Of a DNA stretch of 64,000 nucleotides, positions 1 through 64,000 are shown one piece after another. Location: the NCBI GenBank assembly GCA_945881865.1, contig CAMCVK010000007.1, forward strand, positions 1 to 64,000, written 5' to 3'. Source of the DNA: Fimbriimonas ginsengisoli Gsoil 348. GTDB lineage: Bacteria > Armatimonadota > Fimbriimonadia > Fimbriimonadales > Fimbriimonadaceae. The notes under the pieces were generated by a model, which saw only the letters and a program-made list of their open reading frames with translations, ran no database searches and had not been told where the DNA came from. Position 1 is the first letter of the stretch; each line of letters starts with the position of its first letter. The translations under genes and the position numbers were made by a program.

Positions 1-423
1 GATATTCTTCATCCGAGCCTCCGCAAACAGAGAAACCATCTCTGTCTGGCCGCCATTCAAGTAGTAGTTGTAGTGAGTTGGCAGCTTATTCCTGCCCTCG
101 GCATAAGCACCAGGGCGAGCACCCACGACACTCATTCGCACCGTCTGGCCAATGCGGTCCTTCCACTCCGACGGCGTGGCTTCGGCCGAAGGGTTCTGGA
201 ACGTCGGTCGAACCGTGTCGCGGTAGAAGCCGAATGCCGCGCCCTCTTCTGTCACCCAGACGTTCATCTCCGGTGCTTGGTGGAGGAATTTGGCCCGAAC
301 ATCCCACTGACCCTTATTCTCAACAAAGGCCTGCATCGGAGATACAACGGCGTCCGGAACAGGACTACCCGGTGCGCTCAAGCCTTGAGCGAAGACGGAA
401 ACCAGAGCGTACAGACAAAGCAT
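1..423 (-). CDS. DUF7948-type secreted protein, N-terminal part (cut by window edge)
   Basis: This is the first 141 codons of a minus-strand gene that runs off the left edge. After a short hydrophobic leader (MLCLYALVSVFAQ) it reads AFVENKGQWDVRAKFL and later VRMSVVGARPGAYAEGRNK LPTHYNYY, which aligns almost residue for residue with the N-terminus of the next gene (641-3565). The conserved ENxGQWD start is typical of the DUF7948 domain found at the front of SBBP/beta-propeller surface proteins. The ATG at 423 is the first Met in the frame after a stop, and TATCCT lies 7 bases upstream. The protein is probably exported; its function is unknown. The pair looks like a tandem duplication. Confidence 0.75.
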   Translation of the reverse strand, partial: MLCLYALVSVFAQGLSAPGSPVPDAVVSPMQAFVENKGQWDVRAKFLHQAPEMNVWVTEEGAAFGFYRDTVRPTFQNPSAEATPSEWKDRIGQTVRMSVVGARPGAYAEGRNKLPTHYNYYLNGGQTEMVSLFAEARMKNI

Positions 424-430
424 TCCTACC

Positions 431-436
431 AGGATA
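431..436 (-). promoter_or_regulatory. -10-like TATCCT, 7 bases before the start at 423
   Basis: On the minus strand TATCCT is followed by seven bases (GGTAGGA) and then the ATG. The spacing fits a transcript that begins at or next to the start codon, as at many other genes in this window. The AGGA within the spacer lies too close to the ATG for a normal Shine-Dalgarno. Confidence 0.4.
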
Positions 437-578
437 CAGAAGTTCTCCGCAATAATGGGCAGATCGATTCACGCAAACATAGCCCTTCTCCAAATTCAAA
501 TCTACAATCCGAGAGAAGGCTGCGAATCCATCCGGAGCAAGAATCCCACTGGCATAGTCCAGCCGAGAATCGATGTGA

Positions 579-610
579 GAACATCGAAGCCGGATTCGGC
601 TTCGATGTTC
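579..610 (-). terminator. Perfect 14-bp hairpin downstream of the 641-3565 gene
   Basis: GAACATCGAAGCCG (579-592) and its exact complement (597-610) form a 14-bp stem with a GATT loop, 31 bases past the stop of the minus-strand gene at 641. There is no clear T-run after it, so it may act as a 3'-end structure or weak terminator rather than a classical one. Confidence 0.5.
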
Positions 611-640
611 TGACGTCTCCCCGCGGGCGACGTAGTTGGC

Positions 641-3565
641 TTAAGGTGTTACCGTGAGCACGGCGTTCTTGGTGAACGACTGGTTCGTCGCCGAGATCGT
701 CACGTTCGTGTTCGAAGCCACTGCCGGGCAGTAAATCTTGAACGACTTGCTGCGCTGGCCGGCCGGAATCACCACCGAGGTGAACTGCGGCTGGGCCACG
801 GCCGAGTTGCTCGTGGCAATCGTCACCGTCTCGGGCGTGACAGCCGGTGCGTTCAGCTCCACGCTTCCCCAGACGTACTTCGAAGGACCACCTTGGAACG
901 GATTCGCGCCGAAGTAGAGGAACACTCGCTCGCTGGCGAGAATCTGTAACGTGCCAGTGACGGTCGTGCCGCTGTTGGAGGCCGAGATCGTGACGTTGGT
1001 GTTGGTCGCGACTGGGTAGCCATAGATCTTGAACGACTGTCGGCGCTCGCCGCCCTGGATAAAGAACGTCGGCGACTCTGGCTTGGCAACCGCTGGATTG
1101 CTTGAAGTCACGGTTACCGTCTTGACGGTCGGTGCTGGCGCGTTGAGCTCGATGACTCCCCACGTATACTTCGCCTCGCCCTTCGAATCCAGTCCACCCT
1201 GGAACGAGGAGTCGCCAAAGAAGAGGCCGGTCGGGTCGGCCGACGCCGCAAGTCTGGTGAGGAAGCCGTTGATGTTCGTGCCGCTGGTGGAGTTGACGTA
1301 GTAAGCGTTGGCGCTGGTTGGGAAGTCGTTTACGCCGCCGTTTCCAGACTGCGTCTGACCCGCGACCACGGCATCAGCAAACGGCCCGGCGAGAACAAGG
1401 TCGTTCACCTGTTCGAGTTGGCTGCCGCCGAAGGTCACCACCTGGTTGCCGTTGCTGTTTCGGAACGTGCCACCCAAGCGAGCAACGAATGCTTCTTGAA
1501 CTCCCGTCATGTTTCCGCCGTTTGCGCTGATGTGCGCGTCCAAGAGGGACGTCGCGTCTGGCTTCGTTGGCCATGTACTACGACTAAGAGTCACGCCGGC
1601 AACGATGACCCTACCGGTGTTCGTTACTTCAACATTACGGAGGCGGTCGATGCCCGATCCGCCGAGCCAGGTGATCTCGGAGCGAGTTCGTAGATCACCA
1701 GCCATGATGACGACCAAACCTTCGAACGAACCGGCAAACACGTTGTCGATTCGTCCGGCGGGTACAGCCTCCTTAAGAGTGGTTGAGCCGGCCGCTTCGA
1801 TGGCACAGACGACGCTTCCGTCGATTGGATTCACGGCGATGTCGTACATCGCATCCTCTGCGTTTGCCGAGACATAGGAACAGTAGCGGACCTTTCCTCG
1901 CTGGGTCAGTCGAACCAACCAGGAATCATTGCCGCCGCCGGCCGACAATTTCACGTGCTGGTAAGTCGTGCGGAGCGGGTCACTCAGCGTTGAGTTCGAG
2001 AAGCCGTACCCGGTAACGAAATTATTCGCTTCCGTTCGGCCGCTTACGTAGAACTCACCGTCAGACGCGACATCAACCGCGTAAGCGTTCGTGGTGTTAT
2101 TGGTGCCGTCGCCGACTGCACCGAGGTACGTGGCCATTTCCGGCAGTCGGTTCAAGTCTGAGTCCAGGTAGGCGAGGAATCCGTCCGAAGTACCGGTTTT
2201 TGTGGTGTCCACGTCTCGCCCTGCCGTCGGAAGGTCCGTCGACGCGGTTTGGCCAACGATGACGGGCCGCCCCTTGTAAACCTTCATATCCTGAAAATTC
2301 TCCTGGCCAGTTCCGCCGTAGTAGGTGGCGTTGGTCATCGTCCCTAGGTCCAGTTTGAATTTGCCTACAATTACGTCGATTCCGGTCGGGTTCTTCTTGT
2401 GGCTTTGGGCCGCGGTGAACGCAGTCGGAACGAGCCCAGGCACCGACGTTGCATAGCCGCCGAAGTAGATCGCGCCCGAAATCGCAACCTTGCATCCGCG
2501 GATGGAGCTACCTCCGGTGATGCCGCCACCTTCATTTCCGGTCGTTCCCCAGAAGGTGCAGAAGCGGAGGTCGGTGCCAGCAATGTTATTTCCGGCCCCG
2601 GTGCCCTTCATGTCCCTTCGCATTTTCGCAATGAAATAATCGTATGTGCCGCCAGCATTATCGTTTTGGTAGGTGCCTACGTGGCGGGGAAACCCGAGGG
2701 CCGCCGTTGACTGCGTGATACCGGCAAAGACGTAATCTCCGTTTGCCGGGTCGACGGCGACGGTCTGAATGCGGTCTTCGGCGCCCCCGCTCGTGGTTCC
2801 GAACTTGGTACTTGCGGTGATGACCTGCGGGTCGATAACGACCGGGAGGGTCGGATCCACCGCGCCGAGTTCAAATCCAACCCGATTGTAGGCGTCAATC
2901 GTGAACCGAGAAGAAACCGGAACCGCCTGGCCGTTCTTGGTTTGGTAAACAAAAAGGTCTTGGTTGCGCACCGTTCCGACAACGGTGTCGAACGCAAGCG
3001 CACCGCTTGAATCCACACGTAGGTTTGCCGCACCCTCAAACCGTAGCTTTACCGAAGCAGGCTTTACGCCCGGCTCCAAAACGAGATCGTATCGCGGCTG
3101 ACCATTAACGGTGTAGAAGCGACTGCCTACACCCGGCAAAATGTTTTTGATGCGAGCTTCTGCGTACAACGGAACCAGCTCCGTCGCCGCGCCATCCATG
3201 TAGTAGTTGTAGTGAGTCGGCAGCTTGCTTCGACCTTCGGACGATGCTCCCGGTCGTGCGCCCACAACGGACATCCAAACCGCCTGGCTGGACCGCTTCG
3301 TTACCGTGTCGCTGACGACTTCACCGGTCAGCAATCCGAGGCCCGCCGTCACGGAGTCATGGTGGAAGTCGAAGACGGCGCCTTCTTCGGTTACCCACAG
3401 ATTCATGTCCTTACCTTGGTAAAGAAACTTGCCGCGCGCATCCCACTGGCCCCGGTTTTCGATGAAGGCCTGGTAGGGAGACACGTCAATGTCCGGATTG
3501 ACCTCGGGCGAGAATGCCGAGATCGGGGCACTGGCGAGTGCGCAAGCGGCAAGAAGAAAATGCAT
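641..3565 (-). CDS. Large secreted DUF7948/SBBP-type beta-propeller protein
   Basis: The product is 974 aa. A signal peptide (MHFLLAACALASAPISAFS) is followed by a DUF7948-like domain (about 25-250, with AFIENRGQWDARGKFL). Next comes a long region rich in repeats such as DYVFAGITQS and EFYVSGRTE that resembles SBBP beta-propeller blades (about 250-780). Two tandem beta-rich modules of about 95 residues end the protein (each FxGxxxFQGG...Y.WG..ELNAPA...FKIY...TNVTISA). There is no sorting signal or membrane anchor at the C-terminus. I chose the ATG at 3565 rather than the one at 3577 because TATGAT sits 7 bases before it and the signal peptide starts cleanly there. It is probably a surface or secreted protein; substrate unknown. 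Confidence 0.8.
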   Translation of the reverse strand: MHFLLAACALASAPISAFSPEVNPDIDVSPYQAFIENRGQWDARGKFLYQGKDMNLWVTEEGAVFDFHHDSVTAGLGLLTGEVVSDTVTKRSSQAVWMSVVGARPGASSEGRSKLPTHYNYYMDGAATELVPLYAEARIKNILPGVGSRFYTVNGQPRYDLVLEPGVKPASVKLRFEGAANLRVDSSGALAFDTVVGTVRNQDLFVYQTKNGQAVPVSSRFTIDAYNRVGFELGAVDPTLPVVIDPQVITASTKFGTTSGGAEDRIQTVAVDPANGDYVFAGITQSTAALGFPRHVGTYQNDNAGGTYDYFIAKMRRDMKGTGAGNNIAGTDLRFCTFWGTTGNEGGGITGGSSIRGCKVAISGAIYFGGYATSVPGLVPTAFTAAQSHKKNPTGIDVIVGKFKLDLGTMTNATYYGGTGQENFQDMKVYKGRPVIVGQTASTDLPTAGRDVDTTKTGTSDGFLAYLDSDLNRLPEMATYLGAVGDGTNNTTNAYAVDVASDGEFYVSGRTEANNFVTGYGFSNSTLSDPLRTTYQHVKLSAGGGNDSWLVRLTQRGKVRYCSYVSANAEDAMYDIAVNPIDGSVVCAIEAAGSTTLKEAVPAGRIDNVFAGSFEGLVVIMAGDLRTRSEITWLGGSGIDRLRNVEVTNTGRVIVAGVTLSRSTWPTKPDATSLLDAHISANGGNMTGVQEAFVARLGGTFRNSNGNQVVTFGGSQLEQVNDLVLAGPFADAVVAGQTQSGNGGVNDFPTSANAYYVNSTSGTNINGFLTRLAASADPTGLFFGDSSFQGGLDSKGEAKYTWGVIELNAPAPTVKTVTVTSSNPAVAKPESPTFFIQGGERRQSFKIYGYPVATNTNVTISASNSGTTVTGTLQILASERVFLYFGANPFQGGPSKYVWGSVELNAPAVTPETVTIATSNSAVAQPQFTSVVIPAGQRSKSFKIYCPAVASNTNVTISATNQSFTKNAVLTVTP

Positions 3566-3572
3566 TCCGGTA

Positions 3573-3578
3573 ATCATA
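3573..3578 (-). promoter_or_regulatory. -10-like TATGAT before the start at 3565
   Basis: TATGAT on the minus strand ends 7 bases before the preferred ATG. It overlaps the alternative upstream ATG at 3577, which argues against use of that start if this promoter is real. Confidence 0.4.
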
Positions 3579-3623
3579 CATAACGGGACAGATTCCGGAA
3601 GTTAAGAATGTGTTAAACGAACG

Positions 3624-3650
3624 CAAAAAACCGCCGTTCCGAAAAACGGC
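3624..3650 (-). terminator. Rho-independent terminator after the LolA-like gene
   Basis: On the minus strand GCCGTT, a six-base loop and AACGGC are followed by GG and a run of six T. The stem starts at the last base of the stop codon of the 3650-4363 gene, so termination is immediately at the gene end. Confidence 0.7.
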
Positions 3651-4363
3651 TAATTGATTGCGAAAAGGGAGTCTGAGAGCCCGGAGTTCACCAGAAACGT
3701 CTCGTAGCGCGTGATGCCGGCAACGACGTTATCGGCGTTGCGCACTTGCACCTCGGTCGGAATCCAAACGCCGTTTACCTTCTCCGGTCGGGCGTAGTTA
3801 AAGGTTGCCAACTGTCGGCCGCGCTGGTTGTACCACTCGCGCTTGTTCGTGATGCCCCTCTCCGGGTCAACCCAAATTCGGTGCCGGCTGGTATCCACCG
3901 GGTTCTGGTAGGTGATGTCGAACACCTGGTCGCCGGTGGCACGGTCGGTCCGGACGAACTTCGCCGTAAACAGTTCCTTGAACATTGACGGCGTCAGCAC
4001 ACCAAAGTCGAGCGGGGTTTGGCGTCGCCCGGGCGAGTCCGTAAGGTTCTGTTTGGTGCCAATTCTGAGGCGCGGAATCTTGATGGTTTGCATCGCTCCG
4101 TTCACAACGAAAAGGCCGGAGTTGTCTTCGACGGTAGCTTCCAAACGAAGCTTGAGCGGCTCCTTGTAGAAGAACTTGATTCGGTCGAACTTGTACGTCA
4201 TGCCGAAGTCATCGTTGATCTTCACCAGTTCCTTCTGGACGGCCTTGACTTTCTTTGCCGTAAACGTCACATCCTTGAGAGAGGTCTGTAGGTAGTCCTC
4301 TAGCGATGGGCTAGCATGGGCAAGAATGGCAGATAGTGCCGCGGCGGTCGTCAGTAGGCTCAT
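3650..4363 (-). CDS. LolA-like outer-membrane lipoprotein sorting family protein
   Basis: A 237-aa protein with an N-terminal leader (MSLLTTAAALSAILAHASP). The body has the pattern of LolA/LolB-fold proteins: an amphipathic start, alternating beta strands (MTYKFDRIKFFYKEPLKLRLEA, FVVNGAMQTIKIPR), and a later VFDITYQNP..RHRIWVDPERGITNKREWYNQRG segment in which a Tyr/Trp-rich strand describes how an attached lipid is handled. Such proteins carry lipids or lipoproteins across the periplasm. An AAGGGA lies 6-7 bases upstream of the ATG, a plausible Shine-Dalgarno. It stands alone between a divergent operon and a terminator. The family call is from pattern only; the cargo is unknown. Confidence 0.65.
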   Translation of the reverse strand: MSLLTTAAALSAILAHASPSLEDYLQTSLKDVTFTAKKVKAVQKELVKINDDFGMTYKFDRIKFFYKEPLKLRLEATVEDNSGLFVVNGAMQTIKIPRLRIGTKQNLTDSPGRRQTPLDFGVLTPSMFKELFTAKFVRTDRATGDQVFDITYQNPVDTSRHRIWVDPERGITNKREWYNQRGRQLATFNYARPEKVNGVWIPTEVQVRNADNVVAGITRYETFLVNSGLSDSLFAIN

Positions 4364-4477
4364 ACGATTCCCTTAGCTTGACGCTCGACGTGGGGAAACG
4401 CCACTACGATGTGTACCAATTTTTCAAACTTGGGCCCAAAGGCACGAAAATTGAGCGCGGAAATCCCATTGGTTCGC

Positions 4478-4483
4478 TAAACT
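4478..4483 (+). promoter_or_regulatory. -10-like TAAACT, 7 bases before the GTG at 4491
   Basis: TAAACT is followed by CTATTCC and the GTG start. No Shine-Dalgarno is present, consistent with a leaderless transcript for the 4491-7605 operon. Confidence 0.45.
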
Positions 4484-4490
4484 CTATTCC

Positions 4491-5561
4491 GTGACGTCGG
4501 ATCCGGTCGAACGCTTTCTACGCCGCTCCGCCCGGCAAGACGCCGGGACGCGACTGCGCGCCATGTCGCCCGGCGAAACGATCGATACGGCACTCAAGCT
4601 GTACCAGCAGCTGGGTCTACAGATGCTGCGGCTCACGGTGATCCCGGCGTTAATGTGCTTTGCCGGACTCTTTTTCTTTGGGGAGTACGTCGTTCCGGCC
4701 TTCTTCGAGACGAATTACCGAGACAATATCACGGCGCAGCTCGGTGAGGTGGCCGTTACGTCGTTAGTCGCCCTGCTGGTCGCCGCACCGCTGTACCTCG
4801 CCGGCGCGAGCTACTCCACCCTCATCGCAGTTTCGCTGGCATCGGACTACATGGGCGGAGACAGCCCAGATGCGGCGCGCGCGGTGCGAACGGCGGCGGA
4901 CTCGGCGGTGCGAATGTTCCGAGTTTCCCTCAGCATTCTCTTCAAGTCCCTCGGCGGCGTCTTCTTCAGCACACTTATCATGGGGCTTGGTGCCCTGCTT
5001 AGCATCGCATTGCCAGACTCCGTCTGGGCGGGGCTCGTTGCGCTTGTCGGGATCCTTGGTCTGTTCGCCAGCTGGATCTGGTTCGCGATTGTACTCAGCC
5101 GCAACTGTCTTGCCGGTCCCATCTGCGTCGTTGAGGACACGGAGCCCAAGGAGTCACTGGCGCGAAGCCGGGAGCTGATGAAGCGAAACGGATCCCAGGC
5201 GGGTGGGGGCCAAACTTTTTGGTATGCGGCCTTCCTTTTCTTCATCATCGATACACTCTTCGAAGGTGGGATTCTAGCGGCCGTGGAACTTACGGGCGCG
5301 CGAACGGCTCTTTACGATCTCGTCGCCGGCTGGCCTTTGGGCAGCGTCTTTGCGACCGCCATCACTTACATCCCATCGTTCCTCGCGACTTGGGTCCTCG
5401 TTCCAGCAATGGCGAGCGTGGTAACCGTTCTCTACTTCGAGCGAAGGATTCGCCGTGAAGGCTACGACATCGAGAATCTCGCCGCCCAGATTCGGCCCAC
5501 CGCAGAAGACATCCGCCGTGGTGCCAAGCGCATCGGGACGCAAACGGAGGTTAGCCGGTGA
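4491..5561 (+). CDS. Polytopic membrane protein, first gene of a DUF4129/DUF4350 operon
   Basis: A 356-aa integral membrane protein with about six hydrophobic segments (near residues 45-70, 90-118, 150-172, 180-206, 245-268 and 285-318) and a soluble C-terminus ending ENLAAQIRPTAEDIRRGAKRIG. The layout resembles proteins annotated as glycerophosphoryl diester phosphodiesterase membrane domain or DUF975-like, which have no known enzymatic role by themselves. It starts with GTG and overlaps the next gene by four bases (GTGA), so the three genes 4491-7605 are surely co-transcribed and probably work together at the membrane. Exact function unknown. Confidence 0.75.
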   Translation: MTSDPVERFLRRSARQDAGTRLRAMSPGETIDTALKLYQQLGLQMLRLTVIPALMCFAGLFFFGEYVVPAFFETNYRDNITAQLGEVAVTSLVALLVAAPLYLAGASYSTLIAVSLASDYMGGDSPDAARAVRTAADSAVRMFRVSLSILFKSLGGVFFSTLIMGLGALLSIALPDSVWAGLVALVGILGLFASWIWFAIVLSRNCLAGPICVVEDTEPKESLARSRELMKRNGSQAGGGQTFWYAAFLFFIIDTLFEGGILAAVELTGARTALYDLVAGWPLGSVFATAITYIPSFLATWVLVPAMASVVTVLYFERRIRREGYDIENLAAQIRPTAEDIRRGAKRIGTQTEVSR

Positions 5562-6484
5562 AGAGAACCTTCCTGCAAAGGCTCGTCTTGGTCTGCCTTA
5601 TCGTTCTCTCCTCGTTCGCGATCTGCGCGCCGGAGGACCCGGAGACCTGGTCTGCGTTGGATAAAGCCCTTCAGAAGACCACTCGCCAAACGTCGGGGGC
5701 AGTTCTTGAAGAGTATCGAGAAAGCGAAGACAAAGACTTTCGGCAGCTCGTGAAGGAGTTGAAAAGTTCGAAGACAGAAGCGGCGTTTCAGCGGCTCCGC
5801 GCCTACGTTTCAATCCTGGCTCAGAGCGAAGACCTTGCCATCGCTCCGAACGTCGCGGCCGAACTCAAACGCATCAAAGCGAACCCGCTTTACGGCGATG
5901 CCGGCGTTAAGCAAGACAGTAACTGGCTGCAACGCGCTCTGGATCAATTGAGCCGGCTACGGCTGAATTGGCCGAAGTCGGAAGGGCCGAATCTCAACCC
6001 AGGACTGTTCCAGTTCGGAAACGCCCTGACCTATATCATGTGGGGCGTGTTGGCGGTCCTGGTGGCCGCGTTCGGCTTCTTTCTCGTCAAGCACATTCGA
6101 TGGCGTCACGGTCTCGCACGAAAGGTGAGGACGCTGATGGAAGAAGATGAACCCAGTCGGACTGCCGACGAGTGGCTCGCCCTCGCCGACGAAAACACCG
6201 CTAAGGGCGAGTACCGCGCGGCAATCCGTGGCCTCTATCTCGCCTGCCTCCTTCGGTTTGATGAAGCAAAGGTGGCCCGTTTCGATCGGTCTCAGACAAA
6301 CTGGGAGCACCTTAAACGCATTGAAGCGAGCCCTCGGCTACCGGCAGGCATGAGCTTCCTGCATGAGACCCAAATCTTTGACCGGATTTGGTACGGAAAC
6401 CAGGTTCGAGGCATCAGCGACGTCACCGACTTTCGCGCCCGGTACGTCGAAATCGTCGACCGCCTACGAGGGGTTACTCCGTGA
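5558..6484 (+). CDS. DUF4129 domain-containing membrane protein
   Basis: The 308-aa product has an N-terminal signal or anchor (residues 5-25), an extracytoplasmic helical region, one transmembrane segment (about 152-174, YIMWGVLAVLVAAFGFFLV) and a cytoplasmic C-terminal DUF4129 domain. That domain shows the usual pattern: GEYRAAIRGLYLACLLRFDE, then a drawn-out NWEHLKRIE and FLHETQIFDRIWYGN. DUF4129 proteins are usually found near MoxR ATPases, DUF58 and transglutaminase-type proteins; none of those is in this window. The GTG start is preceded by GGAGG seven bases upstream, a strong Shine-Dalgarno, and overlaps the previous stop (GTGA). Confidence 0.8.
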   Translation: MKRTFLQRLVLVCLIVLSSFAICAPEDPETWSALDKALQKTTRQTSGAVLEEYRESEDKDFRQLVKELKSSKTEAAFQRLRAYVSILAQSEDLAIAPNVAAELKRIKANPLYGDAGVKQDSNWLQRALDQLSRLRLNWPKSEGPNLNPGLFQFGNALTYIMWGVLAVLVAAFGFFLVKHIRWRHGLARKVRTLMEEDEPSRTADEWLALADENTAKGEYRAAIRGLYLACLLRFDEAKVARFDRSQTNWEHLKRIEASPRLPAGMSFLHETQIFDRIWYGNQVRGISDVTDFRARYVEIVDRLRGVTP

Positions 6485-7605
6485 AAAAGCGATTTCCATT
6501 CGCGCCCTGGATTTGGGCGTTCGTCGGACTGCTGATACTGTCCACCGGCGCGATGACGCTCGGGCGGACCGGCTCGGAAACCTCGCCCGGGATTGAGAAC
6601 TATTCCCCGAGTGGAACCCGCGCGTTTGCCGAACTGCTCCGCAATCGCGGATACAAGCTACGACAAGACCGAAATCCGAATCCAAGAATCCGGAAGGACG
6701 AAGTCGCCGTCGCCTTCACTTCCCCGCGAGAAACCAGCCTTTTCAGCGGAGAAGAGAAAGAGAGCAAACTCGTCAAGGCATTTCAAACTTTTGTCCGCGA
6801 AGGGGGACGTGGCATTCACCTTGAAATGAATCCCGACTTCTCGGAGGCGTCCCGAGAGGCAGCGAAGTCCAAAACGCCGGTGAAGCTCCTCCTGGATGGC
6901 AAGACGCTCCACGTTTCGACTTCCTCCCAATTCTCGCAGCTCTCCGACCTCGCAGACCCTTACGTTAGTGTTTGGTACAGCGACGAGTGGGCGGCCCACC
7001 TTGGCTTGTTTGGAAAGGGGAAGCTTCTGACAATCGACGACGGGATTCCGGCGACGAACCGCTTCATCAGCCAGCATGACAACGCCCGGATCATGCTGAC
7101 GGCGGTGGAGTCGATAGCGAAGCCCGGCGATCGCCTCGTTTTCTTGGAGGGTGAATTTGACCCGTCCGCCCCCAGCCTCGTCGCCACCATTGGGCCTTGG
7201 GCCGAGGCGATCTGGTACCAGGCCATCCTGTGTTTCCTCACTTTCTGTCTCATTCTTGGGCGACGATTCGGATTCCCTGACTCGGAGAAGCGGGTTCAGC
7301 GCGGAAGCCGCGAACTGCTCGACGCCTTGGGAGATACGCTTCGTCGTGGGCGTGCCACCAGCGCCGCGTTGGACCAGGCCCTCACCCATGCCGCGCTCGT
7401 CATCCGGCGGATCTCGAAGAATAATTGGGAGCCGGAACGCGAACATCTGAACCCGACGCTGCCGGAGAGCCTTCGGACCGCGCTGGCCGGATGCCGCGCG
7501 CTGAGGACGGAGGCAAAGCCGCCGCTTGGAGCGACCCTGAACGCGCTGGCGGCACTGCAACGAGAACTCCGGTCGTTCGCCGGAAACAATCGAAGGCGAC
7601 TCTAG
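6481..7605 (+). CDS. DUF4350 domain-containing protein
   Basis: A 374-aa protein. A transmembrane segment near the start (PWIWAFVGLLILSTGAMTLG) is followed by the motif ENYSPSGTRAFAELLRNRGYKL, the hallmark of the DUF4350 domain, a glutamine-amidotransferase-like fold outside the membrane. A second transmembrane helix lies near residues 238-258 (AIWYQAILCFLTFCLILGRRFG), followed by a cytoplasmic helical tail. The start is the GTG at 6481, which overlaps the previous stop (GTGA) and places the first helix correctly; the frame is open 31 codons further upstream but that stretch is hydrophilic and lies inside the DUF4129 gene. DUF4350 next to DUF4129 is a recurrent bacterial arrangement. Confidence 0.8.
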   Translation: MKKRFPFAPWIWAFVGLLILSTGAMTLGRTGSETSPGIENYSPSGTRAFAELLRNRGYKLRQDRNPNPRIRKDEVAVAFTSPRETSLFSGEEKESKLVKAFQTFVREGGRGIHLEMNPDFSEASREAAKSKTPVKLLLDGKTLHVSTSSQFSQLSDLADPYVSVWYSDEWAAHLGLFGKGKLLTIDDGIPATNRFISQHDNARIMLTAVESIAKPGDRLVFLEGEFDPSAPSLVATIGPWAEAIWYQAILCFLTFCLILGRRFGFPDSEKRVQRGSRELLDALGDTLRRGRATSAALDQALTHAALVIRRISKNNWEPEREHLNPTLPESLRTALAGCRALRTEAKPPLGATLNALAALQRELRSFAGNNRRRL

Positions 7606-7662
7606 ACAGAAAGAGTTCGGCCCGGCGCACGCCGCCGCCTCCCGGCGGTGTATACATGACGT

Positions 7663-8040
7663 ATGCGAATCCTACGACTGCTTCCGCTGTTCCTGATCGC
7701 CGGCGCCGCTCTGGCAAGCGCCCAGATGCCTCCCGCGATGCCCGAAGGCCCATTGCCGGCTTCGCTCAAGAAGTTCGATGCGAACTACACCAAGACGAAA
7801 GCCGCTTTCGCCAAGAAGCCAACGGACAAGAAGCTGAAGGCCGCCTTCGTCAAGGCCGCGGTCGTGTACGGTCACGAGTCCATGACGTCGCCGGACCTCG
7901 ATGCCCGAGTGAAGTACCGCAAAGCCCTGCGGCTGTATCGCGAAGCCCTGAAGCTCGACCCGAAGAATCCGGTCGCCAGGCAAGAGCTTGATCTCATCGT
8001 TTCCATCTACAAGCAGATGGGACGACCCGTGCCAAAATAA
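7663..8040 (+). CDS. Small secreted helical (TPR-like) protein
   Basis: A 125-aa protein with a clear signal peptide (MRILRLLPLFLIAGAALASA). The mature part is Lys-rich and helical, and its C-terminal half (ARVKYRKALRLYREALKLDPKNPVARQELDLI) matches a single TPR unit. It could be a periplasmic scaffold. TATACA lies six bases upstream of the ATG and no Shine-Dalgarno is visible. It sits between two membrane-protein operons, eight bases before the next gene. Function unknown. Confidence 0.7.
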   Translation: MRILRLLPLFLIAGAALASAQMPPAMPEGPLPASLKKFDANYTKTKAAFAKKPTDKKLKAAFVKAAVVYGHESMTSPDLDARVKYRKALRLYREALKLDPKNPVARQELDLIVSIYKQMGRPVPK

Positions 8041-8048
8041 CAGCCTAA

Positions 8049-9923
8049 ATGCGCGATTCTCGCCCCGAAGAAACGCCCGAGCTATCTCCCGAAGCCCGGC
8101 GAAAAGTAGAGACGCGCTTTGTTTGGCTGCTTGCCCTTGCCGCCGGCTTCATTGCGATGTTGCCGGCGATCATCGCCCAGCTAGCCACTCCCGTCGGAGC
8201 ACGCTACTCTGGGTTCCAGTACAACTTCGACGACCACATGGTCTATGGCGCATGGATGCGGCAGGCGATGGAAGGTCGGATCCTCTTTGACAACCGGTTC
8301 ACGACCGATCCGCAGCCGGGCCTAACCTTTCACCTCTACTTCTTGGTGCTGGGGTGGATTGCGAAGCTCATCGGCATCACCGCCGCCTCCGTCCTGGTGC
8401 GCGGAGCGCTTTCGGTTGCGTTCGTCTGGCTCACCTTCCGCCTAATCCAGCGGCTCGATTGGAAGATCCACCAGACGAAGTTGGCCCTGGCGCTCGTGGT
8501 CGTGAGCGGCGGTTTTGGCTTTGCCCTTTGGGAGTCGTTCGGCCCCGAGATCGAGAGGTCCGCGCCGGACTTCATCAAGGATCTTCTGCGCGGCATCACC
8601 CCAATTGACGTCTGGCAGCCAGAGGCATTCGTTTTCCCATCGATGCTCACCAACGGCCTGTTCATGGCCAGCCTCTGTCTCATCTTGATGGTTTTTCTCG
8701 CGTTCCTTTGCGCCGAGAAGGATGGGAAACCGGTGCTTGGCGGCGCACTTGCGTTCGCCGCGTTGATGAATATTCACAGCTACGATGCCCTGCTTGTGCT
8801 GCTGGTGATGATCGGATTCTTGGTGATGTGCTGGGCGCAGGATCGCGTCACAAAGGAATGGATGGGGCGTTGCCTGCTAATCGGCGCAGGTGCGGTACTG
8901 CCGGCGCTGTGGTTCGTTTACGTTTTGCAGCAAGACGCGGTGTTCCAGGCCCGCGCGGCAACCCCAACGTACTCTCCCAACTTTCGGCAAGTCATCGCGG
9001 GCTACCTTCTGCTGATCCTGCTGGCGATTCCCGCCCTCCTGCATTCCCGTGAAGGAAAAAAGCGGCCGGTCTTTGCCGTCGTCGTGCTGGGCGGAGTTTT
9101 CCTGTGGCTTGTGATCGCTGCGGGAATGCCCTACGAAGGGTTCTTCCTGAACACCATGCAGTGGGCCATCCTGTACGGCTTTATCGTACTGCTGCTGTAT
9201 TCGTTCTCGAACGAGAACTCCACGCGAAACTTAATGGTCTCTTGGGCCGTTATCGGGCTCATCGCGATGTACTTCCCCGCCCTCTTCCAGCGAAAACTAA
9301 CCATGGGGCTCGGAATTCCATGGGCGATCCTTGCCGCCGCCGGCATTGGATTCCTCCTGCAGAAACAGGAGCGATCGTCCCGGAATCTGGCAACCGTGCT
9401 CTGCGTCGTTCTTTTGAGCGCGACCTCGATGCGGTGGTTCTTCCGGGAAATTGAGCTAGCAAAGGCCAACGTCTCGAACACTACGGTTCACTCCGTCTAT
9501 CTCAGCTCTGACACCTCCAAAATCGTGGACTATCTCAACGAGATCGGAGGTCGAAAGGTCGTAGTTGCCATGCCCGGAGTTTCGGCCAGAACCACCGACG
9601 CTTCAAACGGTCAGCAAGTTATCGACAGCTTCGATTCGCCGGTGATCTCGGATCTCAACCCGGTCGTTTCTGGGTTTGCGGGCGCTTACACCTATGCCGG
9701 TCACTGGAGCGAGACGCCGAGCTACGATAAGCGACGCGGCGAGCTCACTCGCCTGTTTTCGATGAAGGCAACCCTTACCGAGCAGACCGATGCGCTGACG
9801 AAGATCGGTGCGGACTACGTGATACAGCCTGACCCGGCCACGTTTGGAGTTCAAGATTTGCGGCCGTTGGGTGAAGTCGTCGTCACCGGCACCACCTTCA
9901 GCCTCATCAAGCTTCGTAAGTAG
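8049..9923 (+). CDS. Large polytopic membrane protein, possible GT-C glycosyltransferase
   Basis: A 624-aa protein with about 11-13 hydrophobic helices and a soluble C-terminal domain of about 150 residues (from about 475). After the first helix comes a loop with FDDHMVYGAWMRQAMEGRI, an acidic pair placed as in the first external loop of GT-C enzymes (ArnT/PMT type), followed by a helix-rich core. This would suit a polyprenyl-phosphate-sugar-dependent glycosyltransferase, but no diagnostic family motif is certain. The start lies eight bases after the stop of the upstream small secreted protein, suggesting one transcript. It ends five bases from the convergent vanW gene. Confidence 0.7.
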   Translation: MRDSRPEETPELSPEARRKVETRFVWLLALAAGFIAMLPAIIAQLATPVGARYSGFQYNFDDHMVYGAWMRQAMEGRILFDNRFTTDPQPGLTFHLYFLVLGWIAKLIGITAASVLVRGALSVAFVWLTFRLIQRLDWKIHQTKLALALVVVSGGFGFALWESFGPEIERSAPDFIKDLLRGITPIDVWQPEAFVFPSMLTNGLFMASLCLILMVFLAFLCAEKDGKPVLGGALAFAALMNIHSYDALLVLLVMIGFLVMCWAQDRVTKEWMGRCLLIGAGAVLPALWFVYVLQQDAVFQARAATPTYSPNFRQVIAGYLLLILLAIPALLHSREGKKRPVFAVVVLGGVFLWLVIAAGMPYEGFFLNTMQWAILYGFIVLLLYSFSNENSTRNLMVSWAVIGLIAMYFPALFQRKLTMGLGIPWAILAAAGIGFLLQKQERSSRNLATVLCVVLLSATSMRWFFREIELAKANVSNTTVHSVYLSSDTSKIVDYLNEIGGRKVVVAMPGVSARTTDASNGQQVIDSFDSPVISDLNPVVSGFAGAYTYAGHWSETPSYDKRRGELTRLFSMKATLTEQTDALTKIGADYVIQPDPATFGVQDLRPLGEVVVTGTTFSLIKLRK

Positions 9924-9928
9924 TCCCG

Positions 9929-11245
9929 TTACTCGTCCGGGTGCGGCACGGGGACTGCCGGTGGCGCGGTCTCGGAAGCCGATGCCGTCACGCCTGGCAG
10001 CTTTGGCTTAGGTTTCGGCTTGGGCTTGGGAAGATAAAGCCCGTAGTAGACGCTTCGTCCCAGCGACTCTCTCTTTAGCAGTTCCCCGTCTCGGTAGACG
10101 AGGCGGAACGTGGTCACACCCTTTTTCGCAGGCGTCTGGATCACCTTTACCGACTGGCCTGGGTCTTTCTGGCCGAGAATCCTAAAGGTGAGTCGGCCCG
10201 GGACGTACTCCGACATCAGCGCGATGGGCGTGTCCATCGAGTTTTCGATCACGAGATCGATATTCCCGTAGTCGACCGTCGCGTCTCGACCTTGCGGAAC
10301 GTACGGCACCGGGAGGCTGTGATTTTGGCGCCGGACAACCTTCAAGTTGGCGAAGAGGGCCGCGTTGTACATCGTGGTGCTCACCTGGCATATTCCACCG
10401 CCGACACCGGTGTCGTGCTGGCCGTTAATGTAAACCCCGGCGACCTTGAATCCGCGCTTCAAGGTTCTTTGCCCGACCGAGTCGTTGTAGCTCACCCGCT
10501 CGCCCGGCATCAGCACGAGGCGATTGAGGAAGCTCGCCGCCAAGCGAATGTTGGTCGCACGTGGTCGGTTCGCGGCCGAGAACCGAGTGGTATAGGACGA
10601 CACAACCTCACGAACTTTTTCCAGCTCTTCGTCGGGGACCCTCTTTGGGGCTTCCTTCAACGGAATCTCGACTTGCCACTCATCTTGCAGCGAGGCGAGC
10701 GTCGCAGCCGTCAGCGCTTTCCGGTCGAGTTGCATCGCGGCGACTTCCTTTTTGAGAAGAATCGCCCCGTTTTGGTAATCGACCGAAGCTGGTTCCGCTG
10801 CGGGAGCGGCTTTCTCCACCGCCCAGATGAGATCCGGAGGAATCAGATTCTCGCCTGAGTTCGAGATCCACCGAAACACCAGGGGGAATTCCTGTTTTGC
10901 CGGTTTGATGCCGGTTACGACCTGCTGCGCACCATCAAAGGCATTGTCCGTGGGAAGCTGGGCGACCGTCGCGACGTCGTCAAGTGCGATACCGACCTGC
11001 CCAGGGGTGTAGCGAAGAGCGGAAAGGCGGAGCGGCTTGCTGGTGAACTCAATCGTGCGCTTGCGCTCGTTCTCCCACCAGATGCGAACTTTCAGGCGCG
11101 CCTGCTCCGTCGTTAAGCCAGATACGTCGACGCTACCGGCGAAGATGTTAGGCTTCACCGTGGCGGGCCGACTCATCGCCGTGATTGGGATGGCCGCGGC
11201 GATGCCGACAAGAACCAAAACCGTGGCTAATTTTGCCTTACTCAT
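9929..11245 (-). CDS. VanW family protein with N-terminal peptidoglycan-binding-like domain
   Basis: A 438-aa protein. An N-terminal membrane anchor or signal (KLATVLVLVGIAAAIPITAM) is followed by a YoaR/PG_binding_4-like region (about 35-210, with DVSGLTTEQARLKVR) and the VanW domain (about 235-385). The latter contains LMPGERVSYNDSVGQRT, the Gly/Cys motif TGVGGGICQVSTTMYNAAL, and NHSLPVPYVPQGRDATVDYGN. VanW proteins are linked to glycopeptide-resistance clusters and cell-wall handling, but their reaction is unknown. A lysine-proline run (KPKPKPKPK) precedes the C-terminus, probably a spacer. I use the ATG at 11245; a TTG ten codons upstream keeps the frame open but would add polar residues ahead of the signal peptide. 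Confidence 0.85.
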   Translation of the reverse strand: MSKAKLATVLVLVGIAAAIPITAMSRPATVKPNIFAGSVDVSGLTTEQARLKVRIWWENERKRTIEFTSKPLRLSALRYTPGQVGIALDDVATVAQLPTDNAFDGAQQVVTGIKPAKQEFPLVFRWISNSGENLIPPDLIWAVEKAAPAAEPASVDYQNGAILLKKEVAAMQLDRKALTAATLASLQDEWQVEIPLKEAPKRVPDEELEKVREVVSSYTTRFSAANRPRATNIRLAASFLNRLVLMPGERVSYNDSVGQRTLKRGFKVAGVYINGQHDTGVGGGICQVSTTMYNAALFANLKVVRRQNHSLPVPYVPQGRDATVDYGNIDLVIENSMDTPIALMSEYVPGRLTFRILGQKDPGQSVKVIQTPAKKGVTTFRLVYRDGELLKRESLGRSVYYGLYLPKPKPKPKPKLPGVTASASETAPPAVPVPHPDE

Positions 11246-11411
11246 AAATGTCAACGCAGTCGAATCCGAAACCAAACATGTGGGGTGGGCTAGTCTGCAA
11301 ATGCGTTATCGACCCCTCCATCGCTAACCCGAAAATGCCCTAAAACGTCCACGCTCGCTTAAACAGTGGACGCGCATATGATTGTGTTCGATGCGCGGAT
11401 GTTCCCGCGAG

Positions 11412-11417
11412 TAGACT
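11412..11417 (+). promoter_or_regulatory. -10-like TAGACT, 7 bases before the ATG at 11425
   Basis: TAGACT is followed by TTCGGAT and the start codon of the aminotransferase. No Shine-Dalgarno is seen. Confidence 0.45.
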
Positions 11418-11424
11418 TTCGGAT

Positions 11425-12300
11425 ATGCCCAAAATGGTCTGGTTCAAAACCGGCATTGTTCCGCTCGAGCAAGCCTCCGTCAGCGTCTTGGATCATGCCT
11501 ACCTTTACGGCGATGGTTTGTTCGAAGGTATCCGGTTCTACGACCGCAAGATTTTCCGACTGGATGAGCACCTCAGCCGAGTCATTGACGGCTGTCGCTA
11601 CCTTGGCTTCGAACTCGCGTACACCCACGCCGAGATTCGCCAGGCCGTACTTGACGTCACCAAAGCCGCCGACTTTGACAATGGTTACGTTCGCCTGAAC
11701 ATTTCACGCGGTACGGGATTGGGCCTAGACCCGAAGAATATCGACCGGGAGGCGAATCTAGTCATCATCGCTTCGAGCCTGGCGCTATATCCGCCGGAAG
11801 CCTATGAGACCGGACTTGACGTCATCACGTCGTCCTTCCGCATGACCCCGCCCGACTCGCTGGACCCGCGGCTTAAGTGCAGCGGGCGCTACGCGGCGAA
11901 CATCCTGGCGAAGCAAGAGGCGAACCGGGCCGGTGCCGGCGAAGCGCTTATCTTGAACCACCAAGGCTACGTTGCCGAGTGTAGCGGCGACAACATCTTC
12001 CTGGTTCGCAGAGGGCACATCACCACCCCACACCCTTCTTCCGGACTTCTTCAGGGCATCACTCGCGATTCCGTCTTTGAAATTGCGCGATCGCTCGAAA
12101 TGGAGATTCGAGAGGAGTTTCTGACCTCGTACGACATCGTTTCGGCCGATGAGGCGTTCCTCACTGGCACGGCCGCCGAGGTTATCCCGATGGTAAGCCT
12201 CGACGGCCGCCCGATTGCCGACGGCAAGCCCGGGCCGGTGACAGGAAAAGTTATGGCTGCCTTCCGAGCCCTCACGAAAGATGGGACCGCCTTCGATTAA
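11425..12300 (+). CDS. ilvE: Branched-chain amino acid aminotransferase (class IV PLP enzyme)
   Basis: A 291-aa fold-type IV PLP aminotransferase that would interconvert branched-chain amino acids and 2-oxo acids in the cytoplasm. Visible landmarks are the VLDHAYLYGDGLFEGIR start, RLDEHLSRV, the VRLNISRG strand, the catalytic Lys in LDPRLKCSGRYAANILAKQEA, EALILNHQGYVAECSGDNIFLVR, and GLLQGITRDSV. The usual SLNY after the catalytic Lys is CSGRY here, a small departure, so a related class IV activity (D-amino acid aminotransferase or aminodeoxychorismate lyase) is possible. The length is normal. The reading frame of the next gene starts inside its 3' end (12281). Confidence 0.8.
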   Translation: MPKMVWFKTGIVPLEQASVSVLDHAYLYGDGLFEGIRFYDRKIFRLDEHLSRVIDGCRYLGFELAYTHAEIRQAVLDVTKAADFDNGYVRLNISRGTGLGLDPKNIDREANLVIIASSLALYPPEAYETGLDVITSSFRMTPPDSLDPRLKCSGRYAANILAKQEANRAGAGEALILNHQGYVAECSGDNIFLVRRGHITTPHPSSGLLQGITRDSVFEIARSLEMEIREEFLTSYDIVSADEAFLTGTAAEVIPMVSLDGRPIADGKPGPVTGKVMAAFRALTKDGTAFD

Positions 12301-12619
12301 TCTATCGTCTGCGCGGGGGGCAGATTCGAGGCCGGAAGAATTGATCTGCGCCGAATGCGGGCGCCGGAACGTCTTGCAAGTTGAGGGCCTCGGGACCGGG
12401 CAAGTGCTTTGCGCGAGATGCTTGGACGCCCGACTCGATCAGCCCGGGTTCAGTGGATTCATGCAGGCCTTCATCACTCCTCAAATCAAGCGAGAAACAT
12501 GCCCGTTCTGCGCGACGACGGTGTCGATGGTGCGCGATTCCGGCCTTATGGGCTGCCCCATCTGCTATGAAGCGTTCCCCGAAGTGGCTCGCCAACTTTC
12601 CATCTTGGAGCCGGAGTAA
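12281..12619 (+). CDS. McsA-like zinc-binding protein lacking the UVR domain
   Basis: A 112-aa protein with four CxxC pairs (CAEC near 23, CARC near 44, CPFC near 74 and CPIC near 91). The last pairs occur in CPFCATTVSMVRDSGLMGCPICYEAF, which closely matches the zinc modules of McsA, the activator of the protein-arginine kinase McsB. The C-terminal UvrB/UvrC motif of McsA is missing: the protein ends at SILEPE. No mcsB or clpC is nearby. The start overlaps ilvE by 20 bases; no other Met gives the N-terminal zinc pair. It may tether to another partner; role unknown. Confidence 0.7.
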   Translation: MGPPSINLSSARGADSRPEELICAECGRRNVLQVEGLGTGQVLCARCLDARLDQPGFSGFMQAFITPQIKRETCPFCATTVSMVRDSGLMGCPICYEAFPEVARQLSILEPE

Positions 12620-13342
12620 GTGAAGCTCCGGCTTGTTCTTGCTTTGCTCCTCGTGGCGCTCGTCGTTGGATGCGGCGGGGGCGGCGGGGGACGATCCGCC
12701 GCAAACGATCCTTTCATCCGCTTTGTCAATGCGTCGCCCGACAGCACGAGCATTCAGGCGGAATACGACTTCCAGACATTTGGCCCGGCGCTTCCCTACC
12801 TTTCGGCGAGCCCGGGATTTACGATCTTCGAGCCCAAAGACTCCGATCTAAGCATCCGCGAAGCGGCATCTCCCGAGGCGCTCGACACCATCTCCTTCGT
12901 TCCGGAGCGAACGAGTTCCTACATCATGCTGACCCTCGGCCTGCGCGACTTCGGCGACGAATTCGCCAAGCGCATCCGGCCTAGGCCGTTCGAAATTGAT
13001 CGATCTTTGCCAAACGGCTCAAAGGCACGGGTCATTTTCGTCAACTGCTTCTGCGAGGAAAGTGGTTTCAGCAACCCCAATGTCGACTTCCAGGACGGCG
13101 ACCGCCCGCGATTCAAATTTAGCGACGTCGGCTTTGCAAACATTTCGACGCAACTCCTAGACGTCGGAACCTATGCGTTTCAGGCCCGGCGCGCAGGCTC
13201 AGAACTGGTGTATGCGTCTGCGGATCTCACCTTTGAGGCCGGCAAGATATACTTGGCTCTTTTCACCGGCATCCGGAATGCCGCCGGAGATCGCCAGCCA
13301 AAGATCGTCACGTACGAACTGCCGGTTAAGCCAAACAATTAA
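12620..13342 (+). CDS. DUF4397-type lipoprotein
   Basis: A 240-aa predicted lipoprotein: MKLRLVLALLLVALVVGC gives a signal with a lipobox Cys at about residue 18, followed by a Gly-rich linker. The mature part starts FIRFVNASPDSTSI, the standard opening of DUF4397, and consists of two related beta-sandwich halves. The GTG start directly follows the stop of the McsA-like gene (TAA GTG), so the two are translated from one message. It is likely to be anchored in a membrane facing the periplasm or the outside; the function is not known for the family. Confidence 0.75.
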   Translation: MKLRLVLALLLVALVVGCGGGGGGRSAANDPFIRFVNASPDSTSIQAEYDFQTFGPALPYLSASPGFTIFEPKDSDLSIREAASPEALDTISFVPERTSSYIMLTLGLRDFGDEFAKRIRPRPFEIDRSLPNGSKARVIFVNCFCEESGFSNPNVDFQDGDRPRFKFSDVGFANISTQLLDVGTYAFQARRAGSELVYASADLTFEAGKIYLALFTGIRNAAGDRQPKIVTYELPVKPNN

Positions 13343-13435
13343 GCACCCCAAAAAAGGGCGACGTCAAAAAACTTCGGTGGTCGTGTTAAACTCACAACCC
13401 GCGCATCAATCAATGTGGTGTGTGCGTCCTTCCTT

Positions 13436-14011
13436 ATGCCGAATGAAGATGCGAAAGAATCGTTGGCCGAGAAGAAGTGGCTCGCTCGCCTTGCGGCAGG
13501 CGACGCTGATGCTCTCGGTGCAATCTACGAGGTTTACGGAGAGCGAATTTTTCGCTATACCGCTCGCATGCTTGGCAACCGCACGGATGCGGAAGACGCA
13601 ACTGCAGAGACCTTTCTGCGGGTGCTTCGCCAATCGGCCACGTTACGCGCCGACGGAGCCTTTCGAACATGGCTCTTTCGAATCGCGCGGAACCTCTGCA
13701 TCGACAAACTGCGGCAGCACAAGTTATTGGAGCTCCCGCCCGACATGCAATACGGCGGGTCCGAAGAAAAGTCGGCGCTTAGCGTCACCGTTCATCAGGC
13801 CCTCAATCAACTGCCACTTGAGTACCGCGAACCGCTGGTGCTGTGCGACCTGGAGGAATACTCGGCAAAGGATGCTGCCGACGTCCTCAACATTAGCGTT
13901 CCCGCGCTTAAAAGTCGCCTGTACCGTGGTCGTCGGGCCCTCCGAGACAAGCTAGGAAGCCTCTTGGAAGGGAGCAAACATGAAGAACGAAACCTATCAC
14001 AAACTGATTGA
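13436..14011 (+). CDS. ECF-type RNA polymerase sigma factor
   Basis: A 191-aa sigma-70 family protein. Region 2 (about 15-80) reads ARLAAGDADALGAIYEVYGERIFRY, DAEDATAETFLRVLRQ and FRTWLFRIARNLCIDKLR; region 4 (about 105-160) reads ALNQLPLEYREPLVLCDLEEYSAKDAADVLNISVPALKSRLYRGRRALRD. Regions 1.1 and 3 are absent, as expected for the ECF group. I take the ATG at 13436; a GTG at 13415 would add seven residues and neither has a ribosome site. The last 32 bases overlap the next gene, the usual arrangement for a sigma factor and its regulator. Confidence 0.85.
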   Translation: MPNEDAKESLAEKKWLARLAAGDADALGAIYEVYGERIFRYTARMLGNRTDAEDATAETFLRVLRQSATLRADGAFRTWLFRIARNLCIDKLRQHKLLELPPDMQYGGSEEKSALSVTVHQALNQLPLEYREPLVLCDLEEYSAKDAADVLNISVPALKSRLYRGRRALRDKLGSLLEGSKHEERNLSQTD

Positions 14012-14267
14012 TCTCTATGCCGGACGGGAACTGCCCGAAGGCCTCGACGAAGCAATGGAAATGGCGGCGTTTAACGACCCCGAGCTTTCCCACGAGATGA
14101 CGACGATGAGAAAAACGGTTGATGCATTGCAGGCATCCTCCGGAGACACCTTCACCGAAGAGTCCTACCAGCGGATTCTGATGAAGATCTACGCCCGGGG
14201 GGGCAACATCATGCCCCAAGCACCCGCGCCCGCCCATCTTCAATACCACCTGCCAATGCAGGGCTAA
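13980..14267 (+). CDS. Small protein overlapping the sigma gene, candidate anti-sigma factor
   Basis: A 95-aa protein: MKNETYHKLIDLYAGRELPEGLDEAM then a helical stretch. It begins like anti-sigma or DUF3520-type regulators (short acidic helical domain near an ECF sigma gene), but there is no transmembrane helix and no HxxxCxxC zinc motif, and the C-terminus is Pro-rich (APAPAHLQYHLPMQG). The start lies inside the sigma gene with a GGAAGGGAG-rich Shine-Dalgarno a few bases upstream, so its translation is coupled. Anti-sigma function is inferred from position only. Confidence 0.65.
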   Translation: MKNETYHKLIDLYAGRELPEGLDEAMEMAAFNDPELSHEMTTMRKTVDALQASSGDTFTEESYQRILMKIYARGGNIMPQAPAPAHLQYHLPMQG

Positions 14268-14285
14268 ACGAAACCCGAACCACCC

Positions 14286-15389
14286 ATGAACCTCGACTGT
14301 CCTAGAAAGGAGTTTTTCGAAGCCGTGAGCGCTGCCAACCAGGCGGCGACCACGCGCACGGCGATCAACATTCTGCAATGCTTGAAACTCGAAGCCACCG
14401 GCGACGGACTTCGTGTGTCCGGCTGTGACGGAGAGATGTGGGTGGTTCGACAAGTTCCGGCCGCGATCCGGGAAGAAGGTGCGATCTGCATTCCTTCCAA
14501 AACCCTCAACGACATCGTTGCCCAGTTTCCGGACGGCGATATCTCGATTTCCACCATCGAAGGCAACGCCGTGATGGTGAAGCAAGGCGCATCGGAATAC
14601 CGGCTGCCTACCCTTGACGTAGAAGATTTTCCGGAACCGCCCGATTTTGGCGGCGAAGGCGAGCTGAGCCTGCCGATGGCCGACCTCAAAGCCGCCGTTG
14701 ATTCCGTCCTGTTTGCCGTTTCCACTGACACGCACCGGCAAGTTCTCACCGGCGTGCTCTTCCTTTATGACGGTGAGGTTCTCACCCTCGTGGCCACCGA
14801 CACCCACCGCCTTGCGGTTCGCAAGGTCATCAAGGAAGGTCTAGGTTCGGCCGTCAACGTCATCGTTCCGGACAAGGCCCTCAAAGCCATCAAGCTGCTT
14901 CCGGTAGCCGAAGACGCCCCGGTCACGATTCTCTTCGGCGGCGGACGCCTCGGGGTCGAAGCCGACGGCGCGAAGGTTGTCTCCCAGGTTCTGAACGGCA
15001 CTTATCCCGCATGGCAGCGCGTCGTTCCCGGCGAGCACACCCGCGTTTGGCTTGCCGAAGTGGACCAGCTGAGCCAGAAGCTTAAGCGAATGATGATTCT
15101 CGCTCGGGACAACGCCGGTCGGGTCCGATTCAAAGGCGAAGGCGACCAGATCGTGCTCGCCTCGCGCAGCGAAGACAAGGGCGAAGCGAAGGAAGAGGTC
15201 ACCATGGTGCCAACGAACGGCGACGTCGAAATTGCCTTCAACGGCAAGTACGTCCTTGACTATCTGGCGATCTTGCCCGGACCCGGCGTCCGAATCGAGA
15301 TGACCGAAAGCACCAAACCGGCGGTGCTGCGAAGTGCGGACGACACCAGCGGTTCTTTCTGCGTCATCATGCCGATGGCTCTGGCGTAA
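14286..15389 (+). CDS. dnaN: DNA polymerase III subunit beta (sliding clamp)
   Basis: A 367-aa clamp protein that rings DNA and holds the replicative polymerase. Three clamp domains are visible: the N-terminal one with LKLEATGDGLRVSGCDGEM, the central one with LKAAVDSVLFAVSTDTHRQVLTGVLFLYDGEVLTLVATDTHRLAVRK, and the last with VEIAFNGKYVLDYLAILPGPGVRIEMTESTKPAVLR. The family C-terminus ends in the hydrophobic VIMPMALA that packs against the partner domain. Length is close to normal. It lies 18 bases after the small regulator gene and three bases before menA, not next to dnaA in this window. Confidence 0.95.
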   Translation: MNLDCPRKEFFEAVSAANQAATTRTAINILQCLKLEATGDGLRVSGCDGEMWVVRQVPAAIREEGAICIPSKTLNDIVAQFPDGDISISTIEGNAVMVKQGASEYRLPTLDVEDFPEPPDFGGEGELSLPMADLKAAVDSVLFAVSTDTHRQVLTGVLFLYDGEVLTLVATDTHRLAVRKVIKEGLGSAVNVIVPDKALKAIKLLPVAEDAPVTILFGGGRLGVEADGAKVVSQVLNGTYPAWQRVVPGEHTRVWLAEVDQLSQKLKRMMILARDNAGRVRFKGEGDQIVLASRSEDKGEAKEEVTMVPTNGDVEIAFNGKYVLDYLAILPGPGVRIEMTESTKPAVLRSADDTSGSFCVIMPMALA

Positions 15390-15391
15390 TC

Positions 15392-16297
15392 ATGGCCGGT
15401 TCGCCAGCAACACCCGGGAGCCCAGCAGCGGGCAATCCGTGGTTGCTGGCGATCCGGCCGAAAACGCTGCCCGCCGCCGTTGTTCCGGTTCTCATTGGCT
15501 CGGCGGTGGCTTTCTCAAACGGCGTTTTTTCGGCTCTGCCGGCATTGGCGGCACTGGCCGGAGCACTCTTCCTCCAGATTGGCAGCAACCTCGCCAACGA
15601 CGTTTACGACTTCAAAAAAGGTGCCGACACCGCCGAGCGCGTCGGCCCAACCCGGGTAACCCAGGCCGGTCTTCTGTCCGCTAAGCAAGTCCTCACCGGC
15701 ATGTGGACCGTTTTCGCATTGGCCACTCTGGTCGGCGTGTACCTCGTCTGGGTCGGGGGCTGGCCGATTGTCGCGATCGGCCTTTCCAGTATTGTCGCGG
15801 CCATCGCCTACACCGGCGGACCCTTCCCGCTCGGCTACAAGGGCCTGGGGGAGCTGTTCGTCTTCCTCTTTTTTGGCGTCATTGCCGTCAGCGGCACCTA
15901 CTACGTTCAGGCCGGAACCCTCTCGCTGACCGCCGTGCTTGCCGGAATTCCGATTGGCCTCCTCTGCGCCAACATCCTCGTCGTCAACAACGTCCGCGAC
16001 ATCGAGACCGACCGTAAGGCTGGCAAACGGACCCTCGCCGCCCGATTCGGGCGGAAGTTCGGAGTAGGGATGTATCTCGTCTTTCTCACGGTCTCGCTCG
16101 GCATCCCGGTCGGCCTTGCGGCCTCGGGTTTGTACGCCCCGCTGGCGACTTTGCTGACCGCACCGGTCGGCTTCGGCCTTTACCAACGCCTCAATGCGCA
16201 GTCAGGACCTTCTCTCAACGCTGTTCTAGGCGCGACGGCTCAATATGAGCTGCTCTACGGCCTCGTGTTCGCCGCCTCCCTCGCGACTGGTCGGTAG
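15392..16297 (+). CDS. menA: 1,4-dihydroxy-2-naphthoate polyprenyltransferase
   Basis: A 301-aa UbiA-superfamily membrane enzyme that joins a polyprenyl tail to 1,4-dihydroxy-2-naphthoate in menaquinone synthesis. The first Asp-rich motif is NDVYDFKKGAD (about 70-80) and the second NNVRDIETDRKAGKRTLAARFG (about 195-215); both bind the prenyl diphosphate through Mg. The early WLLAIRPKTLPAAVVPVLIGSA is the family signature for MenA. About eight or nine transmembrane helices are visible. Its start is three bases after dnaN. It implies the cell uses menaquinone; other men genes are not in the window. Confidence 0.92.
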   Translation: MAGSPATPGSPAAGNPWLLAIRPKTLPAAVVPVLIGSAVAFSNGVFSALPALAALAGALFLQIGSNLANDVYDFKKGADTAERVGPTRVTQAGLLSAKQVLTGMWTVFALATLVGVYLVWVGGWPIVAIGLSSIVAAIAYTGGPFPLGYKGLGELFVFLFFGVIAVSGTYYVQAGTLSLTAVLAGIPIGLLCANILVVNNVRDIETDRKAGKRTLAARFGRKFGVGMYLVFLTVSLGIPVGLAASGLYAPLATLLTAPVGFGLYQRLNAQSGPSLNAVLGATAQYELLYGLVFAASLATGR

Positions 16298-16323
16298 AAA
16301 CTGGCATTTCCACTGGGACTTTT

Positions 16324-16344
16324 TTGAAAGTTGCGAACTTTCAA
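16324..16344. repeat. 9-bp perfect inverted repeat between menA and a prepilin gene
   Basis: TTGAAAGTT and AACTTTCAA flank a GCG centre. The T-run lies before, not after, the hairpin on the plus strand, so it does not look like a normal terminator of menA. It may be an operator for the prepilin gene 83 bases downstream, or an unusual 3'-end hairpin. Confidence 0.45.
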
Positions 16345-16426
16345 GAAGTATTGAAAGGTAATATATCATTGTCCGATAGGAAATTGTTCCAACTCCAGAC
16401 AATTTGACCGCTGGGTCAACAAGGAA

Positions 16427-17314
16427 ATGAAAACTCGCGCGTTTACGCTCATCGAACTGCTCGTCGTGATTGCCATCATCGCTATCCTCGCCGCGATCCT
16501 CTTCCCCGTTTTCGCTCAGGCGAAGGCGGCCGCAAAGAAGGCATCTGCGGTCTCCCAGGTCAAGCAGATCAGCACGTCGTTCATCCTCTACTCCGGCGAC
16601 TATGACGGTGTGATGCCGATCATCCGCGAATGCAGCGGTCCCGGACTCCCGCCCTGCGAAGCCGGCAAAGTCGCCCTCGGCTGGGTCGACCTTCTTCAGC
16701 CGTACGTGAAGAACATGCAGGTCTTCAAGAGCCCCGCAGATTCGAGCACGCCCGTGCCGGTACCAGCTGGTCTGCCCGCTATTAGCAGCGCTTCCGGCGG
16801 ACTCGGTTACGTCCTCGGCGACTCCGTCCTCAAGCCCGGCGGCCAGAACCGAAGCTCCTACGCCATGAACATGAACCTGGCGAACAACATCTTCGTTTCG
16901 TCCGAGTCTTCGGTGCAGTACCCGTCGAACACGATTCTCACGTTCGACTTCGCGCCCAACTCAGGCGGCGGGATCTGGAAGGGCCCTATGGTTCACACGA
17001 ACACGGAGCAGCGCGGCGCATCCTACAACATCATCCGCGACCCGCGAATCCAGCCGGCCGGACCAGGTTGCGTTCCCGGTGACCTTGCCGGATACGATCC
17101 GACGGTCTCGTTCTTCAGCAAGCTCACGCCGGACCAGCAGGCGATGGAACGCCAGCAGTACAGCTCGACGCGGCACAACGGCGGCGCCATCTACGGCTTC
17201 GTAGACGGTCACGCGAAGTTCTACAAGCCGCAGAACATCTACGGCCAGTGCGACTTCGTGTTCACCACCGCCGACACCGGCAACAACGGAAGCACTCCGG
17301 ACTTCCGGCTCTGA
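16427..17314 (+). CDS. Prepilin-type protein with H-X9-DG C-terminal motif
   Basis: A 295-aa pseudopilin-like protein. The N-terminus [29 protein letters not shown] is a classic type IV prepilin/T2SS pseudopilin leader, cleaved and methylated at the Phe after a short charged leader, followed by a long hydrophobic helix. The body is a globular beta-rich domain with YSGDYDGVMP. Near the end RHNGGAIYGFVDGHAKF fits the H-X9-DG prepilin-processing-associated motif exactly. No secretion or pilus machinery is nearby. AAGGA ends two bases before the ATG, too close to be a good ribosome site; a longer upstream leader (16345-16426) is likely. Confidence 0.85.
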   Translation: MKTRAFTLIELLVVIAIIAILAAILFPVFAQAKAAAKKASAVSQVKQISTSFILYSGDYDGVMPIIRECSGPGLPPCEAGKVALGWVDLLQPYVKNMQVFKSPADSSTPVPVPAGLPAISSASGGLGYVLGDSVLKPGGQNRSSYAMNMNLANNIFVSSESSVQYPSNTILTFDFAPNSGGGIWKGPMVHTNTEQRGASYNIIRDPRIQPAGPGCVPGDLAGYDPTVSFFSKLTPDQQAMERQQYSSTRHNGGAIYGFVDGHAKFYKPQNIYGQCDFVFTTADTGNNGSTPDFRL

Positions 17315-17333
17315 TCCCAGCACCTGCCCGGGC

Positions 17334-17339
17334 TATAGT
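17334..17339 (+). promoter_or_regulatory. -10-like TATAGT, 6 bases before the ATG at 17346
   Basis: TATAGT then GTTCCT then ATG. The exact six-base gap would place the transcription start on the A of the ATG. Confidence 0.5.
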
Positions 17340-17345
17340 GTTCCT

Positions 17346-18248
17346 ATGGCCCGGGAAGAGGTGCTCGTCGTTCTCAATCCAACCGCCGGGCGCGGCCAGG
17401 CAGGTCGAAAAGAATCGCAACTGCGACGCGACCTCACCGAAATCTTTCACGACAAAGCCGTACGGTTCGCGATGACCGAAAGGGCCGGCCATGCCCGAGA
17501 GATTGCCGCCACCGTGGACGGTAACGTTTCCCTCGTGATCGCCGTCGGCGGCGATGGCACGATTTCGCAAGTCGCTAACGGATTGGCGGGAAAAGAGGTG
17601 CCGATGGGGATTTTGCCTGGCGGCACCGGAAACGACCTCGCGCGCGGTCTTGGCATTGGAAGCTATCAGGCTGCCTTGAGCGCGCTTCAAACGGGAAACG
17701 TCCGTCGAATCGACGCCATGCTTGCCACGCTTAATGGAGCCGACGTTCTGTCCCTCAATGCAGGCGGAAGCGGCTTCGATGCCGTGGTCGCCGATTGGGT
17801 GAACACCCACTGCAAGCGAATCGGCGGAACCTTGGCTTACGTCTTGGGAATGTTGAACTGCCTCCCCCAGCTCCGGGCGAATCAGACGACGCTCACCGTG
17901 GATGGCAAGCGCATCGAGATGGAGACGTACCTTTGCGCGGTGTGCAATTCGAGCAGCTTTGGCGGGGGAATGAAGATCGCGCCCATGGCAGATCTGACGG
18001 ATGGGCTGGCGGACGTTATCGTCATCGGCGACGTGGGAAGGATCGGTTTCCTTCGTGAGTTCCCGAAGGTGTTTTCAGGGCGACACATCGAGCATCCGAA
18101 AGTGCACCACTTCCAGGCGAAAGAAGTCGAGCTAAAGACCGAGCCCGCGCTGCCGACATTTGTTGACGGTGAAATGATGGGACCGAATCCGATTCGATTC
18201 CAGATCCTGCCCCAGGCGGTTCAAATGATCGTTCCAGAGGCGGCTTAA
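17346..18248 (+). CDS. Diacylglycerol kinase-family lipid kinase
   Basis: A 300-aa soluble lipid kinase of the DgkB/YegS family, which phosphorylates diacylglycerol or a related lipid using ATP. The catalytic-domain landmarks are VVLNPTAGRG (about 8-17), the nucleotide motif VIAVGGDGTISQVANGL, and LPGGTGNDLARGLGI. The C-terminal beta domain carries NAGGSGFDAVVADWVN and FGGGMKIAPMADLTDGLADVIVIG, with the phosphate-shielding Asp/Glu in FVDGEMMGP. Its own leaderless-type promoter sits just upstream of the ATG, and 29 bases separate it from the next gene. Confidence 0.88.
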   Translation: MAREEVLVVLNPTAGRGQAGRKESQLRRDLTEIFHDKAVRFAMTERAGHAREIAATVDGNVSLVIAVGGDGTISQVANGLAGKEVPMGILPGGTGNDLARGLGIGSYQAALSALQTGNVRRIDAMLATLNGADVLSLNAGGSGFDAVVADWVNTHCKRIGGTLAYVLGMLNCLPQLRANQTTLTVDGKRIEMETYLCAVCNSSSFGGGMKIAPMADLTDGLADVIVIGDVGRIGFLREFPKVFSGRHIEHPKVHHFQAKEVELKTEPALPTFVDGEMMGPNPIRFQILPQAVQMIVPEAA

Positions 18249-18263
18249 GCCCAAGATTTCGGC

Positions 18264-18269
18264 TAGAAT
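18264..18269 (+). promoter_or_regulatory. -10-like TAGAAT, 8 bases before the GTG at 18278
   Basis: TAGAAT is followed by CAGGGTCC and the GTG start of the nucleotidyltransferase gene. Confidence 0.4.
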
Positions 18270-18277
18270 CAGGGTCC

Positions 18278-19057
18278 GTGGGCAATCTCGACGTCATCCT
18301 TCCTGCCGGGGGCACCATCGACGCCGAGTTTGCGCGTGCGGTTCTCACCCGCAACAAGGCCCTCATCCGCCTCGCCGGACGAACCCTCCTGCAGCGCACA
18401 TTTGATGCGGTCGGAGCATTGCCAAACCTCGGTCGGGTGATGCTGGTGGGCGACGAGGACGTCGAGAAAAGCCCGGAAGCAAAGCTTGCGAGCCACTTCT
18501 TCCCTAGCGGCGGCTCGGCTCCAGAGAATATTCTCAAAGCCCTCCGCTTTCTCGCCGAGGGGCCGAATGCGCCGGAGCGCGTTCTGATCGTCACCACCGA
18601 TTTGCCGTACCTAACCGGCGATCACTTGTTGGACTTTTTGGAACGATGCCGGACGGATGGCGGTCCCGAAAAGGATATGTACCTGCCGATCATTAACCGA
18701 CCGGAGTTTGAGGTTAAGTTTCCGGGAATCGAAAACACCTATATGCCGCTTCGTGACGGGGAGTGGACGGCCGGCTGTGCCTATCTGGTGACCGTGCAGA
18801 GCTTCTTGCAGGCGATTCCACACATCGAGCGCGTCTTCCAAAACCGAAAGAGCAAGGTTGGTATGGCAAAATTGCTGGGACCCGTGTTCCTGGCGAAGTA
18901 CCTCACCCGTCAGGTGGATGTGCCGCAAGTGCTAGCCAAGGTGGAATCCATTATTCGATGCAGTGGGGCTGCCGTTCGCGGTGCAGCCCCGGAGCTTGCC
19001 TTCGACATCGACTTCCTAGACGACTACGAGTACGCGAGGCGGCAGCTTGAATCCTGA
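18278..19057 (+). CDS. NTP-transferase domain protein (MobA-like fold)
   Basis: A 259-aa nucleotidyltransferase of the NTP_transf_3/MobA group. The loop at the start, VILPAGG, is followed by NKALIRLAGRTLLQRTFDAV, then a substrate strand VLIVTTDLPYLTGDHLLDF with a metal-binding Asp. The sequence resembles nucleotidyltransferases in which the first part differs from GlmU by lacking GxGTRM. The acceptor (a sugar phosphate, molybdopterin or a related compound) cannot be read from the sequence. The GTG start sits eight bases after TAGAAT; the 3' end overlaps the MFS transporter gene by 11 bases. Confidence 0.75.
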   Translation: MGNLDVILPAGGTIDAEFARAVLTRNKALIRLAGRTLLQRTFDAVGALPNLGRVMLVGDEDVEKSPEAKLASHFFPSGGSAPENILKALRFLAEGPNAPERVLIVTTDLPYLTGDHLLDFLERCRTDGGPEKDMYLPIINRPEFEVKFPGIENTYMPLRDGEWTAGCAYLVTVQSFLQAIPHIERVFQNRKSKVGMAKLLGPVFLAKYLTRQVDVPQVLAKVESIIRCSGAAVRGAAPELAFDIDFLDDYEYARRQLES

Positions 19058-20363
19058 GCCTCAGTTGCAAGCCGTGCCGTCGCCTTACGAGGGTCTGAAA
19101 CTGAGGATTTTCGACCACTTAGCGCTGGGGATGTTTTGGCTCGGCCAAAACTTTCTATGGGGAGCATTTGTTGGCAGCGCGCAAACTCGGCACGTGCAGA
19201 TCATGCACCCGATCAATCCGGCGCAAGTGCTTTGGGTCCCGGGCGTGATCGGCGGCTTGGCCGCGCTCGTAATTCCGCTCGTCGGCGGGCCGCTAAGTGA
19301 TCGATGCACCGCAAAGATTGGGCGTCGTAAACCGTTCCTTATCTACGGAAGCGTCGCTTCGTGCCTATGTCTATTACTAATGGCGTGGGCATTCGCAGCG
19401 AATAACCTTTGGCTGTACTTCTTCGCTATGTTCCTGCTGCAAATTCCTACGAACTTCGCGTTAGCGGCCTACAGCGGAATCATTCCCGACGTCGTGCCGA
19501 TGAATCAGCGCGGCGCGGCCAGCGGGTCGATGGCGTTGCTTGGCATCGTCGGCACGATGGCCGGCCTCTTTACGTCGGCGCAACTGGTCGAACGCAACAT
19601 GCACGGCGTGCTGTTTCTCACCCTCGGTTCGGTCTACTCAATTTCCTGCCTATTTTCGGCGTTCGGAGTAAGGGAAAACCGACTGAGGGGTCCGGTGCCC
19701 AAGCTCAATCTTGGCAAATACATCCGCAGTCTATGGATCGACCCCAAAAAGTATCCCGACTTTGCGTGGGTCTGGATTACCAGGGCGCTCGTCATGATGG
19801 GCTTTTATCTGATTACCGGCGCGACCCTGCAGTTCTATTTCCAGGACGTGCTGGGGTCGCAAAAGCCGGTCGCGGACTCGACCGGTCTGGCGATTCTGGC
19901 CTTCACCATCGCCGCCATCTCGGGAGTCATTGGCGGTCGATTCTCTGATCAGCACGGACGTAAGCCGTTCGTCATTGTCGCGAGTATTGGGATCGGAGCG
20001 ACGGCGATTGCCTTTCTGCTGTGCCGAAACTTGTCTCAGGCGTACATCGTCGGAGCATTTTTCGGCCTCGCCTACGGCATTTACACGAGCGTGGACTGGG
20101 CGCTGGGGGCAGACGTGATGCCTGATAAATCTTCTGCCGCGAAAGACATGGCGGTTTGGCACATTGCGCAGGCCCTGCCCCAGCAGATTGCGTCCATCGT
20201 CGTCAGCGTCGTACTTTCGAATTTTCTGGGTCCGATGGTGGAGCTGAACGGCATGGACACCCAGAAATACACGCTGCCGGCGTACATCATTCTTTTCGTC
20301 TCCGCCGCAATCTGCTTCTTCCTCGGGGGACTACTCGTGCGGAAGGTGCGCGGGGTCGCTTAG
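19047..20363 (+). CDS. MFS transporter (sugar/GPH-like type)
   Basis: A 438-aa membrane transporter with about 12 helices. The A-motif-like loop after helix 2 is PLSDRCTAKIGRRKPFLIYG and a similar loop RFSDQHGRKPFVIVAS occurs halfway, marking the two related halves of the major facilitator fold. Residues such as FWLGQNFLWGAFV in helix 1 are like glycoside-pentoside-hexuronide/sucrose transporters, so a sugar is a likely cargo. It starts with a TTG that overlaps the previous gene, since no ATG precedes the first helix; a GTG nine codons later is another option. The stop codon overlaps that of the convergent gene (TTAG). Confidence 0.85.
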   Translation: MNPEPQLQAVPSPYEGLKLRIFDHLALGMFWLGQNFLWGAFVGSAQTRHVQIMHPINPAQVLWVPGVIGGLAALVIPLVGGPLSDRCTAKIGRRKPFLIYGSVASCLCLLLMAWAFAANNLWLYFFAMFLLQIPTNFALAAYSGIIPDVVPMNQRGAASGSMALLGIVGTMAGLFTSAQLVERNMHGVLFLTLGSVYSISCLFSAFGVRENRLRGPVPKLNLGKYIRSLWIDPKKYPDFAWVWITRALVMMGFYLITGATLQFYFQDVLGSQKPVADSTGLAILAFTIAAISGVIGGRFSDQHGRKPFVIVASIGIGATAIAFLLCRNLSQAYIVGAFFGLAYGIYTSVDWALGADVMPDKSSAAKDMAVWHIAQALPQQIASIVVSVVLSNFLGPMVELNGMDTQKYTLPAYIILFVSAAICFFLGGLLVRKVRGVA

Positions 20364-20932
20364 CCCCGAATACCGTTGTAGAAGTCGATCTTCGAGGTCG
20401 GCAGGGTTCCCTTCTTACCGTTCTGCACATCCACGACCGTCAGCTGGATGATGCTGTAGGTGAGCGGATTTGCGGGAAGGTGGGGCTCGGTCTGCGGCGA
20501 GTAAGTCACGCTGAACTTAGTGACGGCATCGTACTTAGCGAAGCTCTGGTTCTTTGTGAAGCTCATCGTGGTCGGGTTCCAACCTTCGCCCTGCTGAAGG
20601 AGCACGTTGTAGCTTCCCGTTGGGATCGATGTGAGCGTGTAGGATTCGCCGCGGCGAATATAAACCAGGCGGATCGACTTTCTGTTACTCGTGCGGCGAA
20701 CGTTAATCACGACGTCTCGCGAAGTCATGTTATCCAAAGTGAGTTCGCACGGGCCGCTATGAATCGAGTTGGCCATCAGCTCGGTGCCGGTCGACGGTCG
20801 CGAAGGAAGTCCGGCGGCGATCAACGGCTGAGTCCCAACAAGCTGCGACATGCGCGGCATAGAAACAATTAAATCGGACGACATTGCTCCCAGCGGGGAA
20901 AGCATCATGAGAGAAACTAAGCTTGGAAACAT
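20360..20932 (-). CDS. Hypothetical secreted beta-rich protein
   Basis: A protein of about 190 aa with a weak hydrophobic leader (MFPSLVSLMMLSPLGAMS). The core LTLDNMTSRDVVINVRR..IRLVYIRRGESYTLTSIPTGSYNVLLQQGEGWNPTTMSFTKNQSFAKYDAVTKFSV is a beta-rich domain that also turns up in other bacteria after protease or repeat domains; I cannot name it. I place the start at the ATG at 20932 because the leader begins there; an in-frame ATG seven codons upstream is hydrophilic. Function unknown. Confidence 0.6.
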   Translation of the reverse strand: MFPSLVSLMMLSPLGAMSSDLIVSMPRMSQLVGTQPLIAAGLPSRPSTGTELMANSIHSGPCELTLDNMTSRDVVINVRRTSNRKSIRLVYIRRGESYTLTSIPTGSYNVLLQQGEGWNPTTMSFTKNQSFAKYDAVTKFSVTYSPQTEPHLPANPLTYSIIQLTVVDVQNGKKGTLPTSKIDFYNGIRG

Positions 20933-21013
20933 CACGCAGTAAGTTTCGCCCAAAGGCCTGAATCTTGAGTGTCCCGGAAACCCGAATCTTGCGCTAAAAC
21001 CGGGCGACGGGCG

Positions 21014-23017
21014 TCACATTTTTGCGGCCCGTTGGCACTCGATCTGCTGCGGCGGCGTGCAAACGGTGTCATCACAAATTGCCAGGCGCACCCAAGCCGC
21101 ACCGCCGGTGTCGGCGGCAATCGCGAACGACCAATCGTTGCCTTCCTGGCCGCTCTGCTCCCATTCGACTTCGATCCCGGAGGCTTCCGGCTTCGGTTCG
21201 GCCAGTTCGATGCTCCACCCGGTCGGGATTTTCAGCAAGAGCTTCCCGTCCGCAATGCGCGCCTCGACCGTTTGCGAGCGGGCGAGCAATGCGGCCGTGT
21301 GCATCGCTTCGGTGGCGGTCGGGGCGCGGTGCATCCAGCCCGAAGCCCAGGAAATGGCGCGTCCCACCGTCTGTCTTCGCCCTAAGAGGTGGAACAGTTC
21401 GGCCGCCAGGGCATTCGCGCTCGGAATCGGGGCGTCGAAAATCGGCTTTGTCCGGCCAAACAATTCGCCATGCTCTGATTGAGTCGAGAAGAATCCGCCG
21501 CTTGGGTCTTCAAACCTAAGCTCGATCTGATCGGCAAGTTGGGTCGCGGCCGCGAGCGCTTGCTCTCGCTCGCTGGGCGGAAGGTGCTGGGCGCAGGCCA
21601 GCAGACCCAGCGCGAGAGCGGCAAAGTCCTCCAGGTAGGCCGCGCCGTGGGGCTCTCCCCTCACCAGCATTCGCGGGAGCTTCTCGATGTGCGCCAGGAA
21701 CGGCTGGGCGGCCGCCCACGCATGGTCCGCGCGGCCGGCGGTCACCAGGGCCCGAATCATGAGGCCATTCCACCCGGTGAGGCACTTGTCGTCCAGCGTC
21801 GGCCTCGGGCGCGACGAACGCAGGTCCAAGAGAGCGGCAAAATCGGCACCATCAGCCGCCTGGTGTGGGGCGTCCCGGTGGAGGACGTTCACCGGCATCG
21901 GCTGCCCAGTCGCCTCATCGCGGAAGTTACCGTCGGGGAGGATGCGGTAGCACGTGGCGAAGTCAACGCTCGTGGCTTTCACGGCCTCGTCGAACGGCCA
22001 TGTATAGAAGGCACCTTCTTCCGGGTGGCCGTCGGCATCCAGGCTATCGGCATCCAATGCGGCGCAAAAGGCGCCGTTACCGGCCCGTATTTCCCGTTCC
22101 AGCCATCGGACAATGCCGTCGCGAGCCACGGCGAAAACGACCTCTTCCTTGGCCGAAGCCGCAAACTCCTCCAACAACAAAGCGTTGTCGTAGAGCATCT
22201 TTTCGAAGTGGGGCAGATGCCATGTCGCATCCGTGCTGTAGCGGTGGAACCCGCCGCCGACGTGATCGTGGATGCCGCCGTCGGCAATTTTTCTCAACGT
22301 CTCGGTTCGCATTTTGTCCGCTGAAGCTCGTTCTTCCGCCGTAAACCTGCCGTCGGCGGCAAGTTCGCGCAAGAAGCGAAGCGCCGAATGCGGCGGAAAC
22401 TTTGGTGCGTTGCCGAAGCCGCCGGCTACCTCGTCGAAGTCATCCTCGAGCGCACCGAGACAGCGTCTCGCCAGTTCGACCGCCGACAGCGCCGCCATCG
22501 GCGGCAACGCGCTGGCGTTCGCCTGTCGAATTCGCTCCGCAAGATCGTCTGCCGTCGCCTCGACATCCTGCCGCCGCGCCCTCCAAACCTCCTCCACCTG
22601 ACGGCACAGATTCAGGAAGCCAATCCTTCCGCCGCGATCCTCTTTGGGAAAGTAGGTCCCGGCGAAGAACGGCTTGAGGTCCGGCGTGAGAAAAACGGTC
22701 ATCGGCCAGCCGCCGCGTCCGGAGGTCAGCTGCACGGCCGTCATGTAGGCGTCATCCACGTCGGGCCGCTCCTCGCGGTCGAGTTTGACCGACACGAACG
22801 CCCGGTTCAAAACTTCCGCAACGGCGGCATCTTCAAACGACTCGTGCGCCATCACGTGGCACCAGTGGCACGCCGAGTAGCCCACGCTCAGCAAGATCGG
22901 GCGGTCCAATTTCCGCGCTAAATCGAAGGCTTCTTCATTCCACATAAACCAATCGACCGGGTTGTCCGCGTGCTGACGCAGGTACGTCGAAGCGGCATCG
23001 CGAAGTCGGTTTGGCAT
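21014..23017 (-). CDS. Thioredoxin-domain protein, DUF255 (YyaL/SPATA20-like)
   Basis: A 667-aa protein. An N-terminal thioredoxin-fold DUF255 domain (about 1-165) shows the family signature [45 protein letters not shown] with the CHWC redox pair, followed by a long (alpha/alpha)6-barrel-like region (about 185-600) as in epimerase/glycoside hydrolases. The whole is close to YyaL, typically about 670-700 aa. The biochemical role of this family is unsettled. TAAACT ends six bases upstream of the ATG, which agrees with a leaderless transcript. Confidence 0.88.
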
Positions 23018-23023
23018 GCGTCC

Positions 23024-23029
23024 AGTTTA
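23024..23029 (-). promoter_or_regulatory. -10-like TAAACT, 6 bases before the ATG at 23017
   Basis: On the minus strand TAAACT is followed by GGACGC and ATG. It lies in the 46-base divergent gap with the GH140-like gene. Confidence 0.45.
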
Positions 23030-23052
23030 GCCAGCGCTCGGCATGAAACTGA

Positions 23053-23058
23053 GATAAT
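23053..23058 (+). promoter_or_regulatory. -10-like GATAAT, 5 bases before the ATG at 23064
   Basis: GATAAT then GGGGC then ATG, the partner of the divergent promoter at 23024-23029. Confidence 0.35.
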
Positions 23059-23063
23059 GGGGC

Positions 23064-24332
23064 ATGGCAACGACGGCCAAACCCTGGGACAATGGCGCAC
23101 TTCAGGCATCCGAGAACGGACGCTTCATCCAACATTCGAATGGCGAGGCATTCCATTGGCAAGCCGACACGTGCTGGGAGCTCTTCCACCGGCTGACCCG
23201 GGAAGAGATCACGCTGCTGATCGAAACGCGAGCTCGGCAAGGTTTCAATGTGTTGCAGGTTGTTGCCCTGGCAGAGCTGGAGGGCATCCGAGTGCCCAAC
23301 CGATACGGCGCGTTCCCGCTGAAGGACGAAAACCCGGAGACCCCGGACCTCGATGGTGGCTATTGGGACGTCGTCGATTTCGCCTTCGACCTGGCGGCCG
23401 AGCATGGCATCTACCTAGCGCTCTTGCCCACCTGGGGCGACAAGCTCACGCGCGCCTGGGGGGCCGGACCGGTGATCTTTAACGAAACGAACATCGAGGC
23501 CTACGGCCGATGGATTGCGAGCCGATACGGGCACCGCGAAAACCTGATCTGGGTAAACGGCGGCGACCGCGACACTGCAGGATACGAAGACGCTTGGCGC
23601 GGACTCGCGAACGGACTCCGGGCGGGCGAAGCGGAAAAGCACCTGATGACCTTCCACCCGATGGGTGAGTTTAGTTCGGGCGAGAGCTTCCATTCGGACG
23701 AATGGCTCGACCTCAATATGCTCCAGACCGGCCACGGTCACCCAGAATTGGAGCGAATCCGAAAGATGATCACCGCCAACTGGCAACGAACTCCGGCAAA
23801 GCCGGTGCTGGACGGCGAACCCCGCTATGAGAACCACCCCATCCAGTTCGATGCCCGAAAGGGCTATTTCCAAGCCGGAGACGTTCGGCAGGCGATTTAC
23901 GCCGGCCTGATGAGCGGCGGCTGCGGATTCACCTATGGTTGCCACGCGGTCTGGCAGTTCGCCCAGGACGCCTACGCGCCGATAAATAATCCGATCTCGC
24001 ACTGGAGCTACTCTCTGGAGCTTCCCGGAGCGAACCAGGTTCAGTTCGCGACCAAGCTGATGCGCGACGAGAGCGTGTTGGAACTGGTGCCGGATTTGTC
24101 GATTCTTGAAGATCGTTCGGCATTGTTTGCGCGCGCTTCCGAAGACCGAACCCGCGCGGTGGTCTACTTCCCCGAAAGTCATCGCGTCCGGCTGAATGCG
24201 AAGTTCTCTACCGTCCGATGGTTTGATCCACGCACGGGCGAGACCCACGAGTCGCAGCCGGTCGACACGCATCTGGAGCCGCCGAAGTCGGACGCCCAGA
24301 CCCGCGATTGGGTCGCTATCTTGTCGGCCTGA
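23064..24332 (+). CDS. GH140-like glycoside hydrolase (DUF4038)
   Basis: A 422-aa (beta/alpha)8-barrel hydrolase of the DUF4038 family, in which the characterised members (GH140) are apiosidases acting on plant pectin side chains. The opening ENGRFIQHSNGEAFHWQADTCWELFHRLTREEI is the family start, VLQVVALAELEGIRVPNRYG follows, and the likely catalytic acids are the Asp in LLPTWGDK and the Glu in VLDGEPRYENHP. The C-terminal beta domain (about 320-422) resembles the putative collagen-binding tail. No signal peptide is visible, so it probably acts inside the cell on imported oligosaccharides. It overlaps the next convergent gene by 17 bases. Confidence 0.85.
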   Translation: MATTAKPWDNGALQASENGRFIQHSNGEAFHWQADTCWELFHRLTREEITLLIETRARQGFNVLQVVALAELEGIRVPNRYGAFPLKDENPETPDLDGGYWDVVDFAFDLAAEHGIYLALLPTWGDKLTRAWGAGPVIFNETNIEAYGRWIASRYGHRENLIWVNGGDRDTAGYEDAWRGLANGLRAGEAEKHLMTFHPMGEFSSGESFHSDEWLDLNMLQTGHGHPELERIRKMITANWQRTPAKPVLDGEPRYENHPIQFDARKGYFQAGDVRQAIYAGLMSGGCGFTYGCHAVWQFAQDAYAPINNPISHWSYSLELPGANQVQFATKLMRDESVLELVPDLSILEDRSALFARASEDRTRAVVYFPESHRVRLNAKFSTVRWFDPRTGETHESQPVDTHLEPPKSDAQTRDWVAILSA

Positions 24333-25026
24333 CCGCCGCCCACGCCTCCCGGTACTTCGTGTGAACGTACCGGGGGACCTCCCACCGAGAAGGTGCGCGC
24401 TCGGCCGGTTGGCACGCTTCGGTGAACGCCAGTTCATAGCCGGCTAGCTTCGCCTGCCGCGCCACACGTTTGTCGAACTTCCCGTTTGGATAGGCCAAAA
24501 AACGCGGTCTTTCGCCCAGGTTTTGCCGAATATCCTCGGCACTCTGCTCGAACTCTCTTGCGAGCACCGTAGTTGGAAGTTTTCGGAGGTCGGTCGGGTG
24601 GCTGACGGTTTGGCTTTGCACAGAAAAGCCAAGTTGCTTGCACCGCGCCAACTGCGCCCACGTCATTTTGGGTCGCCCGACCGGCGACCCGACGTAACCG
24701 GTGTGCACGAATAACGCCGCCGGGATCTTTCGCTTGACGAGTTCCGGCAAGGCATATCGGTAAAAGCCCGCGTAGTTGTCGGCAAAGGTGATGAGGACCG
24801 ACCCTTGCGGCAGCGGACGTTTCGTCCGGATCGAATCGGCGAGGGCCTCAACCGAGACGAAGTTCGCCCCCTTGCGCCTAAGCCAATCGAGCTGGTCGGT
24901 GAGTTCCTTTGGCGTGCAGTCGAACCAGACCTGCTTCTTGGGAACCACGTCGTGATACGTGAGGACGACCGTCTTTCCGGCCGGCACCAACAGCAAGCTG
25001 ATGAGAATTCCGGTCATGCTCATCAT
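24316..25026 (-). CDS. NodB-fold polysaccharide deacetylase-like protein, probably inactive
   Basis: A 236-aa secreted NodB-homology protein (signal MMSMTGILISLLLVPAGK). It is carbohydrate esterase family 4-like: VLTYHDVV at the start, then ALPELVKRKIPAALFVHTGYVG and RFLAYPNGKFD. But motif 1, normally TFDDG, is TFADN, which removes the catalytic base Asp, and motif 2, normally H-[ST]-x-x-H, is QTVSHP, which replaces the first metal His with Gln. These changes are confirmed on both strands of the DNA. It is likely a pseudoenzyme or a sugar-binding protein. The frame is open 27 codons further upstream, but that part overlaps the divergent ykgJ-like gene and is hydrophilic. Confidence 0.78.
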   Translation of the reverse strand: MMSMTGILISLLLVPAGKTVVLTYHDVVPKKQVWFDCTPKELTDQLDWLRRKGANFVSVEALADSIRTKRPLPQGSVLITFADNYAGFYRYALPELVKRKIPAALFVHTGYVGSPVGRPKMTWAQLARCKQLGFSVQSQTVSHPTDLRKLPTTVLAREFEQSAEDIRQNLGERPRFLAYPNGKFDKRVARQAKLAGYELAFTEACQPAERAPSRWEVPRYVHTKYREAWAAVRPTR

Positions 25027-25027
25027 G

Positions 25028-25702
25028 ATGACGCGCGAACAATGGCTGGTGAATCTGGAATCAGCGGTTGCCACTAACGCAACGGCAGCCTTAGCAAAAC
25101 CGCGCAAGATCGCGAAGATTTTAAGCGTTGTTCAGGCGGCGGGTTCACAAGCCGACCATCTCCAGAGTCAGCTTTTAGATCGCGCAGAGCAAGCCGGCAG
25201 TGGAGTCCCGGCGTGCCGCGCCGGTTGCGCTTACTGTTGCGTAATTCGGGTCGCGACCACCCCGGTCGAAGCCATTCGGATCGCCGATTGGCTTACCAGG
25301 AACCGCACAGAGGACGAACTCGCCACACTGCGTCGTGAGCTTGAGGACTACAACCGGGCCGTCGAGGCCGAGTACTTCGCAACCCGTCGGCCGTGCCCGT
25401 TCCTCCGCGCGGATTCTTATTGCGGCATCTATGAGGTGCGGCCCGTGTCTTGCCGAAGCTACTTTAGCTTCGATCTCTCCGCCTGCGTCGACCACTTCCA
25501 GAACAACTTGCCGTCAAGGATTCCGAAGCTGGACGACACGCTCGTCTTCGGCCGCACGATTTCTGCCGGGCTTGCGCGGGCAACTCCGGGAGAGCCAAGG
25601 TTCGTCGACTTACATAGAAGCGTGCTCCGGGCTTTGGAGCCCGGAGCACGCGAGCGTTTCCTTGGTGGCGAAGTGATCTTCGCCGACTGCGCGGTTACTT
25701 AG
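25028..25702 (+). CDS. YkgJ-family cysteine cluster protein
   Basis: A 224-aa protein of the YkgJ/CxxCxxCC family (a putative metal-binding, probably zinc or Fe-S, protein). The Cys motifs are PACRAGCAYCCVIRVA (about 80-95) and RPCPFLRADSYCGIYEVRPVSCRSYFSF (about 140-167). The last helix ends at about residue 224. The ATG at 25028 starts inside the start-codon region of the divergent deacetylase-like gene (palindrome CATCATGATG at 25021-25030). The C-terminal coding region contains a perfect 14-bp inverted repeat (25620-25651). Its 3' end overlaps the PEP-CTERM gene by eight bases. Confidence 0.8.
   Translation: MTREQWLVNLESAVATNATAALAKPRKIAKILSVVQAAGSQADHLQSQLLDRAEQAGSGVPACRAGCAYCCVIRVATTPVEAIRIADWLTRNRTEDELATLRRELEDYNRAVEAEYFATRRPCPFLRADSYCGIYEVRPVSCRSYFSFDLSACVDHFQNNLPSRIPKLDDTLVFGRTISAGLARATPGEPRFVDLHRSVLRALEPGARERFLGGEVIFADCAVT
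25620..25651 (-). terminator. Perfect 14-bp hairpin inside the YkgJ gene, likely terminator of the convergent gene
   Basis: GCGTGCTCCGGGCT (25620-25633) and its complement (25638-25651) flank a TTGG loop. It lies 44 bases past the stop of the minus-strand gene at 25695 and is followed on that strand by TTCTATGT. It is therefore a plausible terminator of the PEP-CTERM gene that is also translated as part of YkgJ. Confidence 0.5.
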
Positions 25703-26597
25703 CGGCTTTCTTGCGTCGGATGAGAGCGAGTGCGCCCATTCCGAGAGCGATCATCGAAGCCGGTTCCGGAACCGGAGCAACCGGAGGAAGCTCACCGTTG
25801 AAGAGGTGAAGGTTCGTCTGGCTCGGCCCGTTAAAGCTCTTACCGATAACCTGACCCTGGATGACGCCCCAGTTGGTCGTAATGTCCGCGTTGGCCGCAA
25901 GGAGCGAGCCCTCGAGGTAGTTGTAATCCACCGTGGTTGCTTCGGAGGTGTTCCAAAGCAGGTTTTCGCGGGCCAAGCCGTTGAGTCCGTAGCCGTAGCC
26001 CTTGAACTTGACGTTCTTGCCGGTTACGTTCACAAGGACGGTGGCACCGGCCGGAACGTCGAACTGCACGTCGCTGGCGTTCCAGAGGTTGTCCGAGCTG
26101 ATGTTGAAGACGTTGAGGCCCTTGCTGTTACCTTTGAAGTTGAGCGTGCTCCATGGCTTCGTGATGGTTCCCGTTGAGGTGAGGTTGAACCAAGATGCCG
26201 AGCTGGCCGAAAGCTGATTGAATGCCGAGTCGAAGTCAATCTGGCTGCCAGACTTCAGCTTGCCGCCGTTGTTGAAGCCGAATGAAGTGAGGTTTGCCGA
26301 GCCGCCAGCAACGATGTTGCCCTGGACCGAACCACCGTTGAACTTGACGTTTCCGCCGACGATCAAAGCGTCCTGAGTCGGGCCGGTGAGGAGCGCGCCA
26401 ACCGAGTAGCCGCTGGTATCCCAGTTGCCGCCAACCGCCGCCTTACCCTCGATGTCGGAGTACATCGCGGAGTAGTTGTTCTTGATGAACATGTTGTAGC
26501 CGGCCGCCGGGCCAAGCGGGCCTGCCTGGGCGAAGGCGGAAAGGATCGAGAGGGATGCGACCGAAAGAATGAGTCGCGTTACCGGCGTTTTGAACAT
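25695..26597 (-). CDS. Choice-of-anchor A family protein with PEP-CTERM signal
   Basis: A 300-aa secreted protein. The signal peptide is MFKTPVTRLILSVASLSILSAFAQA; the body is a collagen-binding-like choice-of-anchor A domain (GPAAGYNMFIKNNYSAMYSDIEGKAAVGGNW, then VGGNVKFNGGSVQGNIVAGGSANLTSFG). The C-terminus VPEPASMIALGMGALALIRRKKAAK is a PEP-CTERM sorting signal: VPEP, a hydrophobic helix and a basic tail. PEP-CTERM proteins are processed by exosortase (XrtA), which is not in the window. It was chosen to start at the ATG at 26597 rather than the open frame 26 codons upstream because the signal peptide begins there. A Fur-box-like palindrome lies just upstream. Confidence 0.85.
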   Translation of the reverse strand: MFKTPVTRLILSVASLSILSAFAQAGPLGPAAGYNMFIKNNYSAMYSDIEGKAAVGGNWDTSGYSVGALLTGPTQDALIVGGNVKFNGGSVQGNIVAGGSANLTSFGFNNGGKLKSGSQIDFDSAFNQLSASSASWFNLTSTGTITKPWSTLNFKGNSKGLNVFNISSDNLWNASDVQFDVPAGATVLVNVTGKNVKFKGYGYGLNGLARENLLWNTSEATTVDYNYLEGSLLAANADITTNWGVIQGQVIGKSFNGPSQTNLHLFNGELPPVAPVPEPASMIALGMGALALIRRKKAAK

Positions 26598-26602
26598 TAC
26601 AG

Positions 26603-26617
26603 TGAGAATTATTCTCG
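26603..26617. promoter_or_regulatory. Fur-box-like palindrome before the PEP-CTERM gene
   Basis: TGAGAATTATTCTCG is a 7-1-7 inverted repeat that matches the Fur consensus TGATAATnATTATCA at 11 of 14 arm positions. It lies six bases upstream of the ATG of the choice-of-anchor gene, so a repressor bound here would overlap its promoter. The regulator itself is not in the window; Fur, PerR or an unrelated factor could bind. Confidence 0.35.
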
Positions 26618-26685
26618 ACCGGTACCCAGCAATCAAGTGATTGTTTCTGACGTCGCACGTTCCCGGGACCAACATAAGGCACGGC

Positions 26686-26691
26686 TATAAT
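26686..26691 (+). promoter_or_regulatory. -10 TATAAT, 6 bases before the ATG at 26698
   Basis: A perfect TATAAT followed by TTTGAA and the ATG, with no room for a Shine-Dalgarno. It is the clearest of the leaderless-type promoters in the window. Confidence 0.55.
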
Positions 26692-26697
26692 TTTGAA

Positions 26698-27102
26698 ATG
26701 CACGTCTCCCTTGCCGTCCTTGCCGACTATGCCCTGCTCGACAAGGCAGACAAGCTCAGTATCATCGGGATCTTTGGTCAGATCGGATCGGCCGTAGCCC
26801 CGATTCGCCATCCGAAGATGACGCTCGTCATCGTGTTCGAGTCCACCCGAGCCGACTACAACCGCCAGCGGGAGCTTGAAATCGACATTACGGACCAGGA
26901 CGGAAAGCCGATCGTGCAGAAGATCTCCGGCCAGGTCGGCATCAACGGCGACCCGGCCGTTCCCCCGAGCGTGAACATCATCATCAACCTGGAGGACGTG
27001 ACGTTCCCCGACTTCGGCGCCTATACCGTCTCCATCTTCCTCAACGGAGACATCCAGAAAACGGTTCGCCTGGACGTCGTGAAGATGGATCCGGCAGCCT
27101 AG
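26698..27102 (+). CDS. DUF6941-like small protein
   Basis: A 134-aa soluble protein. MHVSLAVLADYALLDKADKLSIIGIFGQIGSAVAPIRHPKMTLVIVFE matches the beginning of DUF6941-type proteins (short beta-sandwich proteins of unknown role). The rest continues as beta strands (RELEIDITDQDGKPIV, FGAYTVSIFLNGDIQKTVRLDVV). The ATG at 26698 was chosen over an upstream TTG because TATAAT lies six bases before it. Its stop codon overlaps that of the convergent permease gene (CTAG). No functional clue from neighbours. Confidence 0.7.
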   Translation: MHVSLAVLADYALLDKADKLSIIGIFGQIGSAVAPIRHPKMTLVIVFESTRADYNRQRELEIDITDQDGKPIVQKISGQVGINGDPAVPPSVNIIINLEDVTFPDFGAYTVSIFLNGDIQKTVRLDVVKMDPAA

Positions 27103-27965
27103 GACTTGCCGCCGGTCGTCGCGATGCCCTGAATAAACGTCCGCTGGGCGAGGAAAAACAGGACGATGATCGGCAGCGTGAAGATCGTGCTGGCCGCCAT
27201 TAGCGGCGCCCACTTTCCGCCGTGCAGCGATAGGAACTGCTGCAATCCGTAGGCGAGCGTGTACTTCGCCGGGTCGTTGATGTACATCAGCGGGCCGAAG
27301 AAGTCGTTCCACGTCCCCATGAATTGGAACAAGGCACAAGTTGCCAAGGCGGATTTTGAAAGCGGAAGCACGAGGCGCGTAAAGATCGTCCACTCCGTGG
27401 CGCCATCGACCCGCGCCGCTTCCGACATTTCTTGCGGCAACGTTTTGAAGAACTGCGTGAGCAGGAAGATGTAAAACGCGCTGCCGAAACAGGCCGGCAC
27501 GATCATCGGCAAATAGGTTCCGTACCAGCCGAGCGCGCGGATGAGCGCAAAAACCGGAATCATCGTCACCTGGCCCGGCAACGCCATGGTCGAGATCATC
27601 AGGAGGAACATGGTGTTCTTCCCCTTGAATTCGATCCTCGCGAAACCGTAGGCGACGAAAGCGCTACTGACGACCGCCGCAACCACCGTGACAATACAGA
27701 GCGCCACCGTGTTGCGAAGGTAAAGCGCAAATGGCACCGTCCGCATTGCCTCCGGGTAGTTCTCTAGATTCAGTGGTCTAGGGATTAAGCTGGCGAACGT
27801 AAAGCCCGAAGCTGCCGAGCTACCATAGAGCTGATCCGTGCCTTTGAATGACGTACTTACCATCCAAAGCAGAGGAAGCATTGCAGGAAGGCAGAGAATT
27901 AGGAGAACGATATGGATCGTGAGCTTCTGCAAAGTCACGGCCTGCTTCGGTCGAAGATTAATCAC
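27099..27965 (-). CDS. Carbohydrate ABC transporter permease (MalG/LacG-like)
   Basis: A 288-aa inner-membrane permease with six helices. The cytoplasmic EAA loop EAARVDGATEWTIFTRLVLPLSKSALA is present and would contact an ABC ATPase; the Pro/Leu-rich first helix and the NTVALCIVTVV start of helix 2 are typical of the MalG half. It overlaps the binding-protein gene by eight bases. No ATPase gene is encoded with it; sugar importers of this group often share an MsmK-type ATPase from elsewhere. Confidence 0.9.
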   Translation of the reverse strand: MINLRPKQAVTLQKLTIHIVLLILCLPAMLPLLWMVSTSFKGTDQLYGSSAASGFTFASLIPRPLNLENYPEAMRTVPFALYLRNTVALCIVTVVAAVVSSAFVAYGFARIEFKGKNTMFLLMISTMALPGQVTMIPVFALIRALGWYGTYLPMIVPACFGSAFYIFLLTQFFKTLPQEMSEAARVDGATEWTIFTRLVLPLSKSALATCALFQFMGTWNDFFGPLMYINDPAKYTLAYGLQQFLSLHGGKWAPLMAASTIFTLPIIVLFFLAQRTFIQGIATTGGKS

Positions 27966-29316
27966 GGTAGCCTAGCTCCTTTCGCTTCCGTAGTTCCTCT
28001 TTTACATTGCGTTCCAATTCGTTCAGTGCCTCTTCAGGTGTCACGGTTCCACGCACCGCCCGGTCCTCGGCTCGCCCAATCTGGTCGTTGAGAAAATGCA
28101 AGTAAGGCACCGGCGGCATTGGCCGACACGTCGGACTCCCGAGGATCGAGATGAATGCCCGGAACTGAGGATTCTCGTTAAGCCACGCTTCGAACGTTTT
28201 TGTTTCGACGACCTTCGGCGTAAGCGGCAACCAACCGCCGTCGTTGTAGCACTGAGCACTGGCTTCTAGGTCGCCAAAACCCGACCAGAATCGGATGAAG
28301 TCCCACGCACCTTCCTTTTGGCGAGCAGACGTCGGAATGATCATGAAGTTTCCGCTAACCGTGCCGGAAAGGGGCGTCCCGCGCTCCTTCGGCGGTGGAA
28401 TCGGAATCACCCGGTAGTCCATCTTGGGGGCATACTTTCTGATTTCCTCGACCCGCCATTGGCCATCGATCGTAATGCTTAAGTCGCCGGAGATAAACGG
28501 CCAGCCCCCGGTGTCGCTTCCGGTATTTAGACCACTTACGAAGCGAACAACTTTGTCATAGCCAACCCGCTTTCGTTGCTCGGTTATCGCAGTCAACGTG
28601 CGTAGGTTGTCCGGATTCAAGATCGACAGCTTCTCAGCCTTACGGTCGTAAAAACCGGTCCCATAGCTGTGGCTTATGAAGTCGAGGTAGCCCATAGAGA
28701 AGCCAAGCCGCCGCAGGTTCCCCTGCTTGTCGTACCGGTGTAGTTTCTCGCCCCACTCGATGACGCCCTCAATGGTTTTGGGGAAATTCTCGACATCGAG
28801 CCCGGCTTCTTTCAAGTGATCGACGTTCACGTACAGTGCCGATAGGTCGCTGCCGATCGTAACCCCGTACGCCTTGCCTCGAAACATTCCGCTGTCGCGG
28901 ATCACCGGATAGCTCTCTTCAAAGAACCGCTTTTTGTCGGCAGGCGACATCAACGTTTCCAAAGGCGTCAGCAGATTGCTGGCGGCCATGTTGGGAATCG
29001 CGCCGTTCCACATCGACATCACATCGGGAGGATCGCCCCCGATGACGCCCGTCATAAACTTAGCATCGGCGGTTGCGCCCGGCACGCTGAGCGGAATGAC
29101 TTCGTACTTCGTTTGGCTCTGGTTATACCGTTCGGCGATGCGCGCGACGACTTCGGCCCATTCCCCGCCCCAGCGGTGCCAGAAACGAACCGGAATCCGG
29201 TCCGGATATTTGCGGTCTTTTGGCGTCGGCGTCAAGAACATCCAGCCCAGGCCGACCACCAAAATGGCAACCAAAATCACACGGGCGATTGTTTTCCCCA
29301 AAGTCTTATCCGCCAT
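27958..29316 (-). CDS. Extracellular sugar-binding protein of an ABC transporter
   Basis: A 452-aa solute-binding protein (family 1). It begins with a membrane anchor (KTIARVILVAILVVGLGWMFLTPTPK) with no lipobox Cys. The mature part starts VRFWHRWGGEWAEVVARIAERYNQ and includes GGDPPDVMSMWNGAIPNMAASN and SDLSALYVNVDHLKEAGLD, typical of sugar-binding proteins; FISGDLSITIDGQWRVEEIRKYAP is the family hinge region. It lies between the two permease genes in an overlapping operon. Confidence 0.88.
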   Translation of the reverse strand: MADKTLGKTIARVILVAILVVGLGWMFLTPTPKDRKYPDRIPVRFWHRWGGEWAEVVARIAERYNQSQTKYEVIPLSVPGATADAKFMTGVIGGDPPDVMSMWNGAIPNMAASNLLTPLETLMSPADKKRFFEESYPVIRDSGMFRGKAYGVTIGSDLSALYVNVDHLKEAGLDVENFPKTIEGVIEWGEKLHRYDKQGNLRRLGFSMGYLDFISHSYGTGFYDRKAEKLSILNPDNLRTLTAITEQRKRVGYDKVVRFVSGLNTGSDTGGWPFISGDLSITIDGQWRVEEIRKYAPKMDYRVIPIPPPKERGTPLSGTVSGNFMIIPTSARQKEGAWDFIRFWSGFGDLEASAQCYNDGGWLPLTPKVVETKTFEAWLNENPQFRAFISILGSPTCRPMPPVPYLHFLNDQIGRAEDRAVRGTVTPEEALNELERNVKEELRKRKELGYRD

Positions 29317-30184
29317 AGTGCACCCACTTTTTCTGTGTCCGGAAAACGGCGGCGGTCATCACGACGATGACGAGGAAAAGCACCCACGCCATTGCGCTAG
29401 CGTAACCCATGTCGAGGTACTTCCAGGCTCGGCGGAAAAGATACAGCGAGTAGAACAGCGTCGAATCTTGCGGGCCGCCGTTCGGAGTCATGACATAGGC
29501 CTGCGTGAAGTACTGGAACGCGCCGATCACGCCCATGACGAGATTGAAGAAGATTACCGGCGTCATCATCGGAATCGTGACGTGACGAAGCTTCTGCCAG
29601 GGGCGCGCGCCATCGATGGTGGCAGCTTCGTAGAGGTATGCGGGAATGTCCTTTAAGCCCGCAAGGTAGATCACCATGCTGCCCCCGACGTGCCAAACGC
29701 TCATCATGATGAGGCTGTAAAACGCCCAGGTTGGATCATTCAGCCATGCCGGACCCTGAATTCCCATCGTCCGCAAAACGTTGTTCACCAGACCCGTGGT
29801 TGGGTTCAAAATCCAAAGAAACACGACCGATGACGCGACCGTTGGCACGATCGAAGGCAAGTAGAAAATGGTGCGGTAAATAGCAATTCCCTTCACTTCG
29901 TTGTTCAGCAGAATCGCCAAAGCCACGCCGGCAACCACCAACAGCGGCACCGAAATGATTGCGTAGCGAATCGTGACGGCAGCCGACTTCCAGAACAGCT
30001 CGTCTTCGAACAGCAGCATTCGATAGTTGGCAAGGCCAACCCACTGCGGCGCGCTGATGATGTCGTACCGCGTGAACGAAAGGTAAATGCTCTGCAGGAA
30101 CGGGAACGCCGTGAAGATGAGAAATCCGATGACCCAAGGGGAGATGAACGCCCATCCCACCAAGTTTTCTTTGAATTTGTTCAT
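29306..30184 (-). CDS. Carbohydrate ABC transporter permease (MalF-like)
   Basis: A 292-aa permease. It begins NLVGWAFISPWVIGFLIFTAFPFLQSIYLSFTRYD, the usual first-helix pattern of the MalF half, and has the EAA loop EAATIDGARPWQKLRHVTIPMMTPVIFFNLVMG. Six helices are seen. It is the first gene of the importer operon (30184 to 27099), 67 bases downstream of the stop of the kinase gene on the same strand, so kinase and importer may be one transcript. Confidence 0.9.
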   Translation of the reverse strand: MNKFKENLVGWAFISPWVIGFLIFTAFPFLQSIYLSFTRYDIISAPQWVGLANYRMLLFEDELFWKSAAVTIRYAIISVPLLVVAGVALAILLNNEVKGIAIYRTIFYLPSIVPTVASSVVFLWILNPTTGLVNNVLRTMGIQGPAWLNDPTWAFYSLIMMSVWHVGGSMVIYLAGLKDIPAYLYEAATIDGARPWQKLRHVTIPMMTPVIFFNLVMGVIGAFQYFTQAYVMTPNGGPQDSTLFYSLYLFRRAWKYLDMGYASAMAWVLFLVIVVMTAAVFRTQKKWVHYGG

Positions 30185-30251
30185 CGCACGTCTTCGGCCA
30201 ACGGTGGCCGGTCAAGTAGCGTAGCATGCTGACCCCAAAACCGACAAACAC

Positions 30252-31880
30252 TTAGGGGCACGCGAACCGCTGAATCTCTCGGAGTTCCTTCATCACGTGG
30301 CCCAACGGAACCTGAGAGCCCCGGCCGAAGGCATCGTGCAGCAACTGGTACTGAGCGAAAAGCCGCGCGTAGATGGCGGCTCGCTCTGTGTCTGGCAGAA
30401 CCACGTGAGGCTTCGTTCCCGTCATCGCTGCCTGCGCGCTGAGCACATCCGGGTGGGCTCCGCCGACCACGCTAGCGAAGATTGCCGCCCCAAGCGCGCA
30501 CGTCTGCGCCGAGCGTGAGACCTTCATCGGGCGGTTCAGCACGTCGGCGTAGATCTGCATCACTAGCGGGCTCCTCTCGGCGATGCCGCCGCAATTGATG
30601 ATCTGGTCGATCCGAACGCCGTATTCCTCGATACGGTTCACGATCATGAGCGCGCCAAACGCGGTCGCCTCGATGAGTGCGCGGTACGTCTCGGCCGGCG
30701 TCGTGTGGAGCGTCTGCCCTACGATGAGCCCGGTCAGCAACGGATCAACGAGAATTGTGCGATTGCCGTTGTGCCAGTCCAGCGCAAGCAAACCGCTCTC
30801 GCCGGGCTGCAACTTCTCGGCTTCGGCAGTGAGTGCGTCGTGGGTCTGCCCGGCATAGCGCACAAACCAGTTGAAGATGTCGCCGACGGCCGACTGTCCC
30901 GCCTCGATGCCGTAAAAGTCCGGCAAAACCGAGCTCATCGTGATGCCGCAAACGCCCGGAATGTCCGCGATTGGCTCCGCCTTCGGATGCACCATGCAGT
31001 CGCACGTGCTGGTGCCAATGATCTTGACCAGCGTGCCTTCGCGGATTCCCGCCCCGACCGCGCCGTGATGGGCGTCGAACGCCCCGACCGCCACCGGCGT
31101 GCCTTCCTTGAGGCCCGTCAACGCGGCGACTTCGGCGGTGATCTTTCCGGCTAGCTCGTCGCTGGGATATGCCTTGCTGTAGAGTCTTCCGGCGAGGTCG
31201 CCCAGCGCGGGCTCAAGCGAATCCAGGAATTCGGCGGCCGGCAAGCCGTTCCAATCGTCGGAGTACATCGCCTTGTGGCCGGCGGCGCAGATGCTTCGCT
31301 TGGGCAGCGGCAGGGTCCCGGTTAGGTAGCCGGTGATGAAGTCGCACGTCTCCACCCAGGTGTGGGCGGTTTGGAAAACGAGCGGTGCGACCCGGGAACA
31401 GCGCAGCAGCTTTGACCAAAACCACTCGCTGCTGTAGGTTCCGCCGATCTTCGCCAGGTACGGGTAGGCGGCCGCTTTTTGCGTGATCTCCTCGGCCTCG
31501 GCGAAGCTCGTGTGGTCCTTCCACAGCCAGCACATGGCGTCGAGATTGTTCTGAAAGTTCGGCTGGGCGGCCAAGGGAACGCCGTTCGCGTCGATCGGCA
31601 GCGGGCTCGATCCGGTGGTGTCAACTCCTACGCCGACGATGTCGTCGGCCGAAATTCCGGAAGCTTGAAGGACGTCGTTGGTAACGGCGTGAATTCCCGC
31701 GATGTAGTCCAGCGGGTTCTGGCGCGCCAGGTTCGGGTCGTTCGCGTCGTAGTAAACGCCTTGGTCGCCGCTGGGATAGTGGAATACGGCGGTTGCGGCT
31801 TCTGCACCCGTCGCGGTTTCCACAAGGAGCGCGCGAACCGAATTCGTTCCGAAGTCTAAGCCGAGGGCGTAGGTTGCCAT
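30252..31880 (-). CDS. araB: Ribulokinase-like FGGY carbohydrate kinase
   Basis: A 542-aa FGGY-family kinase with the ribulokinase type of sequence. YALGLDFGTNSVRALLVE (1-20) is the ATP/sugar start, VGVGVDTTGSSPLPID a substrate loop, and HHGAVGAGIREGTLVKIIGTSTCDCMV and NCGGIAERSPLVMQIYADVLNRPM are the family's second-half motifs. It would phosphorylate L-ribulose, or a related ketose, at C5. No araA or araD is seen. TAAGAT ends eight bases before the ATG. It shares a 43-base divergent gap with the nucleotidyltransferase gene. Confidence 0.85.
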   Translation of the reverse strand: MATYALGLDFGTNSVRALLVETATGAEAATAVFHYPSGDQGVYYDANDPNLARQNPLDYIAGIHAVTNDVLQASGISADDIVGVGVDTTGSSPLPIDANGVPLAAQPNFQNNLDAMCWLWKDHTSFAEAEEITQKAAAYPYLAKIGGTYSSEWFWSKLLRCSRVAPLVFQTAHTWVETCDFITGYLTGTLPLPKRSICAAGHKAMYSDDWNGLPAAEFLDSLEPALGDLAGRLYSKAYPSDELAGKITAEVAALTGLKEGTPVAVGAFDAHHGAVGAGIREGTLVKIIGTSTCDCMVHPKAEPIADIPGVCGITMSSVLPDFYGIEAGQSAVGDIFNWFVRYAGQTHDALTAEAEKLQPGESGLLALDWHNGNRTILVDPLLTGLIVGQTLHTTPAETYRALIEATAFGALMIVNRIEEYGVRIDQIINCGGIAERSPLVMQIYADVLNRPMKVSRSAQTCALGAAIFASVVGGAHPDVLSAQAAMTGTKPHVVLPDTERAAIYARLFAQYQLLHDAFGRGSQVPLGHVMKELREIQRFACP

Positions 31881-31888
31881 CGCTTGGA

Positions 31889-31894
31889 ATCTTA
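31889..31894 (-). promoter_or_regulatory. -10-like TAAGAT, 8 bases before the ATG at 31880
   Basis: On the minus strand TAAGAT is followed by TCCAAGCG and the kinase ATG. It sits back to back with the plus-strand hexamer at 31912-31917. Confidence 0.4.
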
Positions 31895-31911
31895 TCCCAC
31901 CGCGGGTTGCT

Positions 31912-31917
31912 CATAAT
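31912..31917 (+). promoter_or_regulatory. -10-like CATAAT, 6 bases before the ATG at 31924
   Basis: CATAAT then CGAACG then ATG, at the head of the nucleotidyltransferase gene. Confidence 0.4.
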
Positions 31918-31923
31918 CGAACG

Positions 31924-32640
31924 ATGGTTGCGCTCATCCCTGCCGCCGGTCGCGGAACCCGGATGGAATCGGTTACGGCCGGACGCCCGAAAGAGCTGCT
32001 TCCGCTGGGCGGCGAAACCGTGATCGAACGCATCATCGCCGAGGCCGCGGAAGTTGCCGACCACGTGGTCGTGATCAGTAGTCCGCAGAAGCCGGAATTG
32101 GACGAGGTGGCGCGCCGGGCGGGGGCGGAGGTGATTCACCAATTGGAGCCGCGCGGTTTGGCGCATGCCGTCGCCTGCCTTAACGCGGAAACCGACGTGC
32201 TGGTTTTGCTTGGCGATTGCGTCTACTTTCCAGAGTCTCCCTTGGCGCGGATGGATCGGCTGATCCACCTGGGCATTTCCGGATGCATCGCACTTGAGGA
32301 AGTTCCGGCATCGCGCGCACACCTCTACGGAATTGTCGCTGTTGACGATATGGGAACGATCGACGGCATCGTCGAGAAGCCGCGGCTCGACGCGTCCGAC
32401 GTCGAACCGCGTTACGCGGTGGCGGCCCGGTATGCCCTCTCCGGCGGCTTGATGGCCTATCTATTAGGGGCGGTCGAGCGATCCACCGAGGCCGGAGAAA
32501 TCACCCTCACTTCGGTTTTGAACGCCGCCATCGCGGATGGGTTTGTCCTGAAGGGTGTTGCCTTGCAGCCAAATCAGGTTCGAATTGATGCCGGCGAGCC
32601 AGAGTCCTACCTCGCTGCAAACCGGATGGATTGGCGATGA
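31924..32640 (+). CDS. Sugar-1-phosphate nucleotidyltransferase (GalU-like)
   Basis: A 238-aa nucleotidyltransferase. MVALIPAAGRGTRMESVTAGRPKELLPLGGETVIERI is the canonical nucleotide loop (GxGTRM), VLVLLGDCVYF the Mg-binding strand, and HLYGIVAVDDMGTIDGIVEKP an NDP-sugar segment typical of UTP-glucose-1-phosphate uridylyltransferase relatives. The next gene, a GHMP kinase, begins within its stop codon (ATGA), so both are one unit: the kinase would make a sugar-1-phosphate and this enzyme the NDP-sugar. Confidence 0.85.
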   Translation: MVALIPAAGRGTRMESVTAGRPKELLPLGGETVIERIIAEAAEVADHVVVISSPQKPELDEVARRAGAEVIHQLEPRGLAHAVACLNAETDVLVLLGDCVYFPESPLARMDRLIHLGISGCIALEEVPASRAHLYGIVAVDDMGTIDGIVEKPRLDASDVEPRYAVAARYALSGGLMAYLLGAVERSTEAGEITLTSVLNAAIADGFVLKGVALQPNQVRIDAGEPESYLAANRMDWR

Positions 32641-33575
32641 GGATCTTGTACTCCGCCCCCGGCCGATGCGGCATCATCGGAAATCCGAGCGACATCTACG
32701 GCGGCAAGGTGCTTTCTTGCTCGCTGCCGCTTCGCAACTATTGTGAAATTCACCCGGATGTTTATCGCGAGGTGCCGGATGGTGCGCTGTGGGCGGCCAT
32801 CGAGAAACGGTTTCCGGAGATGGCAACGGCGAACGTGGCGGTTCGGCTACGTTCTGAGGTTCCGCGATCTAGTGGTTTGGCCGGATCGACCGCGATGCTG
32901 GCGGCGATGGTCGCTTGCGTTCGGGATTTCCTTACATTGCCGAAAATTGAAGCCGCCGAGCTGGCGGAGCTAGTTCGGGACATCGAGCGCAACGACGCGG
33001 GCGTCATGTGTGGCTATCAGGACGCCTACATGGTGACCCACGGCGGGCTTCAGCTGATGGATTTCACCGGGAAGCATCCGGTCAACCCAGGTCCGGTGGC
33101 GCAAATGTTGGGGGTAAACGCACCGCTACCTTTTCTTCTTGTTACAACCGGGGTCGAGCGGCTGAGCGGTTCCGTGCACGGGCCGATGTCGGAGCGGTGG
33201 CTGGCCGGAGAGGAGAAAGTCGTTCAAGGAATCGAGCGCATTTCCGCCCTAACCGAACCCGCACTCCACGCTTTGATCTCCGGCGACCACGCCCGGCTGG
33301 CCGCCGCCATGCAAGAAAATCAGGCCATCATCGCGGAGTTGGGTGGCTCTGGACCGCAAATCGATGCCCTCATCGAGACTTGCCTGTCCTTCGGCGCCCC
33401 GGCCGCGAAGCTGGCAGGGGCGGGGATGGGTGGCACCGTGATCGTACTTACGGAGGATCCGTCCGCGCTGAAACGACGCCTGCAAGAGCGAGGCTTCACC
33501 CAATTCACCTCGCCGTTGATCGCGCCCGGCATCCAGCCCGAGCGCGAAATAGACAGCACCGCAATTGCTGGGTAA
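32637..33575 (+). CDS. GHMP-family sugar kinase (glucuronokinase-like)
   Basis: A 312-aa GHMP kinase. The N-terminal motif is APGRCGIIGNPSDIYGGKVLS, close to the GNPSDxYxGK opening of plant glucuronokinases; motif 2 is EVPRSSGLAGSTAMLAAMVA, the ATP phosphate loop; motif 3 is AGAGMGGTVIVL. The substrate could be glucuronate, arabinose, galactose or a related sugar, phosphorylated at C1. I start at the ATG at 32637, which overlaps the previous stop (ATGA), rather than a TTG two codons earlier. A separate candidate promoter for the next gene lies at 33573. Confidence 0.82.
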   Translation: MRILYSAPGRCGIIGNPSDIYGGKVLSCSLPLRNYCEIHPDVYREVPDGALWAAIEKRFPEMATANVAVRLRSEVPRSSGLAGSTAMLAAMVACVRDFLTLPKIEAAELAELVRDIERNDAGVMCGYQDAYMVTHGGLQLMDFTGKHPVNPGPVAQMLGVNAPLPFLLVTTGVERLSGSVHGPMSERWLAGEEKVVQGIERISALTEPALHALISGDHARLAAAMQENQAIIAELGGSGPQIDALIETCLSFGAPAAKLAGAGMGGTVIVLTEDPSALKRRLQERGFTQFTSPLIAPGIQPEREIDSTAIAG

Positions 33576-33578
33576 AGT
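33573..33578 (+). promoter_or_regulatory. -10-like TAAAGT with a possible TAGACA -35, before the ATG at 33585
   Basis: TAAAGT is followed by TGCAAA and the ATG. TAGACA at 33550-33555, 17 bases upstream, resembles a -35 box. The next gene may therefore be transcribed separately from the kinase gene ahead of it. Confidence 0.4.
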
Positions 33579-33584
33579 TGCAAA

Positions 33585-34406
33585 ATGCCTTTCGACCGGT
33601 TGACTGGTTTTGCCGACGAAATCGAAGCTGATTTCGACGCTCAATTGCGCACGCTGAATGCCCTCGGGGTCGCCGGGATCGATCTCCGGAATGCGGACGG
33701 CAAGCACGTTCTCGCGCTCTCCGCCGATGAGTTGCGAGGTCTCCGCAAGCGCGCCGAGGCCGCCGGATGCTACTTCTCCACGATCGGCTCCCCGGTGAAC
33801 AAGGTGGACTTTACGCCGGACAATGAGTCCGCCGAGTTCGAAAAGCTGAAACTCTCAATCGAGGCGGCGCATCACGTGGGCACGGATCGAATCCGACTCT
33901 TCACCCCGGAGGTTCCCGAACATCGCTGGCACGAAGAAACCGAAGGCGTGATGCAGTGGATGGAACGGCAAATTGAGCTGGCTCAATCGGCAGGAATCGT
34001 CCTGCTCCACGAGAACGACGCCCGGTTTTGGGGCGCAATTCCGCAAAACTCCGAAGTCTTGTTCGACCGCCTCGGCGGCCCGTATTTCCGGGCGGCGTTC
34101 GACTTTGCCAACACGGTCCTCATCGGCTTTCGGCCTTTCCACGACTGGTTCCCCTGGATCCTGCCGTATGTCGACACGCTGCACATCAAGGATGCAATCG
34201 ACGGGCGTGTAGTCGCGGCGGGTCAGGGTAACGGCCAGATCGTGGCCACCCTCCGGTACCTGAACGAAGCCGGTTGGGACGGACCGCTGACCCTAGAGCC
34301 GCACCTTTCGGCTGCCGGTGCCTACGGCGGATTCTCCGGTCCGGATCTTTTCCGGGTTGCCACGGAAGCCCTTCGGGAATGCATCGCTGAGGCACTGCGA
34401 GATTGA
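33585..34406 (+). CDS. Sugar phosphate isomerase/epimerase, TIM barrel (1)
   Basis: A 273-aa AP-endonuclease-2-type TIM barrel protein. It opens LTGFADEIEADFDAQLRTLNALGVAGIDLRNADGKH; the metal-binding residues expected for this fold appear as Glu/His/Asp in IVLLHENDARFW, FDFANTVLIG and YVDTLHIKDAI, and EPHLSAAG gives a last Glu. Such proteins interconvert ketoses and aldoses or epimerise them. The exact sugar is not evident. It overlaps the second isomerase gene by four bases. Confidence 0.8.
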   Translation: MPFDRLTGFADEIEADFDAQLRTLNALGVAGIDLRNADGKHVLALSADELRGLRKRAEAAGCYFSTIGSPVNKVDFTPDNESAEFEKLKLSIEAAHHVGTDRIRLFTPEVPEHRWHEETEGVMQWMERQIELAQSAGIVLLHENDARFWGAIPQNSEVLFDRLGGPYFRAAFDFANTVLIGFRPFHDWFPWILPYVDTLHIKDAIDGRVVAAGQGNGQIVATLRYLNEAGWDGPLTLEPHLSAAGAYGGFSGPDLFRVATEALRECIAEALRD

Positions 34407-35134
34407 AATTCGGACTGTGTGGTTCGGTTCAGGATGCGGTCATCGCGGCCGAAGCCGGGTTTGATTACATTGAGCTTTGGGCGGCAAAGATTTTCGCCGA
34501 CGATTATGAGCTTCCCGCGCTCGCGCTTCCGGTTGAGGCCACCAACGGGTTCTTCCCGGACTCCGTGACGCTTTTCGGCCCCGACGCGACGCCATGGCGA
34601 CCGTACGTGCTTGCCACTCTGCCCCGCGCCCAGGCGGCCGGCGTCAAGCAGATGGTCGTTGGGAGCGGGCGAGCCCGCACGGCGCACACGCCATCGGATG
34701 AAGCGGCTTTTCTGGAGATCTGCGACGAGATCAACGCGCTGGCGGCTGAGTTCGGTATCGTGACCGGCCCCGAGCCGTTGAACGGAAAGGAGTGCAACCT
34801 GGGGAACGACCAGGGTGCCATGGCGCGCGGGCTGGCTTCCCGAAGCTACGTCTCGGATGCCTACCACGTTCTGGTTCAGGCCGAGCTAGATGGTACGGTG
34901 TTGGACTGGGAGGCCGCTCTTCCGTACGCACCCACGCACGTGCACGTGGCCAACCTCGCCCGCACGGTCCCGACCGCAGACGATGCGGCGCTTCTCGGTT
35001 TCGCCGCTCGGCTTCGCGAAGTCGGATTCACGGGCAGAGTTTCCTTTGAGGGGAACGTGGGACGTTCTCTTGAGGAACTCACTGCCCTCCGAAACGTTCT
35101 GGCCAGCTTGTTTTCCGGCTCAACCCAGCATTAG
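34403..35134 (+). CDS. Sugar isomerase/epimerase, TIM barrel (2)
   Basis: A 243-aa TIM-barrel protein related to the previous one: KFGLCGSVQDAVIAAEAGFDYIELWA at the start, then GPEPLNGKECNLGN (metal-binding Glu), SDAYHVLVQAELD and HVHVANLART (metal-binding His), and RVSFEGNVG near the end. It starts with TTG, within the stop of the preceding gene (TTGA), so the two are translated as a unit. Two TIM-barrel isomerases in a row suggest sequential steps on an unusual sugar. Confidence 0.78.
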   Translation: MKFGLCGSVQDAVIAAEAGFDYIELWAAKIFADDYELPALALPVEATNGFFPDSVTLFGPDATPWRPYVLATLPRAQAAGVKQMVVGSGRARTAHTPSDEAAFLEICDEINALAAEFGIVTGPEPLNGKECNLGNDQGAMARGLASRSYVSDAYHVLVQAELDGTVLDWEAALPYAPTHVHVANLARTVPTADDAALLGFAARLREVGFTGRVSFEGNVGRSLEELTALRNVLASLFSGSTQH

Positions 35135-35163
35135 GCCGATCGAAAAAGGGGTTTACAGCGAAG

Positions 35164-35895
35164 GTGAAGAAGACACACATCGTGACGCTGAGCTTTGATG
35201 ACGGATTCAGGAAGTCGTTCTACAAAACGGCGGAGATCTATGAGTCGTTCAAGCTACGGGCCTGCTTCAGCGTCATCGCGCAGGGACACCTGGAGAACTT
35301 CCGTCCGTCGATCAACGGCGTGCCGGACGCCGGGATCGTGCCGTTTCCCAAAGGCGACTTCAGCGACTGGAATGCCCTGAAGAAGCGCGGGCACGAGGTG
35401 ATGGCGCACACCTACGACCACAAGAACCTAACGACGATTCCCCTTGAGGAAGCCAAGAAAGACATCGACCGGTGCGTCGAGGAGTTCGAGAGGAACCTGC
35501 GCGGTTTCTCGGCGCGAGATTCGGTTTACAACTTCGCCTACAACGCTTCGAACGCCGAACTTGACGCCTATGCGCTGTCCAAATTCTTGGTCGTGCGGTC
35601 GCAAGGCAGCACACCGGTCAACCCCATTCCGACGGGTCGCAAGCCGGTCCGAATTGGCTGTTGGAGCCACGGACCGGAGAACTGCGACGCCTTCTTCGAG
35701 GAAACCTTGAACCAGTTTCTCGCCTCGGCCGGTGGGTGGTTCGTGTTCAACACACATGGGCTGGACGCCGAGGGCTGGGGACCGATGAGCAGTCGCTACC
35801 TGCAGGACTTGCTGGCGCGGCTGGTGAAGCTCAATCACGTCGAAGTGCTGCCGGCCGGGGCGGTCGTCCAGCGACTACCAAAACCGGCCCGCTAG
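35164..35895 (+). CDS. Polysaccharide deacetylase family protein (active-site intact)
   Basis: A 243-aa NodB-fold protein without a signal peptide. Motif 1 is TLSFDDGFRKSF (catalytic base and metal Asp intact) and motif 2 is VMAHTYDHKNL (H-T-Y-D-H, both metal His), so it should be a functional carbohydrate esterase 4. FVFNTHGLD supplies the last motif. It starts with GTG, 29 bases after the second isomerase. As the last gene of this run it may remove an acetyl group from the sugar handled here, or it acts on a cytoplasmic precursor. Confidence 0.82.
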   Translation: MKKTHIVTLSFDDGFRKSFYKTAEIYESFKLRACFSVIAQGHLENFRPSINGVPDAGIVPFPKGDFSDWNALKKRGHEVMAHTYDHKNLTTIPLEEAKKDIDRCVEEFERNLRGFSARDSVYNFAYNASNAELDAYALSKFLVVRSQGSTPVNPIPTGRKPVRIGCWSHGPENCDAFFEETLNQFLASAGGWFVFNTHGLDAEGWGPMSSRYLQDLLARLVKLNHVEVLPAGAVVQRLPKPAR

Positions 35896-35909
35896 GCGTG
35901 ACACCAACT

Positions 35910-37091
35910 TTACAGATTCAAAATCTGCGAGGCGGAGGTCATGTCCTTGTCGCCGCGGCCGGACATGTTCACCAAAACGCGCGCGCCCGGCGGGAAGGTT
36001 GTCCCGTCCCATAGCGGCGCGAACGCGTGCGCCGTCTCGAACGCCGGAATCAGACCTTCCAGCTGCGAAACTTTCTGCAACGCCATCAAGGCATCTTCGT
36101 CCGTAACCGCCGCGTACGAAACCCGGCCGGTGTCCTTCAAGTAGCTGTGCTCCGCCCCGACGCCCGGGTAGTCCAGTCCCGCCGAAACCGAATGCGTACC
36201 GATGACCTGGCCGCTGTCGTCCTGCATCAAATAGCTATAGGAGCCGTGCAAAACGCCCGGCGAACCGGCCGTGAGCGGGGCCGCGTGCATTCCGCTATTG
36301 ATTCCCAACCCTCCGGCCTCGATGCCGATCAACTTCACCTCGGGATCCTCGAGGAACCCGGCAAAGAAGCCGATCGCGTTCGAGCCGCCACCGACGCAAG
36401 CGATGCCGTATTCCGGCAGCCGACCGTACCGCTCGAGATACTGCGCGCGCGATTCCTCGCCGATCACCCGCTGGAACTCCCGAACCATGTACGGGTACGG
36501 GTGCGGACCAGCTGCGGTGCCGATGATGTAATGCGTGTCGCTGACGTTCGTAACCCAGTCACGCATCGCCTCGTTCAGGGCATCCTTCAGCGTCTTCGTT
36601 CCGCTGGAAACGGGGTTCACCTTCGCGCCGAGAAGCTTCATCCGGAATACGTTCAGCTGCTGCCGAACGGTGTCTTCCTCGCCCATGTAGACCTCGCACT
36701 CCAGGCCGAACAGCGCACATACCGTGGCCGTCGCCACGCCGTGTTGGCCCGCGCCGGTCTCGGCAATAATGCGCTTCTTGCCCATGCGAAGCGCTAAAAG
36801 AACCTGGCCGAGCGCGTTGTTAATCTTGTGCGCGCCGGTGTGGTTCAGGTCTTCCCGCTTCACGGTGACGTGCAAGCCGGTCTCCGCGCTAATTCGCCGC
36901 GCTTCCGTCAGCGCCGTCGGGCGGCCAACGTATTCGCGCAGATACCGCTCGAATTCTGCCCGAAACGCCGGGTCGGACCACGCCCGGTCGAATTCTGTTT
37001 CGAGCTGTTCAAGGGCGGGCATCAGGGTTTCGGGGACAAATCGTCCGCCGTAATCGCCAAAACGCCCGTGGGAATCGGGCCGCGTGATCAT
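35910..37091 (-). CDS. trpB: Tryptophan synthase beta chain
   Basis: A 393-aa PLP enzyme that makes L-tryptophan from indole and serine. Motifs: the start [46 protein letters not shown] with the PLP Lys, [21 protein letters not shown], and [16 protein letters not shown] for the phosphate loop. Length is normal. I start it at the ATG at 37091 (TAGAAT lies seven bases before it); the frame is open 118 codons further but that part is not TrpB. trpA is not next to it. Confidence 0.95.
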
Positions 37092-37098
37092 GTATTCG

Positions 37099-37104
37099 AT
37101 TCTA
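37099..37104 (-). promoter_or_regulatory. -10-like TAGAAT, 7 bases before the ATG at 37091
   Basis: On the minus strand TAGAAT is followed by CGAATAC and the trpB ATG. It lies in the 20-base gap before the EI24 gene end, so trpB would have its own start. Confidence 0.4.
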
Positions 37105-37111
37105 CTGAGGA

Positions 37112-37834
37112 TCAGGGTGCAACGTTGCGGGGAGGCAGCGGCACAGCGCTGCCATCTCGCAACGCCTGGGTGACGTTGAACCGACCTTCGGCCGAGAGCA
37201 CCATGAGGGTGCCGGTGATCACGAAGAACGGCAGTACCAAAACATTCACCAAAGGAACCAGCGAAAAAGCTCCGGCCAGAAACAGAGTGCCTCCAAACTC
37301 GGGCAGTTGGGCAACCTCCCGCAGCTGGTGGCGCAACCGCTTGCCCCGCAACGTAAACGGCGAGGCCGTGGCGTCGATCATGGTGATCCACCCGCCCATC
37401 ATCACCGGCCCGACAACCGGGATGATTCCGGAAATCAACATGCAAATGGCGGTGAGGATGCCAAACAGGAAGCGCCCCGGAACCTGAATCAGCTGGATCC
37501 AGAAGCTCGGCGTTTTACGCATCGGTGCTCCCGTCACTTCCCGCTCCGTCTCGGCCGAAAGCGTGTCCCAAAAGAACGAACTTGTGGCGGAAAGAATGGC
37601 GATGAACAGGGTTCCCGCAACCAGGAAGTAGATGAAGAAGTAGGCCAACGTCGCAAGCCAGTCGGGAATGCCAAACGACATCAACCAGTTTCGAACCGGC
37701 GGCAACAACAGCCAGTGGATGGTCGCCGCCAACGCCATATAGAGCGGCAATCCGATCCAAACCGGACGCCAAAAGTAGGTCCTGAGGCGTTTGCTTTGCC
37801 GGATCATTCGCCATGCCACGCGTGCGTGATTCAT
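37112..37834 (-). CDS. EI24 domain-containing membrane protein
   Basis: A 240-aa integral membrane protein with about four or five hydrophobic stretches, matching the CysZ/EI24 family: [58 protein letters not shown], and [26 protein letters not shown]. coli CysZ transports sulfate; in other families the role is unclear. I start it at the ATG at 37834, with TACGAT nine bases upstream. The frame is open 19 codons further upstream. It could link to the sulfate-activation genes elsewhere in the window, but that is only speculation. Confidence 0.78.
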
Positions 37835-37843
37835 CTCGCACCC

Positions 37844-37849
37844 ATCGTA
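37844..37849 (-). promoter_or_regulatory. -10-like TACGAT, 9 bases before the ATG at 37834
   Basis: TACGAT on the minus strand precedes the ATG of the EI24 gene by nine bases. It is a weak candidate because the gap is longer than at other genes. Confidence 0.3.
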
Positions 37850-37927
37850 TCCCCTAAGATCGATTTCATTGCGGCAATAGGCAGAAAGCACCGTAAGAAA
37901 ATGTTAAATCCAAGTCAGAATAGATGG

Positions 37928-38500
37928 ATGCAGCCGGTCGCGATTCTCGCCAACCTCATGATCCCCGCCTCGGATCGAAACGCCGCCGTGCGCTACTTCC
38001 AGCAGATTTCTCCCGTGCTGCGACAGGTACCGGGCTTCATGGGGGTCGGCCTTTGGCAAAACCTGAACGATGCCGATGCGCACCTCGCGCTCTACCATTA
38101 CGACTCACCCGAGAATGCCGACCTCGGCCTGGAAGCGGTTGCGAGCCGCAAGCTGCTCACAGAAGCCACCGTGCACAGCGACACGCCGCCGGACGTCCGC
38201 CGGGTAGCGGTCCAGGGCAAGGTGGGTCAGAACATTTTCAACACCGGGCTCCATCAGGTCATTTCCGTAAGCGTCCGCGTGGCGGACCCTGGGTTTGGCG
38301 CCAGCCTTGCCGATGAGGTCGGACGGATCCTGCACGAACTGCAACTTCTGCCGGGGTACCTAGGCGGCGAGTTCGGACGGAACGATTCGCTGGACGAAGA
38401 GGTCATTGGACTTGCAGCTTGGGAAAACGAAGCCGCGTTTCAGTCTTCGGTGCCCGTCGGAACGATTTACGACGTCCGGGTCTATCGAAAAGTGCAGTAA
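37928..38500 (+). CDS. Putative antibiotic-biosynthesis-monooxygenase-like (ABM) protein
   Basis: A 190-aa protein formed of two related halves (about 1-95 and 96-190), each with the ferredoxin-like pattern of ABM/EthD proteins: QPVAILANLMIPASDRNAAVRYFQQISPVLRQVPGFMGVGLW and a similar second stretch FNTGLHQVISVSVRV..FGASLADEVGRILHELQLLPGYLGGEF. Such domains often bind small substrates or haem. No active-site residue can be named. The start is set at the ATG at 37928 with CAGAAT six bases upstream; an ATG nine codons earlier (37901) is also possible. Confidence 0.55.
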   Translation: MQPVAILANLMIPASDRNAAVRYFQQISPVLRQVPGFMGVGLWQNLNDADAHLALYHYDSPENADLGLEAVASRKLLTEATVHSDTPPDVRRVAVQGKVGQNIFNTGLHQVISVSVRVADPGFGASLADEVGRILHELQLLPGYLGGEFGRNDSLDEEVIGLAAWENEAAFQSSVPVGTIYDVRVYRKVQ

Positions 38501-38505
38501 CCGAT

Positions 38506-39285
38506 ATGCGTCATCTTGCCCTTGTCCTTAGTCTTAGCGTAGGGCTCTCGGCGTCCGCCGATGCCGACTTTAAGCCTTCCCAGCGCCAGCAGGTAGAGCT
38601 GGGCAAGCGCGCCGCCGCCGATTTCCGGAAGCACGAAAAAATTCTGCCCAAGACCGATATTCGCGTAACGACCCTCAAGCGGGTGGCACGGCGGCTACTC
38701 GATACATTTTCCGACGGCGACAAGCCGTGGGAGTACTCGTTCGACGTCGTGGAGTCCAAAGAAGTCAACGCTTTCGCGCTTCCAGGCGGACCGGTTTTCT
38801 TCTACACGGGCCTGCTGGAGAAGATGAAGTCGGAAGACGAACTCGCCGCCGTGCTAGCACACGAGCTTGTCCACGTGCGAAAAGAGCACTGGGCTTACGC
38901 GTACCGCGATTCGATGAACCGTAGCTTGGTGCTGAACATTCTCCTCATGGTCGGCAAGGCCAACGACAACGCGGCGAACCTGGCCGGCATTGCAAACGAG
39001 CTAATCTTCGAACTTCCGTTCTCGCGCAAGCACGAAATCGAAGCCGACAACCTTGGATTTGACATGATGACCGCCGCCGGCTACAACCCGAGCGGCATGG
39101 TGAAAGTGTTCCAAACGCTGAAAGCGGAAGCAAAAGGCGGCGGACCGGAATGGGCGAGTACCCACCCGGACGACGGTCGGCGAATCAAGAACATTGAAGC
39201 CCGCGTGGCAAAGGGCGGCAAGTACCCCGCGCTGATTCCGATGGAGTTGCCCAAGGCCGATCCAAAAACAAAGAAAGGCGATTAG
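38506..39285 (+). CDS. M48 family metalloprotease
   Basis: A 259-aa secreted metallopeptidase. A signal peptide (MRHLALVLSLSVGLSASADA) is followed by a zinc-peptidase domain with LAHELVHVRKEHW (HExxH-type: H-E-L-V-H) and a downstream Glu in the EIEADNLGFDMM motif that supplies the third zinc ligand. The substrate-binding region ALPGGPVFFYTGLLEKMKSEDELAAVL is typical of the M48/BepA-like group, which help maintain the outer envelope. Its start is at the ATG at 38506, five bases after the ABM stop, giving a clean signal peptide; the frame is open 29 codons upstream. Confidence 0.88.
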   Translation: MRHLALVLSLSVGLSASADADFKPSQRQQVELGKRAAADFRKHEKILPKTDIRVTTLKRVARRLLDTFSDGDKPWEYSFDVVESKEVNAFALPGGPVFFYTGLLEKMKSEDELAAVLAHELVHVRKEHWAYAYRDSMNRSLVLNILLMVGKANDNAANLAGIANELIFELPFSRKHEIEADNLGFDMMTAAGYNPSGMVKVFQTLKAEAKGGGPEWASTHPDDGRRIKNIEARVAKGGKYPALIPMELPKADPKTKKGD

Positions 39286-39332
39286 GCTTTCCGGTTCATA
39301 ATTCAGAAACGCGAAGTCGCGGAGATAGACCT

Positions 39333-40307
39333 ATGAAGATCGGAATTTTTACTGCCCTATTTGGAGACAAGACCCGGCCCGAGGCCCTCGACATCATCGC
39401 CGCCGAAGGCATCGAAGCGGTTGAGTTTGGCGCCGGTGCCTACCCAGGCGCCGCCCACCTTGAGGTCGAGAAGCTTCTGGAGAGCAAGGAAGCCCGCGAA
39501 GCCCTGCTGAAGGATGTGCACGACCGCGGCCTCATGATTTCGGCCATTTCCTGCCACGGCAACGCACTTCACCCGAACAAGGACATCGCCGCGGACCATC
39601 ACCAGGCTTTTGTTAACAGCGTCAAGCTGGCGAATGCGCTCGACGTGCCGGTCGTCAACGGATTCTCCGGTTGCCCGGGCGACCACGAGACCGCCATCAA
39701 CCCGAACTGGGTCACGTGCGCCTGGCCGGATGAGTTCCGCGACGTGCTGAACTGGCAGTGGAGCGAGAAAGTTATCCCCTACTGGACCGAGCAGAACGCC
39801 TTCCTCAAGGCCCACAACGTTAAGTACGGCATCGAGATGCACCCTGGCTTCGTTGCCTACTCCAACGACACCTTGTTAAAGCTTCGGCACGCGGCCGGCG
39901 AGCAGATCGGCGCAAACTTCGACCCTTCGCACCTTTGGTGGCAGGGGATTGATCCGATCGCGGCGGTCCGACAGATCGCCGAAGAAGGCGCGCTTTTCCA
40001 CGTTCACGCAAAGGACACGCGCATCGACCCGATCAACTCTGGTCTCAACGGCAACCTCGACACCAAGAGCTACGGCGACATTTCGAAGCGATCGTGGGTG
40101 TTCCGCTCGGTTGGCTACGGCCACGGCATCGAGTGGTGGAAGGATTTCGCAAGCGTGTTGCGCACGTTCGGCTATGACTACGTGCTTTCGATCGAGCACG
40201 AAGACGGCCTGATGAGCCCGATGGAAGGCCTGCGCAAGGCGGTTTCCGTTCTTAAGCAGTCGGTGATCTCAGAATCGGCGGGCGAAATGTTCTGGGCGAA
40301 GGACTGA
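39333..40307 (+). CDS. Sugar phosphate isomerase/epimerase, TIM barrel (3)
   Basis: A 324-aa AP-endonuclease-2-like TIM barrel. The opening is KIGIFTALFGDKTRPEALDIIAAEGIEAVEFGAGAYPGAAH; metal-binding residues are the Glu in YGIEMHPGF, the Asp in NFDPSHLWWQGIDP, and the His in LFHVHAKDTR, with Glu in SIEHEDGLM. The Cys in ISCHGNAL and the NWVTC motif suggest a specific substrate. A Shine-Dalgarno GGAG sits eight bases upstream. Its last 88 bases are repeated at 41617-41704, after the M23 gene. Confidence 0.82.
   Translation: MKIGIFTALFGDKTRPEALDIIAAEGIEAVEFGAGAYPGAAHLEVEKLLESKEAREALLKDVHDRGLMISAISCHGNALHPNKDIAADHHQAFVNSVKLANALDVPVVNGFSGCPGDHETAINPNWVTCAWPDEFRDVLNWQWSEKVIPYWTEQNAFLKAHNVKYGIEMHPGFVAYSNDTLLKLRHAAGEQIGANFDPSHLWWQGIDPIAAVRQIAEEGALFHVHAKDTRIDPINSGLNGNLDTKSYGDISKRSWVFRSVGYGHGIEWWKDFASVLRTFGYDYVLSIEHEDGLMSPMEGLRKAVSVLKQSVISESAGEMFWAKD
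40216..40303 (+). repeat. Direct repeat copy A (end of the isomerase gene)
   Basis: An 88-base block that encodes the last residues of the isomerase. A second copy follows at 41617-41704 with two mismatches. Together they flank the M23 gene like target duplications or attachment sites. Confidence 0.8.
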
Positions 40308-40319
40308 CATCGAGAAGAG

Positions 40320-40349
40320 TGCCCCTGCCAAAACCACTTTGCAGGGGCA
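40320..40349 (+). terminator. Hairpin after the isomerase gene
   Basis: TGCCCCTGC (40320-40328) and its complement (40341-40349) form a nine-base stem with a 12-base loop, followed by TTCTTG. It lies 13 bases past the isomerase stop. Confidence 0.55.
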
Positions 40350-40375
40350 TTCTTGACACGCGGCCTCAACGAGCT

Positions 40376-41521
40376 TCAGCTCCTTTTCTGGTACCAGGCG
40401 ACTCCTTCGTACCGCCAGACCGAATTCCCGTGGCGTAACTCGCTGAAGTCTAACGTAAAGAGGTGCACGCCGGATTCTTTATTGCAATAGCGATGCATTT
40501 TTGCATACTGTGAAGGGCCTGTTTGACCTGATGATGGATCCTTTTCGAAAGCGTAGAAGCGATTTGTCTCCAGGACATACTCATCGTTACCGTTCCCAAG
40601 CTCACTAAAGTTCGTGGTGTAGTGATGGAAGCCGGTAAGTCGACCAACATACCTGTATACCCGAACAGTACCTGGCACTTGGAATAGAAATACTTTGCCT
40701 TGATCGGACTCTCGCACATAGTCGCCGTTACCGTTAGCTCCAAGTTCGTTGACATCTGTGGTGTAAAAATAGTCACCATTAGTATTGCTGCGATATCGGA
40801 GTAGAATCGCCTCGTCTTTTCCGGCAGCGGGACGATGGTTGTTCAGGAATGACATCGGATCGATAAATCCTCGCTTCTCCAGCCGGCCCTTGTTTTCTGC
40901 CTCGAAAGTGAACCAGTCTGGCGGGAGGCCATCTAGAACCTTTCCCCGTCCCCAACCAATGGATGCCTTCAGCTTCCCAATTTTCGAATCCCCTCGTCGG
41001 TAGGTCATGCCCAAAACCGAGGTGCTTACCACCGGACTTACTTCGTTAATGGCAAAATGAAGGTGGTCACCTCCTCCGGGGTAGCTCATGACGCTACCTA
41101 TCAGCTGGCCTGCGAAGACGTCGTCCCCTTTGTTTACCCGTGGGCTGACATGTCCGTAGTAAGCGTAAGCAGTCTTCCCTTGCCCAGTATCAGAATTAAC
41201 TTTCACTTCAATGACGACTAAGCTATTTTCAGCTGATGCATTCCGTGTTGTATAGATTACAGTTCCTCCGGAAATTGCATAAGCAGGCGAACCTTTCTTC
41301 ATGTCTACAGAATAATCAGTGCCTAAATGATAATAACTGTCAAAATATTGATGTTTATGGGTTGCCAGCCAATTGTTGCCGCGTAAGTTCTCTTTGCCAG
41401 ACGGGGTTGGATAGTACAGGCCGCCATCTCGGACCAGCCTTTGAGCACTTGCGGTCCCGGAGAGGATCAGAAGAAGCAAGAGGAGGGCCAGACGCGCTGT
41501 GCTAGAAAAACAACTTGACAT
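40376..41521 (-). CDS. Secreted M23 peptidase with DUF5648 repeats (foreign-looking)
   Basis: A 381-aa protein. The signal peptide is SSTARLALLLLLLILSGTASA; an M23-type LytM domain follows (about 60-190) with HLGTDYSVD (H-x3-D metal site) and HLHFAI (second His pair), which would cut peptidoglycan or other peptides. The C-terminus (about 235-380) is three DUF5648-like repeats, as in LRYRSNTNGDYFYTTDVNELG and HRYCNKESGVHLFTLDFSEL, probably binding sugar or surface. The gene is AT-rich: several 60-base lines count 35-47% GC against about 60% in neighbours. It lies between two copies of the isomerase 3' end, so it was probably inserted. Confidence 0.82.
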   Translation of the reverse strand: MSSCFSSTARLALLLLLLILSGTASAQRLVRDGGLYYPTPSGKENLRGNNWLATHKHQYFDSYYHLGTDYSVDMKKGSPAYAISGGTVIYTTRNASAENSLVVIEVKVNSDTGQGKTAYAYYGHVSPRVNKGDDVFAGQLIGSVMSYPGGGDHLHFAINEVSPVVSTSVLGMTYRRGDSKIGKLKASIGWGRGKVLDGLPPDWFTFEAENKGRLEKRGFIDPMSFLNNHRPAAGKDEAILLRYRSNTNGDYFYTTDVNELGANGNGDYVRESDQGKVFLFQVPGTVRVYRYVGRLTGFHHYTTNFSELGNGNDEYVLETNRFYAFEKDPSSGQTGPSQYAKMHRYCNKESGVHLFTLDFSELRHGNSVWRYEGVAWYQKRS

Positions 41522-41616
41522 ACTTGCCGAGACGTATGAAATTGAATGCTGGTTCCATAGAATTTATTCAATTGTTAAGGGAAGCTTTTGGCCCGCGTGA
41601 GCAAAAAATCCACTAT

Positions 41617-41704
41617 GCCCGATGGGAGGCCTGCGCAAGGCGGTTTCCGTTCTTAAGCAGTCGGTGATCTCAGAATCGGCCGGCGAAATGTTCTGGGCGA
41701 AGGA
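41617..41704 (+). repeat. Direct repeat copy B (displaced isomerase 3' end)
   Basis: This 88-base block is 98% identical to 40216-40303, with an A-to-G and a G-to-C change. It keeps the reading frame of the last 28 codons but ends in GAT TAA instead of GAC TGA, so it is a remnant of an isomerase 3' end without its gene. Confidence 0.8.
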
Positions 41705-41940
41705 TTAACGCTTAGGGCGAGCCGCCCGAAGAAAATCGGGTCCCGTAGACGCCGGTTGGTTTTTGCCGGCGCTCAGGAGTGGGAGAAAGGCGGGAGCAGA
41801 GCTCCCGCACTCCAAATCGGATTCAGACTCAAAACCGGCCCAGCCCGAGAGGCTGGGGCTATACGCTTCGCGCTTTGTTCCGGTGAGACCGAACGGCTGT
41901 AGCCGACGCCCCTGTGGCGTCGGGGTTGCATTCCCAGTGA
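41705..41940. other. Hairpin-rich non-coding stretch
   Basis: No gene is seen in 41522-41940 apart from the repeat copy. At least four perfect stems occur in 180 bases: CGCCGG at 41750 with 41766-41771, CGGGAGC/GCTCCCG (41791-41807) inside an outer GGAGTG/CACTCC pair, CCCAGCC/GGCTGGG (41839-41857), and CCGACGCC/GGCGTCGG (41903-41923). It could be a cluster of REP-like palindromes, the 3' end of a structured RNA, or stacked terminators. Confidence 0.5.
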
Positions 41941-42216
41941 CTAGCCGCCGCCGGGAGTCGGCGCGCCGCCACGATCGCCAAGGACATCGGCGGCCTTCAC
42001 GCCGGTCTCGCTCTCGATCTTCTGATATTCTTTGTCTTTCTCAGCTTGCGGCATCGGGCTGCTAGCAATCGCTCGAATCTTATCTTCGGGCTTCATTTTT
42101 GCGATCGCATTCTTAGCATCGTCACCCGACATACCTGCCGGCTGTCCGCCGGCATCGCAGCCAACAAGACCAAGGCTCGCGACAACCGCGACCAATAAGG
42201 CTAGTTTGATTTTCAT
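41941..42216 (-). CDS. Small lipoprotein paired with a prepilin
   Basis: A 91-aa lipoprotein: MKIKLALLVAVVASLGLVGCDAGG with the lipobox Cys at residue 20, then a short Lys/Asp-rich helical part and a Gly/Pro tail (GDRGGAPTPGGG). No domain can be named. It lies 80 bases downstream of the prepilin gene on the same strand. A similar small lipoprotein follows the other minus-strand prepilin at 58151-58351, suggesting that these are partner proteins. Confidence 0.7.
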   Translation of the reverse strand: MKIKLALLVAVVASLGLVGCDAGGQPAGMSGDDAKNAIAKMKPEDKIRAIASSPMPQAEKDKEYQKIESETGVKAADVLGDRGGAPTPGGG

Positions 42217-42296
42217 TTTTCTAAAGTGGGTTCGGAAAGAACCGAGTTGCAGAGCTTACGCTCCGCAACTCGGTTGAGGGTCGAGGATCTACCGGA

Positions 42297-43271
<975 letters not shown>

Positions 43272-43284
43272 GGATATCCTGGTG

Positions 43285-45396
43285 TCAAAACGTAGCGTGA
43301 GAATGGCGAATGGTCTGGGCCGATGCCGAAGGATCGGACCGGACGGAATGGTGAGCTTTCTGACCCGTTGGCAGCAAAACTGCCGATTGGCCAGGATTCA
43401 GAAGGAATGAAATTGTGTTGTCCTGCAGCGTGACCGCGACGCCGGAGAGGGCGTCTTGCCAGCGAAGCGATCGGGCCGGCAGGGTGACCGTCTGCGGCTT
43501 CTTACCGGTGTTTAGCACGACCCACGCCTGGTTCTTGCCGAGTGTTCGCCGGTATCGCACCAAGCCCGTCGTTTGACTTCCAGAAACGTCCGAGAGTTCG
43601 CCTTCTTGCAGAGCCGGGTTGCTTGCCCGCACTTTAGCGAGTTTTCGGTAGTAACGCAGCATCGGATTGTCATCCGAGGCCAGATCCCAGCGCATCCCGC
43701 GCCGGTTGTCGGGGTCTCGGTCGCCCTCCATGCCCAGCTCCTCGCCATAGTAAATGCTTGGAACGCCCGGCCAGGTGAACTGGACCGTTGCCGCAAGCAT
43801 CTGCTTGGTTTGGTCACCTTTAGCGAGCGTTAGGAATCGCGCGGTGTCGTGGCTGCTGATCAGCAGCATGAGATTTCGCGAGACCTGCGGAGCGTAGGAG
43901 TTGTAAATCGAGTTCAACCGCTGGGCGAAGGTGTCGGCCGATCCGTTGCCGTAGGCAAAGTACTGCAGGCAAGCCTCGCGGAACTGATAGCCCATCATGG
44001 AGTCCCACTGGTCGCCCTTAAGCCAAGGGTCTCCGTCGCCCCAGTGCTCGCCGAGGATCCAAAAGTTCGGATCCATCGTCTTGGTCGACTTGCGGAATGC
44101 CCGCCAGAATCGCATGTCCACTTCGTTTGCCACATCGAGCCGCGCCCCGACGAGATTCGGTGCCAGCGACCGCCAGAACGGCACGATCGAAAGCATGTGC
44201 TCTTTGGCCGGCGCGTACATCAAGTCCACCTTTGGCATACTGGGGAACCCAAACCACGCTTCGTAGGGCGGATTGTCCTGCACGACCACGGGGTAGCGCT
44301 TGATGAAGTACCACTTCGTGTAGGGCGAGGCTTCCCCGCGCTCCATGATGTCTTTGAAGGCAAAGAACCGAGGCGAAGTGTGGTTGAAGGCAAAGTCCAT
44401 CACGATGCCCATCTTGCGGTTGGCCATGGCTTTCGCCATGTCGGCGAAGTCGGCGTTCGTCCCAAACTCGGGATCGACAAGCTTGAAGGAGTCGGCCTCG
44501 TAACGATGGTTACTGGGCGATGCGAAGATCGGATTGAAGTAAATCGTCTGCACGCCGAGCGAAGCAAGGTAGCCCAGATTCTGCGCCACACCGATGGCGT
44601 CTCCGCCGAATCGGTTGCCATAGGTTGGCACTCCGTCCCACGGCATCACGTTGGCCGGGTCGTTCGCTTTGCTTCCGTTGGCAAAGCGGTCTGGGAAGAT
44701 TTGGTACATCGGGCCGCGCGAGATCTGCTGCGGCACAATGAACGGTCGGAACGACTTCGCTTCGAGCCGGAATGGCTTTACGACGCCGAGCCCGCCGTCC
44801 CCAAACATCGTGCCCTTTCCGCCAGATTGAAGCCGGAACCGATAGGTGAAGTCAGATTTTCGATCCCAGGGAATCGATGCGCCGTAGTGGGCATAGAGCT
44901 CATCGGTCGCCAGTTGCTTCATCGCATGGGTCTTGCCCGCGCTGATCAACTGCACGCCCGAAACGTCGCCGGATCGAACCCTGAGTTGAACCGAAAGTTG
45001 GCCGCGGTCGTAATTCAGTTCCGGAACCTGCTGATCGTGTCGGAGCGCGCTTCTCGCCACAATTCCGTCATTCGGCTTCGCAGGGGTAGCGTAGTCCGCC
45101 GGCGTGACGCTCCGCAGCGAATTCTGGTTTCCGTTGCCATCATCGATCGCCGTCGCCTTAGGGTCGGTAAGCCACATCTCCCCGTTCACGACGAACTTGT
45201 AGAAGCTGCGGCCGTACGGCAGTCGAACGGAAACCGACCAAGTTCGCCCATCCGTGTCCAATTTCATCGGCGTGGCATCCTTGTTCCAGTTGTTGAAAGA
45301 GCCAGCAATGTGGACCGTTCGCGCAGGGGTCGATGGCTCAAACCGGAACGACTCCAGACGCGTATCCGCCTGATAGAGGGCAAGCATCGGAATCAT
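43285..45396 (-). CDS. GH13 alpha-amylase family protein with N-terminal CBM48-like domain
   Basis: A 703-aa glycoside hydrolase. The N-terminal E-set/CBM48-like domain (about 10-85) has HIAGSFNNWNKDATPM and SFYKFVVNGEMW. The catalytic barrel (about 230-600) carries the GH13 motifs: GARLDVANEVD (nucleophile Asp), ILGEHWGD (acid/base Glu), LLISSHDTARFL (third acid), and MGIVMDFAFNHTS. This is the neopullulanase/cyclomaltodextrinase-like layout, likely cleaving maltodextrins. There is little sign of a signal peptide. GGAGG lies a few bases before the ATG at 45396, and the gene overlaps the lacI-like gene by four bases, so it should be under its control. Confidence 0.88.
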   Translation of the reverse strand: MIPMLALYQADTRLESFRFEPSTPARTVHIAGSFNNWNKDATPMKLDTDGRTWSVSVRLPYGRSFYKFVVNGEMWLTDPKATAIDDGNGNQNSLRSVTPADYATPAKPNDGIVARSALRHDQQVPELNYDRGQLSVQLRVRSGDVSGVQLISAGKTHAMKQLATDELYAHYGASIPWDRKSDFTYRFRLQSGGKGTMFGDGGLGVVKPFRLEAKSFRPFIVPQQISRGPMYQIFPDRFANGSKANDPANVMPWDGVPTYGNRFGGDAIGVAQNLGYLASLGVQTIYFNPIFASPSNHRYEADSFKLVDPEFGTNADFADMAKAMANRKMGIVMDFAFNHTSPRFFAFKDIMERGEASPYTKWYFIKRYPVVVQDNPPYEAWFGFPSMPKVDLMYAPAKEHMLSIVPFWRSLAPNLVGARLDVANEVDMRFWRAFRKSTKTMDPNFWILGEHWGDGDPWLKGDQWDSMMGYQFREACLQYFAYGNGSADTFAQRLNSIYNSYAPQVSRNLMLLISSHDTARFLTLAKGDQTKQMLAATVQFTWPGVPSIYYGEELGMEGDRDPDNRRGMRWDLASDDNPMLRYYRKLAKVRASNPALQEGELSDVSGSQTTGLVRYRRTLGKNQAWVVLNTGKKPQTVTLPARSLRWQDALSGVAVTLQDNTISFLLNPGQSAVLLPTGQKAHHSVRSDPSASAQTIRHSHATF

Positions 45397-46412
45397 GCGG
45401 CCTCCATCCGCTGGCTGCTGCCGCGAACGCGAAGTTCGGTTGGAATGATGAGTCGATGTGGACCGTCAATCGGCCGCTCTTCGATGATTCTGAGTAGGCG
45501 GTCGCAGGCGGCCTTTACCAATTCGGGCATCCGCAGGCTAACCGACGACAGGCCGCGATCAATCAGATCGCACAGGTTGGAATCGTTAAAGCTCACCAGC
45601 CCGAGATCGTTCGGGAGCCTGAGTCCGGCTTTTCGGGCGGCACCGACGACGCCCATCGCCATGAAATCGTCGAGAACAACCATCGCATCCGGTCTCGAGC
45701 AGTCGGCAAGAATCGTCTGGGCGACTTCCTGTGCCGCGCGTGAACCAAAGTCGCCGTGCCAGATCAAGTGGTCGTGCTGCCGGCCACGAATCGCTCGCTG
45801 ATAACCGGCAATTCGGTCGTCGCTCACCGTCACGCCACGCCGCGCACCAAGGATGCCGACCCGGCGGAAGCCTTGATCCAGCAGGTGACGGGTCGCCAGC
45901 TCGGCGGCCGCAACGTTGTCGTTATCGACCGAGCTGATCTCGTCGCCGGTGAGCGGGTTGCCGATGAGCACGAACGGAAACTTGTCTTGCTGCAAGCGGG
46001 CGATGCGATGGTCTCGCGCCTCGGATTCAACAAGGATTAGGCCATCGACGCGGCGCGACCGCAGCATGTCATCGTAAATTGCGGTCTGGCCCGCTTCGCT
46101 CGTAACCATGTCCAGGCAAAGGTGATAGGGATGGTCGCGGAGAAAGTCGAGAATGTCGGCCACTAATGCCGAGAAGAACGGGTCCTCGCCGAGGCCACCC
46201 GCCGGTCGGTTGAGAACAAGACCAATCAGGCCGGTGCGTCGGCTACGGAGTTGGCGGGCCCGGACATCCGGCTGGTAGTTGTGGGCGCGCATCACCTCGG
46301 TCACGCGCTTGCGGATTTCCGGCTCGACTTTTTCGTCGCCGGCAAGAACACGCGATACGGTTGCCTGCGATACGCTGGCAATTTTCGCTATGTCTTGTTG
46401 CGTGACCCTCAT
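45393..46412 (-). CDS. LacI-family transcriptional regulator
   Basis: A 339-aa repressor. The DNA-binding domain MRVTQQDIAKIASVSQATVSRVLAGDEKVEPEIRKRVTEVMRAHNYQPDVRARQLRS is of the LacI/CcpA type; the ligand domain (periplasmic-binding fold, about 60-339) follows with VDGLILVE and SFNDSNLCDLIDRGLSSV. The ATG at 46412 was chosen because the HTH begins there; the ORF is open 24 codons upstream but that part overlaps the operators. Two palindromes of LacI type lie in its upstream region. It probably responds to a maltose-type sugar and controls the amylase operon and itself. Confidence 0.88.
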   Translation of the reverse strand: MRVTQQDIAKIASVSQATVSRVLAGDEKVEPEIRKRVTEVMRAHNYQPDVRARQLRSRRTGLIGLVLNRPAGGLGEDPFFSALVADILDFLRDHPYHLCLDMVTSEAGQTAIYDDMLRSRRVDGLILVESEARDHRIARLQQDKFPFVLIGNPLTGDEISSVDNDNVAAAELATRHLLDQGFRRVGILGARRGVTVSDDRIAGYQRAIRGRQHDHLIWHGDFGSRAAQEVAQTILADCSRPDAMVVLDDFMAMGVVGAARKAGLRLPNDLGLVSFNDSNLCDLIDRGLSSVSLRMPELVKAACDRLLRIIEERPIDGPHRLIIPTELRVRGSSQRMEAA

Positions 46413-46437
46413 TGGTTTAGCTCCGGTTCTCAACGGT

Positions 46438-46453
46438 GAGAATACGAATTCAC
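46438..46453. promoter_or_regulatory. LacI-type operator (O1)
   Basis: GAGAATACGAATTCAC is centred on a CG at 46445-46446, with imperfect arms (two mismatches). Its inner part AATACGAATT is identical to the second site. Confidence 0.5.
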
Positions 46454-46460
46454 TGGTGAA

Positions 46461-46466
46461 TATAAC
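46461..46466 (-). promoter_or_regulatory. Possible -10 element between the two operators
   Basis: On the minus strand TTATAT/TATATT lies between the two palindromes, about 50 bases before the lacI-like ATG. A repressor on either site would cover it, which suggests autoregulation. Confidence 0.3.
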
Positions 46467-46467
46467 A

Positions 46468-46485
46468 CGTGAATACGAATTCACG
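46468..46485. promoter_or_regulatory. LacI-type operator (O2)
   Basis: CGTGAATACGAATTCACG is a near-perfect 18-base palindrome with the central CG typical of LacI-family operators. Its centre is 31 bp from that of O1, about three turns of the helix. Confidence 0.65.
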
Positions 46486-46566
46486 CAAGGGATCGGTGCA
46501 TGAATTTTTTCCTACCGCGCGGAAGCCAGTTGATTTACCGGAATATTCTCGTGATTCAAACAGAAA

Positions 46567-46598
46567 AAAACCCCGATGCCAGTTGGCATCGGGGTTTT
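46567..46598 (-). terminator. Rho-independent terminator after the receiver-domain gene
   Basis: CCCCGATGCC and GGCATCGGGG flank a four-base loop. On the minus strand it is followed by seven T, and on the plus strand by four T, so it may stop transcription in both directions, but it mainly serves the gene ending at 46622. Confidence 0.85.
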
Positions 46599-46621
46599 GA
46601 GAGAGGCGATTTCGAAGCTTC

Positions 46622-47023
46622 TTAAAGTTCGTATCGTTTCGGCCCGCTATCATCGGTGCCAGCGGCGATACGCTTCACGAACGTGACGAGCTCCATAGGG
46701 TTGAACGGCTTCGTCAGGTACATGTCGGCACCATAGTGATAGCCTTCAAACACGTCCTTATCCTGGGCCTTAGCGGTCAACATGATGACCGGAAGGGACT
46801 CGGTCTCCGGCTCGCGCCGAATGGTCTTTAAGACCTCGAATCCATCCATATAGGGCATCATCACGTCAAGAACGACAAGATTCGGTCGCTCAGAGCGGAT
46901 CTTTTCGAGCCCCTCTTTGCCATCGAATGCGGTGACGACCTGATAACCCTGTCGCTCCAAGTTCACCTGAATGAGGCGAACGATATGTCGCTCGTCATCA
47001 CAAACCAATACTTTCAACGGCAT
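46622..47023 (-). CDS. Single-domain response regulator (CheY-like receiver)
   Basis: A 133-aa receiver domain with no output domain. The phosphorylation chemistry is intact: the acidic pair in LVCDDERH, the phosphoacceptor Asp in LVVLDVMMPYMDG (about residue 53), the Thr in MLTAKAQD and the Lys in YLTKPFNPMEL. The C-terminal tail GTDDSGPKRYEL is short. Single receivers of this type act in chemotaxis-like or phosphorelay switches; no histidine kinase is nearby. It ends with a strong terminator. Confidence 0.88.
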   Translation of the reverse strand: MPLKVLVCDDERHIVRLIQVNLERQGYQVVTAFDGKEGLEKIRSERPNLVVLDVMMPYMDGFEVLKTIRREPETESLPVIMLTAKAQDKDVFEGYHYGADMYLTKPFNPMELVTFVKRIAAGTDDSGPKRYEL

Positions 47024-47178
47024 GCGCTTTCGATTTACTCCTCTCGAGACTGGAGAGCATCCTACCTGATGCCCTTCCGCTGGTCAATTCTACCAAGGTT
47101 CCCAGGAGATTGCATGGCCACACGGCAAGGAATCGTGAATCAAAAAATCTAGGGGCGAATCCTGCCACCATTACGGGT

Positions 47179-48363
47179 ATGAACGACTGCTCCCATCCTG
47201 GTGCCCACGATCTCGGAACCTATACTCAGCTCACCCATTTGGGGGAGGAGGAGTCGATCATGGGCGCGGTGGTTCAGCCGATCTTTCAGAACTCCCTCTT
47301 CACTTTTGAGACCGCCGCCGAACTGCTCCACGCCCTGGAGCAGGCTCCGGTCGGTCCGCCGCACCACTACAGCCGCATCAGCAACCCAACCGTCGATCTC
47401 GCCGAGAAAAAGATCGCCTTCCTCGAGGGCACCGAGGCATGCAAGCTGACCGGCTGCGGCATGGGCGCCATCACGTCCGCCGTGATGCACTTTCTGAAGT
47501 CCGGCTGCCACGTCGTCATTTCAGATACGGCCTATCCGCCGGTGCGCTCGTTGCTAAACGGCTTCATGGCCCGTTTCAACGTCTCCGTCACTTTGGTCAG
47601 CGGCACCTGCGTCGACGAGATCGAAGCCGCGATTCGCCCCGAGACCACCCTTATTTATCTGGAGACGCCTACATCCGGCCTCTTCCGGCTGATGGACATT
47701 CCGGCCATCACCAAGATCGCCAGGGCACGCGGCATCGCCACCGTCATCGACAACACCTACAACACGCCGCTCCACTTTAACCCGACGGCCCACGGCGTCG
47801 ACGTGGTTTGCCACAGTGCGACCAAGTACATGGGCGGGCACAGCGACATCACGGCCGGAGCCATTTGCGGAACCCGCGAGCAGATCAACGCCATTACGAT
47901 GGCCGAGGTGAACCTGCTGGGTAACGCCTTGCATCCGTTCACGGCTTGGCTGCTCACCCGCGGGCTAAGAACGCTCCCGCTGCGATTGAAGCGGCACGAA
48001 GCCACCGCAAACGAAGTTGCGGCGTGGCTGGAAGTCCAGCCGAATGTCGAGCGAGTCCACCACGTTTCCCTTCCCTCTTTCCCACAGCGAGAGCTGTACC
48101 TTCAGCAGTTCCGCGGCTCCGGTGGACTCTTCTCGTTCGAGCCGAAGCACCAGAGCCGAGAGAAGGTTTTGGCGTTCTGCGACGCACTCCAACTCTTTGG
48201 TCGCGGGATTTCTTGGGGAGGCCACGAGAGCCTCGTTGTGCCGCTCCTATGCCACCCAGCCGACTATGCGGAACCGACCTGGGTCATCCGCCTGTTCACC
48301 GGTTTGGAAGATCCCATCGACCTCATCCGGGACATTTCGGCCGCGCTCGCCGTCTTCGACTAA
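47179..48363 (+). CDS. Cys/Met-metabolism PLP-dependent lyase (cystathionine/methionine lyase-like)
   Basis: A 394-aa enzyme of the Cys/Met metabolism family (cystathionine gamma-synthase, beta-lyase or methionine gamma-lyase; which one cannot be decided). Motifs: PTVDLAEKKIAFLEGTEACKLTGCGMGAITSAVMHFLKSG, ATVIDNTYNTPL and the PLP Lys in VVCHSATKYMGGHSDITAG. Length is normal. I start it at the ATG at 47179, because the preceding open frame (from 47110) is unlike the family start. The upstream 155 bases hold no clear ribosome site. Its stop overlaps that of the convergent amidase (CTAA). Confidence 0.85.
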   Translation: MNDCSHPGAHDLGTYTQLTHLGEEESIMGAVVQPIFQNSLFTFETAAELLHALEQAPVGPPHHYSRISNPTVDLAEKKIAFLEGTEACKLTGCGMGAITSAVMHFLKSGCHVVISDTAYPPVRSLLNGFMARFNVSVTLVSGTCVDEIEAAIRPETTLIYLETPTSGLFRLMDIPAITKIARARGIATVIDNTYNTPLHFNPTAHGVDVVCHSATKYMGGHSDITAGAICGTREQINAITMAEVNLLGNALHPFTAWLLTRGLRTLPLRLKRHEATANEVAAWLEVQPNVERVHHVSLPSFPQRELYLQQFRGSGGLFSFEPKHQSREKVLAFCDALQLFGRGISWGGHESLVVPLLCHPADYAEPTWVIRLFTGLEDPIDLIRDISAALAVFD

Positions 48364-48995
48364 CCGCCAGCCTTGTTCCCGTCCGCCTTGTTTTTTGGGT
48401 TCTCCCCGTAATACATGGGGAGGCCAATATCCTTCAGCTTCTCCCAGGGGAAGCCCTTCGGATCGCTCTTGCGGCCGGCCGGAATCGAGATGAACTCGTG
48501 GCTGACGAGCTGCGTCAGCGGAAAGCGGCGCTTCAATCCGTTGATGATGTTCTTGAGTACCTGAACCTGCTCCGGCGGATACGGGTCCTTCCCGTCGTTC
48601 AGGTTCACCAGCTCGATGCCGATCGAGTAGTTGTTCACGTTATCGCGTCCGGCGGCATCGTTGCTCTTTCCGGCGTGCCATGCCCGGTCAAACGTGCTCA
48701 GGTGCATGATGTAGCTGCCATCTTTGCCGATCGTGAAGTGGGCGCTTACTTGGCTGGATTCGCGGAGGAACGCCGCCGTGGTTCGCTCAAGCGTGGGGAT
48801 CACCGTCGAGTGGATGACGACCGTGTCCACGATCGTGCCCGCCGGTCGAGGCCCAAAGTTTGGCGTCTGAAGCCAGAGGAATTTGTTATAGCCGGGGTCC
48901 TTCCACGGTACGGGCACGGCGTCTCGCGGGTCCTTTACTTGGCTGAGGTCAATCTGGGCGGCGGCAAAGATGAGCGCAATTCCGGCGGCAAACAT
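48360..48995 (-). CDS. N-acetylmuramoyl-L-alanine amidase (Amidase_2 type)
   Basis: A 211-aa secreted amidase that cuts the bond between MurNAc and the stem peptide of peptidoglycan. After a signal peptide (MFAAGIALIFAAAQ), the zinc ligands lie in VVIHSTV, RAWHAGKSN region and the final HEFISIPAGRKSDPKGFPWEKL, which closely resembles AmpD-type C-termini. It lies 25 bases after the stop of a large membrane protein gene on the same strand. A role in cell-wall recycling would fit the sugar-kinase/MurQ genes nearby. Confidence 0.85.
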   Translation of the reverse strand: MFAAGIALIFAAAQIDLSQVKDPRDAVPVPWKDPGYNKFLWLQTPNFGPRPAGTIVDTVVIHSTVIPTLERTTAAFLRESSQVSAHFTIGKDGSYIMHLSTFDRAWHAGKSNDAAGRDNVNNYSIGIELVNLNDGKDPYPPEQVQVLKNIINGLKRRFPLTQLVSHEFISIPAGRKSDPKGFPWEKLKDIGLPMYYGENPKNKADGNKAGG

Positions 48996-49020
48996 GTCCG
49001 GTTTGTACCCGACGGCTCCG

Positions 49021-50781
49021 TTACAGCTCCCTCACTGCGTGGTGCAACCGCACGCCAAAACCGGCGAGGAGCAGAACTAGAAGCACGGGAAGGCAGTTGG
49101 GGTTCGGCAAAACAAACGCCAACGAGAGCCAGGCGGCAAGGGTAAACGCCCGCAAAGGGGGGGAATCCTTTCCGGCCCGAGTTAGCTGGCGCGCCAAGAA
49201 TTTGTTTCCGAGCACCCAGACAAGAATGCCAAATAAAGCCGTCGACAGAAAGACCGGAGAGATGAGAAACATTACGACCGACCAGAAGTTCAGCGAGTAA
49301 CGGTCCCAAATCTCGACCTGAAGGTTGTCGGGCAGGAATGTGAAACCGGTCCGAACGACCTGGATTCCCATGAGCCACAGCACGGCGAGCAAGGTTCCAA
49401 CCTTCGCCAAACGGCTGGTGCCTATCCATCGCTCACCGGCGATGAGCACAAAGATCGGGAGCGCGATGGCCGCGTTTGGAAACGCCTCCCACCATGCGTT
49501 TTGCAACAACCCAAAGCCTAAGACGAACCCGAGCGCTCCCCGCACAGACCAGCTCGCGAGATCTGGGGCAACCGGACAGAATGCGACCGTCGCCACCCAA
49601 TAGCTCAAAAAGCACCCGAGCGCGTATCCCGGCAGTGCGCCATCGGAGATGGCTTTTAGGGAGCCAAAAATTGAGAACGCCGGGTCGAACGCGGTAGCAA
49701 GAATTGCTCCAGAAACGGCAGTCGTGAAAAGCGGATGACATCGAACGTCGGCCTTCTCTAGCAAGAGTTGAAGTAATCCCGCGAGGCCGAAGGAAACCCC
49801 TAAGCCCAAGCCGAAAACAGTAACGGTCCAACTCGGTCCGAGGTTTTGCGCCAACCCGGCCGACATGAGCCAAGCGGCCGGCGACAAGAAGGCAAGCCGG
49901 AACAGGAAACTGGCCGCCTCGCTGCGACGCTCCGTCATGAGGGACCACATCGCCAACCCGTAGATGGCGAAGATTGCAAGTAGCCAGCCGGCAACGATCG
50001 GCACGGCTCCGCTTTCAAAGAACTGAAGCCAGGGCAACGGCCCACTCGACGTGGCCGGGACCCATGCCATGGCGACGGGCTGTGCCAATAACGATCCCAG
50101 CTCCCGGGCGGGAAACAATCCGGGGTGCTCTGAACCCGCCGCAACCGGAACACCGTCGGGCCAACCCGTTCCGAGCAGCCAGAAGTGGCTCCAAGATCGG
50201 TCGGCCGGCGGCGGATACTCGACCACCAGAATGCGGCCCGCGCCCGCCCGCTGCAAACCTTCGATGTCTTCCCACTTGTGCAGTCGCGTGATGTGGAGGA
50301 TGCCAGGCAAAAACGGGCCGGTCGGCGGCACGCTCGTGATGTCGGGTCCGGAGGGATGGTAGGCCGCCGCATAGACCTCGGGGGCGATGGCTCCGCTTTC
50401 GGATTGCACCAGGCGCGGCGGCACCGGCCCCAGCGTTCTCCCGACGGCAATTCCCATTCCCCGCTGCGACATTGCACGGTGGTTGGTCACCCAAGAATGT
50501 CCGCCCGGGCGCATGCTTACGAGGAAGTCCGGATTGTCCCCGTCCCAATCGAGTCCACTGATAATCGACTGAATGCGATTCAGCCCCTTTCCGCTGCTCG
50601 CCGTAGGCCAAACCACCCAGGTGGGTTGACTATCGATCGCCAGCGGAATTTGCGGTCCGGCGTCGGCCGGGCGAATGAACGCCAGGACGGTGGCCCGCTC
50701 GCTAACTTGCGCCGCAGCCGACACCGCCAACCCCAGCATCAGAGCGAGGATCTGCAGGGCAACGGCGGCGAATCTTGCCAT
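49021..50781 (-). CDS. Large polytopic membrane protein of unknown function
   Basis: A 586-aa membrane protein with a signal-like start (MARFAAVALQILALMLGLAVSAAAQ), a soluble extracytoplasmic domain of about 240 residues (from VSERATVLAFIRPADAG, with GLDWDGDNPDFLVSMRPGGHSW and a region DITSVPPTG), then about nine or ten hydrophobic helices to the end. No family is recognised. It could be an envelope-associated enzyme or transporter. It is followed by the amidase gene after 25 bases and preceded by the GT9 gene after 14 bases, so the three are probably one operon. Confidence 0.72.
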   Translation of the reverse strand: MARFAAVALQILALMLGLAVSAAAQVSERATVLAFIRPADAGPQIPLAIDSQPTWVVWPTASSGKGLNRIQSIISGLDWDGDNPDFLVSMRPGGHSWVTNHRAMSQRGMGIAVGRTLGPVPPRLVQSESGAIAPEVYAAAYHPSGPDITSVPPTGPFLPGILHITRLHKWEDIEGLQRAGAGRILVVEYPPPADRSWSHFWLLGTGWPDGVPVAAGSEHPGLFPARELGSLLAQPVAMAWVPATSSGPLPWLQFFESGAVPIVAGWLLAIFAIYGLAMWSLMTERRSEAASFLFRLAFLSPAAWLMSAGLAQNLGPSWTVTVFGLGLGVSFGLAGLLQLLLEKADVRCHPLFTTAVSGAILATAFDPAFSIFGSLKAISDGALPGYALGCFLSYWVATVAFCPVAPDLASWSVRGALGFVLGFGLLQNAWWEAFPNAAIALPIFVLIAGERWIGTSRLAKVGTLLAVLWLMGIQVVRTGFTFLPDNLQVEIWDRYSLNFWSVVMFLISPVFLSTALFGILVWVLGNKFLARQLTRAGKDSPPLRAFTLAAWLSLAFVLPNPNCLPVLLVLLLAGFGVRLHHAVREL

Positions 50782-50795
50782 GGGTCGGTGCTAGC

Positions 50796-51824
50796 TTAAC
50801 CGACCGAGGACGCTTCGGCGATGGCCCCCCAAACGGCTTCCCCACGGATCTCCGCCACCGGCTGATTTGGCATGGTAACGACGGGCCGAACGCTTTCCGA
50901 CGGTGGGCACCAAAGCCGATGGATTCCGTGCCGGAACAGAGCGACGGTTTGAGTGGGCGTGGTCGCCGCAAGGTGCATGATGCCGTTGTCGAGCGTGACG
51001 ATAAGCTTTGCTTTAGCGATTGCTCCCGCAACTTGGGGCAGGGTAAGGAGCCCGCGAAGGTCGATCAGCGGCGAGTTCGCCAGAAGTTCCTCTTCGGCCG
51101 ATCCACCCTTCCAAAAGGCATTTTGTACGGCCGGTGCCGCTCCGAGCAGACCGACGGAGTTGCCCTCGGCTGCCAATTGGCGGACGAGGGTCAGCCACTT
51201 CTCTACCGGCCAAAGCTTCTCCGGCAGGCTGGCGGAGGTCGCGATAAGCACATCCGGAACCTCGAGGGATGGTTCGTCGCGGGCGATGATCGCCTTGGGA
51301 ATCGGTCCTGCGAGACGGCACTGACGGCAAAATATTTCGGATATGAAACCGGATTCCAAAAACGGATACTTCTCGGTAAGAGTTTCCGAGGTCCACTCCG
51401 TGTCGCTCCAAAGATCGCCGCGTGCGTCCGCTTCGAAAGCAAACTGACCCCGGCCGTTCGTGCCCAGGCTCGGCCCGGTGATAAAGGCGTCGTCCTTGCT
51501 GCCTAAAATGGAAGCGAGGCTCATTGGCCAAGCGGAGTTCTCGACGTTGATGACCCAGTCCGTCGGTGCTTCTTGCGAGAGCAGCTCCCGGACCACCGAC
51601 GCCGTCGAAGGGCGATACTGCAAGTGGAATGAGCTTAGCGCGGCGTCCCGCACGGCGAGTTCGGCCACACGTTCCCCGGCCCACAACTCGATCTTTGCCG
51701 CCGGATAGCGATGCCGCAGCATCTGCAAAAGCGGTTGGACCGCGAAGAAATTCCCCAGCGCGTCGTTCGCGAGAACCACAATTCTGGGGGCATCCGACAA
51801 CCCATCCCCGTAGAATCGCCGCAC
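50796..51824 (-). CDS. Glycosyltransferase family 9 protein (heptosyltransferase-like)
   Basis: A 342-aa GT-B-fold enzyme of family 9, which normally transfers heptose or related sugars onto lipopolysaccharide cores. The first Rossmann half has RIVVLANDALGNFFAVQPLLQMLRHRYP, and the nucleotide-binding second half has VLIATSASLPEKLWPVEKW, LIDLRGLLTLPQVAGAIAKAKLIVTLDNGIMHLAATTPTQTVALFRHG. It starts with GTG (51824), sharing a 56-base divergent gap with the sugar-kinase gene. Confidence 0.82.
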   Translation of the reverse strand: MRRFYGDGLSDAPRIVVLANDALGNFFAVQPLLQMLRHRYPAAKIELWAGERVAELAVRDAALSSFHLQYRPSTASVVRELLSQEAPTDWVINVENSAWPMSLASILGSKDDAFITGPSLGTNGRGQFAFEADARGDLWSDTEWTSETLTEKYPFLESGFISEIFCRQCRLAGPIPKAIIARDEPSLEVPDVLIATSASLPEKLWPVEKWLTLVRQLAAEGNSVGLLGAAPAVQNAFWKGGSAEEELLANSPLIDLRGLLTLPQVAGAIAKAKLIVTLDNGIMHLAATTPTQTVALFRHGIHRLWCPPSESVRPVVTMPNQPVAEIRGEAVWGAIAEASSVG

Positions 51825-51880
51825 GGGTATGTTTTACCTTGGAGCCAATCGAAGGGATTTCGTTCGAACCCAAAGTGAAC

Positions 51881-52789
51881 ATGCGCGTTTTTGTTGGACT
51901 GGATTGCGGCGGTTCTTCTACCCGCGTGCTGGCGGTTGCAGAGGACGGGACCCGACTTTTCCAGGGCAGCTCCGGAGCCGCCAACCTCGTCTCCACCCAT
52001 CCCGACAAGCTCCGCTCACACCTGAGAAAGGCCGCCGAGGGTTGCCCGACACCAAATGCGGTTTGCGGCTGCTTCGCCGGCCTCATCGACGAAGAGCAGC
52101 GCAATCAAGCCGTCTCACTACTACGAGAGATATTCCCGACCGCGCGGCTACGCGCTGAACCTGACTACGTCGCGGCCCTGTACGCCTCGACCCCAGGGAC
52201 GGATGTTTGCGTCGTCGCTGGGACAGGATCGCTCGTGACCTCGCGCGTGGCGTCGGAAGTCGTCAAATCCGGCGGCGGAGGCTACTTGCTCGGAGACGAA
52301 GGTTCGGGTTTTCGGCTGGGCTGCGCCGCGCTGCGGCACTACTTGGCCGATCCGGCGACCGCCAGCCCCGCGTTGCGCCAAGCCGTTGAGGACGCTTTTC
52401 ACACCGCTGTCGAGTCGAAGATTGTTTCGGCCGTATATCAGGCTCCATCGCCGGGAGGCCTCATCGCACGGATCGCTAAAGCACTCGGCCCGGACCTCGC
52501 CAGCGGCTTGCCTTACGCATCTGCCATTCTCGACGCTGAACTTCCGCCGCTCGCCGCCGTTGTCCGAAGGCATATTAGTTTGAATCACCCCAACAAGACG
52601 CAGATGAAGATCTGCCTTGCGGGCGGAATTTGGAAGCTTTCTAAGCAGATCTCGGGCAGGTTTCACGAATTCTTGAAGGCGGAAATGCCCAATATTGCCT
52701 TCGAACTCGTCCGAATTGCCCGCGCGCCCCAGGAAGGTGCGGTAGAACTTGCAAAGGAAATGACAACGGAGACATCGGTTGGGAACTGA
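51881..52789 (+). CDS. BadF/BadG-type sugar kinase (N-acetylglucosamine kinase-like)
   Basis: A 302-aa ASKHA-fold kinase of the BadF/BadG/NAGK type. ATP-binding motifs are FVGLDCGGSSTRVLAVAEDG (1-21), VCVVAGTGSLV and YLLGDEGSGFRLG. Related proteins phosphorylate N-acetylglucosamine or N-acetylmuramic acid. It overlaps the MurQ gene by 11 bases, which strongly links it to amino-sugar recycling: kinase makes MurNAc-6-P and MurQ splits it. I start it at the ATG at 51881; the frame is open much further upstream, but only as antisense to the GT9 gene. Confidence 0.82.
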   Translation: MRVFVGLDCGGSSTRVLAVAEDGTRLFQGSSGAANLVSTHPDKLRSHLRKAAEGCPTPNAVCGCFAGLIDEEQRNQAVSLLREIFPTARLRAEPDYVAALYASTPGTDVCVVAGTGSLVTSRVASEVVKSGGGGYLLGDEGSGFRLGCAALRHYLADPATASPALRQAVEDAFHTAVESKIVSAVYQAPSPGGLIARIAKALGPDLASGLPYASAILDAELPPLAAVVRRHISLNHPNKTQMKICLAGGIWKLSKQISGRFHEFLKAEMPNIAFELVRIARAPQEGAVELAKEMTTETSVGN

Positions 52790-53591
52790 ATCGCGGAATC
52801 CGCGCTCGATTGGACTTGACCGAATGAGTGCCGAAGAAATCGTTCGGCTGATGAACGAAGAGGAAATGGCCGTGATGAAGGCCATGCACGATGCCGAAGC
52901 CGCCATCAGCGTGGCCGCGCGACACGCCGCCACCGCGTTTCAAAGCGGCGGACGGGTGGTTTACGTCGGAGCCGGGACCAGCGGAAGGGTCGCCACGATG
53001 GACGCCGCCGAAATGCCCCCGACTTTCGGAATCGACCCGGATCGCTTTTTGGCCGTGATTGCCGGTGGACCGACGGCTGGCGAAACCGCCGTGGAAAGTG
53101 CCGAAGACAACATGTCGGCCAGCGTTCGAGCGCTCGACGAGATCGAGCTCGTCGAGCGAGACATCCTTATTGGCATCGCCGCGAGCGGAACCACGCCGTT
53201 TGTGGTGTCGGCCGTAAAACATGCCCGCCGCCTCGGCGTTTGGACCTGCGGCATCGCGAATAACCGCAACACCCCTTTGCTACTTGCTGCCGACCACGCC
53301 ATTTTGCTGGACACCGGCCCCGAGGTCTTGACCGGATCAACCCGCTTGAAGGCCGGAACCTCGCAAAAACTGGTGCTGAATCGCATCTCGACCGCCGCGA
53401 TGGTGCTCTCGGGCAAAGTCATCGAGAACCTGATGGTGGACGTGAAGCCGAGCAATACAAAACTCAAAGAGCGATGCGTGCGCATCCTCCGCGACCTCGC
53501 ACCGGTGACCGGCGACGAGGCGAACGAATTGCTGCAGCAGAACGGCTGGAACGTGCGGCGGGCACTCGACGCCGTCGGCGTCCGCGCATAA
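52779..53591 (+). CDS. murQ: N-acetylmuramic acid 6-phosphate etherase
   Basis: A 270-aa SIS-domain enzyme that splits MurNAc-6-P into GlcNAc-6-P and lactate. Motifs: TESRNPRSIGLDRMSAEEIVRLMNEE at the start, VVYVGAGTSGRVATMDAAEMPPTFG, ESAEDNMSASVRAL and ERDILIGIAASGTTPFVVSAVKHAR, and LTGSTRLKAGTSQKLVLNRISTAAM. The TTG start is required for the family's TESRNP opening and is supported by GGAG seven bases upstream. Together with the kinase it forms a two-gene recycling unit. Confidence 0.95.
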   Translation: MGTESRNPRSIGLDRMSAEEIVRLMNEEEMAVMKAMHDAEAAISVAARHAATAFQSGGRVVYVGAGTSGRVATMDAAEMPPTFGIDPDRFLAVIAGGPTAGETAVESAEDNMSASVRALDEIELVERDILIGIAASGTTPFVVSAVKHARRLGVWTCGIANNRNTPLLLAADHAILLDTGPEVLTGSTRLKAGTSQKLVLNRISTAAMVLSGKVIENLMVDVKPSNTKLKERCVRILRDLAPVTGDEANELLQQNGWNVRRALDAVGVRA

Positions 53592-53602
53592 AGGAGCTAT
53601 CC

Positions 53603-54496
53603 GTGCGGCGAGCGCTTGAGGTTCTGGAAGAAGAGGCCATCTACATCCTGCGCGAGGTCGCCGGGCAGTTCGAGCGGCCAATTCTCCTGTTTAGCGGTGG
53701 TAAAGACAGCGTCACATTGGCGCACCTCGCAGTCCGCGCATTCGCACCGATGCCGTCGCCGATCGGGTGGTTGCACGTTGATACTGGCCACAATTTTCCG
53801 GAGACCACCGCCTTCCGAGACGCCTTTGCCCGAGAATTGTCCGCGTCGCTCTCGGTGAGATATGTTCAGGATTCTATCGATGCCGGACTCGTTACGGAAG
53901 AAACTGGTCCGCGTGCCAGCCGCAACGGTCTGCAAAGCGTGACGCTGATGTCCGCAATTCGCGAGCTGAAGATCGACGCGGCCATCGGCGGGGCACGACG
54001 CGACGAAGAGCGAGCCCGGGCGAAAGAAAGGATTTTTTCCCATCGCGACGCCTTTGGAAGCTGGGAACCACGTCAGCAGCGCCCGGAAGTTTGGCGGCAC
54101 TTCAACGGCGCAAAAAGTGTCGGCGAGCACTTTCGGGTTTTTCCGCTGAGTAACTGGACGGAGCAAGACGTTTGGGCCTACATCGCCCAGGAGCAACTTC
54201 CCTTGCCTTCTCTGTATTTCTCGCATCGGCGGCGAGTTTTTTGGCGAGATGGCGTGCTGTTTGCCGATACGGAGTTCTTACGACCGGAAGCCGGCGAAAC
54301 GGTTTTTGAGGCGGATGTTCGCTTTCGAACCGTCGGCGATGCCAGTTGCACGGGAGCCTTCGAATCGACCGCCGACACCATCGAAGCGGTGATTGCCGAG
54401 GTCGCCGGTCTGCGAATGAGCGAACGCGCCGGAAGGGGCGACGACCGCCGTACCGACTCGGCCATGGAGGACCGCAAGCGTCATGGGTATTTCTGA
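53603..54496 (+). CDS. cysD: Sulfate adenylyltransferase subunit 2
   Basis: A 297-aa ATP-PPase subunit that forms APS from sulfate and ATP with CysN. Motifs: the PP-loop ILLFSGGKDSVTLAHLA, WLHVDTGHNFPETTAFRD, and AIGGARRDEERARAKERIFSHRD, and the C-terminus RMSERAGRGDDRRTDSAMEDRKRHGYF that is typical of CysD. I start it at the GTG at 53603, preceded by AAGGAG with a six-base gap; the open frame further upstream overlaps murQ and is Arg-rich. It overlaps the next gene by 14 bases. Confidence 0.95.
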   Translation: MRRALEVLEEEAIYILREVAGQFERPILLFSGGKDSVTLAHLAVRAFAPMPSPIGWLHVDTGHNFPETTAFRDAFARELSASLSVRYVQDSIDAGLVTEETGPRASRNGLQSVTLMSAIRELKIDAAIGGARRDEERARAKERIFSHRDAFGSWEPRQQRPEVWRHFNGAKSVGEHFRVFPLSNWTEQDVWAYIAQEQLPLPSLYFSHRRRVFWRDGVLFADTEFLRPEAGETVFEADVRFRTVGDASCTGAFESTADTIEAVIAEVAGLRMSERAGRGDDRRTDSAMEDRKRHGYF

Positions 54497-56255
54497 CCTC
54501 CCATTGGTTCGAATCGCCACCGCCGGGAGCGTGGATGACGGGAAGAGCACGCTCCTTGGTCGCCTGCTTTTTGAAACCGGAGCGCTGCTCGACGACCAGG
54601 TGGAGAACCTGCGGGCGACCACCGCACGGCGGGGCGAAACCGGCCTCAACCTCGCCCTGGTAACCGACGGCCTGCGGGCCGAACGCGAACAAAACATCAC
54701 GATCGACGTTGCCTACCGTCCTTTTTGGACGGCGACCCGGAGGTTTCTTCTGGCGGATTCGCCGGGCCACGAGCAATACACGCGCAACATGGTGACGGCC
54801 GCCTCGACCGCCGACGCCTTGCTGGTGCTGTGCGATGCCCGAAACGGGGCGAGCGTGCAATCTCGTCGGCACCTTGCCGTGGCAGCTCACCTTGGCGTTC
54901 CGCACCTCGTTCTCGTCGTCAATAAGATGGACTCGGTGGACTGGAACGAAGATGTCTACCGCGCAATCGTCGCCGACCTGACCGACTATGCCGCCCGAAT
55001 CGGGGCGCCGTTGCCGAATTCCATTCCGGTGTCGGCGCTAAACGGCGACAATGTCATCACGGCCTCGGCAAACTCCCCTTGGTACGCCGGCCCGACGTTG
55101 CTGGAGTTCCTCAACACGATTCCGGTCGCGATTTCTGAGCCGGAAGCGGCCCGCTTCGCGGTCCAGGTGGTCTTGCGAGGGGAGGAGCAGGCGCGCTTTC
55201 TGGCCGGAACGCTGGAAGGCGGCCCGCTTGTCGTCGGGGACTCGCTTTCCACGCCGGACGGACGCACCGCCCGGGTTCGAACCCTATTTTCTGCTGGCCG
55301 AGAAACGCCGGTCGCGGACGCAGGTGCGCCGGTTGCGGTCCGGCTGGATACCGAGCTAGACATCGCTCGCGGGGACGTGCTTTCCACGGTCGCGATGCCG
55401 ACCTTCGACACTCTCGACTGCACCCTCTTCTGGATGGACTCCGACCCGGTGCGCGTCGGAATGACCTATCGCCTCCGCAACGGCGCACGCGAGATCGCCG
55501 CCCAGGTCATCTCCTTGGACGGCGTTTTCGACGTTCACGACGGTCGGTTTACGGAAGGCCAAACGCTCGGCCTGAATGACCTTGGACGGGTTCGGCTGCG
55601 GCTTTCTCGGCCCGAGGCGCTTCGCCCGTACCCCGAATCGCGCACCTTTGGCAGCTTCGTTCTGGTCTCGCCATCGCACCAAACGGTCGCGGCAGGTTGC
55701 ATCCTAGAACTCACCAGCGCGCGGGCAAACTCCGCGCCGAAAAACGCCGTCATCTGGCTAACCGGCTTGAGCGGGGCCGGAAAGTCGACGTTGGCCGATG
55801 CCTTCGTTAGTTCGATGACCGCCCGTGGGGTTCAAACTTTTGCATTGGACGGCGATAAGCTACGCACCGGTTTGTGCTCCGACTTGGGCTTCTCTCCCGA
55901 GGATCGGATCGAGAACATTCGCCGCACCGCTGAGGTTGCGAAGATGATTGCCCGCGAAGGCACATTGGTCGTTTGCAGCCTCATCTCCCCGCTTCGAGAG
56001 CATCGCGACCTCGCGCGCAGGATCGTCGGAGAGGGGTTCATCGAAGTCTTCGTCGATTGTCCACTTGACGAGTGCATTCGCCGCGACCCGAAGGGGCTCT
56101 ACGCCCGGGCAATCGCCGGAAACTTGCCGGGATTCACCGGAATTGGCGCGCCCTACGAGGCCCCGGAGTCGCCCGAACTGGTGATTCACACCGCAACGGA
56201 CACCGTGTCCGAAGCCAGCGAAAAGCTATGGCGATACTTCTCGGCTAGGCCGTAG
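54483..56255 (+). CDS. cysNC: Bifunctional sulfate adenylyltransferase subunit 1 / APS kinase
   Basis: A 590-aa fusion. The N-terminal GTPase part (CysN, about 1-420) has the P-loop GSVDDGKSTLLGRLL, GETGLNLALVTDGLRAEREQNITIDVAYRPF, DSPGHEQYTRNMVTAAS and NKMDSVDW, and drives APS formation. The C-terminal part (CysC, about 420-590) has the P-loop WLTGLSGAGKSTLADAF, LDGDKLRTGLCSDLGFSPEDRIENIRRTAEVAKM and the ICSLISPLR-type strand, and converts APS to PAPS. The fusion (NodQ-like) makes PAPS, not just APS. It lies head-on to a sulfotransferase gene. Confidence 0.95.
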   Translation: MGISDLPLVRIATAGSVDDGKSTLLGRLLFETGALLDDQVENLRATTARRGETGLNLALVTDGLRAEREQNITIDVAYRPFWTATRRFLLADSPGHEQYTRNMVTAASTADALLVLCDARNGASVQSRRHLAVAAHLGVPHLVLVVNKMDSVDWNEDVYRAIVADLTDYAARIGAPLPNSIPVSALNGDNVITASANSPWYAGPTLLEFLNTIPVAISEPEAARFAVQVVLRGEEQARFLAGTLEGGPLVVGDSLSTPDGRTARVRTLFSAGRETPVADAGAPVAVRLDTELDIARGDVLSTVAMPTFDTLDCTLFWMDSDPVRVGMTYRLRNGAREIAAQVISLDGVFDVHDGRFTEGQTLGLNDLGRVRLRLSRPEALRPYPESRTFGSFVLVSPSHQTVAAGCILELTSARANSAPKNAVIWLTGLSGAGKSTLADAFVSSMTARGVQTFALDGDKLRTGLCSDLGFSPEDRIENIRRTAEVAKMIAREGTLVVCSLISPLREHRDLARRIVGEGFIEVFVDCPLDECIRRDPKGLYARAIAGNLPGFTGIGAPYEAPESPELVIHTATDTVSEASEKLWRYFSARP

Positions 56256-58092
56256 GCAAGAGGTCGCGGAACTCGCCGATCCAGGGTTCAAACTTGCGCC
56301 AACGTTCAACGGACGTCTTGTAAATGGGTTGGCGCACCTGCCAGAGGCTGGGCGTTCGCACTGCGCGCTCGTTCTTCTCGTGATGCAGGCAGGCGTCGTC
56401 CCACGGCAGTCCGGAGAATTCGATCAGCCGGCGGGTCTGGTTGTCCCGGTCGGCCACGATCTCCTCGTACTGCACTTCCATGAACTGCTCGGGCGGCAGA
56501 ACCTCACGCCAATGCGCAATGATGCGCTGGTATTGGCGATAGGCGAACATGATATTGCTCTTGTCGTGCGCGAAAACCGGTGGGCGCTGGTAGGCCGTGG
56601 TATAGATCGAAAGACAGTTGTCGATCGGGCTCCGCCGCACGTGAATGATCTTCGTTTTCGGAAACGCGGTGTGAATGAGCCCGAGCATCGCGTAGTTGTG
56701 CGGGAGTTTGTCGGTGACACGCTTGGCATTCGGCCCAAGCTTTTGTAGGTCAGCAAGGTAGCGGTCGCCTAGCTCGCGAATCTTTAGGGGGTTGGGAACG
56801 TGCCCCTCGTCGAACGCCTCGTCCTCGTGGTCGTGCCAAAACGGCAGCTCACCGGCACCGATGACGTCCGGATGGCTTGAGAGAATCTGCTCCAACAGCG
56901 AGGTGCCCGACCGCATCATGCCGACGATCATCAGCGGCAACTCGGAATCCGAACCGCTTTGGCTGAGTTCCGCGAGCTTGTCGGCGGTGAAAGTTTCCAT
57001 CGTCCGGCCAAACCGTGCCGCATAGTTTTCGCGCTCCCAAGCCTGTTCGCCGAGCCACACTTTGTAAGCCATCCGGTTCGCGGCGTCGTAATGGTGCATC
57101 GACGCCTCGAATTGCTGCAAGTCCTCGTACGCCTTCCCTAGGGCGTAGTTCATGTCGGTCAGGTCTCGGTCCGGCAGTGCCAGGTTCTCGGACCGCTGTC
57201 GCAAGTCTTCGATGAGCTCGGGGTCAACGAGCGTCGCCTTTTTCGCCCGGAAAAGGTTGTAGTAGGCGAAGCCGTGGTCAGGAGCCTTTCGAACCGCGTC
57301 CTCCAGCAGGGTGAGCGATTTCTCGAACTGTCCCTGTTCCTGGAGCCAGTATCCGAGCGCGGCGCGGGCCAGTCCGTCCGCCGGATTGAGCTTGACGGCC
57401 CGTCGCAGGTACGGTTCGGCTTCGTCGCCACGCTGAACTTCGGCCAAAGCGAGGGCCATCAGCCAGTTTGATGCGGCGTCCAGTCGGTTTAGCTCGATCG
57501 CCCGCTCGGCGGCGGCAAGAGTTTCCGGGAATCTTTCGCGGGCCAAAAGGAGCTTGGCAAGGTTCTGCCAACCAACGAGGTTTCTCGGCGAGAGTTCGAC
57601 CAGCCGGTAGAAAGCATCGATCGCCGCCGAAGTCTCGCCGCTGTCTCGCAACGCACAGGCGTAGTTCTGAGCCGCTTCCGGGTTGGTCGGATCGATTTCG
57701 ACTGCCCGCGAAAACACGCTCTTTGCGTCTGGCAGCCGCTGGAATCGGAGGAGCATCAGGCCGAGATGGATCAGCAAGCCCGGGTCTTCGGGCTGGGCGA
57801 GGACGGCGGCCTCCGCACAGGTCAGCGCTTCCTCGAACCGGCGTTGCTTAACGAGCAGCTTGCTGTAGACGATCAGGCCCTCGACGTGGCCCGGATCGTG
57901 CTCGAGCGCGTTGATGAGCTTCGATTCCGCTTCGGCGTCCCGCCCGCGCTGCGTATCGATGATCGCCGCGATAGTGAGGGCCGCAGGGTCGTTGGGATGC
58001 GTTGCCAGCACGCCACGGATGGTGACCTCAGCGGCTGCCGTTTGGCCCCGCTGCAACAGGCTTAAGGCATTGGCCTTCGCGGCGTCGAGCAT
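56245..58092 (-). CDS. TPR-repeat sulfotransferase
   Basis: A 615-aa protein with at least seven tetratricopeptide repeats (about 1-310), then a sulfotransferase domain (about 380-610). The PAPS-binding loop is IVGMMRSGTSLLEQILSSHPDVIGAGELPFW (5' phosphosulfate) and the 3' phosphate site is IIHVRRSPIDNCLSIY; PPEQFMEVQYEEIVADR closes the fold. TPR-sulfotransferases sulfate peptides or polysaccharides. Its 3' end overlaps that of cysNC by 11 bases, so the PAPS producer and the user lie next to each other. TAGCCT sits six bases before the ATG. Confidence 0.9.
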   Translation of the reverse strand: MLDAAKANALSLLQRGQTAAAEVTIRGVLATHPNDPAALTIAAIIDTQRGRDAEAESKLINALEHDPGHVEGLIVYSKLLVKQRRFEEALTCAEAAVLAQPEDPGLLIHLGLMLLRFQRLPDAKSVFSRAVEIDPTNPEAAQNYACALRDSGETSAAIDAFYRLVELSPRNLVGWQNLAKLLLARERFPETLAAAERAIELNRLDAASNWLMALALAEVQRGDEAEPYLRRAVKLNPADGLARAALGYWLQEQGQFEKSLTLLEDAVRKAPDHGFAYYNLFRAKKATLVDPELIEDLRQRSENLALPDRDLTDMNYALGKAYEDLQQFEASMHHYDAANRMAYKVWLGEQAWERENYAARFGRTMETFTADKLAELSQSGSDSELPLMIVGMMRSGTSLLEQILSSHPDVIGAGELPFWHDHEDEAFDEGHVPNPLKIRELGDRYLADLQKLGPNAKRVTDKLPHNYAMLGLIHTAFPKTKIIHVRRSPIDNCLSIYTTAYQRPPVFAHDKSNIMFAYRQYQRIIAHWREVLPPEQFMEVQYEEIVADRDNQTRRLIEFSGLPWDDACLHHEKNERAVRTPSLWQVRQPIYKTSVERWRKFEPWIGEFRDLLPTA

Positions 58093-58098
58093 GAGTCT

Positions 58099-58104
58099 AG
58101 GCTA
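58099..58104 (-). promoter_or_regulatory. -10-like TAGCCT, 6 bases before the ATG at 58092
   Basis: On the minus strand TAGCCT is followed by AGACTC and the ATG of the TPR-sulfotransferase, just downstream of the lipoprotein-gene terminator. Confidence 0.4.
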
Positions 58105-58118
58105 CCGCACACAAAAAG

Positions 58119-58142
58119 GCCCCGCACCTTTCGGTGCGAGGC
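58119..58142 (-). terminator. Rho-independent terminator after the prepilin/lipoprotein pair
   Basis: On the minus strand GCCTCGCACC and GGTGCGGGGC form a 10-base stem (one G-T pair) with a GAAA loop, followed by C and five T. It ends the 58151-59187 unit. Confidence 0.8.
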
Positions 58143-58150
58143 TCTTAGCT

Positions 58151-58351
58151 TTACTTGCCTTTTCCGGCGCCTTCCGATCCGTCAGCACGGACCGCAGTGT
58201 CCTGGTTTCCACCTTCCGGAACGCCCTTGTTTACAAGGTCCTTATATTCCGTACCGGAGATGGTCTTGTCGTTCGGCCCAACCTGGTTGTTGCAACCGCA
58301 AACCGCGATCGCAACGATCAAGAAAGCAACCGCGATTAGTTGCTTGACCAA
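58151..58351 (-). CDS. Small lipoprotein paired with a prepilin (2)
   Basis: A 66-aa lipoprotein: [22 protein letters not shown], with the lipobox Cys at about residue 20, then a short acidic chain ending EGAGKGK. Its ATG lies inside the 3' end of the prepilin gene (16-base overlap), so translation is coupled. It is the counterpart of the lipoprotein at 41941-42216. Confidence 0.72.
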
Positions 58352-59187
58352 TACGCACCCCAGAACTTGAGCAGGTCGCGCTGGGTCGCCTTGACGCAGT
58401 AGTCGGCGGTCGTACCGTCGAACTCGTTTCGGCTCGGCGTATCCGCATAGCGCTTCACAAACTTCTCGTTGCCGTACTTGCCGGCGTGACCGTCAGCAAA
58501 AGCACCGATGAACTTCTGACCGTAGGTTCGGCGAGCGTCAAACACGAGCGCGTTCCACGAGAACGTGTCGGTGTACCGGTCAGCGATCGGCTGCGAAGCC
58601 TGCCACTGGAACCGGAGCCAGCTCCAGCCCTGAATGAAGCCGTATCGGGTCGGGGTAACTGCGAGTCGAGCTGCCGGGTCCTCGAAGGAGGTCAGCGATC
58701 GCATGCCGCTTGCAACCGGGTCGGCTTCTGCCGTGCACGGGTTGTTCGAAGCGCCAAACTGGGTGTAGCCGTCTACGTTGATCGAGAACGACGTGATCCA
58801 AGCCCAGGTGTAGGTGTACGGCTCGTACGGGTAGTACGGGTCCAAGTACCGCTTGTTGTAGTCCGTGATTTCCGAAACCGTCTTGTCGAAGTAGATCGAC
58901 TGGTTCTTGACGTAGGGGAACGTTCGGCCAACCCACGTGTTGTTGTAGTGGTAGACGTTGCTGTCCACGGCCGGGTTCTCGACCCATCCGTAGTTTGGCA
59001 CTGCCATGTCGTCGTAGTCGCCAGAGTACATCTGAAGACCAAGCGCAACCTGCTTGAGGCCGGAAAGAGAAGACGTGATCTTTGCAGCGGCCTTAGCCTG
59101 TGCAAATACCGGGAAGAGGATAGCGGCCAGGATCGCGATGATCGCGATGACAACCAATAGTTCGATAAGGGTAAAAGCTCGTCGCAT
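58336..59187 (-). CDS. Prepilin-type protein (2), minus strand
   Basis: A 283-aa prepilin-like protein: [28 protein letters not shown], then a mature domain with [26 protein letters not shown] and the C-terminal [24 protein letters not shown]. The position of the H-X9-DG His is Tyr. GGAG six bases before the ATG is a good Shine-Dalgarno. It overlaps the lipoprotein gene; both are stopped by the terminator at 58119-58142. Confidence 0.82.
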
Positions 59188-59247
59188 AAGTGCTCCGAGG
59201 AAAGGGTATGTCCACTAGGTTAAGGGCAGGTTAAGCCAAGGTGATTT

Positions 59248-59841
59248 TTACCGAATTATGGTCGTCATTTCTTGCGCGTTTTTGACTTGGCGGCGCTTGC
59301 CGGTCAGTCCGTACCAAAAGTGCCCGCCATGACCCGAGTGCCCAACCACCAGCACCCTACCCTTGGCGTACTTTGCCCGGAACACCTTCAGGCATTCCGC
59401 GACTTGCGCGAGGCCGGCACCGTAGGTCGGCGAGTTCGGCAATCGGTCGCTGCCAGGGATGGTGGTGAACAATCCGCCGAGCCCAGGCGGGATGGAAACC
59501 TTGCCGCTGTAGCCGAATCGGGTGGCGACGGCGCCTTTACGGCGGCCGGTGCAGCACTCATAGAGCAGCGGCCAAACAATGGCCTTCTGTCCGGTGGCGC
59601 GCAGGTAGGGCCCGATGGTTCGCAAGGCGCGCTCGCTTGGCGAGACTAAAATGGTGTCGAACGGCTTACCCGCAACCAGCCGGTCGGTAAGGGCCTTCAC
59701 CTGCTGGTTACCAAGCTCGGAGAACACGTTTAGCGTTCGGCTGTTGTAACGCCCGGTCGCGTTAGCGACAGTTTCGGCATGGCGCACGTACGTGACGTCG
59801 CAGGTCTGCGGCGGGAACAGAACCAGAAATGCGGCAAGCAT
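59248..59841 (-). CDS. Histidine phosphatase family protein
   Basis: A 197-aa phosphoglycerate-mutase-like phosphatase. The catalytic His lies in DVTYVRHAETVAN (RHA instead of the more usual RHG), with SPSERALRTIGPYLRAT and the second His in VLVVGHSGHGGHFWY. A short hydrophobic leader (MLAAFLVLFPPQ) suggests export. The substrate is unknown. It lies downstream of rpoC, past a hairpin, and 60 bases before the prepilin gene on the same strand. Confidence 0.82.
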   Translation of the reverse strand: MLAAFLVLFPPQTCDVTYVRHAETVANATGRYNSRTLNVFSELGNQQVKALTDRLVAGKPFDTILVSPSERALRTIGPYLRATGQKAIVWPLLYECCTGRRKGAVATRFGYSGKVSIPPGLGGLFTTIPGSDRLPNSPTYGAGLAQVAECLKVFRAKYAKGRVLVVGHSGHGGHFWYGLTGKRRQVKNAQEMTTIIR

Positions 59842-59851
59842 GGTTCATTTT

Positions 59852-59875
59852 GCCCCGGAACGGATGTTCCGGGGC
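59852..59875 (-). terminator. Hairpin after rpoC
   Basis: GCCCCGGAAC and GTTCCGGGGC form a 10-base stem with a four-base loop, 15 bases past the rpoC stop. The minus-strand sequence after it has no T-run, so it may be a weak terminator or a 3'-end structure. It lies just before the start of the phosphatase gene. Confidence 0.5.
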
Positions 59876-59889
59876 GGATGGTGAGGAGG

Positions 59890-64000
<4,111 letters not shown>

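Follow-up and report, generated by a model that had tools for sequence, protein, structure and literature searches.

A low-GC M23/DUF5648 gene between two copies of an isomerase gene end in Fimbriimonas ginsengisoli

Gene-end duplications and DUF5648 proteins described to date

Foreign DNA lying between direct copies of a gene end is known from Campbell-type single-crossover integration, which needs no recombinase and leaves a short duplication. When a non-replicating plasmid carrying the end of lacZ was conjugated into E. coli, 56 of the 60 selected recombinants had duplicated part of that end; the duplications were 109-950 bp long in the 14 recombinants that were sequenced, and were attributed to one crossover of a circle from which part of the homology was missing (PMC3240628). 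The locus of Fimbriimonas ginsengisoli Gsoil 348 described here has the same layout, but it is natural, its duplication measures 88-93 bp, and the two copies have diverged. It also recalls the elements that tyrosine recombinases insert at the 3' ends of tRNA and protein genes, where the gene end is restored and the old end is displaced to the far side; unlike them, it has no integrase and a single gene, and neither another site nor another insertion at the isomerase was found. The gene enclosed by the repeats has its nearest described counterparts in the secreted antimicrobial proteins of Bacteroidales that bear a C-terminal DUF5648 domain, a domain proposed to recognise surface glycans (PMC12853789). 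The product shares this domain and is likewise predicted to be secreted, whereas its effector half is predicted to be an M23 peptidase and not a pore-forming domain. This half is comparable with an M23 lytic endopeptidase of known structure (PDB 8s3m), whose catalytic M23 domain aligns over residues 64-158 (E 8e-7), while the remainder of the protein has no alignment.

The repeated isomerase end and its surroundings

The window, that is the whole stretch of DNA analysed, covers positions 1 to 64,000 of a 173-kb contig from a 3.2-Mb genome that is 98% complete, is distributed over 26 contigs and, by its nearest relatives, belongs to the Fimbriimonadaceae (Armatimonadota). An intact gene on the forward strand (39333-40307) encodes a sugar-phosphate isomerase/epimerase-like protein of 324 amino acids with an AP_endonuc_2 TIM barrel (PF01261, E 2e-26). 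Its orthologues in the genus are 85% identical, a value that also holds for the nearest relative among the genomes compared. The original prediction, that the final 88 bp of this gene (40216-40303) have a second copy at 41617-41704, with two mismatches and a different stop codon, was confirmed to the base. With the stop codon included, the repeat extends to 93 bp with four differences (96% identity; spacing 1401). Copy A (40216-40308) ends in TGA and copy B (41617-41709), which lies on the same strand and has no gene body, ends in TAA. Homology ends abruptly at both sides of the repeat: the DNA ahead of copy B does not resemble the isomerase gene, and the similarity of the two ends does not continue past the stop. 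A whole-genome search with the repeat returned two matches only (E 4e-40 and 2e-37), far above chance, and no further copy of the repeat or of the insert occurs in the 3.2-Mb genome or in the genus. Of 80 related isomerase loci, none has a duplicated end.

The differences between the copies had been predicted to be silent, which holds for three of the four (GCG/GCC, GAC/GAT and TGA/TAA); the first mismatch, an A to G change at the tenth base, replaces Glu by Gly in copy B. This Glu belongs to an M-E-G motif, is invariant in 62 of 62 related isomerase genes and is present in copy A. Random changes are expected to be silent in 22% of cases, so that at least three silent changes in four has a P of ~0.04; the four differences are modest evidence that the two ends may be real alleles, not a gene end and its decaying copy. 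Seven nucleotides past the stop of copy A, in the space that separates the isomerase gene from the convergent M23 gene, begins a long hairpin of the terminator type without a U tract (40315-40354; -26 kcal/mol, z -4.5), and a hairpin is found at the same position in the two nearest relatives. Because copy A keeps the invariant Glu and is followed by a native-type hairpin, we consider it to be the working end of the gene and copy B to be an orphan.

Copy B is adjoined by a dispersed palindromic intergenic repeat of two modules (41733-41922), which has ~40 further sites in the genome and for which Rfam gives no match at the gathering threshold. Beyond it, a conserved host cluster on the reverse strand (41941-46484) encodes a small lipoprotein-like protein, a prepilin, an amylase-family enzyme and a LacI regulator, in an order shared by relatives in the genus. 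Synteny breaks at this locus: both the trpB-M48 cluster on the left and the prepilin-amylase-LacI cluster on the right are conserved, the isomerase is found elsewhere in the genus, and in the nearest relative compared the gene order around the isomerase differs from that of the window. Similar gene-end repeats were looked for in 257 kb of this genome and in 0.94 Mb of additional loci, most of them from relatives. Repeats of other kinds occur in the genome. At 6074-15181 of contig C4 (L187), two copies of a 48-bp sequence similar to the 3' end of a tRNA lie 7.8 kb apart, the first of them after an integrase gene, and the DNA between them holds a CusCBA/Czc-type efflux module that has no integrase of its own. 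At 139465-146240 of contig C7 (L182, L183), several copies of repeats of 60-200 bp surround a 940-aa open reading frame.

The M23/DUF5648 gene and its foreign character

Between the two copies lies a single gene on the reverse strand (40376-41521), encoding 381 amino acids with an apparent signal peptide, as read from the sequence, followed by an M23 metallopeptidase and C-terminal DUF5648 repeats. Profile searches agree with the predicted domain composition, both for M23 (PF01551, E 1.6e-11, 44.7 bits against a cut-off of 28.7) and for DUF5648 (PF18885, E 4e-15, 56.7 bits against a cut-off of 25), and the metal-binding pattern H-x3-D ... H-x-H is present in the translation (HLGTD ... YGH ... 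HLH). The low GC content that had been counted by hand is equally clear in the computed values: 49.0% for the insert, 49.3% for the gene and 40% for the 95 bp upstream of it (41522-41616, reverse strand, 60% AT), which run up to the abrupt junction with copy B, against a mean of 58.9% (sd 2.8%) in windows of equal size across the 173-kb contig. GC3 is likewise low, at 0.50 versus 0.70 +/- 0.08. Another low-GC stretch (48-50%), at 68300-69100 of contig C7 (L179), has no flanking direct repeats.

No full-length homologue of the M23 protein was found in 60 related genomes, and none among the GTDB contigs, viral contigs, phages and plasmids searched. In PHROGs the M23 part falls among phage endolysins and related peptidases, but phage records give no match to the protein. 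In the phylum, only 5 of 291 genomes have a DUF5648 domain. Searches for defence systems and Rfam families gave no matches, and an AlphaFold2 model computed without an alignment (mean pLDDT 33) was too poor and was left out of the interpretation. Given the low GC and GC3, the absence of homologues in relatives and the rarity of DUF5648, the acquisition of the M23 gene is well supported. To judge from its domains, the most likely role of the product is that of a secreted peptidoglycan hydrolase with a glycan-binding domain for targeting, and it could perhaps act as an antibacterial weapon.

Single crossover, site-specific integration and other origins

The original prediction had read the locus as integration into the 3' end of a protein-coding gene, in the manner of integrative elements. 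The acquired insert does adjoin the isomerase 3' end, which is intact, and, as had been noted, neither the insert nor its flanks contain a recombinase; an integrase-type element is not supported, since there is neither a recombinase nor a second site. What the data support is an insertion, most likely through ordinary DNA exchange rather than by a new mobile element. In the reading that we place first, though finely balanced, a fragment from a sister lineage was captured without an integrase by a single crossover in the isomerase end. Such a fragment of ~1.4 kb, which would start 88 bp ahead of the isomerase stop and take in the hairpin and the convergent M23/DUF5648 gene, would have entered the cell and joined the chromosome by homologous recombination. 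In the simplest form of this scheme, the fragment would have been circularised, its ends joined at 41616/41617, and a single crossover of the circle within the 88-bp homology would have left the isomerase complete, copy A bringing the donor stop TGA and the donor hairpin and the old recipient end (copy B, TAA) being displaced to the far side. A direct repeat of the shared homology with no recombinase is what a single crossover is expected to leave, and is what we observe. The repeat also ends just past the stop codon, at the point from which two strains would be expected to differ in their intergenic DNA. That one copy arrived with the insert, as predicted, is consistent with ends that look like two diverged alleles, the crossover being the presumed route. 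The host encodes ComEC and DprA, which would permit the uptake of free DNA, both being widespread and no proof of competence. Against the crossover, the 88 bp fall slightly below the range of the lacZ experiment, no donor type with the isomerase beside an M23 gene was found in the 60 relatives or the GTDB contigs, and no empty site was found in relatives, of which the nearest has an isomerase 85% identical in a different gene order.

An integrase acting in trans, or lost since, would give the same picture as a crossover. The insert would then be a non-autonomous or decayed element with the isomerase 3' end as its attachment site, served by a tyrosine recombinase encoded elsewhere or since deleted, an origin that we consider doubtful. 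As with integration at tRNA and gene ends, direct repeats of a gene end do flank the insert, the isomerase has its end restored, with silent changes and another stop codon, and the orphan lies on the far side; four tyrosine recombinases were found in the same genome, one of them beside the integrase-less efflux module between two 48-bp repeats mentioned above. Yet these four are on other contigs, and there is no recombinase within the 1.4 kb, whose only gene is the M23 gene, or in the rest of the window. The 88-bp site is unique but for its own duplicate, the 80 related loci (none from a close relative, and with differing gene order) have single ends, no integrase among those listed in the 60 relatives adjoins the isomerase, and the isomerase end is carried as an attachment site in no viral contig searched. 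Single crossover is therefore ranked first and site-specific integration second, on account of the missing recombinase, the lack of duplicated ends and of listed integrases at the isomerases of relatives, the E. coli precedent and the presence of ComEC and DprA. The more specific idea of a very small integrase-less cassette, with one secreted lytic enzyme, a protein-gene 3' end as attachment site and a recombinase in trans, appears highly improbable.

Local rearrangement, in which deletion reduced an earlier duplicate or second copy of the isomerase to its last 88 bp and the M23 gene was acquired separately between the ends, is unlikely. The synteny breakpoint, with conserved clusters on either side and the isomerase elsewhere in relatives, would suit it, as would the dispersed repeats adjoining copy B, but several events would be needed, the differences in a neutral orphan should not be chiefly silent, and the DNA directly after the stops of the two ends is unrelated. 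Somewhat less likely again is a chimera, in which a metagenome assembly joined the isomerase ends of two strain variants. In its favour, the named relatives were assembled from metagenomes, the present genome is split into 26 contigs and the two ends differ as those of strains might. Yet the misjoin would have to fall at 41616/41617, between flanks that share no sequence and within a 173-kb contig, and a simple k-mer overlap artefact would not give copies with mismatches.

If the single-crossover reading is correct, the locus would give a clean natural example, from a phylum that has received little study, of gene gain by short-homology single crossover without damage to the target gene. The gene gained, which joins an M23 peptidase to a DUF5648 domain, would encode a plausible antibacterial enzyme, with a domain (DUF5648) that is rare in that phylum. 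The same case would also warn against reading every gene-end duplication as the mark of an integrative element.
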